From Caulobacter vibrioides OR37 (lineage in GTDB: Bacteria; Pseudomonadota; Alphaproteobacteria; Caulobacterales; Caulobacteraceae), in contig NZ_APMP01000001.1 of NCBI RefSeq assembly GCF_000372645.1, forward strand, positions 124,001 to 188,000: a stretch of 64,000 nucleotides of DNA, written 5' to 3'. The first letter of the stretch is position 1, and every line of letters starts with the position of its first letter. Of this stretch, positions 1-64,000 are shown in pieces. Below the pieces are notes generated by a model. The model was not told the origin of the DNA, did no database searches, and worked only from the letters and a program-made list of their open reading frames with translations. A program made the position numbers and the translations under genes.

Positions 1-160
1 GTACCGCCAGCGCGCCGACCTGCAGGCGGCGCTCCGCGCCCCGATCTATGAAGACAAGGTCGTCGACCTGATCTTCGGCAAGGCCAAGATCGAGGACAAG
101 GAGGTCTCCAAGGACGAACTCCTGGAAGAAGACGACCTGCCGGAAGGCTACGGCGGCTAA
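1..160 (+). CDS. tig: trigger factor, C-terminal end (partial)
   Basis: Only the last ~52 codons are present. The gene runs off the left edge, with reading frame starting at base 2 and stop TAA at 158-160. The visible tail includes [16 protein letters not shown] followed by an acidic end, which resembles the end of the C-terminal substrate-binding domain of trigger factor. Trigger factor is the ribosome-associated chaperone and prolyl isomerase acting on nascent chains. Its place just upstream of clpP and clpX is the usual bacterial order and supports the call. A strong terminator follows within 25 bases, so clpP is probably transcribed from its own promoter. Confidence 0.85.
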
Positions 161-184
161 GGCCAGCCGAGACGGACGGAAACG

Positions 185-215
185 AGGCGCGGTTCGCGAG
201 AACCGCGCCTTTTTC
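185..215 (+). terminator. intrinsic terminator of tig
   Basis: A perfect 10-bp stem (185-194 with 201-210), a 6-base loop and a run of five T from 210. It lies 25 bases after the tig stop. Confidence 0.85.
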
Positions 216-341
216 GTGCGCGCGCAAACCGGGCGGCTCCTTGCAACCTGTTAAGGGCCACGCGATATGCGTGGGCGACGGCGGCGCGCGGGCTGATTCG
301 TTTTCGCGTGGCCAAGACACACAAAAAGGGTGATGCCCATC

Positions 342-971
342 ATGTACGATCCGGTTACGACGGCGATGAACCTGGTTCCCGTGGTCATCGAACAGACCAG
401 CCGCGGCGAGCGCTCGTTTGATATCTTCTCGCGCCTGCTGAAGGAGCGGATCATCTTCGTAACGGGCCCCGTCGAAGACACCATGGCCAGCATTATTTGC
501 GCCCAGCTTCTCTTCCTGGAGTCGGAGAACCCCAAGAAGGAGATCGCCATGTACATCAACTCGCCGGGTGGCGTGGTGACGTCGGGCCTCGCGATCTACG
601 ACACCATGCAATATATCAAGAGCCCGGTCTCGACCGTGTGCATGGGCATGGCCGCCTCGATGGGCAGCCTGTTGCTCGCCGCCGGCGCCGCTGGCCAGCG
701 TATCTCGTTGCCGAACGCCCGCATCATGGTGCACCAGCCGTCGGGCGGCTTCCGCGGCCAAGCCTCGGACATCGAACGCCACGCCGAGGACATCATCAAG
801 ACCAAGCGTCGCCTGAACGAAATCTACGTGAAGCACTGCGGCCGCACCTATGAAGAGGTCGAACGCACGCTGGACCGCGACCACTTCATGAGCGCCGACG
901 AAGCCAAGGCCTGGGGCCTGGTCGACCACGTCTATGACACCCGCGAAGCCGCCGAGGCTGGCGCCGAGTAG
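342..971 (+). CDS. clpP: ATP-dependent Clp protease proteolytic subunit
   Basis: Serine peptidase that forms the barrel-shaped proteolytic core. With ClpX it degrades cell-cycle regulators (in Caulobacter, CtrA among others). Visible: the nucleophile Ser106 in GMAASMGS, His131 in MVHQPSGG, the aspartate in the DRDHFM segment, and YINSPGG near 71-77. Length of 209 residues from the chosen ATG is normal. Upstream in-frame starts exist at 330 (GTG) and 333 (ATG), but the purine-rich AAAAAGGG at 323-330 is spaced properly only for the ATG at 342. The intergenic stretch 216-341 holds no gene and probably the promoter. A terminator follows. Confidence 0.95.
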
Positions 972-995
972 GGCTTTAAGCCGTCGCTAAACAAG

Positions 996-1029
996 AACGC
1001 CGCCAGTCTTTCGATCGGCGGCGTTTTTC
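996..1029 (+). terminator. intrinsic terminator of clpP
   Basis: Nine-bp stem (996-1004 with 1017-1025) followed by five T. It sits between the converging genes clpP and cicA. The minus-strand U-tract is weak, so it mainly serves clpP. Confidence 0.8.
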
Positions 1030-1056
1030 TTGCCTGAAGGCCCGCGACAAATCCGC

Positions 1057-1731
1057 TCAGGTGGCGGGTCTTCCTCGGAAGACGCGGAAGCCCTTCTCGT
1101 CGGCGATCGCCAGCATTTCGGTATCGCCCGAGGTGTCGCCATAGGCGGCCGTCAGATGGACATCGGGGCCGAAGATCTCGCGCAGGCGCGTCACCTTCTC
1201 CTTGGCGCGACAATTGTTCCCGTCGAGACCGCCCAGCACGCGGCCGTCCTCGGAGCACATCAGGCGGGTGCCAATCAGCAGGTCGGCGCCGAGGCCCCGC
1301 GCGAACGGCGCGACGGTCATTTCGGGCGAAGCGGTCACGATCACGAGCTTGGCCCCCTTGGCGCGCCAGGACCGCCAGACAGCGACCGCGTCGGGGCGAA
1401 GCAGGGATTGGGCGTGGGCTTGCGCGAAGGCGCGGGCGTCGTTTTCGATCTCCGAGACCGTCGCGCCCTTCAGGAACTCGCGCACCGCGGCGGCCTTGAG
1501 TTTCGCGCGATTGCGATCGAACAGGTAGGCGATCAGCGAGGGCGCGAGGCGAACAATTCCGCGCGCCCAGCGACGCGGCCCGGCGCGCCACTTCAAGAAA
1601 GCGTTGAAGCTGTCCTTGACGGTCAGGGTGCCGTCGAAGTCGAAGGCCACCAGCGCCGGCTCGTCATCCATGTCGCCGGTCATCGGACGCGAGGCGCTGA
1701 GCCCCTTGGCCATCCACGAACGCTTAGCCAT
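1057..1731 (-). CDS. cicA: CicA, HAD-family phosphatase (phosphoserine phosphatase-like)
   Basis: Haloacid dehalogenase-type hydrolase of the IB (phosphoserine phosphatase-like) group. Motif I is DFDGTLT, motif II lies in VIVTASPEM, and motif III/IV is the YGDTSGDTEML segment near the C-terminus. In C. crescentus a gene of this type, cicA, lies between clpP and clpX in opposite orientation and disturbs cell division when overexpressed. Position, orientation and family match here. The true substrate is unknown to me. The open frame extends to 1959, but the ATG at 1731 has a GGAAGG site just upstream and gives 224 residues. Other in-frame ATGs are at 1683 and 1671, still before motif I. Confidence 0.85.
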   Translation of the reverse strand: MAKRSWMAKGLSASRPMTGDMDDEPALVAFDFDGTLTVKDSFNAFLKWRAGPRRWARGIVRLAPSLIAYLFDRNRAKLKAAAVREFLKGATVSEIENDARAFAQAHAQSLLRPDAVAVWRSWRAKGAKLVIVTASPEMTVAPFARGLGADLLIGTRLMCSEDGRVLGGLDGNNCRAKEKVTRLREIFGPDVHLTAAYGDTSGDTEMLAIADEKGFRVFRGRPAT

Positions 1732-2067
1732 CGACCTTCCATGCGGGCGCTTCACGCGCTCCGTTCCACACGATTCCCCAATTGCTAATACGGCCTCGCG
1801 GGGGTGGCCGTAAGAGCCAAGACGCACGACGCTTGCGCCGGCGCGCCAATCGCCCAATTTAGATGACGAGGTCATGACACGATCCGGCGTGTTCGAGCGT
1901 TTGAGGCGGGAAAGGCGCCGGCAAGGCTTGTGAACCGAGCCCGGATCGGGGATTGTCAAGGATTAGACAACTCCCGGCGTATATTCTGCTTGCTTCGGTG
2001 GCGGCGTATGCGCTCGGAGGGGCGTCGCGGCGTTAAGCCGTAAGTCGCCATAGTGTGAGAAGCGATC
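1732..2067. other. cicA-clpX divergent intergenic region, no gene seen
   Basis: About 336 bases with the divergent promoters of cicA (minus) and clpX (plus). A short dyad, TTGTC-N8-GACAA, occupies 1953-1970, and a TATATT hexamer lies at 1980-1985 upstream of clpX. I could not match a convincing -35 to that hexamer. Confidence 0.5.
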
Positions 2068-3330
2068 ATGACGAAAGCCGCGAGCGGCGACACCAAGAGC
2101 ACTCTGTATTGTTCTTTCTGTGGAAAGAGCCAGCACGAGGTGCGCAAGCTCATCGCCGGGCCGACGGTGTTCATTTGTGATGAATGCGTCGAACTGTGCA
2201 TGGATATCATCCGCGAAGAGCACAAGATCGCCTTCGTAAAGTCCAAGGACGGCGTGCCGACGCCGCGCGAGATCTGCGAGGTCCTGGACGACTACGTGAT
2301 CGGGCAAGGCCACGCGAAGAAGGTTCTCGCGGTGGCGGTCCACAATCACTACAAGCGCCTCAACCACGCGTCGAAGAACAACGACGTCGAACTGGCCAAG
2401 TCGAACATCCTGCTGGTCGGTCCGACCGGTACGGGTAAGACGCTTCTGGCCCAGACCCTGGCTCGAATCATCGACGTCCCGTTCACGATGGCCGACGCCA
2501 CGACGCTGACCGAGGCCGGTTACGTCGGCGAGGACGTCGAGAACATCGTGCTGAAGCTGCTGCAAGCCGCCGACTACAATGTCGAACGCGCCCAGCGCGG
2601 CATCGTCTATATCGACGAAATCGACAAGATCAGCCGCAAGTCCGACAACCCGTCGATCACCCGCGACGTGTCGGGCGAAGGCGTGCAGCAAGCCCTGCTG
2701 AAGATCATGGAAGGCACCGTCGCCTCCGTGCCGCCGCAAGGCGGGCGCAAGCATCCGCAGCAGGAATTCCTGCAGGTCGACACGACGAACATCCTGTTCA
2801 TCTGCGGCGGCGCCTTCGCCGGGCTCGAGAAGATCATCTCGGCGCGCGGCGCGGCCAAGTCGATCGGCTTCGGCGCCAAGGTCACCGATCCGGAAGAGCG
2901 CCGCACGGGCGAGATCCTGCGGAACGTCGAGCCCGACGACCTGCAGCGCTTCGGCCTGATCCCGGAATTCATCGGCCGTCTGCCGGTGGTCGCGACCCTG
3001 GAGGACCTCGACGAGGCCGCCCTGGTCAAGATCCTGACCGAGCCGAAGAACGCCTTCGTCAAGCAGTACCAGCGCCTGTTCGAGATGGAGAACATCGGGC
3101 TGACCTTCACCGACGACGCCCTGCATCAGGTCGCCAAGAAGGCCATCGCCCGCAAGACCGGCGCGCGCGGCCTTCGTTCGATCATGGAAGGCATCCTGCT
3201 GGAGACCATGTTCGAGCTGCCCAACTACGAGGGTGTCGAGGAAGTGGTGGTCAATGCCGAGGTCGTCGAAGGCCGGGCCCAGCCGCTGCTGATCTATGCC
3301 GAGAAGAAGGGTGGGGCGGCTTCGGCCTAA
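2068..3330 (+). CDS. clpX: ATP-dependent Clp protease ATP-binding subunit ClpX
   Basis: AAA+ unfoldase that recognises and feeds substrates into ClpP. It starts with a zinc-binding domain, with Cys15, Cys18, Cys37 and Cys40 in CSFC...CDEC. Walker A is GPTGTGKT at 118-125, and Walker B is in VYIDEIDK. The [11 protein letters not shown] and GARGLRSI (sensor-2 arginine) segments are also present. Length 420 is typical. It is separated from clpP by the opposed cicA gene, an arrangement known from Caulobacter. A strong terminator follows the stop. Confidence 0.97.
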
Positions 3331-3356
3331 CGACCGGTCTCGTCTGAAGCGTTCAG

Positions 3357-3389
3357 GGCGCGTCCTCGTTTCGGGGACGCGCCTTTTTC
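3357..3389 (+). terminator. intrinsic terminator of clpX
   Basis: Nine-bp GC-rich stem (3357-3365 with 3375-3383) followed by five T, 26 bases after the clpX stop. Confidence 0.85.
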
Positions 3390-3729
3390 GTGCGGGGCGG
3401 GGCCTGGCCGAGAAGTTTCACGGCGGGTGCGCTCTGGGCGCCACGCGGAGCTTTGGCGAGGCAAATCCCTCAATGGGCGGACTTTTGGAGAAACTTCCCG
3501 TCGAAGAGCGGGAAGGGGGCAACAGTCCGCTAGCTTTGCCGCTCCCGCGCGACTTGTCGCCGCTGATGGGCGAGCCCGCTTGAACCCTGTTGTAAAACGT
3601 CCACATAAATAACGACATTCCGCCCAGTCCCGGGCGGACGGGCCGTTCGACTCAGGCGCATCGTCTGGTGTTACGGCGGCCCGCATGGCCAGGCGCCTCT
3701 TTTGGGCCTAGGCCGGGAGTATTGAGAAC
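3390..3729. other. clpX-lon intergenic region with a nested hairpin, no gene seen
   Basis: About 340 bases without a convincing gene. A nested inverted repeat occupies 3477-3530: outer arms 3477-3483/3524-3530 (GCGGACT/AGTCCGC) and inner arms 3494-3500/3509-3515 (CTTCCCG/CGGGAAG). It lies upstream of the candidate heat-shock promoter. It could be an intergenic repeat, a cruciform or a small RNA; I cannot decide between these. Confidence 0.4.
3579..3608 (+). promoter_or_regulatory. candidate sigma-32 (heat-shock) promoter of lon
   Basis: CTTGAAC at 3579-3585 matches the sigma-32 -35 element (CTTGAAA) at six of seven positions. After about 14-15 bases comes CCACATA (3601-3607), which resembles CCCCATNT imperfectly. 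It lies 120 bases before lon, a classical heat-shock gene. Judged by eye only. Confidence 0.4.
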
Positions 3730-6129
<2,400 letters not shown>

Positions 6130-6153
6130 AAGCAACTTATCGTTGATAACTTA

Positions 6154-6180
6154 AGCGGCGCGGGGGATTCCCGCGCCGCT
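6154..6180 (+). terminator. possible terminator after lon
   Basis: Perfect 11-bp GC-rich stem (6154-6164 with 6170-6180) 25 bases after lon, but with no T-run, so termination is uncertain. A second small dyad, TTATC-GTT-GATAA, lies at 6137-6149. Confidence 0.45.
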
Positions 6181-6185
6181 GTCGT

Positions 6186-6213
6186 TTGACGGGGCGTTTT
6201 CGCCCGCCATAAT
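6186..6213 (+). promoter_or_regulatory. promoter of hup (sigma-70 type)
   Basis: TTGACG (6186-6191), a 16-base spacer and CATAAT (6208-6213). This is one of the best housekeeping promoter matches in the window, 61 bases before the HU start. Confidence 0.65.
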
Positions 6214-6274
6214 CCTGGCTCTGGACGAAGCGCCGTAAGGGAAAACGCGTCGCCGCCCAGGCTGGGAGAAAAAC

Positions 6275-6553
6275 ATGACCACAAAAGCCGAGCTCGTCAC
6301 GGCCATCGCCGAGAAGGCGGGCATCAACAAGAACCAGGCCAAGGACGCTCTGGAAGCCTTCATCGACGCCGTCACCGACTCCCTCAAGTCGGGCAAGGAT
6401 GTTCGCCTGGTCGGCTTCGGCGCCTTCAAGGCCGTGACCCGGGCCGCCGGCACCGCGCGCAATCCCCGCACCGGCGAAACCGTCAATCGTCCCGCGTCGA
6501 AGACGGCGCGCTTCCAGGTGGGCGAGGGGCTGAAGGCCTCGCTGAACGACTGA
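6275..6553 (+). CDS. hupB: DNA-binding protein HU
   Basis: Small histone-like nucleoid protein that bends DNA as a dimer. The 92 residues are normal for the family. The N-terminal helices (ELVTAIAEKAGINKNQAKDA) are followed by the DNA-embracing beta-arm carrying RNPRTGE and the arm-tip proline. It is preceded by a good promoter and followed by a terminator, so it is probably monocistronic. The lon-hup order is common in proteobacteria. Confidence 0.96.
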   Translation: MTTKAELVTAIAEKAGINKNQAKDALEAFIDAVTDSLKSGKDVRLVGFGAFKAVTRAAGTARNPRTGETVNRPASKTARFQVGEGLKASLND

Positions 6554-6577
6554 CCTCTTTCTTCCGCGTAGGGAGAG

Positions 6578-6610
6578 GCGGGGCGCCCGGCCGGGCCGCT
6601 CCGCTTTTTC
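6578..6610 (+). terminator. intrinsic terminator of hup
   Basis: GC-rich arms (6578-6590 with 6591-6604, one bulge) followed by five T, 25 bases after hup. Confidence 0.7.
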
Positions 6611-6717
6611 GTTTTCCCGTTTCGCGGATGGGCCTCCGCGGCGATATCCCTTCCGATTTTCGGCCCGATAACCGTTTCACACCTATCGGAAAATACTCTA
6701 GAAGCGCCGACGCGAAG

Positions 6718-6792
6718 GGGCAGTTAGCTCAGCGGTAGAGCGTCTCGTTTACACCGAGAGGGTCGGGGGTTCGATCCCCTCACTGCCCACCA
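6718..6792 (+). tRNA. tRNA-Val (UAC anticodon)
   Basis: A complete 75-base cloverleaf. The acceptor stem is GGGCAGT paired with ACTGCCC. The D-arm contains TAGCTCAGCGGTAGAGC. The anticodon arm is TCTCG-loop-CGAGA with TAC in the loop. The T-arm contains GGTTCGATCCC. Discriminator A and an encoded CCA (6790-6792) are present. Confidence 0.96.
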
Positions 6793-6966
6793 CTCTTCAC
6801 GGCCGCGTTGCCAGATGGCGAGCCTTGCAAGCCGCGAAAGCGCGCCTTGCGAGCCGGCGAGACTGGGCGCGGAAATCGTCGGAAGCGGCCAGGAACCGTG
6901 GTTGTCGCAAAAGCTTTATCGTTCGGAGGCCGTATTGGGGGGCTTCGGTAACGATGAGGAATCGGC

Positions 6967-8178
6967 GTGACGGACACGATATCGGACCGGCCGCTCGGCC
7001 CGCGCGTTCTCCCCATCTCCGACTATCCGCCGACTGAAGGCCCGGTCCGTCTCGTCGACACCACGATGCTCTACGCCCCGCGCAGCGGCGGGGTCCGACG
7101 CTATCTGTCCTCCAAGCGCGCGTGGCTCGCCGCCAACCGTCCCGATGTTCGCCACACGCTGGTCGTCCCCGGCGCGCGCGATTCCCATGACGGGCAAGGC
7201 AGGGTCTCGATCTACGCCGCGCCCCTGCCGTTCGGCGCCGGATATCGTTGGCCCGTGGTCAAGCAGGCCTGGATGGAGCGCCTGATCCGCCAGCGGCCCG
7301 ACATTATCGAGGCTGGCGATCCCTATACTCCGGGCCTGGCGGCGCTGCGCGCCGGCGACGCTCTAGGCGTTCCGGTGGTGGGCTTTTGCCACACCGATCT
7401 GGGGGCGCTGGCCGCTCTGCATATCGGCGAATGGGTTGAAAAGCCGGTGCAGAAGCGTTGGGCCGCCATCTACCGTCAGTTCGATCGCGCCGTCGCGCCC
7501 AGTTGGTTCATCGCTGGCCGCCTGGTCGAGGCTGGCGTGCACGACGCCATCGGCCTGCCGCTGGGCGTCGACACCGAGATCTTCCATCCGGCCCGCGTGG
7601 ACCGTGCGCGGCTACGCCGCCGCCTGGGCGTGGCGCCGGACGAGCGCCTGCTGGTGTTCGCGGGCCGCCCGGCGCGGGAAAAGCGGCTGGAGGTGCTGGT
7701 CGGCGCGGTCGAGCGCCTGGGCGCGCCCTATAAGCTTCTGCTCGTCGGCGCGGGCGGCGGAGCGCCGGTGAGCGATCGGGCGATCTGCATGGACTATGTC
7801 CGTGATCCGGCCGAATTGGCGGGGATTCTGGCCAGCTGCGACGCCTTCGTGCACGCCAACGACAACGAGCCTTTCGGGCTGATCGTACTGGAGGCCATGG
7901 CTTGCGGCCTGCCCGTGGTGGGCGTCGCCGCCGGCGGCGTGGCCGAATCGGTCGACGACCAGGTCGGCCAACTGGCGACACGATCGGAGCCCGCGCCGTT
8001 CGCCGAAGCTATCGAGGCCCTGTTCGCCCGCGATCTGGCCGCCGTCCGCGCGGCCGCTCGTCGCCGCGCCGTCGAGCGGCACGGCTGGGACGCGGTCTTT
8101 CGCCAGCTCTGCGGCATCTATGGCGAGTTGACGGGGCGGCGTAGCTTTGGGTCTGGCGCCCAGGTTCGCGATCATTAA
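6967..8178 (+). CDS. glycosyltransferase family 4 protein
   Basis: Retaining GT-B glycosyltransferase, probably transferring a sugar from a nucleotide-sugar to a glycan or lipid. The N-terminal acceptor half includes a PRSGGVRRY glycine-rich loop. The C-terminal donor half has [14 protein letters not shown] and the E-x7-E motif in [15 protein letters not shown] (Glu301, Glu309). The fold resembles GDP-mannose-dependent mannosyltransferases, but donor and acceptor cannot be told from sequence. It starts at GTG with AGGA about eight bases upstream; 403 residues. It is a single gene after tRNA-Val. Its 3' end overlaps the converging oxidoreductase gene by three to four bases. Confidence 0.85.
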
Positions 8179-9170
8179 GCCCTGAGGCTGGCCAGGATCT
8201 CGTAGCTGTGCTTCCGGGCGTCGTGGTCGTGGATTTGCGAGGCCGCCATCAGCTCGTCCGCGCCCGTCAGTTCCAGCACCCGCTCGATCTTGCGGCGCAC
8301 CGTCTCGGGAGAGCCGATCGCCGAATACTGGAAGGTGTGGTCCAGCCCCGCCAACTCCGCGGGAGAAGCGTGCTCGCGGATATCGTCGACAGGCGGCGGC
8401 AGAAGGCCGGGGCGCCCCCGACGCAGGGCCAGGAACTGCTGCTGAGTCGAGGTCGCCAGACGCGCGGCCTCCGCGTCGGTATCCGCCGCGCACACGCCGA
8501 CGCAAACCATGACATGCGGCTTGTCCAGGGTCTCCGACGGCTTGAAATGCCGGCGATAGAGGAGGAGGGCGTCCAACAGCGAATCGGGCGCGAAGTGGGC
8601 GGCGAAGGCGTAGGGCAGGCCAAGGGCCGCCGCCAATTGCGCGCCCCAGGTCGAGGAGCCGAGCATCCAGATCGGCACATCCTGGCCTTCGCCTGGCACG
8701 GCGCGGACGCTCTGGTCCGGATTGGCCGGCTTGAACCAATGCTGCAGCTCGACGACGTCCTGGGCGAACGAATCAACGGCGCCGGCGTAGCGGCGCAACG
8801 CCCGCATCGTGGCCTGGTCCGTACCGGGCGCGCGGCCCAGACCCAGATCGATCCGGCCTGGATAGAGCGCGTTCAGGGTGCCGAACTGTTCGGCCACCAT
8901 CAGCGGCGCGTGGTTGGGCAGCATGACGCCGCCGGAGCCGACTCGAATCGTTTTCGTACCGCCGGCCACGTGGCCAATGACCACGGCGGTCGCGGCGCTG
9001 GCGATGCCCGGCATATTGTGATGCTCGGCCAGCCAGTAACGATGAAAGCCCAAGGATTCGGCGTGTCGCGCGAGATCGAGACTATTGTGAAGCGCCTGGC
9101 CGACGGTCACGCCCTGCGGAACGGGCGCGAGGTCCAGGACGGAAAACGGCGGATACGCGGTGCTGCTCAT
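8175..9170 (-). CDS. luciferase-like (LLM class) flavin-dependent oxidoreductase
   Basis: A TIM-barrel member of the bacterial luciferase superfamily, likely using reduced flavin on an unknown substrate. Family signatures: the N-terminal [11 protein letters not shown] strand, the [12 protein letters not shown] segment, then [15 protein letters not shown] and [14 protein letters not shown]. 331 residues. It resembles the MsnO8/alkanal monooxygenase-like subfamily common in soil and freshwater proteobacteria. It is a stand-alone gene, convergent with the glycosyltransferase and upstream (in its own direction) adjacent to the tRNA-Asp genes. Confidence 0.85.
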
Positions 9171-9253
9171 GAAGGCTAGATGGCGCGCGGTCGCGGCAAC
9201 TCAAGCCCGATGAGGTCGTCGTTTCCGATTTCGAAGGGGAAGCCACCGGACGG

Positions 9254-9330
<77 letters not shown>

Positions 9331-9398
9331 GTCGTGCGCTTGGAGCGCGACGGTCGTCCGTAGACCGAGGGGAGGGAAGCTGACCACTCTCGAGAGAG

Positions 9399-9475
<77 letters not shown>

Positions 9476-9525
9476 ATAAGCCTTCGCCGAGGCGAAAGCG
9501 CGACCCGCCGATCGGCGAGGGGCGT

Positions 9526-9554
9526 CTGATATGTCGGGCGAAGACTCGTGTCAA
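9526..9554 (-). promoter_or_regulatory. promoter of the tRNA-Asp pair
   Basis: On the minus strand: a perfect TTGACA -35 (bases 9549-9554), a 17-base spacer and a TATCAG -10 (9526-9531). It lies about 50 bases before the first tRNA-Asp, with a GC-rich discriminator, as expected for stable RNA. Confidence 0.7.
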
Positions 9555-9787
9555 CGGCCATATCGTCGAAGCCGCGAAACGGAGCTGGGGACAAAGGGTT
9601 TCGCTCGCGATCGACGCGCGCGAGGCGAGGTGAAAGGTCCTTGTGGGCCAAGGCCGCGCCGGTTGCGCGCGACAGACCAGCGTTAGCTCAAGATTGTCTA
9701 GTTGCGATCGTTTCTCAATGTGTCTCGGGTGTTTGAAGCGCTGGCGACAGTGGGCTACAAACCGCTCGATTCAAGCCAAGGGCTGTC
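9555..9787. other. region upstream of the nuo operon, no gene seen
   Basis: Together with 9476-9554 this forms a 312-base gap between tRNA-Asp (minus) and nuoA (plus). It must contain the nuo promoter, but no hexamer pair stands out by eye. Confidence 0.35.
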
Positions 9788-10165
9788 ATGACCGCCTTCC
9801 TCCTCCAGTACCTGCCGATCGTGATCTTCCTCGGGATCGCGGCGGCTATCGGGATTGTCTTCCTTCTGGCCGCGGCCGTGCTCGCGCCGAAGGCGCCGGA
9901 CCCGGAAAAGCTGTCCGCATACGAATGCGGCTTCAACGCCTTCGACGACGCGCGCATGAAGTTCGACGTCCGGTTCTATCTGGTGTCGATCCTGTTCATT
10001 ATCTTCGACCTCGAAGTGGCGTTCCTGTTCCCCTGGGCGGTCACGCTGTTGAAGCTGCCGCATGACGTGGCCCAGTTCGCCTTCTGGTCGATGATGACGT
10101 TCCTCGGCGTCCTGACCGTCGGCTTTATCTACGAATGGAAGAAGGGCGCCCTCGAATGGGAGTGA
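9788..10165 (+). CDS. nuoA: NADH-quinone oxidoreductase subunit A
   Basis: Membrane-arm subunit of respiratory complex I near the quinone site. 125 residues with three predicted transmembrane helices (about 7-32, 62-84 and 92-115). The conserved loop [10 protein letters not shown] (Cys47) carries the ND3-type cysteine of the quinone-site loop, and the [11 protein letters not shown] helix is clear. It is the first gene of the nuo operon. Its last codons overlap the start of nuoB. Confidence 0.96.
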
Positions 10166-10749
10166 TCGTTCCCGCCAACGCGGCCCCAACGGGATCTGGC
10201 GTTCCGGCGCTGTCGGGCGGCCGTTCGACGGTCGAGGGCTATGACCCCAAGCTGCACGATCCGTTCTTTGACGGCGTCTCGCAGCAGCTGGCCGACAAGG
10301 GCTTCATCACCGCCGCCGCCGACGACCTGATCACCTGGGCTCGCACGGGCTCGCTGATGTGGATGACGTTTGGCCTGGCGTGCTGCGCCGTGGAGATGAT
10401 GCAGGCTTCGATGCCGCGTTATGACCTGGAGCGCTACGGCTTCGCCCCGCGCGCCAGCCCGCGCCAGTCCGACGTGATGATCGTCGCCGGCACTCTGACC
10501 AACAAGATGGCTCCGGCCCTGCGCAAGGTCTACGACCAGATGCCGGAGCCCCGTTACGTCATCTCGATGGGCAGCTGCGCCAACGGCGGCGGCTACTACT
10601 ATTACAGCTACAGCGTCGTGCGCGGCTGCGACCGCGTGGTTCCGGTGGACATCTATGTCCCGGGCTGCCCCCCCACGGCCGAGGCGCTGGTCTACGGCGT
10701 GCTGCAGCTACAGAAGAAGATCCGCCGCACGGGGACGATCGAGCGATGA
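10156..10749 (+). CDS. nuoB: NADH-quinone oxidoreductase subunit B
   Basis: Hydrophilic subunit carrying the N2 4Fe-4S cluster that passes electrons to quinone. Cluster ligands are Cys76 and Cys77 ([10 protein letters not shown]), Cys141 (GSCANGGG) and Cys171 (VPGCPPT). The ATG at 10156 is chosen over the upstream ATG at 10135: it gives 197 residues and a ten-base overlap with the nuoA stop, typical of translational coupling. The unconserved N-terminal ~25 residues are normal. Confidence 0.96.
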
Positions 10750-11387
10750 CCGACGTGGTTCCGACCGAAACGGCGATCTCGCCGCTGGAAGCGCTGGGCC
10801 AGACCATCGTCGCCAACAGCGCCGGCGCGATCACCGCTTATCATGTGGCGTTCGGCGAGCTGACGGTGCTGGGTCCGGCGAACCGCGTGGTCCAGGCGCT
10901 TGAATTCCTGCGCGACCACGCCGATTGCCGCTTCCACCAGTTGGTCGACCTGACCGGCGTGGACTATCCGCAGCGCGAGCGTCGTTTTGATGTGGTCTAT
11001 CACCTGCTGTCGCTGGTGAAGAACCATCGCATCCGCCTGAAGGTGCAGACCGACGAGGATACGGCCGTTCCCACCGTGACGTCGGTCTTCCCGGTCGCCG
11101 ACTGGTTCGAGCGCGAGGCATTCGACATGTTCGGCATCTTCTTCGAAGGCCATCCGGACCTGCGCCGGATCCTGACCGATTACGGCTTCCACGGCCATCC
11201 GCTTCGGAAAGACTTCCCGATGACGGGCTATGTGGAAGTGCGCTACGACGACGAGCTTAAGCGTGTCGTCTACGAACCCGTGAAGATCACGGAGTTCCGT
11301 GCGTTCGACTTCCTGTCTCCCTGGGAAGGCGCGAAGTACGCGCTTCCTGGCGACGAGAAAGCCGAGAAGCGAGCGGGAGACGCGTAG
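10746..11387 (+). CDS. nuoC: NADH-quinone oxidoreductase subunit C
   Basis: 30-kDa-type subunit of the complex I Q-module. Signatures: [24 protein letters not shown], then [24 protein letters not shown] and [15 protein letters not shown]. 213 residues. It is separate from nuoD, unlike the enterobacterial nuoCD fusion. The start overlaps the nuoB stop as ATGA. Confidence 0.96.
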
Positions 11388-11483
11388 GGCCGGGGCCGGC
11401 GCGAAGGCGCTGGCTCCAGATCACTTGTCGGGATCGGCCGATGGCCGGCCTGGCATGGAACAGTGTAACGAAGGTCCGTAGCC

Positions 11484-12734
11484 ATGACCGGCACGAACTC
11501 GCCCGCCGCGGCGACAGACTACTTCCGAGACGAGGCGACGGTCCCGGCCGTTCCGGAGACGCCTGTCCGTAAGTTCAACATCAACTTCGGCCCGCAGCAC
11601 CCGGCCGCGCACGGCGTGTTGCGCCTGGTGCTGGAGCTGGATGGCGAAATCGTCGAACGTGTCGATCCGCACATCGGCCTGCTGCACCGCGGCACCGAAA
11701 AGCTGATGGAAACGCGCACCTATTTGCAGAACGTGCCGTACTTCGACCGCCTCGACTATGTGGCGCCGATGAACCAGGAGCACGCCTTCTGCCTGGCCAT
11801 CGAGAAGCTGCTGGGTGTCGAGGTCCCGATCCGGGGCCAGATCATTCGCGTCCTGTACTCGGAAATCGGCCGGATCCTGAACCACCTGCTCAACGTGACG
11901 ACCCAGGCCATGGACGTCGGCGCCCTGACCCCGCCGCTGTGGGGCTTCGAGGAGCGCGAGAAGCTGATGGTGTTCTACGAGCGCGCCTGCGGCGCTCGCC
12001 TGCACTCCAACTACTTCCGTCCGGGCGGCGTCCACCAGGACTTGCCGCCGGAGCTGGTCGAGGATATCGACGCCTGGGCCAAGGCTTTCCCCAAGATCTG
12101 CGACGACATCGAAGGCCTGATCACCGACAATCGCATCTTCAAGCAGCGCAACGTCGACATCGGCGTCGTCAGCAAGGACGAGGCGATCCTGTGGGGCTTC
12201 TCGGGCGTGATGGTGCGCGGCTCGGGCATCGCCTGGGACCTGCGCCGCAGCCAACCCTACGAGAACTACAACGACTTCGAGTTCGACATTCCGCTCGGCA
12301 AGAACGGCGACTGCTACGACCGCTATCTCTGCCGGATGCAGGAGATGCGCGAATCGACCAAGATCATCCGCCAGGCCTGCGACATGCTGCGCAAGACGCA
12401 CGGTCCGGTCCTGTCGGAAGACAACAAGGTCTCGCCGCCGCGCCGCGCCGAGATGAAGCGCTCGATGGAAGCGCTGATTCACCACTTCAAGCTCTACACC
12501 GAAGGCTTCAAGACGCCGGAAGGCGAGGTCTATGCCTGCGTGGAGGCCCCTAAGGGCGAGTTCGGCGTGTTCGTGGTCAGCGACGGCGGCAACAAGCCGT
12601 ACCGCTGCAAGATCCGCGCGCCGGGCTTCCCGCACCTGGCGGCGATGGACTGGATGAACCGCGGCCACCAGCTCGCCGACGTCTCGGCCATCCTTGGCTC
12701 GCTGGACATCGTGTTCGGGGAGATCGACCGGTGA
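11484..12734 (+). CDS. nuoD: NADH-quinone oxidoreductase subunit D
   Basis: 49-kDa subunit that forms the quinone cavity with NuoB and is related to NiFe-hydrogenase large subunits. [14 protein letters not shown] contains the quinone-site histidine. [33 protein letters not shown] and the C-terminal DIVFGEIDR are also present. 416 residues. The 96-base gap after nuoC is the largest in this part of the operon and holds no gene. The stop overlaps the GTG start of the next gene. Confidence 0.96.
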
Positions 12735-13078
12735 GCCTGGAAGCCATCGCCCTTGAGAAAGTGGCCCAGGCCCAGCTGGACGCCTATAACGCCCAGGATT
12801 TGGACGCTCATTGCGCCCATTTCGCCGACGACGTCGTCGTGGGCGGCCTGAACGGCGAGGTCGCGCGCACCGGGATCGACGCCTATCGCGCCTGGTACGA
12901 AAAGGTCTTCGCCGATTTTCCCGGCAACAAGGCCGAACTGCTGAACCGCATCGTGGTCGGCTCGAACGTGATCGATCACGAGCGCGTCGACCGCGGCAAT
13001 GGCGATCCCGTCTTCGAGGTCGCCGCCATCTACACCTTCAAGGGCGACAAGATCGCTCGCGTTGATTTCGCCCGATGA
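12731..13078 (+). CDS. NTF2-like (SnoaL-type) small protein inside the nuo operon
   Basis: 115-residue cone-shaped alpha+beta fold of the nuclear transport factor 2/SnoaL type. Evidence is the pattern [24 protein letters not shown] at the N-terminus and the [14 protein letters not shown] beta-hairpin at the end. Members bind small ligands or act as isomerases, hydrolases or assembly factors; the function here is unknown. It starts at GTG overlapping the nuoD stop (GTGA) and ends 11 bases before nuoE, so it is co-expressed with complex I. It is not a core complex I subunit. Confidence 0.8.
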
Positions 13079-13088
13079 GCGCCCCCAA

Positions 13089-13778
13089 ATGAGTGTGAGA
13101 CGTCTCGCTAAAGAACAGCCCGCCAGCTTCGCCTTCTCGAAGGAAAGCCAGGCTAAGGCCGACTGGTGGAAAGCCAAGTACCCCGCCGCCCGCAAGCAGT
13201 CGGCGGTGATCCCGATGCTGTGGCTGGCCCAGAAGCAGGAGGGCTGGGTGTCCGAGCCGGCGATCCAGGAGATCGCCAAGCAGCTCGAGATGCCGGTCAT
13301 CCGCGTGCTGGAAGTGGCCACCTTCTACGTGATGTTCCAGCTGCAGCCGGTCGGCAAGGTCGCCTTCGTGCAGCTGTGCGGCACCACGCCCTGCCAACTG
13401 CGCGGGGCCGAGGACCTGAAGAAGGTTCTGAAGGACAAGATCGGCGCCGCCAACCACGTCTCGGCCGATGGCAAGTTCAGCTGGGAAGAGGTCGAGTGCC
13501 TCGGCGCCTGCTGCAACGCGCCGATGGCCGCGATCAACGACTATTACTACGAGGACCTGACGCCGGAGAGCCTGGCCCAGATCCTAGACGACTTCGCGGC
13601 CGGCAAGGCGCCGAAGCCGGGCAGCTATGACGGCCGGGGCGCCTCGGAGCCGAAGGGCAAGATCCAGACCCTGACGGATCCGAAGCTGTACGACGGCTCG
13701 GCCGCCAAGAAGATCAAGATCCCGAACCTTCCGGAAAAGCCTAAGGCGACAAAGGCCAAGCCGGAGCCGACCGCCTAA
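13089..13778 (+). CDS. nuoE: NADH-quinone oxidoreductase subunit E
   Basis: 24-kDa subunit of the NADH module, holding the N1a 2Fe-2S cluster. Ligands Cys97 and Cys102 (CGTTPC) plus Cys137 and Cys141 (CLGAC). The open frame begins at 12999, but ATG 13089 (MSVRRLAKEQPASF) is the natural start, just after the NTF2-like gene. At 229 residues it is longer than the ~166-residue enterobacterial protein. The extra part is a C-terminal tail of about 60 residues rich in Lys, Pro and Ala. It ends one base before the next gene. Confidence 0.95.
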   Translation: MSVRRLAKEQPASFAFSKESQAKADWWKAKYPAARKQSAVIPMLWLAQKQEGWVSEPAIQEIAKQLEMPVIRVLEVATFYVMFQLQPVGKVAFVQLCGTTPCQLRGAEDLKKVLKDKIGAANHVSADGKFSWEEVECLGACCNAPMAAINDYYYEDLTPESLAQILDDFAAGKAPKPGSYDGRGASEPKGKIQTLTDPKLYDGSAAKKIKIPNLPEKPKATKAKPEPTA

Positions 13779-13779
13779 C

Positions 13780-14004
13780 ATGACCGCCGACGCCAACATC
13801 CAGAAGAAGCGCCTCACCGTGATGCTCGCCATCAACGCGGTGTGCTTCGTGCTGGCCGGCGTCGCGATCTATGGCGCGGTGTCGCTGCGGATCGACTGGC
13901 TGCGGCTGGTCTTCCTGGGCGCCATCGTGGCCGGCTTGGGCTCTCACATCTGGTTCATCCTGGGCTGGATGCGCGCGACCAAGCGCGAGGGCGCGACGTC
14001 ATGA
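13780..14004 (+). CDS. small two-helix membrane protein in the nuo operon
   Basis: 74 residues. A short polar N-terminus (TADANIQKKR) precedes two predicted transmembrane helices (about 12-32 and 40-62) and a charged tail (RATKREGATS). I do not recognise a named family. It sits one base after nuoE and overlaps the next small gene by ATGA, so it is translated with complex I. It could be an assembly factor, an accessory subunit or unrelated. Confidence 0.7.
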   Translation: MTADANIQKKRLTVMLAINAVCFVLAGVAIYGAVSLRIDWLRLVFLGAIVAGLGSHIWFILGWMRATKREGATS

Positions 14005-14267
14005 CCGACGACAGCCTCCTCATCGCCCGCCGCGCGGCCTATGCCGACACCATCCGTGGCCTGGGCCGTCGTGAACGCGGCTTGGGCTTCGTGGCCTGCC
14101 TCCTCGGCGCGCTGCTCCTGATCTGGGGGCGGACGGTCGAAGGGGCGCCGTTCTGGGCGGTTGTCGCCGGTCTCGTCACGATTGGCGCGGGCTGGTTGCT
14201 TTTCGCCTATGTCATCATTCGTCGGGCGGGTTATGTGCGCGCCCATCCATTCGATCCGCAAAGCTGA
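14001..14267 (+). CDS. second small two-helix membrane protein in the nuo operon
   Basis: 88 residues from the ATG overlapping the previous stop. A polar, arginine-rich first third (ARRAAYADTIRGLGRRERG) leads into two hydrophobic helices (about 28-46 and 50-72) and a short basic tail ending HPFDPQS. No family recognised. The topology mirrors its neighbour, and the two may form a pair. It ends three bases before nuoF. The longer frame beginning at 13842 runs inside the preceding gene and was not used. Confidence 0.7.
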   Translation: MTDDSLLIARRAAYADTIRGLGRRERGLGFVACLLGALLLIWGRTVEGAPFWAVVAGLVTIGAGWLLFAYVIIRRAGYVRAHPFDPQS

Positions 14268-14270
14268 GTC

Positions 14271-15590
14271 ATGGTCGGTATCCTCGAAGACAAGGACCGC
14301 ATCTTCACGAACCTCTACGGTCTCCAGGATTGGGGCCTCGAGGGCGCGAAGAAGCGCGGCTGCTGGAATGGCACCAAGGACATCCTGGACGCTGGGCGCG
14401 ACTGGATCATCGACAACATGAAGAACTCCGGCCTGCGCGGCCGGGGCGGCGCCGGTTTCTCGACCGGGCTGAAGTGGTCGTTCATGCCCAAGGAAGTGAA
14501 GGAAGGTCGTCCTCACTACCTGGTCGTCAACGCCGATGAGTCCGAGCCGGGCACCTGCAAGGACCGGGAGATCATGCGGCATGATCCGCACCTCCTGATC
14601 GAGGGCTGCCTGATCGCCTCGCGCGCCATGCTGGCCCACGCCTGCTACATCTATATTCGTGGCGAGTACGTCTACGAACGCGAGATCCTGGAAGCCGCGA
14701 TCAAGCAGGCCTATGAGGCCAAGCTGATCGGCAAGGACAACGTCCACGGCTGGGACTTCGACCTCTACGTCCACCACGGCGCCGGCGCCTATATCTGCGG
14801 CGAAGAGACGGCTCTGCTGGAAAGCCTGGAAGGCAAGAAGGGCCAGCCGCGTCTGAAGCCGCCGTTCCCGGCCGGCGCGGGCCTCTACGGCATGCCGACC
14901 ACGGTCAACAACGTCGAGAGCATCGCCGTCGCGGGGACGATCCTGCGTCGCGGCGCGGCTTGGTTCGCGGGCTTTGGTCGCCCGAACAACGCCGGCACCA
15001 AGCTCTTCTGCGTTTCGGGCCACGTGAACCTGCCCTGCAACGTCGAAGAGGCGATGAGCATTCCGTTCCGCCAGCTGATCGAGGATCACTGCGGCGGCAT
15101 CCGGGGCGGCTGGGGCAACCTGAAGGCCGTCATCCCGGGCGGTTCGTCCGTGCCGATGATCCCGGCCGAGCAGTGCGAAGACCTGCCGATGGACTTCGAC
15201 GCCCTGCGAAACCTGCGCTCGGGCCTCGGCACCGCGGCGGTCATCGTCATGGACAAGTCGACCGACCTCGTCCGCGCCATCGCCCGCCTGTCGTACTTCT
15301 ACAAGCACGAGAGCTGCGGTCAGTGCACGCCGTGCCGCGAAGGCACGGGCTGGATGTGGCGCGTCATGGAGCGCATGGCGACCGGCGAGGCCGATCCGAA
15401 AGAGATCGACACCCTGCTGGACGTCACGACCCAGGTCGAGGGTCACACCATCTGCGCCCTGGGCGACGCGGCCGCCTGGCCGATCCAGGGCTTGTTCCGT
15501 CACTTCCGCCACGAGGTGGAGGAGCGGATCGCTTCCTATCGTAGCGGTCGCCTGCACGTGCAGGGCGCCAAGCTGATCGCGGCGGAGTAA
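14271..15590 (+). CDS. nuoF: NADH-quinone oxidoreductase subunit F
   Basis: 51-kDa subunit that binds NADH, FMN and the N3 4Fe-4S cluster. The nucleotide-binding loop is [16 protein letters not shown] near 54-69. The FMN region is [13 protein letters not shown]. The cluster ligands are Cys349, Cys352 and Cys355 in [12 protein letters not shown] plus Cys395. 439 residues. Part of the uninterrupted operon, six bases before nuoG. Confidence 0.97.
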
Positions 15591-15595
15591 CAAGA

Positions 15596-17656
15596 ATGGC
15601 AATCGCCAAGGTCAACGGCGTCGAAGTCGAGTTCGAACCCGGCATGACGGTTCTGCAGGTCGCGGAACTGGCCGGCGAAGAGATCCCGCGCTTCTGCTAC
15701 CACGAGCGCCTCAGCATCGCCGGCAACTGCCGGATGTGTCTGGTCGAGGTGAAGCCCGGCCCGCCGAAGCCCCAGGCCTCGTGCGCTCTGCCGGCCGCCG
15801 AGGGCCAGGAAATCTTCACCAAGACTCCGATGGTCAAGAAGGCTCGCGAAGGGGTGATGGAGTTCCTGCTCATCAACCACCCGCTGGATTGCCCGATCTG
15901 CGACCAGGGCGGCGAGTGCGACCTGCAGGACCAGGCCATGGGCTATGGCCGCGACGACAGCCGCTACGAAGAAAACAAGCGCGCGGTCGAAGAAAAGGCC
16001 ATGGGCCCGCTGATCAAGACCGTGATGACGCGCTGCATCCAGTGCACGCGCTGCGTCCGCTTCATCACCGAGGTCGCCGGCTCGCCGGAAATCGGCCTGA
16101 TCTCGCGCGGCGAAGACGTTGAAATCACGACTTATCTGGGCGCGGCGGTCACCTCCGAGCTCAGCGCCAACGTCATCGACCTGTGCCCGGTCGGCGCCCT
16201 GACGAGCAAGCCCTACGCCTTCGAAGCCCGTCCGTGGGAGCTGAAGAAGACCGAGAGCATCGACGTGATGGACGCCCTGGGCTCGTCGATCCGCGTCGAC
16301 GCCCGCGGCGCGGCCGTCCTGCGCGTGCTGCCGCGCACGAACGACGACGTCAACGAAGAGTGGATCTCGGACAAGACGCGCTACGCCGTCGACGGCCTGG
16401 GCCGTCAGCGCCTGGACCGTCCCTATGTCCGCGTGGACGGCAAGCTGCGTCCCGCGACCTGGTCGGAAGCCTTCGCGGCCGTGGCCGCCAAGCTGAAGAC
16501 GACCGCTCCCGAGCGTATCGGCGTCATCGCCGGCGACCTGCAGGACGCCGAGAGCCTCAAGGCGACCAAGGATCTCTTCACCGCCCTGGGCGTCAAGAAC
16601 CTGGACAGCCGCCAGGACGGCGCGGCGCTGGGCGCCGGCCCGCGCGAAAGCTGGCTGTTCAACTCGACGATCGCCGGCATCGAGAACGCCGACGTCGTTC
16701 TGTTCGTCGGCGCCAATCCGCGTATCGAGGCGCCGGTTCTGAACGCGCGCTTCCGCAAGCAGTGGATCGCCGGCAAGACCCGCTTCGGCGTCATCGGCGA
16801 GCAGGCCGACCTGACCTTCGGCTATGATTATCTTGGCGCCGGTGCCAAGACCCTGTCGGGCCTGGCCAAGAGCAAGAACGACTTCGTCGCGGCCCTGAAG
16901 GCCGCCGAGCGTCCCGCGATCATCATCGGGCAGGGCGCGCTGGCCCGCGGCGATGGCGCGGCGATCCTCAAGGCCGCCGCCGGTCTCGCCAAGACCATGA
17001 AGGTCGTGCGTGACGGCTGGAACGGCTGGAACGTGCTGCACACCGCAGCCGCTCGGGTGGCCGGCCTCGACATGGGCTTCGTCCCGGCCGACGGCGGCCT
17101 CGCCGCCCGCGACATGCTGAAGCCGGGCGCTGTCGACGTCCTCTTCCTGCTGGGCGCCGACGAGTGCGAGACGGCCGCCTCGGACGCCTTCAAGATCTAT
17201 CTCGGCACGCACGGCGACAACGGCGCGCACAAGGCCGACGTGATCCTGCCGGGCGCGGCCTATACCGAGAAGAACGGCCTCTATGTAAACCTTGAGGGCC
17301 GGGTCCAGATGGGCCGCCGCGCGGTGTTCCCGAAGGGCGAGGCTAAGGAAGACTGGTCGATCCTTCGCGCGCTTTCCGAAGTGCTGGGCCACAAGCTGCC
17401 GTATGACAGCCTGGACCAGCTGCGCGCCAAGCTGTTCGCCGATCACCCGACCTTCGGCCAGATCGACTATGCGCCGGGCTCGGTGGCCACGTCGTTCGAC
17501 GTGGGCGCGCTGGGCGCCGACGGCGAGGTTTCGGACGCGCCGTTCGAAAGCCCGATCAAGGCCTTCCACCTGACCAACCCCATCGCGCGCGCCAGCGTGA
17601 CCATGGCCGAATGCGCGGCCGTGGCTTCCGGCGCCGCCAAGATCGCCGCGGAGTAA
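15596..17656 (+). CDS. nuoG: NADH-quinone oxidoreductase subunit G
   Basis: 75-kDa subunit with several clusters. N1b 2Fe-2S ligands are Cys34, Cys45, Cys48 and Cys63. The His-coordinated N5 cluster uses His95, Cys99, Cys102 and Cys108 (HPLDCPICDQGGEC). N4 uses Cys147, Cys150, Cys153 and Cys197. The C-terminal ~450 residues form the molybdopterin oxidoreductase-like domain without an obvious active site, as usual for this subunit. 686 residues, full length. Confidence 0.97.
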   Translation: MAIAKVNGVEVEFEPGMTVLQVAELAGEEIPRFCYHERLSIAGNCRMCLVEVKPGPPKPQASCALPAAEGQEIFTKTPMVKKAREGVMEFLLINHPLDCPICDQGGECDLQDQAMGYGRDDSRYEENKRAVEEKAMGPLIKTVMTRCIQCTRCVRFITEVAGSPEIGLISRGEDVEITTYLGAAVTSELSANVIDLCPVGALTSKPYAFEARPWELKKTESIDVMDALGSSIRVDARGAAVLRVLPRTNDDVNEEWISDKTRYAVDGLGRQRLDRPYVRVDGKLRPATWSEAFAAVAAKLKTTAPERIGVIAGDLQDAESLKATKDLFTALGVKNLDSRQDGAALGAGPRESWLFNSTIAGIENADVVLFVGANPRIEAPVLNARFRKQWIAGKTRFGVIGEQADLTFGYDYLGAGAKTLSGLAKSKNDFVAALKAAERPAIIIGQGALARGDGAAILKAAAGLAKTMKVVRDGWNGWNVLHTAAARVAGLDMGFVPADGGLAARDMLKPGAVDVLFLLGADECETAASDAFKIYLGTHGDNGAHKADVILPGAAYTEKNGLYVNLEGRVQMGRRAVFPKGEAKEDWSILRALSEVLGHKLPYDSLDQLRAKLFADHPTFGQIDYAPGSVATSFDVGALGADGEVSDAPFESPIKAFHLTNPIARASVTMAECAAVASGAAKIAAE

Positions 17657-17659
17657 ATC

Positions 17660-18724
17660 GTGGACTCGACCAATCCGCTTCTCTGGTTTGGCCTGACGAC
17701 CGGCGGCATCCTGCTGGTCGTGATCTGGGTTCTCCTGAGCCTGGCCTTCCTGCTGCTGGCCGACCGCAAGATCTGGGCCGGCGTCCAGATGCGCAAGGGC
17801 CCCAACGTGGTGGGTCCGTTTGGCCTGCTGCAGTCCTTCGCCGACTTCTTCAAGTTCGTCTTGAAGGAGATCGTCATCCCGGCCGGTGCCGACAAGGTGA
17901 TCTTCATCCTGGCGCCGCTGATCAGCCTGATCCTCGGCTTCGTCGGCTGGGCCGTGGTGCCGTTCGCGCCGGGCTGGGTGGTCTCCAACCTCAATGTCGG
18001 CATACTCTACCTTCTGGCCATGAGCTCGCTGGGCGTCTACGGCATCATCATGGGCGGCTGGGCTTCGAACTCGAAGTATCCGTTCCTGGGCGCCCTGCGT
18101 TCGGCCGCGCAGATGGTGTCCTACGAGGTCTCGATCGGCCTGATCATCATCACGGTGATCCTGCTGGCCGGTTCGATGAACCTGTCGACCATCGTCGAGA
18201 AGCAGACCGGCTGGTTCTGGAACTGGAACGTGTTTGGCGGCGCCGGCCTGAAGAACATCGTCCTGCTGCCGGTGATGGTCATCGCGATGGGCATGTTCTA
18301 CATCTCGGGCCTTGCCGAGACGAACCGCCCGCCGTTCGACTTGCCAGAAGCCGAATCCGAACTCGTGGCCGGCTATCAGGTCGAGTACAGCTCGACCCCG
18401 TATCTGCTGTTCATGGTCGCCGAATATTCGAACATCGTCCTGATGTGCGCCATGATCAGCGTTCTGTTCTTCGGCGGCTGGAATCCGGGCTTCCCGATTG
18501 GCTTCACGGCGCACTGGCCGCCGTTCCTGGTCAATTTCCTGCTGGCCTTGGTGTTCTACGCCAAGATCGTCTTCTGGTTCTTCATGTTCGCCATGGCCAA
18601 GGCCATCGTGCCTCGCTACCGCTACGACCAACTGATGCGCCTGGGATGGAAGGTGTTCCTGCCGACTTCGCTCGTGCTGGTCGCCGCGGTCGCCGCGTGG
18701 CGCGTGTTCGGTCCGGGGGCCTGA
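17660..18724 (+). CDS. nuoH: NADH-quinone oxidoreductase subunit H
   Basis: ND1-type membrane subunit linking the quinone cavity to the membrane arm. 354 residues with about eight transmembrane helices. Hallmarks are [15 protein letters not shown]-like [26 protein letters not shown] and [27 protein letters not shown]. It starts at GTG three bases after nuoG. Its stop TGA shares a base with the ATG of the following lipoprotein gene. Confidence 0.97.
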
Positions 18725-18963
18725 TGCGGCGCCTGGCGGTCATCGCGCTGGGCCTTTCCGGCCTCGCCCTTTCGGCCTGCCAGGCCGTCTCGGCTCCGGA
18801 TCGGTCCTATTCGCTGGGCGAGGGGATCGTCAGCTACGACGATCTCCGGCGCGCCGGCGACAAGTGCAAGGCCGAGGGCGGGACGATCCGGTTCAAGCAG
18901 GACGGGGGCGACCCCGCTCAGCTCGCGAACTACACCTGCGTGATCCCGCGCGGGACGAGATAA
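18724..18963 (+). CDS. small lipoprotein between nuoH and nuoI
   Basis: 79 residues from the ATG overlapping the nuoH stop (TGATG). The N-terminus has a short basic n-region (MRR), a hydrophobic stretch and the lipobox LSAC, giving a lipid-anchored mature protein of about 61 residues. The mature part has two cysteines (in DKCKAEG and NYTCVIP) that could form a periplasmic disulfide. The pattern is that of a DUF333-type or similar small periplasmic domain, but I cannot name it. A 73-base gap follows before nuoI. Confidence 0.75.
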
Positions 18964-19036
18964 GGGGCCTTGGCCCATCGAAGCGGGGAGGGGCCACGAC
19001 GGCCCTTCGTCGAGGTACAGGTTTAGGAGAGCTCTG

Positions 19037-19528
19037 GTGTTCCAGCGCATCACTCAAGCGGTCAAGGGCGCGGCCCTGCTCGACTTCGCCGGCGCGTTCG
19101 GTCTGGCCATGAAGCACATGGTCGCGCCGAAGAAGACCGTGATCTATCCGAACGAGCGCAACCCGCAGTCGCCGCGCTTCCGGGGCGAGCACGCCCTGCG
19201 TCGCTATCCGTCGGGCGAGGAACGCTGCATCGCCTGCAAGCTGTGCGAGGCCATCTGCCCCGCCCAGGCCATCACGATCGAGGCCGAACCGCGCGAGGAC
19301 GGCAGCCGCCGGACGACCCGCTACGACATCGACATGGTCAAGTGCATCTACTGCGGCCTGTGCCAGGAGGCCTGCCCGGTGGACGCCATCGTCGAGGGGC
19401 CGAACACCGAGTTCGCGACCGAGACGCGCGAGGAACTGTACTACGACAAGGAACGGCTTCTCGATAACGGCGACCGCTGGGAACGCCTGATCGCGAAGAA
19501 TCTGGAGTTGGACGCGCCCTACCGCTAA
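19037..19528 (+). CDS. nuoI: NADH-quinone oxidoreductase subunit I
   Basis: Ferredoxin-like subunit bearing clusters N6a and N6b. Two CxxCxxCxxxCP sets: Cys64, 67, 70, 74 ([12 protein letters not shown]) and Cys103, 106, 109, 113 ([12 protein letters not shown]). 163 residues. It begins at GTG with a good AGGAGA site at 19025-19030, so it can initiate independently of the upstream lipoprotein gene. Confidence 0.97.
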
Positions 19529-19610
19529 GAGGGGGCGCGATTCCTAGGAGGCGTCGCGCCGCGAGGCGTCGACGTCATTGGACGTAAGATTTCAGGGGAG
19601 CCCTGGGCCA

Positions 19611-20228
19611 ATGCCCGTGCAGGCGATCGCATTTTATCTACTGGCTTTCGTGACCCTCGCGTCGGGCTTGCTCGTCGTGTCGGCCAAGAACCCGGTGCAC
19701 TCGGTGCTCTTCCTGATCACCGCCTTCTTCTCGGCCGCCGGCCTCTTCGTCCTGCTGGGCGCGGAGTTCCTGGCGATGCTGCTAATCGTCGTCTATGTGG
19801 GCGCGGTCGCGGTGCTGTTCCTGTTCGTCGTGATGATGCTGGACATCGACTTTGCGGCGCTGCGTCAGGGCTTCGTCAATAACCTGCCGATCGGTGGCCT
19901 CGTGGGTCTGGTGTTGGTCGGAGAGATGATCGCGGTCGTCGCCGCCGTGTCCAGCAACGGCGCGGCCGCCAAGCAGGCCCTGCCGAACGCGTCGCCGGGC
20001 GGCGTTCCGAACACCGAGGTGATCGGCCGCGTGCTCTACACCGACTATGTCTTCTTCTTCCAACTCGCGGGCCTGGTGCTGCTGGTGGCCATGATCGGCG
20101 CCATCGTCCTGACCCTGCGCCACAAGCCGGGCGTCAAGCGCCAGGACATCGGCAAGCAGGTGGCCCGCACGCCCAAGACCGGCATGGAGCTGGTTCAGAT
20201 CAAGCCGGGTGAGGGGATCTCCGAATGA
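19611..20228 (+). CDS. nuoJ: NADH-quinone oxidoreductase subunit J
   Basis: ND6-type membrane subunit with five predicted helices. [26 protein letters not shown] at the N-terminus and [21 protein letters not shown] (with the pi-bulge region) are diagnostic. The frame opens at a TTG at 19578, but ATG 19611 places the first helix at the N-terminus and has GGGGAG upstream. 205 residues. The stop overlaps the nuoK start. Confidence 0.95.
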
Positions 20229-20530
20229 TCGGCCTGCCGCACTATCTCGTCGTCGCCGCGATCCTGTTCACGATCGGCGTCTTCGGCATCTTCGTGAACC
20301 GCAAGAACATCATCGTCATCCTGATGTCGGTCGAGTTGATCCTCTTGGCGGTGAACATCAATCTCGTGGCGTTCTCGGCCTTCCTGCACGACGTGGCGGG
20401 GCAGATCTTCGCCATGTTCGTGCTGACCGTGGCCGCCGCCGAAGCGGCCGTGGGTCTGGCCATCCTCGTCACCTTCTTCCGCAACCGCGGCGACATCGCG
20501 GTTGACGACGCCAGCATGATGAAGGGCTAA
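20225..20530 (+). CDS. nuoK: NADH-quinone oxidoreductase subunit K
   Basis: ND4L-type subunit: 101 residues, three helices. The membrane glutamate lies in [17 protein letters not shown] and the second in [12 protein letters not shown]. Proton channel E. ATGA overlap with nuoJ; eight bases to nuoL. Confidence 0.97.
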
Positions 20531-20538
20531 GCGACGTC

Positions 20539-22605
20539 ATGCAGACGCTTGTAACCATTCTCGTCTTCGCGCCGCTGGTCGGCGCCCTGATCGCCGGCCT
20601 GTTCGGCCGCCGCATCGGCGACGTCGCCTCGCAGGCGGTCACGACCGGCCTGCTGATCCTGGCCTGCGCCCTGTCGTGGTATACATTCAGCCAATGGACC
20701 TGGGGCGGCCTGGAGGCCTTCACGGTCCGCCTGCTGCCGTTCATCCACATCGGCGACTTCCAGGCCAACTGGTCGATCCGGATCGACGCTTTGTCGGCGA
20801 CCATGCTGATCGTGGTCACGACGGTCTCGGCCCTGGTGCACATCTATTCCTGGGGCTACATGGCCGAGGACGACAGCAAGCCGCGTTTCTTCGCGTATCT
20901 GTCGCTGTTCACCTTCGCCATGCTGTCGCTGGTCACCGCCGCCGACTTCATGCAGCTGTTCTTCGGCTGGGAAGGCGTGGGCCTCGCCTCGTACCTGCTG
21001 ATCGGCTTCTGGTTCAAGAAGCCCTCGGCCAGCGCCGCCGCCATCAAGGCCTTCGTGGTCAACCGCGTCGGCGACTTCGGCTTCGCCCTGGGCATCATGA
21101 CCACCTTCTGGGCGTTCGGGTCGATCCAATTCGCCGAGATCTTCCCGCAGATCGCCGCGCACGCCGGCAAGACCTGGGTGTTCGCGGGCCATACCTTCCC
21201 GCTGATGGACATCGCTTGCTTCCTGCTGTTCATCGGCGCGATGGGCAAGTCGGCCCAGTTCTTCCTGCACACCTGGCTTCCGGACGCCATGGAGGGCCCG
21301 ACCCCGGTGTCGGCCCTGATCCACGCGGCCACCATGGTCACCGCCGGCGTCTACATGCTGTGCCTGCTGTCGCCGATGTTCGAATACGCGCCCATCGCCA
21401 AGAACATCGTCACGGTGATCGGCGCGGTGACGGCCCTGTTCGCCGCCACGGTCGGTCTGACCCAGAACGACATCAAGCGCGTCATCGCTTATTCGACCTG
21501 CTCGCAGCTGGGCTACATGTTCTTCGCGGCCGGCGTCGGCGCCTATCAGGCGGCGATGTTCCACCTGTTCACGCACGCCTTCTTCAAGGCCCTGCTGTTC
21601 CTCGGCGCCGGTTCGGTGATCCACGGGATGCACCATGAGCAGGACATGCGGAAGTACGGCGCCCTGGCCAAGCTGCTGCCCATCACCTTCATCGCCATGA
21701 CGATCGGCACGATCGCCATCACGGGCCTGGGCATCCCGCCGCTGGAACTGGGCTTCGCCGGCTTCTACTCGAAGGACACCATCATCGAGGCCGCCTACGC
21801 GGCGGGCCAGCACAACCCGATCGGCATGTTCGCCTGGGTGATCGGCGTCCTGGTCGCCGGCCTGACCTCGTTCTACTCGTGGCGCCTGGCCTTCTTCACC
21901 TTCAACGGCAAGGCTCGCTGGGGTCATGACGACCACCACGCGCACGCTCACGACGCGCACGGCCACGACGCCCACGCGGACGAAACCCACGACGAGCCTC
22001 TGCCGGATGATGACCATGGCCACGGCCATGATCACAAGCCGCACGAGAGCCCGTGGGTGATGCTGTTCCCGCTGGTCGTCCTGTCGATCGGCGCGGTCGC
22101 CGCCGGCTTCGTCTTCACCGGCTATTTCGTGGGCCACCACCAGGAGGAGTTCTGGCGCGGCGCGATCTACAACGCCCCGACCAACCACGTGCTGCACGAA
22201 GCGCATGGCGTGGCCGAGTGGGTGAAGTACAGCCCGCTGATCGCCACGATCCTTGGCCTGCTGATCGCCGCCTACGTCTATCTGCTGAAGGGCGACGAGC
22301 GCCTGGGCCTGAAGCTGGCCGAGCGCAAGGGGCCGCTCTACGTCTTCTTCTACAACAAGTGGTTCTTCGACGAGCTGTACGACGCCACCTTCGTGCGTCT
22401 GGCCAAGTTCCTCGGCGACCTGTTCTGGAAGGGCGGCGATCAGAAGATCATCGATGGCCTGGGTCCCGATGGCGTCAGCGCGGTCTCGTATGAGGTCGGC
22501 AAGCGCACCGGCAAGCTGCAGACCGGCTACCTGTACCACTACGCGTTTGTCATGCTGCTCGGCGTCGCCGGCCTGCTGACCTACGCCCTGTTCAAATTCC
22601 ACTGA
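20539..22605 (+). CDS. nuoL: NADH-quinone oxidoreductase subunit L, with histidine-rich insertion
   Basis: Largest antiporter-like subunit of the membrane arm, carrying the long lateral helix. 688 residues. The ND5 signatures [18 protein letters not shown] and [24 protein letters not shown] are present. Odd feature: residues 463-502, in a loop between helices, hold 14 histidines with many Asp and Glu, a metal-binding-like composition absent from enterobacterial NuoL. The rest of the protein looks normal. Confidence 0.96.
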
Positions 22606-22619
22606 GGGCGACGGAGCTC

Positions 22620-24104
22620 ATGATCGGCCTTCTCAGCCTTACGACCTTCGCGCCCCTGGCGGGCGTCGCGGCGCTTCTCGTCGCGCGCGCCCTGAACGGG
22701 GCCAGCGAAAAGACCGACACCCTGGCCAAGTGGATCGCGCTGGCGACCACGCTGGTCACCTTCGGTCTGTCGGTCATCGTCACCCTTCAGTTCGATCCCA
22801 AGAACCCCGGCTTCCAGTTCGTGGAAGACGTCGCGTGGTTCGCGGGCCTGCATTATCGCATGGGCGTCGACGGCATCTCGGTGCTGTTCGTCCTTCTGAC
22901 GGCGTTCCTGCTGCCGATCTGCGTGATCGCCAGCTGGAAGTCGGTCGACAAGCGCGTGGTCGAATATCTGATCGCCTTCCTGGTCCTGGAGACCCTGGTG
23001 ATCGGCGTGTTCTGCGCGCTGGACCTGATCCTGTTCTACCTCTTCTTCGAGGGCGGCCTGGTCCCGATGTTCCTGATCATCGGCATCTGGGGCGGCAAGC
23101 GTCGGGTGTACGCGGCCTACAAGTTCTTCCTCTACACGCTGCTTGGCTCGGTGCTGATGCTGGCCGCCATCCTGGCCATGATCGCGATCGCCCACACCTC
23201 GTCGATTCCCGCGCTGATGACGTTCAAGTTCGCACCGTGGCTGCAAACCTGGCTGTGGTTGGCCTTCTTCGCCTCGTTCGCGGTGAAGATGCCGATGTGG
23301 CCGGTGCACACCTGGCTGCCCGACGCGCACGTCGAAGCGCCGACGGCCGGTTCGGTCATTCTGGCGGGCATCCTGCTGAAGATGGGCGGCTACGGCTTCA
23401 TGCGCTTCAGCCTGCCGATGTTCCCCAACGCCTCGGAGTTCTTCCAGCCGCTGGTGTTCGCGCTGTCGGTGATCGCCATCGTCTACACCTCGCTGGTCGC
23501 CTTCCGTCAGACCGACATCAAGAAGCTGATCGCCTATTCGTCCGTCGCCCACATGGGCTTCGTGACCATGGGCATCTTCTCGGGCAACGCCGCCGGCGAG
23601 CAGGGCGCCCTGTTCCAGATGCTGAGCCACGGGGTGATCTCGGGCGCTCTCTTCCTCTGCGTCGGCGTGGTCTATGACCGTATGCACACCCGCGAGATCG
23701 CCTTCTACGGCGGTCTGACCAACCGGATGCCGCACTACGCCTTCGTCTTCCTGCTGTTCACGATGGGCAATGTCGGCCTGCCGGGCACGTCGGGCTTCGT
23801 CGGAGAAATCCTGACCATGACCGGCGCCTACAAGGCCTCGACCTGGACCGCGCTGGTCGCCGCCTCGGGCGTGATCTTCTCGGCCATGTACGCCCTGACC
23901 CTGTACCGCCGGGTGATGTACGGCGAGATCACCAACCCGCAGCTGGCCACGATCAAGGATCTCGAGCCGCGCGAGTACGTGCTTTTCGTGCCGCTGATCA
24001 TCATGACCCTGGTGCTCGGCATCTATCCCAATCTTGTGTTCAACCTGACCGCATCCTCCGTCGATGCGCTGGTCGGCGCCTGGCGCGCCGCCGTGGGCGG
24101 GTGA
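22620..24104 (+). CDS. nuoM: NADH-quinone oxidoreductase subunit M
   Basis: ND4-type antiporter-like proton-pumping subunit of about 14 helices. [18 protein letters not shown] contains the key glutamate. [30 protein letters not shown] and the lysine region [11 protein letters not shown] are clear. 494 residues. ATG at 22620 with GGAG upstream; eight bases to nuoN. Confidence 0.97.
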
Positions 24105-24111
24105 GGAGCCT

Positions 24112-25557
24112 ATGACGTTTTCCGCCAACTTCTCGCTTGTCCTGCCCGAGATCGTTCTCGCGATCGCGGCGCTGGTTCTGCTCGTCGCCGGCGCCTTCAG
24201 GGGCAAGGTCGGACCGATCTTCACGCTGGCGGCCGTGGCCGCTCTGCTCGCGGCGGCCGCCACGGCCGTCCTGGGGCCGCACGGCCGGGCCTTCGGCGGG
24301 GTCTATGTGGCCGACGCCGCGGCGAGCTACGCCAAGGTGGCCATCTATCTCTCCAGCGCCGTGGCCGTCGTGCTCGGCGACCGCTGGCTGGCTCAGCGCG
24401 GCGATCAGAAGTTCGAATACGCCGTCCTGGTGATCCTGGCGGCGGTCGGCATGGGCGTCACCGCCTCGGCCGGCGACCTGATCAGCCTCTATGTCGGCGT
24501 CGAGCTGCAATCGCTGGCCCTGTACGTCCTGGCGGCCATGCGTCGCGATGACGCCAAGTCGTCGGAGGCGGGCCTGAAGTACTTCGTGCTGGGCGCGCTG
24601 TCGTCCGGCCTGCTGCTGTACGGCGCCTCGCTGATCTACGGCTTCACGGGCTCGACCCACTTCAGCCAGATCGCGCTGGCCGCCGCCCATGGCGGCGCGC
24701 ATGGCGCGGGCTTGCTGTTTGGCCTGGTGTTCCTGATCTGCGGTCTCGCGTTCAAGGTGTCGGCCGCGCCGTTCCACATGTGGACGCCCGACGTCTACGA
24801 AGGCGCCCCGACCCCGGTCGTCGGCTTCTTCGCCGCCGCGCCGAAGCTGGCGGCCATGATGATGTTCGCCCGCGTGCTGGGCGACGCCTTCCCGGCCGCC
24901 GGTGACCAATGGCGCCAGATCCTGGTGATCGCGGCCCTGCTGTCGGTGTTCGTCGGCGCGTTCGCGGGCCTGGCGCAGAGCAACCTCAAGCGTCTGTGGG
25001 CCTATTCCTCGATCGCCAATGTCGGCTACGCCCTTCTGGGCGTCGCCGCGGGCGGCCAGGACGGCTTGCAGTCGATGCTGGTGTTCATGGTCCTCTATAT
25101 GATCGACGTCACCGGCTTCTTCGCCTGCCTGCAGGCGCTGAACCGCGACGGCAAGTCGATGGAAACCATCGAGGACATGGCCGGGCTGGTGAAGGCGCGT
25201 CCGGGCGTGGCCCTGGCCATGACCGCGTTCTCGCTGTCGGCCCTGGGCCTGCCGCCGTTCTCGGGCTTCTGGTCGAAGTTCTTTGTCTTTAAGGCCGCGA
25301 TCGCCACCGGCGACGTGATGATGCAGTGGGCCGCCGTGTTGGGCCTGGTCGGCTCCGTCGTCGCGGCGTTCTACTATCTGCGCCTGATCAAGACGATGTG
25401 GTTCGACGCGCCGAACGGTTCGGTCGACGCGCCGTCGCCGTCGGCCCGAGCGGTCGGCTTCGCCGCCGCGCTGTTCTCGTGCCCGATCGTGCTGTTCGCC
25501 CTGGCCTGGCTTGAGCCCGCCGCCAAGGCCGCCGCGGCCGCCTTTGGTCACGCGTGA
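24112..25557 (+). CDS. nuoN: NADH-quinone oxidoreductase subunit N
   Basis: ND2-type antiporter-like subunit, last of the fourteen. YVGVELQSLALYVLAAMRR and FHMWTPDVYEGAPTPVVGFFAAAPK are family signatures, as is AYSSIANVGYALLGVAAG. Start ATG 24112 follows a GAGGAG site; an earlier in-frame start at 24064 lies inside nuoM and was rejected. 481 residues. Its stop abuts the birA start, so transcription probably continues. Confidence 0.96.
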   Translation: MTFSANFSLVLPEIVLAIAALVLLVAGAFRGKVGPIFTLAAVAALLAAAATAVLGPHGRAFGGVYVADAAASYAKVAIYLSSAVAVVLGDRWLAQRGDQKFEYAVLVILAAVGMGVTASAGDLISLYVGVELQSLALYVLAAMRRDDAKSSEAGLKYFVLGALSSGLLLYGASLIYGFTGSTHFSQIALAAAHGGAHGAGLLFGLVFLICGLAFKVSAAPFHMWTPDVYEGAPTPVVGFFAAAPKLAAMMMFARVLGDAFPAAGDQWRQILVIAALLSVFVGAFAGLAQSNLKRLWAYSSIANVGYALLGVAAGGQDGLQSMLVFMVLYMIDVTGFFACLQALNRDGKSMETIEDMAGLVKARPGVALAMTAFSLSALGLPPFSGFWSKFFVFKAAIATGDVMMQWAAVLGLVGSVVAAFYYLRLIKTMWFDAPNGSVDAPSPSARAVGFAAALFSCPIVLFALAWLEPAAKAAAAAFGHA

Positions 25558-25558
25558 G

Positions 25559-26314
25559 GTGACGGGCGTTCCGCCCGTCGTCATCCCGCCGATCGTCGTT
25601 CTAGACGAGATCGACTCCACCAACGCCGAGGCCCGTCGCCGGGCCGAGGCGGGCGAAGTCGGGCCGCTCTGGCTGCTGGGCTTGCGCCAGACCGCCGGGC
25701 GCGGTCGTCGTGGCCGCGCCTGGGAGACCGGCGAGGGCAATCTCGCCGCGACCCTGCTGTTTCGCACCGACAAGCCGCCGGCGGAGGCCGCCCAGGTCTC
25801 CTTCGTCGCCGCCCTGGCCGTGGCCGACATGCTGGCCGAGTACGCGCCGGCTTCTCTCATCAGCCTGAAATGGCCTAACGACCCGATGCTGGCTGGCTTG
25901 AAGGTCAGCGGCATCCTGATCGAGTCCGGCGCCGCGCCCCAGGGCGGCCTGTGGATCGCCGTCGGCGTCGGCGTCAATCTCCGCCACAAGCCGGTCGAGA
26001 GCGAGCGTCCCGCCACCTCGGTCGCCGCCCATCGTGAGAGCCCCCCGCCGCATCCGACCGAGGCCGTCGAGGTGCTGGCGCGCGCCTTCGAGCGCTGGTC
26101 GCGATCCTGGACCGCGCTGGGCTTCCCGGTGATCGCCGACGCCTGGACGGCGCGCGCCCACGGCCTGGGCGAGGCCTGCGTCGCCCGGCTGGGCGCCGAG
26201 ACGGTCGAGGGGATCGCCGAAGGGCTCGACGGCGACGGCGCATTGCGCCTGCGTCTGCCCGACGGTCGGGTGCGCCGGATCACCGCCGGCGATGTGTTTT
26301 TCGGAGCTGCCTGA
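25559..26314 (+). CDS. birA: biotin--[acetyl-CoA-carboxylase] ligase
   Basis: Biotin protein ligase that activates biotin as biotinyl-AMP and attaches it to the carrier lysine of carboxylases. The biotin-binding loop GRGRRGRAW is at 47-55 and KWPND at 104-108; the C-terminal SH3-like domain is present. It has no N-terminal helix-turn-helix, so it is a monofunctional enzyme and not the BirA repressor. Start GTG 25559 overlaps the nuoN stop region. The open frame reaches further up to a TTG at 25511 inside nuoN. 251 residues. Confidence 0.92.
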
Positions 26315-27096
26315 TGCTGTTGGCCATTGAACAGGGCAATACCAACACCATGTTCGCCATCCACGACGGTCAGTCGTGGATCGCCCAGTGGCGGTCGGCG
26401 ACCGAAAGCACCCGCACCGCCGACGAATATGTGGTCTGGTTGTCGCAGCTGCTGTCGATGCAGGGGATCGGCTTTCGGGCGATCGACGCGGTGATCATCT
26501 CCAGCGTCGTGCCGCAGTCGATTTTCAACCTTCGTAACCTCAGCCGCCGCTACTTCAATGTCGAGCCCTTGGTGATCGGCGAGAACGCCAAGCTGGGCAT
26601 AGACGTTCGGATCGAAAAGCCATCGGAGGCCGGCGCCGACCGCCTGGTCAACGCCATTGGCGCGGCGATGGTCTATTCCGGTCCGCTGATCGTCATCGAC
26701 AGCGGCACGGCCACGACCTTCGACATCGTCGCGGCCGACGGCGCGTTCGAGGGCGGCATCATCTCGCCCGGGATCAATCTGTCGATGCAGGCCTTGCATG
26801 AAGCGGCGGCCAAGCTGCCGAGGATCGCGATCCAGCGGCCGGCGGGTAACAGGATCGTGGGCACCGACACGGTGTCGGCCATGCAGTCTGGCGTGTTTTG
26901 GGGGTATATCTCCCTGATCGAGGGGCTCGTCTCGCGCATCAAGGCCGAGCGCGCCGAGCCCATGACCGTGATCGCCACCGGCGGCGTCGCCTCGCTGTTC
27001 GAGGGCGCCACCGACAGCATTGACCATTTCGACTCCGATCTGACGATCCGGGGTCTCCTTGAAATCTACAGACGAAACACTGTTTCAGAGACCTGA
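26314..27096 (+). CDS. coaX: type III pantothenate kinase
   Basis: First step of coenzyme A synthesis (pantothenate to 4'-phosphopantothenate). ASKHA fold with [11 protein letters not shown] (G-x-D-R) and [10 protein letters not shown]. The N-terminal phosphate loop reads AIEQGNTN, with Glu6 where the family usually has Asp (DxGNT). This is conservative but worth noting. 260 residues. The start overlaps the birA stop by one base and the stop overlaps rnj by one base; birA-coaX-rnj is a tight unit behind nuoN. Confidence 0.95.
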
Positions 27097-28775
27097 TGAA
27101 AAAAGCCAATGACGACGAACTCGTCTTCCTGCCGTTGGGCGGGTCGAACGAGATCGGCATGAATTTCAATCTTTACGGCTTCGGCCCGGCGCATGATCGC
27201 AAATGGATCGTCGTCGACCTGGGCGTGACCTTCGGCGACCAGACAACGCCGGGCGTCGAGATCATTCTTCCCGATCCGACCTTCATCGAGCCCTATGCCG
27301 ACGACATTCTCGGCATTGTCCTGACGCACGCGCACGAGGATCACCTGGGCGCCGTGCACTGGCTGTGGCCGCGCCTGAAGGCGCCGGTCTACGCCACGCC
27401 GTTCACCGCCTTTCTATTGCGCGAGAAGCTGCGCGACGCCGACCTGCTGGATGAGGTGTCGATCACCGAGGTCCCGTTGGGCGGAACCTTCCAGCTGGGC
27501 CCGTTCGCGCTGGAACTGATCACGCTGACGCACTCGATCCCGGAGCCGAACGGTCTGGCGATCAAGACGCCGCTGGGCACGATCCTGCACACGGGCGACT
27601 GGAAGATCGATCCGGAGCCGCAGCTGGGCGCCCCGACCGACGAGGCGGCCATCCGCAGACTCGGCGACGAGGGCGTGCTGGCCATGGTTTGCGACAGCAC
27701 CAACGTCTTCGTCGAAGGCGAGGCGGGGTCGGAAGCCGATGTCCGCAAGGCCCTCGGCGATTTAATCCGGAGCCTGAAGGGTAAGATCGCCGTCGCCTGC
27801 TTCGCCTCGAACGTGGCGCGCATGGACACGGTGATCCGCGCCGCCCAGGCGAGCGGCCGCAAGGTCTGCCTGGCGGGCCGCTCGATGCACCGCATGGCCG
27901 CCGCCGCGCGGTCCGTCGGCCTACTGGAGGGCGTGGAGCCCTTCATCAACGACGACCAGGCCAAGCACCTCCCCGAGGACCAAGTCCTGTTCCTGTGCAC
28001 GGGCAGCCAGGGCGAACCGCGCGCGGCGCTGTCGCGCATCGCCGAGGGCAGCCATCCGCATGTGAAGCTGGGGCAGGGCGACCACGTGGTCTTCAGCTCC
28101 CGAGTGATCCCGGGCAATGAGATCCCGATCCGCAACCTGCAAAACAAGCTCGCCGATCGCGGAGTTCGCCTGCACACCGAGCGCGATACGCCGGGCATCC
28201 ACGTCTCGGGCCACCCGTGCCGGGACGAACTGCGTCAGATGTATTCCTGGGTGCGTCCGCATATCGCCGTGCCGACGCACGGTGAGCGTCGCCACCTGAT
28301 CGAGCACGCCGCCTTCGCCAAGGATCTGCAAGTTCCGCACGCGGTAAGCCCGCGCAACGGCGACATGGTGCGCCTGGCGCCCGGTCAGCCGGGGATCATC
28401 GATGAAGTACCGGCCGGACGTCTTTACGTCGATGGGGGCGTCGTCACGCCGGAGAACGGCGAGGCCCTGCGCGAGCGTCGCCACGCCGCCTATAACGGCG
28501 TGCTGGCCGTGTCGATCGTGCTGGATGGTCGCAACAAGATCGTCTCGGGTCCGCAGATCCGCGGCATCGGCCTGACGGGCGACGAGGAATACTCGCTGGA
28601 CGACGCGCTGGACGATCTCTGCGAGGAGGCCGAGACCGCCTACAAGCGTCTCGACGGCGATGCCCGCGAGATCGACGAGACGATCGAAAGCGCCATTTCT
28701 CGCGCTGTGAAGAAGGCCGCGTTCCGCATCTGGGAGCGCAAGCCGGTCGTCGAGACCACGGTCCTGCGCATCTGA
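27096..28775 (+). CDS. rnj: ribonuclease J
   Basis: Metallo-beta-lactamase/beta-CASP nuclease with endonuclease and 5'-exonuclease activity in rRNA maturation and mRNA decay. The zinc-site motif is HAHEDH at 78-83. HTGDWKID and CDSTNVF follow, then the beta-CASP region (VACFASNVARMD) and the VSGHP and PTHGERRHL motifs. 559 residues; the C-terminal domain is present. Translationally coupled to coaX. A terminator follows. Confidence 0.95.
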   Translation: MKKANDDELVFLPLGGSNEIGMNFNLYGFGPAHDRKWIVVDLGVTFGDQTTPGVEIILPDPTFIEPYADDILGIVLTHAHEDHLGAVHWLWPRLKAPVYATPFTAFLLREKLRDADLLDEVSITEVPLGGTFQLGPFALELITLTHSIPEPNGLAIKTPLGTILHTGDWKIDPEPQLGAPTDEAAIRRLGDEGVLAMVCDSTNVFVEGEAGSEADVRKALGDLIRSLKGKIAVACFASNVARMDTVIRAAQASGRKVCLAGRSMHRMAAAARSVGLLEGVEPFINDDQAKHLPEDQVLFLCTGSQGEPRAALSRIAEGSHPHVKLGQGDHVVFSSRVIPGNEIPIRNLQNKLADRGVRLHTERDTPGIHVSGHPCRDELRQMYSWVRPHIAVPTHGERRHLIEHAAFAKDLQVPHAVSPRNGDMVRLAPGQPGIIDEVPAGRLYVDGGVVTPENGEALRERRHAAYNGVLAVSIVLDGRNKIVSGPQIRGIGLTGDEEYSLDDALDDLCEEAETAYKRLDGDAREIDETIESAISRAVKKAAFRIWERKPVVETTVLRI

Positions 28776-28781
28776 TAGTGG

Positions 28782-28818
28782 GGGCGGCCGCGAAAACGCC
28801 GTGGTCGCCCTTTCTTTC
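28782..28818 (+). terminator. terminator after rnj
   Basis: Eight-bp stem (28782-28789 with 28803-28810, one G-U pair) followed by TTTCTTTCC. It probably ends the long nuo-birA-coaX-rnj transcript. Confidence 0.65.
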
Positions 28819-28879
28819 CGGAGCGCGCTGGTGCTAGGCCATACGGCAAGAACCAGAAAGGCGCAGCGGGAGTTCGGAC

Positions 28880-29296
28880 ATGATCGGCAAGCTCAACCAC
28901 GTCGGCGTCGCCACGCCGTCCATCGACGACTCGGTGAAAATGTACCGAGAACTGCTTGGCGCCACCTCGGTGACCGAGAAGTGGGCGATGCCGGAGCAGG
29001 GGGTCTGGGTCTGTTTCGTCAACCTGCCCAACAGCCAGATCGAGCTGATCGAGCCCTATGGCGAGAAGTCGCCGATCCACGGCTTCCTGGCCAAGAACCC
29101 CAAGGGCGGCCAGCATCACATCTGCTTCGAGGTCGAGAACATCCACGAGGCTCGCGATGATCTAGTGGCCAAGGGCGCGACCGTGCTGGGCGAGCCCCGC
29201 ATCGGCGCCCACGGGACGCTGGTGATCTTCGTTCACCCCAAGGACATGGGCGGCATGCTCGTCGAGCTCATGGAAACGCCAAAGGACGCTCACTGA
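28880..29296 (+). CDS. mce: methylmalonyl-CoA epimerase
   Basis: Vicinal-oxygen-chelate fold enzyme interconverting (S)- and (R)-methylmalonyl-CoA in propionate and odd-chain or branched-chain degradation. Metal ligands are suggested by LNHVGVATPSIDD near the N-terminus, HHICFEVENI in the middle and VELME at the end. 138 residues with a GGGAG site upstream. The stop overlaps the following DUF1467 gene. Confidence 0.9.
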   Translation: MIGKLNHVGVATPSIDDSVKMYRELLGATSVTEKWAMPEQGVWVCFVNLPNSQIELIEPYGEKSPIHGFLAKNPKGGQHHICFEVENIHEARDDLVAKGATVLGEPRIGAHGTLVIFVHPKDMGGMLVELMETPKDAH

Positions 29297-29556
29297 TGAG
29301 CCCGATCACCTGGTTCGCCATCTATGTCACCATCTGGTGGACGGTGCTGTTCGGCATCCTGCCGCTAGGCGTTCGGAGTTTTCACGAGGCCGGCATTACG
29401 CCGCCGCCTGGCGTCGAGCCGGGCGCGCCGATCAATCCGAACCTGAAGCGCAAGTTCATCACCACCACTTGGGTCTCGGCGATCGTGTTCGCTGTGTTCT
29501 TCGCGGTGATCCAGTTCCATCTGGTGCGTTTGCCGGATCTTCCTGCCGCCGCATGA
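29296..29556 (+). CDS. DUF1467 family small membrane protein
   Basis: 86 residues with two transmembrane helices (about 5-24 and 58-78). The family pattern is visible: ITWFAIYVTIWWTVLF, LPLGVRSFHEAG and NPNLKRKFITTTWVSAIVF. The family is alphaproteobacterial and of unknown function. The ATGA junction with mce makes the two a coupled pair, as often seen in this class. Confidence 0.85.
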   Translation: MSPITWFAIYVTIWWTVLFGILPLGVRSFHEAGITPPPGVEPGAPINPNLKRKFITTTWVSAIVFAVFFAVIQFHLVRLPDLPAAA

Positions 29557-29569
29557 CGTGCGAATGCAC

Positions 29570-29617
29570 AAGCCTTGAGCGACGGGCGATCGATTTGCCC
29601 CCATTCGCTTAAGGCTT
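29570..29617 (+). repeat. long inverted repeat after the DUF1467 gene
   Basis: Arms 29570-29582 and 29605-29617 pair at 12 of 13 positions, with an inner GGGC/GCCC pairing. It may terminate the mce operon or belong to a structured RNA. No T-run follows. Confidence 0.5.
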
Positions 29618-29705
29618 GGGCGATCGGCCCCAATGTCCGAGCTTTCGCCGCAAGCGCGTGCCCCAACACCGGTTCGGTCGGTAAGGTGACTTCAGGAGAT
29701 CGGCC

Positions 29706-29747
29706 TTGCCGGTCTCGCTCTGTGGCGTCTTCCCCGACGATGACTGA
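29706..29747 (+). CDS. possible 13-codon leader peptide
   Basis: TTG start with an AGGAG site seven bases upstream (29694-29698). It encodes MPVSLCGVFPDDD and a stop four bases before a strong terminator hairpin. The layout is that of an attenuation leader, although the codons do not point to one amino acid. Speculative. Confidence 0.2.
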   Translation: MPVSLCGVFPDDD

Positions 29748-29750
29748 CAA

Positions 29751-29783
29751 GGCCGCGCGGCGATCCGCGCGGCCTCTCTTTTC
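29751..29783 (+). terminator. intrinsic terminator upstream of proS
   Basis: Perfect 10-bp stem (29751-29760 with 29765-29774), tetraloop CGAT, followed by TCTCTTTTCTC. No annotated gene ends just before it, so it terminates either a small RNA, a leader transcript or mce read-through. Confidence 0.7.
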
Positions 29784-29808
29784 TCGCGACGGAGCCTTAC
29801 TTTGGCCC

Positions 29809-29858
29809 GAAGCGCGATCGCAGAAAGTGGATGCCGGTTTCTGCGATAGTCGCGCTTC
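29809..29858. repeat. imperfect long hairpin
   Basis: Arms GAAGCGCG/CGCGCTTC (29809-29816 with 29851-29858) and TCGCAGAAA/TTTCTGCGA (29818-29826 with 29838-29846) form one interrupted stem. It resembles dispersed palindromic intergenic elements. Confidence 0.5.
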
Positions 29859-29885
29859 CATGCTTGAAGGGACGAGCCTGCTGAT

Positions 29886-29912
29886 CCGGTTCAGATCAAA
29901 GATCTGAACCGG
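29886..29912. repeat. perfect 12-bp palindromic hairpin
   Basis: Arms 29886-29897 and 29901-29912 (CCGGTTCAGATC and its complement) with loop AAA. No T-run follows. It is likely a dispersed intergenic palindrome or a structural RNA element. Confidence 0.6.
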
Positions 29913-29927
29913 GCGGGCTCTACCGCG

Positions 29928-29957
29928 TTGCCAAGCTCACGGGCGAGGGGCTATCTC
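29928..29957 (+). promoter_or_regulatory. candidate promoter of proS-lolC-lolD
   Basis: TTGCCA (29928-29933), a 17-base spacer and CTATCT. The overlapping GCTATCTC fits the Caulobacter housekeeping -10 pattern GCTANAWC at seven of eight positions. It lies 35 bases before proS. Confidence 0.35.
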
Positions 29958-29991
29958 AGGCCCTTCTCGAATTCCCGGAGTTTCCAAGCTG

Positions 29992-31323
29992 ATGCGCCTG
30001 TCGCGCTATTTCCTGCCGGTGCTGAAGGAAGCGCCGTCCGACGCCCAGATCGTTTCGCACCAGCTGATGCTCCGCGCCGGCATGATCCGCCAGGAGGCGG
30101 CGGGCATCTACGCCTGGCTGCCGTTGGGTCTGCGCGTGCTGAACAAGATCGAGCAGATCGTCCGTGAGGAAATGGATCGCGCCGGCGCCATCGAGCTCTT
30201 GATGCCGACCATCCAGCTGGCCGACCTGTGGCGCGAGAGCGGTCGCTACGACGACTACGGCGACGAGATGCTGCGCATCACCGACCGCCACAAGCGCGAG
30301 CTGCTGTTCGGTCCGACGGCCGAGGAAGTCGTCACCGACATCTTCCGCGCTTCGATCAAGAGCTACAAGGACCTGCCCAAGAACCTCTACAACATCCAGT
30401 GGAAGTTCCGGGACGAACGTCGCCCGCGCTTTGGCGTGATGCGCGGCCGTGAGTTCTTCATGAAGGACGCCTACAGCTTCGACCTCGACGCCGAAGGCGC
30501 GCGCAAGTCCTACAACCGCATGTTCGTGGCCTATCTGAACCTGTTCGCGCGGATGGGCCTGAAAGCCGTGCCGATGCGGGCCGACACCGGTCCGATCGGC
30601 GGCGACCTTTCTCACGAGTTCATCGTTCTGGCCGAGACCGGCGAAAGCGCCGTCTTCTGCCATAAGGACCTGGTCGAGATGCCGGCCCCCGGTCCGGACC
30701 TCGACTGGATCAACGGCGACCTGCAGCCGCTGGTGAACCAGCGCACGGCGCTCTACGCCGCGACCGAGGAGATGCACGACGAGGCCGCGTTCAACGCCCT
30801 GCCGGAGGACGATCGCCTGTCGGCGCGCGGCATCGAGGTCGGCCACATCTTCTCGTTCGGCACGAAGTACTCCGAGCCGATGAAGGCCACAGTCCAGGGC
30901 CCCGACGGCCAGCAGGTTCCGGTCCAGATGGGCAGCTATGGCGTCGGCGTCTCGCGTCTCTTGGGCGCGATCATCGAGGCCAGCCATGACGAGGGCGGCA
31001 TTATCTGGCCGGAAAGCGTCGCGCCGTTCGATGTCGGCATCGTCAACATGCGCCAGGGCGACGCCGCCTGCGACGAGGTCTGCGACAAGGCCTATGCCGC
31101 GCTGAAGGCCGCCGGCAAGGACGTCCTCTATGACGACACCGACGCCCGGGGCGGCGCCAAGTTCGCCACCATGGACCTGATCGGTCTGCCTTGGCAGCTG
31201 ATCGTCGGCCCGAAGGGCGTCGCCGAGGGCGTGGTCGAGCTGAAGAACCGCAAGACCGGCGAGCGGCAAAGCGCGTCGCTCGACGCCGTCCTCGAACAGC
31301 TCGTCAAGGGTAAGACCGCCTGA
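29992..31323 (+). CDS. proS: prolyl-tRNA synthetase (short, alphaproteobacterial type)
   Basis: Class II aminoacyl-tRNA synthetase charging tRNA-Pro. Visible: the N-terminal [34 protein letters not shown], motif 2 in [28 protein letters not shown], and motif 3 in [13 protein letters not shown]. At 443 residues it lacks the large editing insertion of the E. coli enzyme, as is normal in alphaproteobacteria. It is the first gene of the proS-lolC-lolD unit and overlaps lolC by one base. Confidence 0.96.
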
Positions 31324-32595
31324 TGCCAGACGTCCGCGCCGCCGGTCCCTTCAGTCGCTGGGAGCGCTCGGTCGCTCGGCGATACCTGTTCGCCAAGCGC
31401 AAGAACGGCGGCGTGGCGCTGATCTCGGTCATCTCGTTCTGCGCGGTGATGCTGGCGGTCTTCGCCTTGATCACCGTGATGAGCGTCATGAATGGCTTCC
31501 GAGCCGAGCTCCTGGGGCGCATTCTCGGCTTCAACGGGCATCTCTATGCTCAGTCGCCGCTGATCAACGGCCCCGACCGGGACACCATCATCCGGCGGAT
31601 CAAGGCCGCCCCAGGCGTGATCCAGGCCGCGCCGATGGTCGAGGCCCAGGCCATGGTCATCGGCCCGACCCAGGTGACCGGCGCGATCGTGCGCGGGGTG
31701 ACGACGTCGGACCTGCGGCACATGTCGCTGATCTCGGGCAACATCAAACAGGGCTCGATCAGCGGTTTTGGCCAGGGCGAGTACGGCGGCGAGATCGTCC
31801 TGATCGGCGACCGCATGGCCCAGAGCCTGGGCGTAAAGCCGGGCGACGCCATCACGCTGATCTCGCCGACGGGCCCCGCGACGGCCTTCGGCAGCTCGAC
31901 CCGGGAAAAGAATTACATCGTCGGCGGCATTTTCAGCGTTGGCATGAGCCAGTTCGACGAGGCCTTCGTCTACATGCCGCTGGAGCAGGCTCAGCTGTTC
32001 TTCGGCCGCGACACGTCGATCGACTATGTCGAGATCAAGGTCGACGACCCCGACAAGGCCAAGGATTACAAGCACGCGGTCGAGGTGGCGTCCGGTCCCG
32101 GCGCGCTTGTCACCGACTGGGTCGACAAGAACCACAGCTACTTCACCGCGCTTCAGGTGGAGCGGAAGGTGATGCGGCTGATCCTGTTCTGCATCGTGGC
32201 CATCGCCACGCTGAACATCATTTCCAGCCTGGTCATGCTGGTGAAGAACAAGGGCAAGGACATCGCCATCCTGCGCACCATGGGCGCCAGCCAGGGCGCG
32301 GTGCTGCGCATCTTCATCATGGCCGGGGCCTCGATCGGAGTAGCCGGCACCCTGTGCGGCCTGGCGCTGGGCGCGCTGTTCTGCACCTACATCACCCCGA
32401 TCCAGAACTTCGTGGAATGGGCGACGGGGACCTCGGTGTTCAACGCCGATGTCTATATGCTTTCGCACATTCCGGCGAAGATCGACTGGACAGAGGTCGG
32501 CGGCATCGTCGCGATCTCGGCCCTGATGAGCGTGCTGGCGACGCTGCCGCCGGCCATGCGCGCCGCGCGCCTCGATCCGGTGGAGGCGCTGCGTT

Positions 32596-32603
<8 letters not shown>
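31323..32603 (+). CDS. lolC: lipoprotein-releasing ABC transporter permease LolC/LolE
   Basis: Inner-membrane component of the Lol system, which extracts lipoproteins for the outer membrane. One N-terminal helix follows [23 protein letters not shown] large periplasmic domain comes next, then three C-terminal helices (FtsX/MacB type, [40 protein letters not shown]). 426 residues. Only one permease gene is present beside lolD, so the transporter may use a LolC/E homodimer. It overlaps lolD by eight bases. Confidence 0.93.
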
Positions 32604-33282
<679 letters not shown>

Positions 33283-33310
33283 ATAGAAGCGGCCTGGGCG
33301 CGGTCTCCCT

Positions 33311-34270
33311 TCAGAGCAGCGCGCGTTTCATCGCGGCGAAAAAGCCGGCCTGGTCGATCTTCTTGATCACGCGGGCGTTGGGCTCGCGCCGCTTCAGGGC
33401 TGGGTCGGCCACCTCGATATCCGGCAGGATCGCGTGGGAGACCGACAGATAGCCCCGCGTCAGCTCGCCCATGGTCTCGACATCGACGACGCAGGTCTCG
33501 GCGTCGAGGATCAGGCGCTCGTCTAAAGCCAAGGCGCAGGTCAGGGCGTCGGGGTGCAGACTGCCGTCGAGGCCCTCGGTTTCGCGGGCGAAGGCGAGGG
33601 AGGCGCGGTTCACATCGGTGAAAAAGCGGGCCTTGTCGGTCCCCAGCGCTTCGAGCTCCGCCAGTTGGGCGGTGCTCCAGAGGCCGTCCCGCAGCGTCAG
33701 GGTCCAAGTCGAGATCGTCAGGTTGAAGCCGGCGTTGACCACGATTTTGGCGGCTTCGGGATCGACGTAGAAATTATATTCCGCCGCCGGCGTGACGTTG
33801 CCGACGCCGTTGTCCGTGCCGCCCATGATCCAGAGATGCTTTAGCGCCTTGGCGATCCGGGGCTCGCGCAGATAGGCGAGGGCGATGTTGGTCAGCGGGG
33901 CCTGGGCGATGAGGGTGATCTCGCCGGGCGCGGCCATGATCCGACGCACCAGCTCATCGACCGCGTGACCGTCGGCGGGCCGCTGGGCGGTCCTGGCGAA
34001 GCCGCTGTCGCTCATGCCGTCCTTGCCGAAGACGTAGGCGGCGTCTAGCGGCGCGCGGCTGAACGGCCCCTGCGCGCCCAGATAGACCGGGACCTCGCCG
34101 GCCCGGCCGCACATCTCCAGCGTAACCAGGGCGTTCTCGGCGTGCTGGTCGAAGCCGACATTGCCATGGGCGATCGTGATCGCCTCCACGGACACGCCAG
34201 GGCGGGTGAGGGCCAACATCAGCGAAAAGACGTCGTCGCCGGCGGTGTCGGTGTCGATGATCAAGCGCAT
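33311..34270 (-). CDS. nucleoside hydrolase (inosine-uridine preferring type)
   Basis: Hydrolyses the N-glycosidic bond of nucleosides for base salvage. The calcium-binding N-terminal motif appears as IDTDTAGDD (family DTDxGxDD), and ITLIAQAPLTNIALA and LWIMGG match later family blocks. 319 residues from ATG 34270. The frame continues to 34417 with another ATG at 34306, but neither start has a strong ribosome site. Its promoter region lies back to back with sidA-dnaE and is close to the LexA box at 34373-34387. Confidence 0.85.
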   Translation of the reverse strand: MRLIIDTDTAGDDVFSLMLALTRPGVSVEAITIAHGNVGFDQHAENALVTLEMCGRAGEVPVYLGAQGPFSRAPLDAAYVFGKDGMSDSGFARTAQRPADGHAVDELVRRIMAAPGEITLIAQAPLTNIALAYLREPRIAKALKHLWIMGGTDNGVGNVTPAAEYNFYVDPEAAKIVVNAGFNLTISTWTLTLRDGLWSTAQLAELEALGTDKARFFTDVNRASLAFARETEGLDGSLHPDALTCALALDERLILDAETCVVDVETMGELTRGYLSVSHAILPDIEVADPALKRREPNARVIKKIDQAGFFAAMKRALL

Positions 34271-34372
34271 GGCGTTGATCTGAACCGATCCGGCGCGCTT
34301 GGCCATAGGTCCGTGGCTTTGGACCGTGAACCGTTCACCGAACGCCCAAGGAAAATGCGGTGAAGATCGCTG

Positions 34373-34387
34373 GAACATCTTGTGAAC
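34373..34387 (+). promoter_or_regulatory. LexA box of sidA (and possibly dnaE)
   Basis: Exact alphaproteobacterial LexA operator GAAC-N7-GAAC: GAAC at 34373-34376, seven bases, GAAC at 34384-34387. It covers a plausible -35 (TTGTGA, 34380-34385) that pairs with TATGGA at 34403-34408 across 17 bases. LexA binding would therefore block sidA transcription. lexA itself lies at the right end of the window. Confidence 0.85.
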
Positions 34388-34436
34388 AGAACAAAAGCGG
34401 AATATGGAACGAAACAAGAAAGTTGTGGAGGTTCCG

Positions 34437-34526
34437 ATGATCCGTATCGCCCGTGAGTCTTTGGCCCTTGTGTCGGTCGTCGGCTTCGTCTGGATGATGT
34501 GTTCGGTGGCTCAGCTGGTGGCCTGA
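34437..34526 (+). CDS. sidA: SidA, SOS-induced cell-division inhibitor peptide
   Basis: 29-codon gene just upstream of dnaE. Start ATG has GGAG eight to nine bases before it. The product is one membrane-spanning peptide: short basic N-terminus (MIRIARE), then a hydrophobic helix through about residue 28. In C. crescentus SidA is a 29-residue inner-membrane protein, induced through LexA after DNA damage, that stops constriction by acting on the late division proteins FtsW/FtsN. Length, membrane topology, the exact LexA box 50 bases upstream and the position next to dnaE all agree. The dnaE start is 25 bases further, so the two may share a transcript. Confidence 0.85.
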
Positions 34527-34551
34527 GTCGTGTAGGCGCGGAGAAACGGTG

Positions 34552-37500
34552 ATGGCGGACGCGGAAGGGCAGAATTTCGTCCACCTGCGCGTTCGCTCGG
34601 CCTATTCGCTGCTCGAAGGTGCCATCAAGGCGGACCAGATCGGCAAGCTGGCCGCCGCGGCCGGTATGCCGGCCGCCGGGATCGCCGACCGCGCTAATCT
34701 CTTCGGGGCGCTTGAATATTCGTCCTATGCCAAGGACGCCGGGGTCCAGCCGATCATCGGCTGCGCCATTCCCGTCACCGGCATCGGCGGCGGTCCGACC
34801 GAACGCTGGGCGCGCGCCCCGACGGTCGTGTTGCTGGCCCAGAACGAGCAGGGCTACCTGAACCTCTCGGAACTGTCGTCGATCGCCTATCTCGATAGCG
34901 CCGAGCTACCCGAACCTGTCGTTCCGTGGGACAAGGTCGCCGCCTATAGCGAGGGGCTGATCCTGCTATCGGGGGGTACGGACGGGCCGGTCGACGCCCT
35001 GTTCGCCGCCGGCAAGACCGCGGAGGCCTCGGCCGCCCTGGCGGAGATGCACAGGGCATTCGGCGACCGCTTCTATGTCGAGCTGCAGCGGCACGGTTTG
35101 CCCAAGCAGGCGGCCGCCGAACCGGGCCTGGTGAACTGGGCCTACGACAATGACGTGCCGCTGGTCGCCACCAACGACGTCTATTTCGCCAAGGAAGGCT
35201 TCTACGACGCGCACGACGCGCTGCTTTGCATCGCCGACGGGGCGTTTGTCGGCCAGGACGAACGCCGTCGCGTCACGCCGGAGCACTGGTTCAAGCCCTC
35301 GGCGGACATGCGCAAGTTGTTTTCCGACCTGCCGGAAGCCTGCGACAACACCCTCGATATCGCCCGGCGTTGCGCCTTCATGGTGCACAAGCGCGCGCCT
35401 ATTCTGCCCAGCTTCCCGACGGGCGACGGCCGCAACGAGGCCGAGGAACTGCGTCACCAGGCCAAGGAGGGTCTGAAGATGCGACTCGACGGCCTGACCC
35501 TGTCGGCGCCCGAGGAGGAGTATTGGAAGCGGCTCGAGTTCGAACTCGGCATCATCGAAAAGATGGGGTTCCCGGGCTACTTCCTGATCGTTTCGGACTT
35601 CATCAAATGGGGCAAGGCTCATGGTATCCCCGTCGGCCCTGGACGGGGGTCCGGCGCGGGGTCCCTGGTCGCCTGGGTCCTGACCATCACCGATCTGGAC
35701 CCGCTGCGCTTTGGTCTGCTGTTCGAGCGCTTCCTCAATCCCGAGCGGGTTTCGATGCCCGACTTCGACGTCGACTTCTGCCAGGAGCGGCGCGAAGAGG
35801 TGATTTCCTACGTGCAGGAGAAGTACGGCCGCGACCGCGTGGCCCAGATCATTACCTTCGGCTCGCTGCAGGCCCGCGCCGTGCTGCGCGACGTGGGCCG
35901 GGTGATGCAGCTGCCGCTGGGCCTGGTGGATCGTCTTTGCAAGATGGTGCCCAACAATCCGGCCGCGCCCGTGACTCTGGCCCAGGCCATCGATATCGAG
36001 CCGCGTCTGAAGCAGGCTAAGAAGGAAGACGCCAACGTCTCTGCCTGCCTGGACGTGGCGCTGCAGCTGGAGGGCCTGTTCCGCAACGCCTCGACCCACG
36101 CCGCCGGCGTGGTGATCGGCGACCGGCCGCTGACCCAACTGACGCCGCTCTATAAGGATCCGCGCTCGGATCTGCCCGCCACCCAGTTCAACATGAAGTG
36201 GGTCGAGAGCGCGGGGTTGGTGAAGTTCGACTTCCTGGGCCTGAAGACCCTGACCGTGCTGGACCGGGCGGTGAAGCACCTGAAGAAGCGCGGCTTCGAG
36301 ATCGATCTGGGCAAGCTGCCGTTCGACGACACCAAGACCTACGAACTGCTGGCCTCAGGCCAGACGGTCGGCGTGTTCCAGCTTGAAAGCCAGGGGATGC
36401 GCGACACCCTGCGTAAGATGCGCTGCGGCTCGATCGAGGAGATCACCGCGCTGATCTCGCTGTATCGCCCCGGCCCGATGGACAACATCGACACCTTCGT
36501 CGACTGCAAGTTCGGTCGCAAGCCGGTCGACACGCTCCACCCCTCGCTGGAGACGGTGCTGAAGGAGACCTACGGCGTCATCGTCTACCAGGAACAGGTG
36601 ATGCAGATCGCCCAGATCCTGGCGGGCTATAGTCTGGGCGAAGCCGACCTGCTGCGGCGCGCCATGGGCAAGAAGAAAAAGGAGGAGATGGATCTTCAGA
36701 AGATCCGTTTCGTCTCCGGCGCCAAGGAAAAGGGTGTTCCCGAGGAGCAGTCGGGATCGATCTTCGAACTGGTGGCCAAGTTCGCCGGCTACGGCTTCAA
36801 CAAGTCGCACGCCGCCGCCTATGCGTTCATCTCGTACCAGACGGGCTGGCTGAAGGCGAACACCCCGGTCGAGTTCTTCGCGGCCTCGATGAGCCTCGAT
36901 TTGTCGAACACCGACAAGCTGGCGGTCTTCCATCAGGACGCGCGCAAATTCGACGTCACCGTGCGCGCGCCCGACATCAATCTTTCCGGCGCCGACTTCG
37001 AAGTCGAGAACGGCGAGGTGCTCTACGCTCTGGGCGCGATCCGCAATGTGGGTCTCGAGGCGATGAAGCATCTGGTCGCGGTGCGCGAGGAGGGTGGGCC
37101 ATTCCGCGATATCTTCGACTTCGTCGAGCGGATCGATCCGCGCCAGGTCAACAAGCGCGCGATCGAAAACCTGGCCCGGGCCGGCGCCTTCGATTCGATC
37201 CACAAGAACCGCGCCCAGATCGTGGCCTCGGCCGACGTCCTGATCGCTCATGCTCAGAGCTGTCACGCCGATCGCCAGGGCGGGCAGGGGGGATTGTTCG
37301 GTTCCGACCCGAGCGCCGGGCGTCCGCGTCTCGCCAAGACTGAGAACTGGAACCAGGTCGACCTGCTGGACGAGGAGTTGTCGGCGGTCGGTTTCTACCT
37401 GACGGGTCACCCTCTGGAGGACATGGTCGGGCCGCTGCGTCGCAAGCGCACGGTGATGTTCGCCGAGGCCGTGGCCCAGGCCGAGGCCGGCATGGAGGCC

Positions 37501-37983
37501 TTCCGCATGTGCGGCGTGGTGCGTCGCCGTCAGGAGCGCGCATCGCAGAGCGGCGAGAAGTTCGCCTTCGTCTCGCTGTCGGATCCCACCGGCGAATATG
37601 AGGTGTTGTTCCCGCCGGAGTCCCTGCGCAAATGCCGCGACACGCTGGAGCCGGGCAAGGCCGTGGCCATCAAGGTCCGCGCCAAGGCTCGCGACGGCGA
37701 GGTCCGCTTCTTTGGTGACGACGCCGAGCCGATCGAAAAAGCCATCGAGAACGTCGTGGCGGGCCTGCGGGTGCACCTGTCGCCCAGCGCCGCTGAGATC
37801 GAGGCCCTCAAGCGGCGGCTCGAACCGGCTCAATCCCAGAAGGGCGGCGAGGTGACCTTCGTCGCCGCGATTGGCGGCGGTCGAGAGATCGAACTGCGCC
37901 TTCCAGGCCGCTACGCGCTCGACGCCTCGCTGCGCGGCGCGCTGAAGACCGCGCCGGGCGTCGCCTTACTGGAGGATGTCTAG
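34552..37983 (+). CDS. dnaE: DNA polymerase III subunit alpha
   Basis: Replicative polymerase catalytic subunit, 1143 residues. The N-terminal PHP domain is degenerate: [13 protein letters not shown] has Arg and Ala where active PHP domains keep His and Asp, so no metal-dependent exonuclease is expected. The catalytic aspartates lie in [10 protein letters not shown] (Asp404, Asp406, Asp408). The C-terminal part has the helix-hairpin-helix and OB ([17 protein letters not shown]) domains. Start ATG 34552, with GGAG eight bases upstream. Full-length and distinct from the error-prone ImuC/DnaE2. Confidence 0.96.
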
Positions 37984-38179
37984 GAATTTATTCCTAGTTT
38001 CGCGCGGCGCCGGAGGTCTTTGCCGTGGCGCTGCTTTCACGTCATCAGGGCCGCGGATCTGGAACGTCCAGGGGCCGGGCTTGGACGAAGGCTCGCATGG
38101 CAGCTGGCGATCTCGCTCGGCGCCGCGCGAAGATCGTCGGCCTAAAGCAAAGAGGCCTGGGAGCGACCGGGCTACGGCG

Positions 38180-38830
38180 CTACCAAGCCGCCGCGCGTCC
38201 GTTCAGCAAGCCCGCGCGGAACAGGCGTCGTTCGGCCGCCTTGCCGCCCTTGACGATCACCGGACGATCGGCGCCGCGCAGCAGCGGGAGGTCGTCGAGG
38301 CTGTCGGTATAGGCGTAGGTCCAGCGGGCGCCGTGGCCGGCTTCGGCCAGAGCCTGGCATTTGCGTTGATGCCGGCAGTGAACATCGGCGACCCAGCCGC
38401 CGCCGCGGCGCTTCAGCGACGTGCCCAGCACCTCGATGGGATGACCCAGCGGGCCGATCAGGGCCTCCGCCAGGAGCGCGGGGGCGGCGGTGACCACGAC
38501 GACGCGGTCGCCGCGCGTCAGATGCTCGTTCAAGGTGGCCAGACCGCCCGCGCGCCAGGTGAGCTTGCTCTCGCCGGCCCTGAACGCCTCGCCAAAGCGA
38601 TTGAGCGAGGAGCGGAGGTCCTTCTCCCGCAGGCCGAATGTAGCGATCCACAGGAGAACCGAGGCGCCGGCGCGGCGCGTGCGGGGGATGGCGACCATGG
38701 GACCCGCGATCGGGGCTGCGGCCAGGGCGAGCAGGGCGCGCAGCGGCGACCGGCGCACGCGCTCCCAAAGCCAGATCCCCGTGGAGTCGCCGTCCAGAAG
38801 GGTGCCGTCGAGATCGAAGACCGCAAGCAT
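38180..38830 (-). CDS. HAD-IB family phosphatase
   Basis: Haloacid dehalogenase-type phosphatase, 216 residues. Motif I is FDLDGTLLDGDS, motif II is in VVVVTAAPALLAEA, and the acidic motif IV is in AYTDSLDDLPLL. A hydrophobic segment (LRALLALAAAPIAGPMVAI) follows motif I. The layout matches CicA at 1057-1731, so the two are paralogue-like; the substrate is unknown. Start ATG 38830 has GGAGG nine bases upstream; longer frames up to 39205 were rejected. It lies alone between dnaE and rpsB. Confidence 0.82.
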   Translation of the reverse strand: MLAVFDLDGTLLDGDSTGIWLWERVRRSPLRALLALAAAPIAGPMVAIPRTRRAGASVLLWIATFGLREKDLRSSLNRFGEAFRAGESKLTWRAGGLATLNEHLTRGDRVVVVTAAPALLAEALIGPLGHPIEVLGTSLKRRGGGWVADVHCRHQRKCQALAEAGHGARWTYAYTDSLDDLPLLRGADRPVIVKGGKAAERRLFRAGLLNGRAAAW

Positions 38831-39182
38831 TGAACCCGTCCTCCAAGCGCCGCCCCTCGCGAGGCTCCGCGATTGAGACACGTCCGTGTGTAAGTCTCGC
38901 GAAGGTCTCGTCCACGAACCGTGGAAAGATCGTCGCGCCTTGGACGCCTCGTGAGGAAGACGCCATGCCCGCGCGATCGCCTCATCGGTCATTTCGTCGC
39001 CGGGTGAACGCGGCTTCGGGGCTTGCTTTTTCTCCGCCAAGCGACTATCTGCGCGCCCATTCCACACGCGGATGTTCGTCGTCGCCGGGGAGAAATCCCG
39101 GCCTCGCCGTTCCGGTCCCGCTCCAGAATGGTCTGGATCGGGGTGTCCGCGGAGGTTCAACCGGAAAAAGGACAAAGGCCCG
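38831..39182. other. intergenic region and long rpsB leader, no gene seen
   Basis: 352 bases between the HAD phosphatase (minus) and rpsB (plus). It contains the phosphatase promoter and the rpsB promoter, with about 120 bases of leader after the latter. A frame running from 38830 into rpsB has no codon support. Confidence 0.45.
39023..39051 (+). promoter_or_regulatory. candidate promoter of rpsB-tsf
   Basis: TTGCTT (39023-39028), a 17-base spacer and TATCTG (39046-39051). It leaves a leader of about 120 bases, which could carry autoregulation by S2. Confidence 0.5.
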
Positions 39183-39983
39183 ATGGCTCTTCCCGAATTC
39201 TCCATGCGTCAGCTCCTGGAAGCCGGCGCCCACTTCGGCCACCAGACGCACCGCTGGAACCCGAAGATGGACCGCTACATCTTCGGCTCGCGCTCGAACA
39301 TCCACATCATCGACCTGTCGCAGACGATCCCGCTGCTGCACCAAGCCCTGGTGAAGGTCCGTGAAGTCGCCGCCGCCGGCGGCCGCGTGCTGTTCGTCGG
39401 CACCAAGCGTCAGGCCAGCGACCCGGTCGCCACGGCCGCCAAGCGCTGCGCCCAGTACTACGTGAACCACCGCTGGCTCGGCGGCACCCTGACCAACTGG
39501 CGCACCGTCTCGGGCTCGATCGCTCGTCTGCGCGAACTGGAAGGCGTCCTGGCCGGCGAAGCCCAAGGTCGTTCCAAGAAGGAACTGCTGCAGCTGACCC
39601 GCGAGCGCGACAAGCTGGAGCTGTCGCTGGGCGGCATCAAGGACATGGGCGGCATCCCCGACATCATGTTCGTGATCGACACCAACAAGGAAGCGATCGC
39701 GATCCTGGAAGCCCGCAAGCTGAACATCCCGGTCGTCGCCATCCTCGACACCAACTGCGATCCGGACGGCATCACCTATCCGATCCCGGGTAACGACGAC
39801 GCCGCTCGCGCCCTGCAACTGTACTGCGACCTGATCGCCGACGCCGTCCTGGACGGTCTGGCCGCCGGTCAAGCCGCCTCGGGCGTCGACCTGGGCGCGT
39901 CGGTCGCCCCGGTCGAGCCGGCCCTGGCTCGCGAATTGGCTCCGGAAGCTCCGGAAGCCGCCGCGGAATCGGCCGAGGCCTGA
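39183..39983 (+). CDS. rpsB: 30S ribosomal protein S2
   Basis: Small-subunit protein needed for binding S1. [24 protein letters not shown] and [13 protein letters not shown] are signatures, as are [17 protein letters not shown] and [13 protein letters not shown]. 266 residues with an Ala/Glu-rich C-terminal tail. ATG 39183 is chosen by the conserved N-terminus. Paired with tsf, as in nearly all bacteria. Confidence 0.97.
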
Positions 39984-40134
39984 TTTTCCACGTGTTCCGG
40001 CCCGGACGTTCGTCCGGGATCGGGACCGTCGCGACCCTGACATGCGACCGGGCTAACAAGCTCGGTCGCATACGCATTGAGACCGCGGCGGGCTGAAGGC
40101 CCGATCGCCAACCGTTTGAATCTGGAGATACTCG
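39984..40134 (+). other. rpsB-tsf spacer with two hairpins
   Basis: Seven-bp hairpins at 40001-40018 (CCCGGAC/GTCCGGG) and 40044-40069 (GCGACCG/CGGTCGC) without T-runs. They may act as attenuators or processing sites between rpsB and tsf. Confidence 0.4.
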
Positions 40135-41073
40135 ATGGCTGAGATCACCGCCGCCCTCGTCAAGGAACTGCGCGAAAAGTCCGGCGTCGGCATGATGGAC
40201 TGCAAGAAGGCGCTGGCCGAGAACAACGGCGACATCGAAGCCTCCATCGACTGGCTGCGCGCCAAGGGCCTGTCCAAGGCCGCCAAGAAGGCCGACCGGG
40301 CCGCCGCCGAAGGTCTGGTGGCGATCGCCGTCGCCGATCAGGGCGCGGGTGAAACCGCCGCCGCCGTCGAAGTGAACGCCGAAACCGACTTCGTGTCGCG
40401 CAACGACCTGTTCCAGAGCGCGGCCCGTCAGATCGCCGGCGCGGCCCTGGCCACCGATGGTTCGATCGAAGCCATCACGGCCGCGAAGCTCGCCGGCGGC
40501 GAGACCGTTCAGGACCACCTGACCAACCTGATCGCCACGATCGGCGAGAACATGATGGCCCGCCGCGCCGCCAAGTGGACGGTCGATACGGGCGTCGTCG
40601 CCTCGTACATCCACAACGCCACCGCTCCGGACCTGGGCCGCATCGGCGTGCTGGTCGCGTTGGAGTCGGCCGGCGACAAGGCCGCCCTGCGCGACCTGGG
40701 CCGCAAGATCGCCATGCACGTCGCCGCGACCGCGCCGCTTTCGCTGTCGCCGGACGATCTGGACCCGGCCGCGATCGAGCGTGAAAAGGCCGTCTTCACC
40801 GAACAGGCTCTGGAATCGGGCAAGCCCGCCGCGGTCGTCGAGAAGATGATCGAGGGCCGTATCCGCAAGTTCCTGGAAGAAGTCGTGCTGCTGAAGCAGG
40901 CCTTCGTCATGAACCCCGACCAGACCGTTGAGCAACTGGTCGCCGAGACCGCCAAGACCCTGGGTTCCCCGATCACGGTGAAGGGCTTCACCCGTCTGGC
41001 CCTGGGCGAAGGCGTGGAAAAGAAGCAGGACGACTTCGCCGCCGAAGTCGCCTCGATGACCGGCCAAGCCTAA
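40135..41073 (+). CDS. tsf: translation elongation factor Ts
   Basis: Nucleotide exchange factor for EF-Tu. [37 protein letters not shown] is the N-terminal EF-Ts signature, followed by [14 protein letters not shown] in the core. 312 residues. It is the second gene of the rpsB-tsf pair and is closed by a strong terminator. Confidence 0.97.
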
Positions 41074-41113
41074 AGCCAAGCGGCGGGAGCCTGGGCTCCC
41101 GGCCGGATATCGA

Positions 41114-41151
41114 GGGCGCGGCGCGTTCTAGACGCGCGCCGCGCCCTTTTT
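41114..41151 (+). terminator. intrinsic terminator of rpsB-tsf
   Basis: Twelve-bp GC stem (41114-41125 with 41135-41146) and five T. Another short hairpin (41085-41100) precedes it. Confidence 0.9.
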
Positions 41152-41180
41152 GCGCCCGCCGCGCCGCGACGCCGCGCCGG

Positions 41181-41210
41181 TTGGCAAAACCCATCCCACT
41201 TCTGTAGAAC
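41181..41210 (+). promoter_or_regulatory. candidate promoter of the pyrH-lpxB operon
   Basis: TTGGCA (41181-41186), an 18-base spacer and TAGAAC (41205-41210). It lies just after the tsf terminator and 42 bases before pyrH. Confidence 0.45.
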
Positions 41211-41251
41211 GCACGTAAAGTGCGTGCCGACGACTCAGGAATAGCGGTCCA

Positions 41252-41992
41252 ATGTCCGATACCAGCGCACCTCAGAAATACCGCCGCATCCTGCTGAAAG
41301 TGTCGGGCGAGGTCCTGATGGGCGACACGCCCTATGGGATCGACACCAACACCGTTCAGGCCGTGGCCGAGGACGTGGCCGAGATCGTCAAGTCGGGCGT
41401 CGAGCTTTGCCTGGTGATCGGCGGCGGCAACATCTTCCGCGGCATGGCCGGCGCCGCCAAGGGCATGGAACGGTCCAGCGCGGACTACATGGGCATGTTG
41501 GCCACGGTGATGAACGCCTTGGCCATGCAGGACGCGCTGGAGCGGATCGGCGTTCAGACTCGCGTGCAGTCGGCCATTCCGATGGCCACGGTCTGCGAGC
41601 CCTACATCCGCCGCCGCGCCCAGCGTCACCTCGAGAAGGGGCGCGTGGTCATCTTCGCCGCGGGCACGGGCAATCCGTTCTTCACCACCGATACGGCCGC
41701 GGCCCTGCGCGCGGCCGAGATGCAATGCGACGCCTTGCTGAAGGGCACCAGCGTCGACGGCGTCTACACGGCCGATCCGAAGAAGGATCCGACCGCCCAG
41801 CGCTATGACCGACTGAGCTACATGGATGTCCTGGCCAAGGACCTGCGGGTCATGGACGCCTCGGCCGTCGCCCTCATGCGCGACAGCAACATTCCGATCG
41901 TGGTCTTCTCGATCAAGGGACGCGGCAATCTGCTGGGCGTCCTGAGAGGCGAGGGGACCTACACCGTGGTCGCCGCCGACCGCGCCGCCTAA
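41252..41992 (+). CDS. pyrH: UMP kinase
   Basis: Hexameric bacterial UMP kinase (UMP to UDP). [14 protein letters not shown] at the N-terminus, [31 protein letters not shown] and [15 protein letters not shown] are family blocks. 246 residues. First gene of the operon that continues with frr; the pyrH-frr pair is almost universal. Confidence 0.97.
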
Positions 41993-42006
41993 ATTCTAGA
42001 GCAGTG

Positions 42007-42027
42007 GCCCGTCCCCGAGGGACGGGC
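42007..42027 (+). other. hairpin between pyrH and frr
   Basis: Nine-bp stem (42007-42015 with 42019-42027) with a three-base loop. No T-run; it sits just before the frr ribosome-binding site and may tune frr translation or mRNA processing. Confidence 0.4.
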
Positions 42028-42049
42028 GGCAAAAAGCGAGGAGAGCCTC

Positions 42050-42616
42050 ATGGCCGCCGCCGAAAAACCCGTCCTGTCGCGCTACCGCGATCGCATGGAC
42101 AAGGCTATCGCCGCCCTGAAGGAGGAGTTCGGGTCCCTGCGCACTGGCCGCGCCTCGGCCAGCCTGCTGGACCAGGTGATGGTCGAGGCCTATGGCTCGA
42201 CGACGCCGCTGAACGCGGTGGCCTCGATCAGCGTGCCCGAGCCGCGCCAGATCAGCGTCAGCGTCTGGGATCGCGGCGTCGTGGTCTCGGTCGAGAAGGC
42301 CATCCGCGCCGCCGGTCTGGGCCTCAATCCGGTCGTCGAAGGCCAGAACCTGCGTATTCCGATCCCGCCGCTCACCGAGGAGCGCCGCAAGGATCTCTCT
42401 AAGATCGCCGGCAAGTACGCCGAGCAGCAGAAGATCGCGGTCCGCAACGTTCGCCGCGACGCCAACGACGACCTGAAAAAGGCCGAGAAGGACAACGCGA
42501 TCGCCGAGGACGAGCGCAAGAAGATGGAAACCGAGGTCCAGAAGATGACCGACGAGGCCATCAAGCGCATCGACGAGGCCTTGAAAATCAAGGAACAAGA
42601 GATCATGCAGGTCTAA
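42050..42616 (+). CDS. frr: ribosome recycling factor
   Basis: Works with EF-G to split post-termination ribosomes. Two-domain tRNA mimic of 188 residues. The three-helix bundle begins with [26 protein letters not shown], and [16 protein letters not shown] and [13 protein letters not shown] are diagnostic. GAGGAG site upstream. Second gene of the envelope operon. Confidence 0.97.
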
Positions 42617-42666
42617 TCGTCCTCCCTGTGGGATTTGGGGGAGAGGACGAGGGAAGGTTGAAGCGA

Positions 42667-43446
42667 ATGCCGCCGACCACGGGCCTGCAGGACGTTTCGG
42701 CGCGCGCCGGGGGCGACGCGTCGGAGCCGCGTCTGCACGTGGCCATTATCATGGATGGCAACGGGCGCTGGGCCAAGCGGCGGGGGATGCCGCGCGTTCT
42801 GGGGCATCGCGCCGGGGTCAACGCCCTGAAGCGCACCGTCGAGGGCGCTCAGGCCCAGAATGTTGGCGTGCTGACGGTTTTCGGTTTTTCCACGGAGAAC
42901 TGGCGCCGGCCCGCGCACGAGGTCTCGGAGCTGATGAAGCTGCTGAAGGCCTATGTCGAATCGGACCTGGAGCGTCTGGCGGCGGCGGGCGTGCGCGTGC
43001 GCATCATCGGTCGCCGCACCGGTTTGCCGGCCGATATCGCCGAAATCATCGAGCGGGCCGAGCGTCGCACGGCGGGCAATAGCGAATTCGTTCTGCAGGT
43101 GGCCTTCAACTATGGAGGCCAGGCCGACATCACCGACGCGGCGCGCGCCTTCGCCGAAATGGTCGAGCGGGGCGAGGCTCGGGCCAGCGACCTGACCGAG
43201 GCGACGTTCGAGCGCTTTCTGTCGACGGCCGCCGCGCCGCCGCCGGATCTGATCGTCCGCACCAGCGGCGAGCGCCGAATCTCGAACTTCCTCCTCTGGG
43301 ATTGCGCCTACGCCGAACTGGTGTTTCAGGATGTGCTGTGGCCGGATTATGGTCCGGACGCCCTGGCCGCGGCCATCGCGGAGTATCGCGGCCGGGATCG
43401 ACGTTATGGAGGGGTCGCGGCCGATGACGTCGCCGTCGCCGGCTAA
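42667..43446 (+). CDS. uppS: undecaprenyl diphosphate synthase (isoprenyl transferase)
   Basis: Makes the C55 lipid carrier for peptidoglycan and polysaccharides from FPP and IPP. MDGNGRWAKRRG with catalytic Asp30, GHRAG, FSTENWRRP and the C-terminal RTSGERRISNFLLWDCAYAELVF. Start ATG 42667 has GGGAAGG nine bases upstream; the GTG at 42628 lacks one. 259 residues. Its 3' end overlaps cdsA by about 23 bases. Confidence 0.95.
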   Translation: MPPTTGLQDVSARAGGDASEPRLHVAIIMDGNGRWAKRRGMPRVLGHRAGVNALKRTVEGAQAQNVGVLTVFGFSTENWRRPAHEVSELMKLLKAYVESDLERLAAAGVRVRIIGRRTGLPADIAEIIERAERRTAGNSEFVLQVAFNYGGQADITDAARAFAEMVERGEARASDLTEATFERFLSTAAAPPPDLIVRTSGERRISNFLLWDCAYAELVFQDVLWPDYGPDALAAAIAEYRGRDRRYGGVAADDVAVAG

Positions 43447-44251
43447 GCGCTTCAACTGGGGCAATCTTCGAATGCGCGTGGTGTCCGCCACCGTGCTCGT
43501 GCCCATGGTCGTGGCCGCCGTATGGCTGGGCGGCTTCTGGTTCCTGGCCCTGGCGCTGGTCTGCGCGGCGCTGCTGGCGCGCGAGTGGGGCAAGATCAGC
43601 GCGCCCAAGTCGCCGAACGCGGTCGGCGCCGTGGTTGGCGTCTTCTGCGCGATCGCCATCGTCGCGGCCTTTCTGCACAACTTCCTGCTGGCCTGGTCCG
43701 TCGTTCTGGTCGGCGCCTTTCTAGCGGGGTTGATCGCGCGGGGCGCGGTCGAGCGTCGCGCCGACGCGGCCTATGGCGTGGTCTATATCGCGCCGGCGGT
43801 GATCGCCCTGGTCTGGGTGCGGTCGCTGGAGTTCGGACTTTGGTGGACGCTGCTGCTGTTCGTCGTGACCTGGTTCGCCGACATTTTCGCCTATGTGGTG
43901 GGGAGCATCCTCAAGGGGCCGAAGCTTTGGCCCCGGATCTCGCCGAACAAGACCTGGTCGGGCTTCGTCGGCGGCCTCGTGGCGGCCACGATCGGCGCGG
44001 TCCTGGTGGCTCATTTCGCCCATCTGCGCCTGGTCTGGCCCGCGGCGGCGCTGATCGGCCTGTTGGGCGGCCTGGCCACGATGGCCGGTGATCTCTGGGA
44101 ATCGATCCTCAAGCGCCGGTTCGGCGTCAAGGACAGCGGGGACATCATCCCTGGCCATGGCGGCCTTCTGGATCGTGTCGATGGCCTGATGTTCGCGGCG
44201 ATCGTCATCGCCGCCATCCGGTTGGTCGATCATTTGAAATGGAACCACTGA
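43424..44251 (+). CDS. cdsA: phosphatidate cytidylyltransferase
   Basis: Integral membrane enzyme making CDP-diacylglycerol from phosphatidate and CTP. About seven helices. The signature [16 protein letters not shown] is followed by [37 protein letters not shown]. Start ATG 43424 follows a GGAGGGG site inside the end of uppS; 275 residues. The C-terminus overlaps dxr by 13 bases. Confidence 0.95.
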
Positions 44252-45438
44252 CCTTGGCCCGTAAGGTAGTGGTGCTGGGCTCGACCGGATCGATCGGCCT
44301 TTCCACGCTCAGCCTGTTCGAACAGTCCGGCGCGCCGGTCGAGATCCTGGCCCTGACGGCCGGGCGCAATGTCGAGCGCCTGATCGAGCAGGCCTTGCGC
44401 TGGCGGCCCCAGGTCGCGGTGATCGAGGACGAGGCCAAGCTCGAAGCCCTTCGCGATGGGCTGGCGGGCACGGCGGTGCGCGCCGCCGCCGGCGCGGCCG
44501 CGGTCAGCGAGGCCGCCGCCATGGGCGCGGACTGGGTGATGTCGGCCATCGTCGGCGCGGCCGGTCTGGCGCCCACCCTGGCCGCCGCCCGCACCGGGGC
44601 GGTGATCGCCTTGGCCAACAAGGAAAGCCTCGTCTGCGCCGGTCCGGCTCTGCTGGCCATCGCCAAGGCGTCGGGCGGCTCGGTGATTCCCGTCGATTCC
44701 GAGCACTCGGCCATATTCCAGGTGTTGCAGCCCGACTGCGCCCATCGGGTCGCGCGCCTGATCCTCACGGCGTCTGGCGGACCATTCCGCGCGTGGGACA
44801 AGGCCGCCATGCGGGCCGCCACGCCGGAGCAGGCCATCGCCCATCCCAACTGGTCCATGGGCGCCAAGATTTCGGTCGATTCCGCGACGATGATGAACAA
44901 GGGGCTCGAGATGATCGAGGCCTCCTACCTGTTCGCAACGCCCGAAGACCGCGTCGATGTCGTGATCCATCCCCAGTCCGTCATCCATAGCCTGGTGGAG
45001 TACGCCGACGGTTCGACCCTGGCCCAGCTGGGGCCGCCGGACATGCGCGCGCCGATCGCCTGCGCCTTCGCCTGGCCGGATCGCCTGCCGTGGCCGGCTC
45101 CGCGCCTGGACTTGGCCGCCTATGGCCAACTGACCTTCGAATCGCCGGACCTGGACCGGTTCCCGGCGATCGGCATCGCCCGCGAATCCCTGCGTCTGGG
45201 CGGCGGCGCGCCCACGGCGATGAACGCCGCCAACGAGGTCGCTGTGGCGGCCTTCCTTGACCGCCGGATTGGCTTTCTCGATATTGCCGCCGCTGTGGCG
45301 GGAACCCTCGAGCGTATGAACAGTCTTGGTGACCTGACCGCCGCGAATAATGACGACGCCGTCGAGGCGGCGATGCTGGTGGACGCCAGCGCTCGCCGCA
45401 TTGCGGCCGAGGTTGTCGCGCAAAAGCATCGACGCTGA
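44239..45438 (+). CDS. dxr: 1-deoxy-D-xylulose 5-phosphate reductoisomerase
   Basis: NADPH-dependent second step of the MEP isoprenoid pathway, which feeds UppS. The NADPH loop is GSTGSIG at 14-20. [21 protein letters not shown] and ASGGPFR are substrate-site blocks, with [21 protein letters not shown]. 399 residues. Fourteen bases to mmpA. Confidence 0.97.
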
Positions 45439-45451
45439 TCCCCGGGGGCCC

Positions 45452-46648
45452 ATGCTCGACATCCTGACCATCATTCTGTCCACGGTCGTGGTGCTCTCGA
45501 TCGTGGTGACGATCCACGAGCTTGGCCACTTCTGGGCGGCCAAGGCGTGCGGCGTGGCGATCGATTGCTTCTCGATCGGCTTCGGTCCGCCGCTGATGTC
45601 ATGGCGCGACAAGCACGGCGTCGAGTGGCGTATCGCCTCGATCCCCCTGGGCGGCTATGTGCGGTTCTCGGGCGACGAGAACGCGGCCAGCGTGCCCGAT
45701 CAGAACGATCTGGAGGCCATGAAGCGCTCGATCGTCTCGCGGGAAGGCGAGGGGGCTCTCAAGCGCTATTTCCATTTCAAGCCGGTGTGGCAACGCGCGA
45801 TCATCGCCGCCGCGGGCCCCATGGCGAACTTCGTGCTGGCCATCGCGATCACGGCCGTCTTCCTGGTGCTGATCGGCAGCCAGCATGGCGCGGTGACGGT
45901 CAAGCGCGTGCTGCCCGCGACGCCGGCCGCCGCGTCGGGCCTGGCCGCCGGCGACCGCATCATCCGCGCCGACAGGACAGAGATCACCAGCGTCGGCGAT
46001 CTGGTCAACTATGTTTCTCTGCGCGCTAACCTGCCGATCGACCTTACGGTGCTGCGCGCCGGCAAGCCGTTGCACATCGTCGTGACGCCGTCGCTGGTCG
46101 AGAACCGCGACGACATCCGCGGCAAGGTCAAGGAAGGTCGGATGGGCGCGGAGCTGGCCAGCATGGCCACGCTGCACAAGTCGACCGTCCTGTCGGCCAT
46201 TCCCGACGCGACCGTCGAAGTGTGGGGCATGATCAAGACGATCAGCTTCTATCTTGGTCGTCTGGTGACGGGCCAGGTGCCCGCCGATCAGGTCAGCGGC
46301 ATCATCGGCATCGGCCACACCGCCGGCGCCGTGGCCAAGGCCAGCACCGAGGGCGCGCCGAATTTCGCGATCATGTCGCTGCGCCTGCTGTTTAACTTCA
46401 TGGTGTTGATCGCCAGCCTGTCGGTCAGCATCGGCTTCATGAACCTGCTGCCTATTCCGGTCCTCGATGGCGGCCATCTGCTGATGTACGCCTACGAAGC
46501 CATCGCCAAGCGTCCGCTGCGCGCGGACTTTCAGGCGGCCGGCTTCCGCGCGGGGCTTGCGTTGATCCTGGGTTTCATGCTGTTCGCGGCGTGGAACGAC
46601 CTCAACCGCTACGACGTGTTCAAATTCATCGGCGGCCTGTTTACGTGA
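45452..46648 (+). CDS. mmpA: MmpA, RseP-type site-2 membrane metalloprotease
   Basis: Intramembrane zinc protease. HELGH at 22-26 in the first helix binds zinc. A PDZ domain lies in the periplasmic middle (ATPAAASGLAAGDRIIRADRTEI). The third ligand is Asp339 in LLPIPVLDGGH. In C. crescentus this homologue (MmpA) cleaves the membrane-anchored remnant of the polarity factor PodJ; RseP homologues also cleave anti-sigma factors. 398 residues from ATG 45452. It lies between dxr and bamA, the standard order. Confidence 0.93.
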   Translation: MLDILTIILSTVVVLSIVVTIHELGHFWAAKACGVAIDCFSIGFGPPLMSWRDKHGVEWRIASIPLGGYVRFSGDENAASVPDQNDLEAMKRSIVSREGEGALKRYFHFKPVWQRAIIAAAGPMANFVLAIAITAVFLVLIGSQHGAVTVKRVLPATPAAASGLAAGDRIIRADRTEITSVGDLVNYVSLRANLPIDLTVLRAGKPLHIVVTPSLVENRDDIRGKVKEGRMGAELASMATLHKSTVLSAIPDATVEVWGMIKTISFYLGRLVTGQVPADQVSGIIGIGHTAGAVAKASTEGAPNFAIMSLRLLFNFMVLIASLSVSIGFMNLLPIPVLDGGHLLMYAYEAIAKRPLRADFQAAGFRAGLALILGFMLFAAWNDLNRYDVFKFIGGLFT

Positions 46649-46680
46649 ACAGCGCTCGCCCTCCGTCCATGATTGGTCAC

Positions 46681-49032
46681 ATGAACAAACTTCGCGCCCA
46701 AAGCGCCGCGTTCGCCACGGGTATGGCGCTTCTGCTCGGCTCGACCGCCTTGGTGGCCCCGGTGCAGGCCTTCGCCCAGGCCGCTCAGACCGGCGTGGTT
46801 CAGCGCATCGTGGTGCAAGGCAACGAGCGCATCGAGCAGGGGACGGTTCTGTCCTACTTGCCGATCCAGCCGGGCGACACCGTCGATCCCCAGCGCCTCG
46901 ACCTGGCGCTGAAGACCCTGGCCCGCACCGATCTCTTCGCCGACGTGAAGATCGAGATGCAGGGCGGCGATCTCGTCGTGAAGGTCGTCGAGAACCCGAT
47001 CATCAACCAGGTGGTCTTCGAGGGGAACTCGTCCCTGAAGGAAGACAAGCTGAAGGACGAGGTCCAGATCCGTCCGCGCGGCATCTTCACCCGCGCCAAG
47101 GTGCAGGCCGACGTCCAGCGCATCATCGAACTCTACCGCCGTTCGGGCCGTATCTCGGCGACCGTGACGCCCAAGGTCGTCGAACTGCCGCAAAAGCGCG
47201 TCGATCTGGTGTTCGAAATCAACGAAGGCCCCAAGAGCGGCGTGCTGGGGATCAACTTCCTGGGCAATAGCGAGTACTCGGACAACGACCTGCGCGACGT
47301 GGTCGTGACCAAGGAAAGCCGCTGGTACAAGTTTCTGACCAGCAACGATAACTACGATCCCGACCGGATCGAGTACGACCGCGAGCAACTGCGCAAGTTC
47401 TACCGCAACCGCGGCTATTTCGACTTCCGCGTCGTGTCGTCGGTCGCCGAGCTGGCGCCCGACAAGAACGGCTTCGCCGTCACCTACACCCTGGACGAGG
47501 GCCCGAAATACAAGTTCGGCAAGGTGACCGTCGAGACCGAGCTGAAGAAGCTGGACGGCAACCTGCTGGCTCAGATCCTGCCGATCCGCCAGGGGCAGCT
47601 CTATGAAGACGAGAAGATCGAGCAGGCCACCGACGCCCTGACCTTCGCGGCGGGCGCGGCCGGCTTCGCCTTCGTGGACGTGCGTCCGCGCTACGTGCCG
47701 AACCGCCAGACCAAGACCGTCGACGTGGTGTTCTCGGTGCGTGAAGGTCCGCGCGTCTATGTCGATCGCATCGATATCGTCGGCAACACCCGCACGCTGG
47801 ACTACGTGGTCCGCCGCGAGTTGGAAGTGGCCGAGGGCGACGCCTACAACCGCGTGCTGGTCGACCGCTCGAAGAACAACATCCGCCGCCTCGGCTTCTT
47901 CAAGGACGTGACCATCGAGGACACGCCCGGCTCGGCGCCGGACCGCACCAACCTGCGCGTCAAGCTGGAAGAGCAGCCTACCGGCGAGCTGTCGTTCAGC
48001 GCGGGCTACAGCTCGGTCGATAAGCTGGTGCTGGACGTCGGCATCACCGAGCGAAACTTCCGCGGTCGCGGCCAGAACCTGCGGGCCCGCGTCTCGGTCG
48101 GTTCGCTGCGCCAGCAGGTCGACTTCGGCTTCAGCGAGCCGCGCTTCCTGGGCCGCAACTTGGTCGCCGGCCTGAACCTCTACACCTTCCGCTACGACCT
48201 CTCGAACTACGCGGCCTATGACACCAAGTCGGTGGGCGGCGACGTGCGGCTGGGCTTCCCGCTGACCAACGACTCGTCGATGAACCTGCGCTACACGCTG
48301 CGTCGCGACCAGGTCAGCGTCGCCGACAACCTCTGCACCAGCGGCTCGGTCTCGCAGATCCTCTGCTTGCAGCGCGGCGCCTACATCACCTCGCTGGTGG
48401 GCTATGGCCTGCGTCTCGACAAGCGGAACGATCCGATCAACCCGACCCGGGGCTGGTTCGCCGACCTGAACCAGGACCTCGCCGGTCTGGCGGGCGACGT
48501 TCGCTATCTGAGGACCGAGGCTGACGCCGGCTGGTACTATGGCTTCACCAAGAGCCTCGTGTTCAGCTTCACCGGCTCGTTCGGCTATATCGAGGGCCTG
48601 GGCGGCGACAACGTCCGCATCAACGATCGCTTCTACAAGGGCGGCGACTCGTTCCGGGGCTTCGAGATCGCGGGTATCGGCCCGCGCGACATCTCGAGCA
48701 CGAACAACTCGATGGGCGCGAAGATGTACGCCATCGGCACCGTCTCGCTGGACATTCCGACGTTCCTGCCCGAGCAGTACGGCATCAAGGCCGCCCTGTT
48801 CAGCGACTTCGGTACGGCCGGCCTGCTTGATGACGTGGACCGTCAGAAGTCGCCCGGCGTCTTCGACACCAACATCAAGGACAACCTGGGCCTGCGTGCC
48901 TCGGCGGGTATCTCGATCGACTGGAAATCCCCCATGGGACCCATTCGATTCGATATCAGCCGCATTTTGGCCAAGGAAAGCTACGACCGAACCGAAACCT
49001 TCCGGTTCTCCACCTCCACAAGGTTCCAATAA
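46681..49032 (+). CDS. bamA: outer membrane protein assembly factor BamA
   Basis: Omp85 protein that folds beta-barrels into the outer membrane. Signal peptide about 1-34 (MNKLRAQSAAFATG...AFAQA), five POTRA repeats to about residue 430, and a 16-strand barrel ending with the aromatic TRFQ. The conserved barrel motif appears as GDSFRGF near the C-terminal third. The start is uncertain: ATG 46669 or a GTG at 46645 overlapping the mmpA stop (translational coupling) are also in frame. Two bases separate it from skp. Confidence 0.94.
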   Translation: MNKLRAQSAAFATGMALLLGSTALVAPVQAFAQAAQTGVVQRIVVQGNERIEQGTVLSYLPIQPGDTVDPQRLDLALKTLARTDLFADVKIEMQGGDLVVKVVENPIINQVVFEGNSSLKEDKLKDEVQIRPRGIFTRAKVQADVQRIIELYRRSGRISATVTPKVVELPQKRVDLVFEINEGPKSGVLGINFLGNSEYSDNDLRDVVVTKESRWYKFLTSNDNYDPDRIEYDREQLRKFYRNRGYFDFRVVSSVAELAPDKNGFAVTYTLDEGPKYKFGKVTVETELKKLDGNLLAQILPIRQGQLYEDEKIEQATDALTFAAGAAGFAFVDVRPRYVPNRQTKTVDVVFSVREGPRVYVDRIDIVGNTRTLDYVVRRELEVAEGDAYNRVLVDRSKNNIRRLGFFKDVTIEDTPGSAPDRTNLRVKLEEQPTGELSFSAGYSSVDKLVLDVGITERNFRGRGQNLRARVSVGSLRQQVDFGFSEPRFLGRNLVAGLNLYTFRYDLSNYAAYDTKSVGGDVRLGFPLTNDSSMNLRYTLRRDQVSVADNLCTSGSVSQILCLQRGAYITSLVGYGLRLDKRNDPINPTRGWFADLNQDLAGLAGDVRYLRTEADAGWYYGFTKSLVFSFTGSFGYIEGLGGDNVRINDRFYKGGDSFRGFEIAGIGPRDISSTNNSMGAKMYAIGTVSLDIPTFLPEQYGIKAALFSDFGTAGLLDDVDRQKSPGVFDTNIKDNLGLRASAGISIDWKSPMGPIRFDISRILAKESYDRTETFRFSTSTRFQ

Positions 49033-49034
49033 TC

Positions 49035-49670
49035 ATGTCCAAGTTCCTGTCCGCGGCCGCTTCGAGCGTCGTCGCCCTCGCCATCGCGACCGCCGCCTCG
49101 GCCCAGACGGCTCCGGCGGCGGCCCCGGCCGCTCCGCCCGTGACCCATGGGCCGGCGATCAGTGGCGTCTGCATCTTCTCGAGCCAGCGCGCTGTCGCCA
49201 GCTCGCTGGTCGGCAAGGCCGTCGACGCGCGTCTGAAGACCATCATCCAGCAGGTCAACGCCGAGCTGAACACCGAGCGCACGGGCCTCGACAACGAAGC
49301 CAAGGCGCTCGACGCCAAGAAGGGCACGCTGGCTCAGGACGCCCTCGAGCAGCAAGCCGCCGCTCTGCAGGTCAAGGCCAACGCTTGGCAGCGCAAGGGC
49401 CAGCTGCGCCAAAAGGAAGTCGAAGCCACCGAGCAAAAGGCGCTGAATCGCGTCTATCAGGAACTCGACACCCCGATCCGCCAAGTCTACCAGTCGCAGA
49501 AGTGCAGCCTGCTGCTGGACCGTGAATCGGTGATGCTGGCCAATCCGGCCATGGACATCACGGACGCCGTGGTCGCCGCGCTCGACGCCCGCATCAAGAC
49601 CCTGACCTTCGATCGCGAGCGTCTGGATCAGGCTCCGGTCGCCGGCGCCCTGCAACCGACCAACAAGTAA
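49035..49670 (+). CDS. skp: OmpH/Skp family periplasmic chaperone
   Basis: Periplasmic holdase for unfolded outer-membrane proteins. Signal peptide (about 1-23, ending ASAQT), a core strand around GVCIFSSQRAVASSLVGK, then a long charged helical hairpin (about 65-150) forming the tentacles. 211 residues, longer than the 161-residue E. coli protein. The bamA-skp-lpxD order is conserved. Confidence 0.88.
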   Translation: MSKFLSAAASSVVALAIATAASAQTAPAAAPAAPPVTHGPAISGVCIFSSQRAVASSLVGKAVDARLKTIIQQVNAELNTERTGLDNEAKALDAKKGTLAQDALEQQAAALQVKANAWQRKGQLRQKEVEATEQKALNRVYQELDTPIRQVYQSQKCSLLLDRESVMLANPAMDITDAVVAALDARIKTLTFDRERLDQAPVAGALQPTNK

Positions 49671-49721
49671 GCGAATCGTCTCCTTTAGGATTACCTAGGG
49701 GAACTTTCGCCGAGAGGAATC

Positions 49722-50741
49722 ATGCCGGACCCACGTTTCTTTGACAGCCTGGGTCCGGCAGCGCTTTCCGATTTGGCCCGGGCCGGCGCCGCCGAATTGG
49801 CGGACGCCGCCTTGGCCGACCGGTCGATCGCCCACGCCGCGCCGCTGGACGCCGCCGATGATCAGGCGATCACCTTCTTTTCCGACGCCAAGCGCAAGGA
49901 CGCCGCCGCGACCACGCGGGCCGGGGCGTGCTTCGTGCGTCCCGAGCATCGCGATTTCCTGCCGGCGACCTGCGCGGCCCTGATCACCCGGACGCCCCAG
50001 GCTGCCTGGGCGGCGGCGGTCAATTTGCTTCATGCGCCGCGCCGTCACGAAGCCGCCGCCGCGGCGATCCATCCGGAGGCGGAGCTGGAAGATGGCGTCT
50101 TGCTGTCGCCGGGCGTGACGATCGGCCAGGGCGCGCGGATCGGGCGCGGAACGCGGATCGGACCCGGCGTCGCCATCGGGCCAGGGGTCTTGATCGGACG
50201 CGATGGCGTCATCGGCCCCAACGCCGTCATCGGCTTTTCGCTGCTGGGCGATCGCGTGACGATCTCGGCGGGCGCCGTGCTGGGCGAGGCGGGCTTTGGC
50301 GCCGCGCCGGGTCCGCGTGGCATGGTCGACCTGCCGCAGCTGGGGCGGGTGGTGATCCAGGACAACGTCACGATCGGCGCCAATAGCTGCGTTGATCGCG
50401 GCGCTTTCGCCGATACGACCATTGGCGAGAACACCAAGATCGACAACCTGGTGCATGTCGCGCACAACGTCCGTATCGGGCGTAATTGCGTCCTGGCGGC
50501 CTATACCGGGCTGTCGGGCAGCACGGTCGTCGGCGACGGCGTCGCCTTTGGCGGCAAGGCCGGCGTGGCCGACCACTTGAACATCGGCTCGGGCGCGAGC
50601 ATCGGGGCGGCCGCCTCGGTGTTCAAGGACGTGCCGGAAGGTGAAACTTGGACCGGCTTTCCGGCGCGACCGCTCAAGCGGTGGCTCCGGGAGACGGCAT
50701 GGCTGTCGCGCATGGCGGGCGGTCGAGGGACGAGGGGCTAG
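49722..50741 (+). CDS. lpxD: UDP-3-O-acylglucosamine N-acyltransferase
   Basis: Third step of lipid A synthesis. N-terminal uridine-binding domain, then a left-handed beta-helix of hexapeptide repeats (about 110-320), visible as repeated I-G-x-G units. The catalytic-histidine region is NLVHVAHNVRIG. 339 residues, with a GAGAGGAAT site before ATG 49722. Five bases to fabZ. Confidence 0.95.
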   Translation: MPDPRFFDSLGPAALSDLARAGAAELADAALADRSIAHAAPLDAADDQAITFFSDAKRKDAAATTRAGACFVRPEHRDFLPATCAALITRTPQAAWAAAVNLLHAPRRHEAAAAAIHPEAELEDGVLLSPGVTIGQGARIGRGTRIGPGVAIGPGVLIGRDGVIGPNAVIGFSLLGDRVTISAGAVLGEAGFGAAPGPRGMVDLPQLGRVVIQDNVTIGANSCVDRGAFADTTIGENTKIDNLVHVAHNVRIGRNCVLAAYTGLSGSTVVGDGVAFGGKAGVADHLNIGSGASIGAAASVFKDVPEGETWTGFPARPLKRWLRETAWLSRMAGGRGTRG

Positions 50742-50746
50742 AGCCA

Positions 50747-51226
50747 ATGACCGAGAACGCCGAGCAAACGGTGCGGACCGACATCGATATCGCGGAAATC
50801 CTGGCGCGCATCCCGCACCGCTATCCGTTCCTGCTGGTCGATCGCGCCGAGGACTATAAGCCTCACCAGTCGATCGTCGGCATCAAGTGCGTGACCGTGA
50901 ACGAGCCCTTCTTCCAGGGCCACTTCCCAGGCAATCCGGTAATGCCGGGCGTGCTGATCATCGAGGCGCTGGCGCAGACCGGCGCGGTCCTGATGAGCAA
51001 GTCCCTGGAAGTCGACACCGAGGGCAAGACCATCTTCTTCATGTCGGTCGACAACGCCCGGTTCCGCAACCCGGTCCGGCCCGGCGACGTGATCCGAATG
51101 GAAGTCGAGGTGCTGCGCGCGCGCTCGTCGATCTTCAAGTTCAAGGGCGTCGCCAAGGTCGGCGACAAGGTGGCGGCCGAGGTCGAATTCGCGGCCATGG
51201 TCGTCGAGACGGGTCCGAAGGCATGA
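50747..51226 (+). CDS. fabZ: 3-hydroxyacyl-ACP dehydratase FabZ
   Basis: Hot-dog fold dehydratase of fatty-acid elongation, which balances membrane lipid and lipid A acyl supply. [13 protein letters not shown] contains the active-site histidine. [28 protein letters not shown] carries the catalytic glutamate. 159 residues from ATG 50747. ATGA overlap with lpxA. Confidence 0.96.
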
Positions 51227-52014
51227 CCATCCACCCGACCGCCATCGTCGCCCCGGAGGCCAAGATCGCCCCGGACGTCGAGATCGGGCCCTACAGCATC
51301 GTCGGCCCCGACGTGACCCTGTGCGCGGGCGTGCGCCTGCTGTCGCACGTGGTGGTGGAAGGCGTCACGACGCTGGGCGAGGGTTGCGTCGTGCATCCGT
51401 TCGCCAATCTGGGCGGGCCGCCTCAGCACCTGGGCCACAAGGGCGAGCGCACCGAGCTGCTGATCGGGCCGCGCAACATCATCCGCGAGCACGTGACGAT
51501 GCATACCGGCACCGCCTCGGGCAAGGGCGTGACCACGATCGGCTCGGACGGTCTCTACATGGTCGGTTCGCACGTGGCGCACGACTGCGCCGTCGGCGAC
51601 TTCGTGGTGCTGGCCAAGGGCGCGACCCTGGGCGGCCACGTGGCCATCGGCGACTATGTGTTCATGGGCGGTCTGGCCGCCGCGCACCAGTTCTCGCGCA
51701 TCGGTCGCTACAGCTTCATCGGCGGCCTGGCGGCGGTGACCAAGGACGTCATTCCGTATGGCTCGGTCTGGGGCAACCACGCCCATCTCGAAGGCCTGAA
51801 CCTGGTTGGCCTCAAGCGCCGGGGCTTCTCGCGCGAGACGATCAACGCCCTGCGCGCGGCCTACCGCCTGATGTTCGCCGACGAAGGCACCTTCCAAGAG
51901 CGCCTGGACGACGTGGCCGAAACCCACGCGGCGATCCCGGAGGTGATGGAGATCGTCGACTTCATCCGCGCCGACGCCAACCGTCCGCTCTGCCTGCCCG
52001 AGCGCGAGTTCTAG
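51223..52014 (+). CDS. lpxA: acyl-ACP--UDP-N-acetylglucosamine O-acyltransferase
   Basis: First step of lipid A synthesis. Left-handed beta-helix ([26 protein letters not shown] start), the active-site segment [15 protein letters not shown], then [23 protein letters not shown] and a C-terminal helical domain. 263 residues. Overlaps the fabZ stop; nine bases to lpxI. Confidence 0.96.
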
Positions 52015-52023
52015 GGGCCCGCG

Positions 52024-52866
52024 ATGCGCAAGCTGGGACTGATCGCGGGCGGCGGGGACCTTCCCGTCGAACTGGCGGCCCGTTGCGAGGCCGCCGGCCG
52101 CGCCTTCGCGGTCATGCGGCTGAAGAGCTTCGCCGACCCCGTCTTGGCCCGCTATCCGGGCGTCGAGGTCGGCATCGGCGAGTTTGGCAAGGTGTTCAAG
52201 GCGCTGCGGGCCGAGGGCTGCGAGGTCGTGTGTTTCGCGGGCCAGGTCAGCCGCCCGGACTTCTCGGCCATGATGCCCGACGGGCGGGGCCTGAAGGTTC
52301 TGCCCAGCCTGATCGTCGCCGCCCGAAAGGGCGATGACGCTCTGCTGCGCCGCGTGCTGGATGAGTTCGAGAAGGAAGGCTTCGAAATCGAGGGGGCCCA
52401 TGAGGTCAACGGCGAGATGACCCTGCCGCGCGGACGGCTGGGCAAGATCTCGCCCGACGAAGCCCACATGGCCGATATCGACAAAGCGCTGCATGTGGCC
52501 CGCGAGAGCGGTCGGCTCGACATCGGCCAGGGCGCCGTGGTCTGCGACGGCTTGGTCCTGGCTGTCGAGGCGCAGGAGGGCACCGACGCCATGTTGCGCC
52601 GGGTGGCCGAACTGCCGTTGGCCATCCGAGGCTCGGCCGAACGTCCCAAGGGCGTGCTGGCCAAGGCGCCCAAGCCGATCCAGGAGACCAAGGTCGATCT
52701 GCCGACCATCGGCGTCGCCACCCTCCAGCGCGCCGCCCGCGCGGGCTTGGCCGGCGTCGTCGGGGAGGCGGGTCGTCTGTTGGTGGTGGACCGCGCCGCC
52801 GTGATCGCCTGCGCCGACGAACTGGGCCTCTTCGTGCTGGGGGTCGACCCGCGAGACCTGCCGTGA
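52024..52866 (+). CDS. lpxI: UDP-2,3-diacylglucosamine pyrophosphatase LpxI
   Basis: Cleaves UDP-2,3-diacylglucosamine to lipid X and UMP. It replaces LpxH in many alphaproteobacteria, and the activity was characterised in C. crescentus. LGLIAGGGDLPVELA at the N-terminus, CFAGQVSRPDF and VVCDGLVLAVEAQEGTDAML are family features. 280 residues, between lpxA and lpxB as expected. Overlaps lpxB by four bases. Confidence 0.94.
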   Translation: MRKLGLIAGGGDLPVELAARCEAAGRAFAVMRLKSFADPVLARYPGVEVGIGEFGKVFKALRAEGCEVVCFAGQVSRPDFSAMMPDGRGLKVLPSLIVAARKGDDALLRRVLDEFEKEGFEIEGAHEVNGEMTLPRGRLGKISPDEAHMADIDKALHVARESGRLDIGQGAVVCDGLVLAVEAQEGTDAMLRRVAELPLAIRGSAERPKGVLAKAPKPIQETKVDLPTIGVATLQRAARAGLAGVVGEAGRLLVVDRAAVIACADELGLFVLGVDPRDLP

Positions 52867-54062
52867 CCGCCCTGAAGATCATGCTGGTCGCCGCCGAGGC
52901 CTCGGGCGACGCCCTCGGCGCCGGCTTGGCCAAGGCCATGCGCGCGCGCCTGGGCGACCAGGTCAGCTTCGTGGGCGTGGGCGGCGCGCGGATGGCCGCA
53001 CAGGGCGTGCAAAGCCCGTTCGACATTACCCAGCTGTCCATTCTGGGGTTGCTGGAGGGGCTTAAGGCCTATCCGAGGGTCGTGGCGCGGTTGAAGGACA
53101 CCGTGGCCCTGGCGGACCGCGAAAAGCCCGATGTGGCGGTGCTGATCGATAGCTGGGGCTTCAACATCCGCCTGGCTCGCGCGCTGAGAAAGCTGGATCC
53201 TGGCCTGCCGCTCGTGAAATACGTCGCGCCTCAGGTCTGGGCCTATCGTCCGGGGCGCGCCAAGACCTTGGCCGCGGCGGTCGACCTGCTGCTGTCGATC
53301 CAACCGATGGACAAGCCCTTTTTCGACGCCGTGGACCTGCCCAACGTCTTCGTTGGCAATTCCGCCCTGGCCAAGCGCTTCGACAGCGCCGATCCAGGCC
53401 GGTTGCGGGCGGCGATCGGCGCTTCGCCCGACGACCAGATACTCTTGGTCCTGCCCGGCAGCCGTCCATCGGAGATCGAGCGGATCATGCCGGACTTCGA
53501 GGACGCCGTGCGGCGGCTCAAGGCGGATCGGCCAGACCTCTTCGTGGTCATTCCCGCCGCCTACACGGTGGCGGAGGCGGTGAAGGCGCGCGTGGCGGGC
53601 TGGCCCTTCCGCGCCCATGTGATCGAGGATGATCGGCTCAAGGACGACGCCTTCGTCGCCGGCGATGTCGCTCTGGCCTGCAGTGGCACGGTGACGACCG
53701 AACTGGCCCTGGCCGGATGTCCCATGGTGGTCGGCTATAAGACCGGCGCGGTGACCTACGCCATTCTCAAGCGCCTGATGAAGCCGCGCTGGGTGACTCT
53801 GTTCAATATCGCCGCCGAACGGGCGGTCGCGCCGGAGTTCCTGCAGGACGCCTGCGAGGGCGAGGTCTTGGCCAAGGCCATAGCCGAGCGGCTTGATGAT
53901 CGGGCGCTGCGCGAACGCCAGGCCGCCGAGCAGGACGCCGCCTTGGACAAGATGGGACGCGGAATGCCAGATCCCTCCGAGGCCGCCGCCGACGCGCTGT
54001 TGGACTTCCTGAGCGCTCGTCGTCCGTCAGGCCGCCTGAACGGCCCGATCCAGGGCGCGTAA
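52863..54062 (+). CDS. lpxB: lipid-A-disaccharide synthase
   Basis: GT-B glycosyltransferase family 19 enzyme joining lipid X and UDP-diacylglucosamine. [14 protein letters not shown] at the N-terminus, [25 protein letters not shown] and [21 protein letters not shown] are diagnostic. 399 residues. Last gene of the pyrH operon. Its final 36 bases overlap the 3' end of the converging histidine kinase gene, and no terminator separates them. Confidence 0.95.
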
Positions 54063-55721
54063 CAGGTCGGCGATGTCGATCGGCTTGGCGACGTGGTCGT
54101 CCATGCCGGCCTCCAACAGATGATCGACTTGGTGGCGCATGGCGTTGGCCGTCAGGGCGATGACCGGCGTGCGACGCAAGCCGCGCTCGGCCTCCAGACG
54201 CCGAATCTCCTTCAACGCCGTCAGGCCGTCCATGACGGGCATGTGGATATCCATCAGCACGACGTCCCACTGGCCATCTCGCCAAGCTTCCAAAGCCTTC
54301 GCGCCGTTATCGACCATGACCGGCTCGACGCCCACCTGGCGCAGCACGGCGCTCAGAACCAGTTGGTTGGTGGGATTATCCTCGGCGGCCAGCAAGCGCA
54401 GCGGCGGCGGGGCGGGCGGCGGTTCGGCCGCTTCGACCGGCGCCGCCGAGGCGATCTTGCGCAGCGGCGCCGAGACGGTGAACGCGCTGCCTTGGCCGGG
54501 ACGGCTGAACAGGCTGACCTCGCCGCCCATGCCGCGGGCCAGCTCGCGGCAGATCGCCAAGCCCAGGCCGGCGCCGCCGTGACGACGGGTGGCGATATCG
54601 TCCAGCAGCACGAAGCGGCCAAACAGTCGTTCCTGCTCGCTCTCCGGAACGCCCGGACCGGTGTCGGCGACGGTGAGTTCAAGATGTCCGTCACGCCAGA
54701 CGGCCGCGATCGACACGCCGCCGACCTCTGTGAACTTCACGGCGTTGGACAGAAGGTTGTGCAGAATCTGCCGCATCCGCCCTGAATCGCCCAGATAGAC
54801 GCCTTCGGCCTCGGGTTGGATGGACAGGCCGTGAGTCAGCCCCTTGCCCTCGGCCAGGGCGGCGAAGGTCTGGGCGCATCCTTCCAGCAGTTCGCGCAGG
54901 TCGAAGGGTTCGGGGCGAAGTTCCAGCTGACCGGACTCGATCCGCGCCAGGTCCAGCACGTCGTTGAGGATCTGAGTCAGCGCCTGACCGGAACGGCGGA
55001 CCACCGTCAGCCTCTCGCGCTGTTCGGGCGACAGGGCGTCGGCCTCCATCACCTGAGTCATGCCCAGAATGCCGTTTAAGGGGGTGCGGATCTCGTGGCT
55101 CATCGTCGCCAGGAAGGCGGTCTTGGCCTGGTTGGCGGCCGCGGCCTCGGCTTCGCGCGCCTGCGCCAGGGCGGTGGCCTTGGCCATGTCCCGCACATCG
55201 ACCTCTCGTCGCAAGGCGTACTGCAGCACATAGGCGAAGAAGCAGAGAACGGCGATCAACGATAGCGCTTGGAGCAGGGGCGACGTTGTCTCTAGCGTGC
55301 CGATGGCCACTAACATTACGTGCAAAATCAACGCGCCCAAGGCTGCTCCGCCGATGCCCCGGGAGATGACGAACTCGGCCGTGCAGCTCAAGGCGATCGC
55401 GCCCATCATCGCCGCGCCCGCCAAGATCGACGTGCGCTCGCCATGAGCGATCAGCATCGCGGGCAAGGCGGCGTAGACGAAGGTGTAGACGAAGGTGAAG
55501 GCCATCATCGCCACCTCCAGTCCACGGACATTATTTTTCCGTATGCGGATAAAATGGCAAAACGCCTGATTGGCCGCGATCAATATGCTGACCGCGCCGA
55601 GCCAGATCAGGCTGGCGCGCGGCCCAAGCCAAGCGGCGGCGCCCGCGGCGGCTAAGAGGGTCATCGGCACGATGGAGAGGAGATCGCGACGGCGATGCTC
55701 CACGATGCTGCGCCAGCTCAT
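54027..55721 (-). CDS. membrane hybrid histidine kinase with receiver domain
   Basis: Two-component sensor, 564 residues. About six transmembrane helices fill 1-170, with no obvious periplasmic sensor domain. The HisKA domain has [15 protein letters not shown] (His209). The ATPase domain has the N-box [10 protein letters not shown] (Asn322), DTGPG 353-357 and GLGL 385-388. The C-terminal receiver domain has phospho-acceptor Asp491 in VVLMDIHMP. The signal and phosphotransfer partner are unknown. It is divergent from the fliK-like pair, which is suggestive but not proof of a link. Convergent overlap with lpxB. Confidence 0.9.
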
Positions 55722-55817
55722 GTTTCGACGACCTCGCCGGCGGACCGGGAACCACGCTTCCGAGCTTTTCCGAGATTTCTCGGACTAGCTGTAGAGGCAA
55801 ACTTCGCGCGAGGATGG

Positions 55818-55833
55818 TTAACTCGCGGTTTAC
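55818..55833 (+). promoter_or_regulatory. candidate CtrA site upstream of the FliK-like gene
   Basis: TTAA (55818-55821), seven bases, TTTAC (55829-55833), against the CtrA consensus TTAA-N7-TTAAC with one mismatch. It lies in the 158-base divergent region between the kinase and the FliK-like gene. A GAGTC (CcrM GANTC site) lies near 55868. Confidence 0.4.
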
Positions 55834-55879
55834 GCTCCGGTTCTAGCCTTGGGTTGGTCGTCCTCGCGGAGTCGTTGTC

Positions 55880-57607
55880 GTGGCCATAGACCCGACCACG
55901 CCCCTGATCCCCATCGTTCCACCCACCCCGGCTGGAACCGCGCCGGATTCTGTCGTTCTGCAGGCGGTGGCCCGCCAGGCGCTCGCGAACATGACCGCGC
56001 GGCTCGGTGAGATCGCCGGTCGTCCGGCGGCGGCGGGCGCCCAGGGCCCCGGCAAAGGCGGCGTGGGGGTCGAGCAGGCTGGGCAGGCTCCGTCCCAAGA
56101 CGGCGGGCCAGGCCCGGAACAGGCTATCGCCAAGCCCCCGCCGCAAGCCCAGCCCATCCAGGCCGCGCGCCTTCCCCAGGAGACCGTGCTGCTCCGCGCC
56201 GTCCGCTTGGCGGCCGCCGAGGCCGTGCCGCGCCAAGCCGGCTTGGCGCCGCTGATGGCCGATGTGAGCGCCGTGATCGACCGGGCCGACACACCGGCGG
56301 AGGTCCGCGAAGCGGGCAGGGCGTTGATGGCGCAGGCGTCTTCGCCCATCGAGCTCACCACGGCCGAGGGGCTGCGCCGGGCCGTCGAACGATCAGGCGT
56401 TCTCCTGGAGGCCCACCTCGCGCGTCCCGCGCTGGCGGCGGAGCCCCAGGCTGGCGTCAGGTCGATCATCGGCGAACCTGACCTGAAGGCCGCATTGCTC
56501 GTGTTTCGAGGCGCGCTATCGGCGTGGCTGGCCAGCGCCATGCCTGAGCCCGATCCCGCGACCCCCGCGCCGCCGGTCGAGCCCCAGGTTCCGACCGCGC
56601 TTGAACCGGGCGCGCCGCCGCTCAAGCCGGCCGTTTCCGAACCCCTGGAGCGGCGGAGTGGGCCAGGATCACCGCCAACCGCGCCGACGCCGCCCGCGGA
56701 TGACCCTCCGGGCGCCGTATCGGAGAGGGAACCCGTCCCGACGGCAAAGGCCGCCCCGTCCCAGGGCGCGGCGGCTTCGAGTTTGGCGGCTCCGCCATCG
56801 TCGGCGCCGGACGTCGCCGTGGAGCCACGTTTCGCCGGCTTCGTGACCTCGGCTCGATCCCTCCCGGTTCCGTCCTCGCCGGCGCGCCCGGCCTTGCCGG
56901 CGCTCGTGCAACTGAGCCTGCTCAATGAGGCCCAAGTCGACGCGGCGCCGGCTTCGGTCGAGCCCGCGCCCCCCGTCGTTCGCGGCTACGCCGCGCCTTC
57001 GCTCGAGGCCGAACGCGCCAAAACGCCGCCGCCACCTTACGCCGGCGGCCCGACGGCGGGGCAGAAGCCGGGCGCGCCATCCATTCCGGCCGACACGCCG
57101 ATCCTGGAGGTCGTCCGCCGCCTGCTGAAACGGACGGGCGGAGCGCTGGCGCGACAGGATCTCCTGCAGATCGCGTCCTTGCCGAGCGGCCATGCCGGCG
57201 CGGAGGCGGGAGAGTCGCGCGTCCAGTCCGCCGCCAGGCTCAACTGGGAGACGCCGTTCGTGACGCCGCGGGGCGTCGCGGTCGCGCAGTTCGAGATCAG
57301 CCGCGATGGCGGCGGCTCCGGCGGGGGCGCGATCGGTCCGGTCGAACGCACCTACAGGGCTCGCTTCTCGATCGACGTCGAACCGCTGGGCCCGGTCCAT
57401 GCGCTCATTATCCTCACGGGATCGCGAGCGCGGGTGTCGCTGTGGGCGGAGCGCGCCGAGACCATCGCTTCACTCCGCTCTGGCGAGGAAAGCCTGGCCG
57501 CAGGCTTGCGGGAGGCGGCGTTGACGCCCGATGTCGCCGTCCATTCGGGCGCGCCGCCGGCCGCGGGCGACAGTCCGTTGGGACACTTCGTGGATCAGGC
57601 CTCATGA
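55880..57607 (+). CDS. FliK-like (hook-length control domain) protein
   Basis: 575 residues. The long middle (about 150-400) is low-complexity Ala/Pro-rich. The C-terminal third (about 420-540) resembles the folded FliK C-terminal domain, including a leucine-containing strand pattern around ARFSIDVEPLGPVHALIIL and a helix in LRSGEESLAAGLREAAL. FliK proteins measure hook length and switch FlhB specificity. This copy is away from flagellar clusters and is coupled to an FlhB-tail-like gene, so it may be a second, divergent member. GTG start at 55880. Confidence 0.7.
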   Translation: MAIDPTTPLIPIVPPTPAGTAPDSVVLQAVARQALANMTARLGEIAGRPAAAGAQGPGKGGVGVEQAGQAPSQDGGPGPEQAIAKPPPQAQPIQAARLPQETVLLRAVRLAAAEAVPRQAGLAPLMADVSAVIDRADTPAEVREAGRALMAQASSPIELTTAEGLRRAVERSGVLLEAHLARPALAAEPQAGVRSIIGEPDLKAALLVFRGALSAWLASAMPEPDPATPAPPVEPQVPTALEPGAPPLKPAVSEPLERRSGPGSPPTAPTPPADDPPGAVSEREPVPTAKAAPSQGAAASSLAAPPSSAPDVAVEPRFAGFVTSARSLPVPSSPARPALPALVQLSLLNEAQVDAAPASVEPAPPVVRGYAAPSLEAERAKTPPPPYAGGPTAGQKPGAPSIPADTPILEVVRRLLKRTGGALARQDLLQIASLPSGHAGAEAGESRVQSAARLNWETPFVTPRGVAVAQFEISRDGGGSGGGAIGPVERTYRARFSIDVEPLGPVHALIILTGSRARVSLWAERAETIASLRSGEESLAAGLREAALTPDVAVHSGAPPAAGDSPLGHFVDQAS

Positions 57608-57867
57608 GCGGCGTCAGCGGACCGACGTCCAGGCCGCGCATCGCCGTGGCGCTACTGCACGAAGATCCAGGCGCGCCCAGAGTCGTGGCGTCCGGCCAAG
57701 GCTGGGTCGGGGAAAAGATCATTGAGACGGCCCGAGAACACGGCATCCCGATTGAGGAGGATCCGGTTCTGGCTCAGGCGCTCTCGACCCTCGACCTCGA
57801 CGAAGAGATCCCGGAGGCGCTGTACAGGGCGGTCGCCGAGGTGCTGGGCTTCCTGCTGAAGCGCTGA
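57604..57867 (+). CDS. FlhB C-terminal-domain-like protein
   Basis: 87 residues resembling the cytoplasmic export-switch domain of FlhB/YscU without the membrane part: RIAVALLHEDPGAPRVVASGQGWVGEKIIETAREHGIPIEEDPVLAQALSTL, then EIPEALYRAVAEVLGFLLK. The autocleavage NPTH motif is replaced by SRPR, so it cannot self-cleave as FlhB does. Similar stand-alone FlhB-like proteins exist (YlqH in Bacillus). The ATGA overlap with the FliK-like gene argues that the two products work together. Confidence 0.8.
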   Translation: MSGVSGPTSRPRIAVALLHEDPGAPRVVASGQGWVGEKIIETAREHGIPIEEDPVLAQALSTLDLDEEIPEALYRAVAEVLGFLLKR

Positions 57868-57870
57868 ACG

Positions 57871-57896
57871 AAAAAGGCCCCGCCGAAGCGGGGCCT
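57871..57896 (-). terminator. intrinsic terminator of gltA
   Basis: Nine-bp stem (57875-57883 with 57888-57896), loop CGAA. Read on the minus strand it is followed by five T, 26 bases after the gltA stop. Confidence 0.85.
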
Positions 57897-57921
57897 GATC
57901 CTTGATCCGAGGCCGAAGCGC

Positions 57922-59202
<1,281 letters not shown>

Positions 59203-59269
59203 ACTTAGACCCCTTCATAAGTGGAACGAGCAGTCCAACTTTCGCTTTTCGCGGCTGCGTTATAGCGCC

Positions 59270-60682
59270 TCATGCGCGCGACGCCAGGGCGTCGTCAAGG
59301 CGCCCCAAACTCTCTTCACGGGCGAGCGCGGCCATGGTCTTGTTCAGGTCGGGCGCCGGAGCGCCGCCCGTCAGGATTCCGCGCAGCGCCGGACCGAACT
59401 TGCCGAAGCCGACACCTTCGGATTCCGCGAACGTTTTCAACACGGTTTCCAGGGTGGCGGCGTCAAATGACGGCGCGGCGGCCAGTTGGTCGCGCAGACG
59501 ACCCAGGCGCGCGACGGTTTCTTCCGTAAGCTGCTTTTGAGTTTTTTCCTCCAGCGCCAACGGACGGGTCTTCAGCGCGAAAGCGCAGTGGTCGACCAGC
59601 TCCAGGATGGTCTTGGCGCCTTCCTTCACTTCGGGAACCGTGCGGGCGATGCGTTCGCGGGCGTCGGCGGGCAGGGGCTCTCCGCGCTTTTCGGCCGCCT
59701 TCAGGGCCAGATCCGTCAAGCGAGCGTCGTCGGCCTTGCGCAGATGCTGGGCGTTGATGTGGTTCAGCTTGGCCCAGTCCAGGCGCGCGGGCGCCTTGAC
59801 CACATCCTTCACGTCGAACCAGCTGATCGCCTGCTCGTCGTTGAACACCTCGTCGTCGCCGTGGCCCCAGCCCAGACGCGCCAGATAGTTGCGCATCCCT
59901 TCGGGGATGTAGCCGAGATCGGCGAACTCGCCGACGGCCTGGGCGCCGTGACGCTTCGAGAGCTTGGCCCCGTCCGGACCGTGGATCAGCGGGATATGGG
60001 CGAAGGCTGGCACATCCCAGCCCAGCGCCTTGTAGATCAGGGTCTGGCGGGCGGCGTTGTTCAGGTGGTCGTCGCCCCGGATGACGTGGGTGACGCCCAT
60101 GTCGTGGTCATCGACCACCACCGCGAGGTTATAGGTCGGCGCGCCGTCCGCGCGGAGCAGGACCAGATCGTCCAGCTCGATGTTGCGGAAGGTCACGGGA
60201 CCCTTGACCAGGTCGTCCACCAGGGTTTCGCCATCCAGCGGGCCCTTGAAGCGGATCACGTGCGGCGCAGACAGATCGCCTTCCGGCGCGTCGCGCCAGG
60301 GCGAGCGGATGGCCTTGCCCTCGGCGCGGGCCTTCTCGCGGGCGACCTCCAACTCCTCGACCGTCATCCAGCAGCGATAGGCGCGGCCTGCGGCCAGCAT
60401 CTGGTGAACCGCCTCGACGTGACGCGGGGCGCGGGTGTGCTGGAAGACGACCTCTTCGTCGGATTTCAGACCCAGCCAGTCCAGGCCCTCGAAGATGGCG
60501 GCCACGGCGGCCTCGGTCGAGCGCTCGCGGTCGGTGTCCTCGACGCGAACAAGGAACTTTCCTCCCGTATGCCGTGCATATAACCAGTTGAACAGCGCGG
60601 TGCGGGCGCCGCCGATGTGCAGAAAGCCGGTGGGCGAGGGCGCGAAACGCGTGACGACGCCGGTGGGGGAGAGGTTCGACAT
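59270..60682 (-). CDS. gltX: glutamyl-tRNA synthetase
   Basis: Class I synthetase charging tRNA-Glu. RFAPSPTGFLHIGGARTALFNW contains the HIGH-type motif (HIG at 22-24), and KLSKRHG is the KMSKS equivalent. 470 residues from ATG 60682. The frame stays open to 60826 but the extension is not conserved-looking. Divergent from comEC; gltA follows downstream. Confidence 0.96.
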   Translation of the reverse strand: MSNLSPTGVVTRFAPSPTGFLHIGGARTALFNWLYARHTGGKFLVRVEDTDRERSTEAAVAAIFEGLDWLGLKSDEEVVFQHTRAPRHVEAVHQMLAAGRAYRCWMTVEELEVAREKARAEGKAIRSPWRDAPEGDLSAPHVIRFKGPLDGETLVDDLVKGPVTFRNIELDDLVLLRADGAPTYNLAVVVDDHDMGVTHVIRGDDHLNNAARQTLIYKALGWDVPAFAHIPLIHGPDGAKLSKRHGAQAVGEFADLGYIPEGMRNYLARLGWGHGDDEVFNDEQAISWFDVKDVVKAPARLDWAKLNHINAQHLRKADDARLTDLALKAAEKRGEPLPADARERIARTVPEVKEGAKTILELVDHCAFALKTRPLALEEKTQKQLTEETVARLGRLRDQLAAAPSFDAATLETVLKTFAESEGVGFGKFGPALRGILTGGAPAPDLNKTMAALAREESLGRLDDALASRA

Positions 60683-60844
60683 GGACTTCAAGGCTGCAAG
60701 GCTAGGCGCCGTGACGGCGTCGGATTTCGCGGGCCGCGGCGCGGCTTCGGCGCCGCGTCTTAGCACGCCATTTCGGGCGGGGCCTAGCGGTTTCGTGTCC
60801 AGTCTCGAACTTGTCCGCGGCGTCAAAAATACAAAGGTTTCCGC

Positions 60845-63013
60845 GTGTTAGGCTCTGATGTTCTGGCTGGAGATCTGGCGCCGTCGCCGCGCCTTGGCGG
60901 CTGGGCGGCTCTTAAGCGTCTGATCCTGGCGGAAGGCCTGGCCAACCTGGATCGCGCGTTTCTCTGGGCGCCGGCCATGTTCGGCCTCGGCGCGGCGGCC
61001 TATCTGGAGGCGCCGGCCGAGCCCTTGCTCTGGCCCCTGGCGGCGGTCGCCGCGACCTTGGCAGCCGCCTGGGCTCTGGCGCGTCGTTGGAACGCGCCAC
61101 GCGGCCTGATCGTCCTGGTCAGCTTGGCGGCGTTCTTCATGGCCGGCGGCCTGGCCGCTAAATTACGCAGCGACCGCGTGGCCGCGCCGCTGATGAGCGG
61201 CGAGCGGATCGTGCGCCGGGTCGATGGCTTCGTGGTCGATGTCGCCAGTCCGGGCGCGGGCGGCCAGCGGCTGGTGGTCGCCCCAGTCGCGATCTCCGGC
61301 CTTGCGCCGGAGCGGACGCCGCGTCGGATTCGCGTGACGATTGGCCAAAACCCGATCCCGGCGCCGGGCAGCGCCGTCCACCTGAGGGCCATGCTGGGCC
61401 AGCCGCCGCCGCCGGCCGCGCCGGGCTCCTATGATTTCGCGCGTGACGCCTGGTTCGATTCGATCGGCGGGGTCGGCTTCGTGATCGGCGATATCGGGGA
61501 CGTGAGTCTCGACGCGCCGCCCGCGCGCCTGCGGATCGCCATGGCTGTCAACGCCTTCCGCTGGAGTCTGGCCCAACGAATTTTCGCGCGGATGGGGCCG
61601 TCCAGCGGCGGCATCGGCGTGGCCATGGTCACCGGTCACGAAGCCTGGATCACCCAGGCCCAGACGGACGCCATGCGCGCCTCGGGCTTGGCGCATATCC
61701 TGTCGATCAGCGGCCTGCACATGGCCATCGTCGGCGGCTTCGTCTTCGGCCTGGCGCGCCTGGCGGTCGCCGCCTGGCCTTGGCTGGCCCTGCGCGCGCC
61801 TGGCAAGAAGATCGCCGCCATCGCCGGCCTGCTGTCCGTCCTGGCCTATCTGGTGATCTCCGGCGCCCCGCCGCCGGCCGAGCGCTCGGCTATCACCGCC
61901 AGCGTCGCCTTCCTCGCCATTCTGTTCGACCGCAGGGCGATCACGCTGCACGGACTGGCGGTGGCGGCTTTGCTGATCCTGGCCTGGAAACCCGAAGCCG
62001 CCGGCGAGCCGGGCTTCCAGATGTCGTTCGCCGCCACCGCCGCCCTGGTGGCGCTGGCCGAGGCCTGGCCGCGCCCTCTGAAAGAAATCTCGACGCCCTG
62101 GTGGATCCGTTGGCCGCAAGCTGGGCTCGCCTGGCTGGCGATCAGCGTCGCCGCCAGTTTCGTGGCGGGCCTGGCCACCGGGCCGTTCGCCATGCAGCAC
62201 TTCAACCGCGTGGCCATCTGGGGATTGCCGGCCAATCTGGCGGTCGAGCCCCTGTCGTCTTTCGTCATCATGCCGTTCCTGGCTATCGGAACGGTGCTTG
62301 AGCCCCTTGGCCTGGGCGGGCCGTTCCTAGCCGTGGCCGGCTGGGGCATCGACGCGATGGTGGCGGTGGCCAACGCCTTCGCGGGCGTCCATGGCGCGCA
62401 GAGGATCGTGGCCAGCGCGCCGCCCCAGGTGCTGGTGGTCGCGTTCCTGGGCCTGATGATGCTGTGCCTCTGGCGCGGACGGCTTCGTTGGATCGGCGCG
62501 CCGATGGCGCTGTCGATCGCCCTGTGGCCAAGGCCCGAGCCGCCCGACGCCTGGATCGCCGCCGACGGCGCGACGGCGGCCGTTCGGACCGGGGACGCGG
62601 CGGTGCTGCTGCGCACCGACGCCAAGCGGTTCGGCGCCGAGCTTTGGGCGCGGCGCCGCGGTTTGGAGCCGACGACCTGGAGCCTCTATGGGTGCGATCG
62701 CCGGGTCTGCGTCCCCGCGACGGGCGCGCCGGTGCGGCTGGCGTTGGCCTGGAGCCGCAAGACGCCGGACGCCGAGATCCTGTCGGGCTTGTGCGCCGCG
62801 GCCGAGGTCGTCGTGGTGCGTGGCCCGCGGCCCGAGCGTATTCCGCCGCTGTGCAATGACACCGTGCTGCTGACCGGCGAGGACTTCGCCCAGGGCGGCG
62901 CGGCGGAGCTCTACAGGCATCTGGATGGCTGGAGGATCGCCTGGGCCCAGCCCTTGCGGGGCGATCGCCCCTGGAGCCATCTGCTGACAGCCGATGTCAC
63001 GGGCGACCGTTAA
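60845..63013 (+). CDS. comEC: ComEC/Rec2 family membrane protein
   Basis: 722 residues. N-terminal helices plus an OB-like DUF4131 region (about 110-230), then the Competence domain with many helices, marked by TGHEAWITQAQTDAMRASGLAHILSISGLHMAIV and the segment APPPAERSAITASVAFLA. In transformable bacteria ComEC carries DNA across the inner membrane. The C-terminal ~180 residues sit where a metallo-beta-lactamase-like nuclease domain is found, but I see no HxHxDH motif. Uptake function here is therefore doubtful. GTG start. Confidence 0.88.
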   Translation: MLGSDVLAGDLAPSPRLGGWAALKRLILAEGLANLDRAFLWAPAMFGLGAAAYLEAPAEPLLWPLAAVAATLAAAWALARRWNAPRGLIVLVSLAAFFMAGGLAAKLRSDRVAAPLMSGERIVRRVDGFVVDVASPGAGGQRLVVAPVAISGLAPERTPRRIRVTIGQNPIPAPGSAVHLRAMLGQPPPPAAPGSYDFARDAWFDSIGGVGFVIGDIGDVSLDAPPARLRIAMAVNAFRWSLAQRIFARMGPSSGGIGVAMVTGHEAWITQAQTDAMRASGLAHILSISGLHMAIVGGFVFGLARLAVAAWPWLALRAPGKKIAAIAGLLSVLAYLVISGAPPPAERSAITASVAFLAILFDRRAITLHGLAVAALLILAWKPEAAGEPGFQMSFAATAALVALAEAWPRPLKEISTPWWIRWPQAGLAWLAISVAASFVAGLATGPFAMQHFNRVAIWGLPANLAVEPLSSFVIMPFLAIGTVLEPLGLGGPFLAVAGWGIDAMVAVANAFAGVHGAQRIVASAPPQVLVVAFLGLMMLCLWRGRLRWIGAPMALSIALWPRPEPPDAWIAADGATAAVRTGDAAVLLRTDAKRFGAELWARRRGLEPTTWSLYGCDRRVCVPATGAPVRLALAWSRKTPDAEILSGLCAAAEVVVVRGPRPERIPPLCNDTVLLTGEDFAQGGAAELYRHLDGWRIAWAQPLRGDRPWSHLLTADVTGDR

Positions 63014-63059
63014 GGCGGGGCGCGAGGCTAACGCGTCCGAAGGGGTATCAAGGAACATC

Positions 63060-63827
63060 ATGTCTAACGATTTCACCGCCCGCCGCGCCGCTTTCCGGGC
63101 GCTCCACGCCGAGGGCTGCTTCGCCCTGCCCAATCCCTGGGACGTCGGAAGCGCTCTTCGGTTGGAGAAGATGGGCTTCAAGGCCCTGGCCTCGACCAGC
63201 GCGGGCGCGGCCTGGGCCTTGGGCAAGGACGACGGCCGGCTGAGCCGCGACGAGGTGCTGGCGCATCTTCGGACCCTGTGCGCGGCCACGAGTCTACCGG
63301 TCAATGCCGACTTCGAGAACGGCTTCTCCGACACCGCCGAGGGGGTTGCGCGAAACGTCGCGTTGGCGATCGAGACCGGCGTCGCGGGGGTCTCGATCGA
63401 GGACTGGTCCGGCGAGGCGCTGTACGATCTGCCGACGGCGGTCGAACGCTTGCGAGCCGCGCGGTCGGCCATCGACGCCTCCGGACAGGACGTGATGCTC
63501 GTGGGCCGGGCGGAAGGCTATCTGCGAGGTGATCGAGACCTGAACCGGATCCTTGAGCGCCTCAAGGCCTATGCGAACGCGGGCGCGGACTGCCTCTATG
63601 CGCCGGCGGTCGCGGAGGCCGATATGATCCGGGCCATTGTCCAGGCTGTCGCGCCCAAGCCCGTCAACGTTTTGCTTTGGGGACCGGACATGTCGCTTGA
63701 GAGCCTGGGCGCCTTGGGCGTGCGTCGCGCCAGCACCGGCGGCGCTTTGGCGGCCGCGGCGTGGGCTGGCTTCGACAGCGCGGCCAAGAGCCTCGCCGAG
63801 GTCGGGCGGCTGCCGCCGCGGCGATAG
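63060..63827 (+). CDS. isocitrate lyase/PEP mutase family protein
   Basis: 255-residue TIM-barrel enzyme of the PEP mutase/isocitrate lyase superfamily. Signatures: LPNPWDVGSALRLEKMGFKALASTSAG, the metal-binding region LPVNADFENGFSD, and GVSIEDWSG. The KKCGH-type isocitrate lyase motif is absent, so it is more likely an oxaloacetate/2,3-dimethylmalate-type lyase or a hydrolase. Substrate unknown. ATG 63060, 46 bases after comEC. Confidence 0.82.
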   Translation: MSNDFTARRAAFRALHAEGCFALPNPWDVGSALRLEKMGFKALASTSAGAAWALGKDDGRLSRDEVLAHLRTLCAATSLPVNADFENGFSDTAEGVARNVALAIETGVAGVSIEDWSGEALYDLPTAVERLRAARSAIDASGQDVMLVGRAEGYLRGDRDLNRILERLKAYANAGADCLYAPAVAEADMIRAIVQAVAPKPVNVLLWGPDMSLESLGALGVRRASTGGALAAAAWAGFDSAAKSLAEVGRLPPRR

Positions 63828-63854
63828 GGCGACAGCTTCAGGGTGTCCGGTCAT

Positions 63855-63868
63855 CCCCGCACGCGGGG
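63855..63868. other. short hairpin between the PEP mutase-family gene and lexA
   Basis: Six-bp stem CCCCGC/GCGGGG between two converging genes. No T-run on either strand, so it is at best a weak terminator. Confidence 0.3.
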
Positions 63869-63882
63869 ACGACCGCTCGGGA

Positions 63883-64000
63883 TCAGTGATAGCGACGGAT
63901 CAGGCCGACCAGCTTGCCCTGCACCTCGACCTGGTCGGGGCCGAAGATGCGCGTTTCGTATTTGGGGTTGGCCGCCTCCAGGGCGATCGAGCCGCCCTTC
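63883..64000 (-). CDS. lexA: LexA repressor, C-terminal end (partial)
   Basis: Minus-strand gene running off the right edge; stop TGA at 63883-63885. The last 38 residues include [17 protein letters not shown] and [12 protein letters not shown], matching the C-terminal S24 peptidase-like domain of LexA, with the catalytic lysine region near the edge not visible. LexA is the SOS repressor expected to bind the GAAC-N7-GAAC box before sidA in this same window. Confidence 0.9.

Follow-up and report, generated by a model that had tools for sequence, protein, structure and literature searches.

Introduction

In Caulobacter vibrioides OR37 an open reading frame of 29 codons lies between a LexA-type box and dnaE, which raises the questions of what this frame encodes, whether the box is its operator, and how far the same arrangement extends beyond the genus. 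The locus was analyzed within a stretch of 64,000 nucleotides (contig NZ_APMP01000001.1, positions 124,001 to 188,000), referred to here as the window, to which all coordinates without a prefix belong.

An obvious candidate is SidA, which in C. crescentus is described as a 29-residue, SOS-induced inhibitor of the inner membrane that interacts with FtsW, and whose promoter, PsidA, is described as induced by mitomycin C (PMC4211646). A lexA mutant is described as filamenting, with relief upon deletion of sidA. DidA, also from C. crescentus, is a second small membrane protein that inhibits division through action on FtsW/I/N but, as presented in the same source, is SOS-independent, DriD-induced and FtsN-interacting (PMC4211646). 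Escherichia coli SulA likewise imposes an SOS-induced division stop but is described as disrupting FtsZ polymerisation (PMC4211646). Bacillus subtilis YneA is an SOS-induced division inhibitor with a reported FtsW interaction (PMC13396833), although it comes from a separate phylum and is likened here by description, not sequence.

Results

The sidA gene and its product

The reading frame (34437-34526, plus strand) runs from an ATG at 34437 to a TGA at 34524-34526 and follows a ribosome-binding site, GGAGG (34427-34431, plus strand), similar sites being present ahead of the genes of relatives. Its 29 codons specify charged residues at the N-terminus (R3, R6 and E7) and a single hydrophobic helix, called from hydropathy (Kyte-Doolittle mean of 2.26 in the best 17-residue stretch). 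A 29-residue, one-helix peptide gene with a ribosome site between an operator and dnaE, as proposed in the initial annotation, is thus found. Its identification as SidA also holds: the peptide matches the NCBIfam model NF033228.1 (div_inhib_SidA) with 72.7 bits against an equivalog cut-off of 35, over 29/29 model positions, and the existence of this curated model softens the accompanying remark that such a gene is too short for most gene finders. Pfam gives no match for the 29-residue peptide. Among 14 control genomes NF033228.1 finds a match in Caulobacter vibrioides only. The window SidA was compared by means of the NCBI model and with relatives of known name, among them C. vibrioides DSM 9893 (locus L067), which shares 93.9% identity with the host over the start region of dnaE. 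Judged by this match, the window gene is the sidA orthologue that would be expected in a Caulobacter, and represents known biology.

Linkage to dnaE and conservation in Caulobacteraceae

The gene for the replicative DNA polymerase III alpha subunit, dnaE (34549-37983, plus strand; Pfam DNA_pol3_alpha, E 8.4e-102), begins at GTG 34549 or ATG 34552, 22 nt after the end of sidA. When loci with an identical 100 nt upstream and an identical peptide are counted once, 140 loci of the family reduce to 103 distinct ones; among the loci with a species name are Caulobacter, Phenylobacterium and a single record under the label Brevundimonas vancanneytii. In 102 of the 103 distinct loci dnaE lies downstream of sidA, the exception (L097) being cut by a contig end. 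Across 89 distinct family genes pS is 0.555 and pN 0.162, showing purifying selection on sidA.

A protein search with the window peptide gave a match in 266 of 299 same-family genomes and 20 of 22 genera at E <= 1, a loose threshold at which many matches in genus g9 lie at E 0.01-0.9; for the weakly matching g9 loci L152 and L154-L157 the ORF and box settings gave no call. In eight family genomes that lacked a match, the region upstream of dnaE contains the peptide in four (G049, G062, G104 and G057) and none in two (G036 and G051), with G037 and G021 left out of the call. NF033228.1, searched across 299 genomes of the order, gave 54 matches at E <= 0.01 and 33 above its cut-off, all 33 listed places being in the window's own family. 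One genome carries a second SidA-like peptide (L164, G042:C3:315102-315185) at a locus with no dnaE, and the 120 nt ahead of this peptide contain no exact box. Upstream of sidA the window encodes a permease of the MacB/FtsX type together with an ABC ATPase (31323-33282), which we take to be LolC/LolD-like, and the minus strand carries a nucleoside hydrolase gene between this pair and sidA.

The frame is also open from an in-frame ATG at 34404, which would yield a product of 40 residues. This longer form was rejected, and is considered extremely improbable, because a start at codon -11 is present in just 15/103 family loci, against a start at codon 0 or -1 in 103/103; moreover, its extra codons would overlap one of the boxes described below (box C), and the spacing of GGAGG suits ATG 34437. 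The gene sidA is named among those with a corrected start in PMC4117421, where the position is not stated.

A cluster of LexA boxes upstream of sidA

Three boxes on the plus strand precede the 29-codon gene. Box A (GAACATCTTGTGAAC, 34373-34387) is an exact GAAC-N7-GAAC and spans a -35-like TTG (34380-34382); box B (GAACAAAAGCGGAAT, 34389-34403) has one mismatch, in its second half-site; and box C (GAACGAAACAAGAAA, 34407-34421) has one mismatch in the window, its position being exact in many Phenylobacterium and related loci. A match to the pattern was rejected as evidence in itself, since there is no enrichment: the window contains 1 match compared with 1.71 expected in the shuffled window, and the host genome 114 compared with 84 for the reversed pattern. 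The window box stands above chance instead through its position and conservation. All 15 bases of box A are kept in 14/14 other distinct loci whose dnaE is >=92% identical, whereas the 30 nt before it have a mean identity to the window of only 51% in those same loci; among the remaining family loci (dnaE <92% identical) box A is present in 4/88.

Over the 102 family loci with full-length upstream sequence, GAAC-N7-GAA[CTA] occurs at the position of box B in 99, a further GAAC follows 16-18 nt on from it in 93, and in all 93 of these a TTG lies within 16 nt 5' of box B (at 9-11 nt in 87). An exact GAAC-N7-GAAC is present in 69/102, leaving 33 without an exact copy. Because the exact copy falls at A, B or C depending on the locus, the predicted sidA operator is a cluster of boxes whose best copy shifts. 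The exact box that the initial annotation had taken as the operator is therefore present just where it was placed (34373-34387), but it belongs to a tandem set of three, and the family-wide operator position is that of box B, at 34389-34403. According to PMC12700426, a single box is present at about 97% of the SOS promoters in C. crescentus. A simple sigma-70 promoter scan and a scan for terminator-like sites found none in 34300-34620, and an RNA family search found none in 33900-35000.

Alternatively, box A could be a chance match and box B the sole operator, a reading consistent with the 1.71 matches expected per window and with box A being present in 19 family loci but missing from 83 of 102. 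It is nevertheless unlikely, given that 14/14 close relatives keep the 15 bases amid flanks of 51% identity and that the box of host recA (GAACATCTTGCGAAC, 107 nt upstream of the gene) differs from box A by a single spacer base.

SOS genes and FtsW of the host

The host lexA gene lies just beyond the end of the window, and two exact GAAC-N7-GAAC boxes (G000:C1:188639 and 188677) precede its matched domain, which makes autoregulation likely. From the genome matches listed (114 in the genome), 20 box places with A/T-rich spacers were taken, and for five of the proteins encoded behind them the first 70 residues were scanned. Four were recognised as recA, ssb, dnaB and mraZ products, of which the ssb piece scored above the whole-protein cut-off and the recA, dnaB and mraZ pieces below theirs, as expected for pieces; the N-terminal 70 residues of the fifth, which is presumably ImuA-like, gave no profile match. 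The box ahead of mraZ, the division-cluster regulator gene, is an exact GTTC-N7-GTTC towards the gene (G000:C6:189589-189603, L175), 95 nt before the longest mraZ frame, and that ahead of the DnaB-like helicase gene is an exact LexA-type box (G000:C1:58270-58284, L165), 72 nt before it.

The host FtsW was identified at L143 (TIGR02614, 352.3 bits, cut-off 337.5). A second candidate, L142, was rejected as RodA-like by its neighbour gene, an ORF that we take to be PBP2-like. Host FtsW carries A31, F145 and A246, the positions at which SidA suppressors in C. crescentus FtsW are described (PMC4211646).

Box and peptide ahead of dnaE in other families of the order

Within the order, 81 dnaE upstream regions from four families besides Caulobacteraceae, chosen without a SidA search, were surveyed (11 genomes and 70 of the 71 in a second set, G379 being left out). 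The arrangement sought was an exact GAAC-N7-GAAC, then an ORF of 20-45 residues with one helix, then dnaE, within 400 nt. An exact box is present in 46/81, the ORF in 49/81, and box followed by ORF in 41/81, counts that are not independent events since the loci are interrelated. In a control window 414-820 nt upstream the corresponding figures are 0/79, 11/79 and 0/79, and on the reverse strand 5/81, 19/81 and 0/81; the reversed pattern CAAG-N7-CAAG occurs in 0/81. Under slightly stricter settings box and ORF occur together in 10/20 loci of family f3, 11/20 of f4 and 19/20 of f5, and shuffling (30 per locus) gave 0.000 in each family. A relaxed re-reading of five loci recovered the ORF in four, and none in L219. 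In the remaining family, f2 (for example L205 and L206), the arrangement is found in 0/21; a box is present in two of its loci, both of which the relaxed re-reading left out, and the pattern suggests loss.

A patchy distribution in the class

Outside the order 40 families of the class, picked mostly by top dnaE similarity, were surveyed, followed by 20 more. Within 400 nt of dnaE the first 40 gave an exact box in 9, the ORF in 13 and both in 8; further upstream the counts were 0, 6 and 0 (of 40), and on the reverse strand 2, 4 and 0, with the reversed pattern in 1. Extending the limit to 800 nt gave 10 with a box and 9 with box and ORF, the tenth locus with a box (L280) having an ORF only at relaxed length. 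In the next 20 families a box was found in 0/20 dnaE upstream regions. Box and ORF thus occur in 10/60 further families, one of them by relaxed settings, and an unlimited class-wide claim was rejected because of the 0/20 in the later families and because the first 40 had been ranked mostly by dnaE similarity.

When 192 class genomes were searched with a profile of these peptides (A6), 17 of them gave a hit at E <= 0.01, and 14 of these hits precede dnaE by no more than about 400 nt. Eight hits are members of A6 themselves. The remaining nine include six ahead of dnaE, all with an exact box, among them G022 and G638, the latter with a peptide identical to that of an A6 member. Two more, in G662 and G718, fall inside long open frames (413 and 238 residues) and were dismissed as chance matches. 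The profile missed G569 and G634, both of which have box and ORF. At the locus of the ninth hit (L350, G551) a SidA-like peptide (MKNMIEDVMALGTLLGLSYVILVWGSIGEA...) follows TTGACA and an exact LexA box that starts 46 nt before the peptide, and the contig ends ahead of the next gene.

These surveys also bear on whether the short ORF might instead be a dnaE leader (an attenuator or translational coupler), with the LexA boxes serving dnaE. Such a role would fit the position of the ORF ahead of dnaE in 102/103 family loci, mostly by 12-60 nt, and the failure of the scan to find a terminator-like site in 34300-34620. It is very unlikely, however: residues are conserved beyond a mere open frame; at one locus of another family (L197) dnaE lies as far as about 290 nt away; boxes and peptide co-occur with Fisher p values, calculated with kinship ignored, of 1.4e-9 (81 order loci) and 1.3e-4 (40 class loci); and SidA is described as active when overproduced from a plasmid (PMC4211646).

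Proposed relatedness of the outgroup peptides to SidA

The peptides of families outside Caulobacteraceae do not reach the NF033228.1 cut-off, and hence are not filed as SidA; of the 24 A6 members 5 match this model at E 0.01 or better, and 0/24 match Pfam. Profiles were therefore compared with each other, using rows picked by the authors, nearly all from box-and-ORF loci: A2 comprises SidA and its family relatives, A3 12 f4 and 2 f3 rows, and A4 12 f5 and 2 f3 rows. That these are unrelated one-helix peptides of independent origin, for example SOS membrane toxins, is suggested by the compositional likeness to be expected among one-helix peptides and by the weak alignment of SidA with A4 (hhalign probability of 8%, with 2/100 column permutations as good). 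We consider independent origin rather doubtful, since A2 aligns with A3 at a probability of 96% with 0/100 permutations as good, and the pairs A3-A4, A3-A5, A4-A5 and A2-A5 each give 0/100 as well. Register agrees in most of the comparisons, D or E occupies one aligned column in 23/24 A6 rows, and the gene neighbour and operator type are held in common. Within single-genus groups of the peptides amino-acid-changing changes are fewer than silent ones, with pN/pS of 0.275 (7 genes), 0.031 (8), 0.304 (4) and 0.090 (3).

Discussion

With very high confidence the window gene is read as sidA, encoding a LexA-repressed, damage-induced division inhibitor that would hold FtsW/FtsI/FtsN inactive. The gene, the boxes, their conservation, the FtsW suppressor positions, and the host LexA and RecA are observed in the window strain; induction of sidA and action of its product on FtsW are expected there by analogy with the work on C. 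crescentus. Like C. crescentus SidA (NF033228.1), the product has 29 residues and one helix, an upstream LexA-type box, and a host FtsW with the published suppressor positions; it differs in belonging to another strain, characterized here by sequence. LexA bound to the tandem boxes, at and just past the -35-like element, would keep sidA off. Upon DNA damage, activation of RecA would lead to cleavage of LexA and production of the 29-residue peptide, which, with its charged N-terminus beside one helix, would enter the inner membrane and keep the FtsW/FtsI/FtsN complex inactive, halting constriction until the damage is repaired.

What is new here is that the arrangement of box, peptide and dnaE reaches past the curated SidA model. 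Our proposal is that there is a family of micropeptides under LexA control and linked to dnaE, of which SidA is the branch described so far; the family would be older than that branch and have been kept beside dnaE. In the fuller reading, held with moderate confidence, no branch other than SidA has been described from this family of LexA-controlled single-helix peptides upstream of dnaE; the peptides may act as a general SOS division brake, occurring across a large part of the order and in scattered further families of the class (10/60), and one derepressed promoter would both stop division and be able to read into dnaE. The link to dnaE may be plain co-transcription, or may reflect selection for a single promoter that halts division and supplies polymerase; the variable gap between peptide and dnaE argues for a looser link. 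Outside Caulobacter function is something we infer: both SOS control and insertion into the membrane are strongly indicated for the outgroup peptides, and division arrest is suggested less firmly, by similarity and position. Among the publications searched, no title or opening of an abstract announces a SidA-like family outside Caulobacter, and an earlier description is possible in the subscription literature, which was mostly outside the scope of the search.

To our knowledge no inhibitor of division under SOS control is known in many Alphaproteobacteria, and for such organisms the survey supplies candidate genes together with predicted operators. The wider dnaE-linked pattern therefore matters more than the window gene, which is an expected orthologue.
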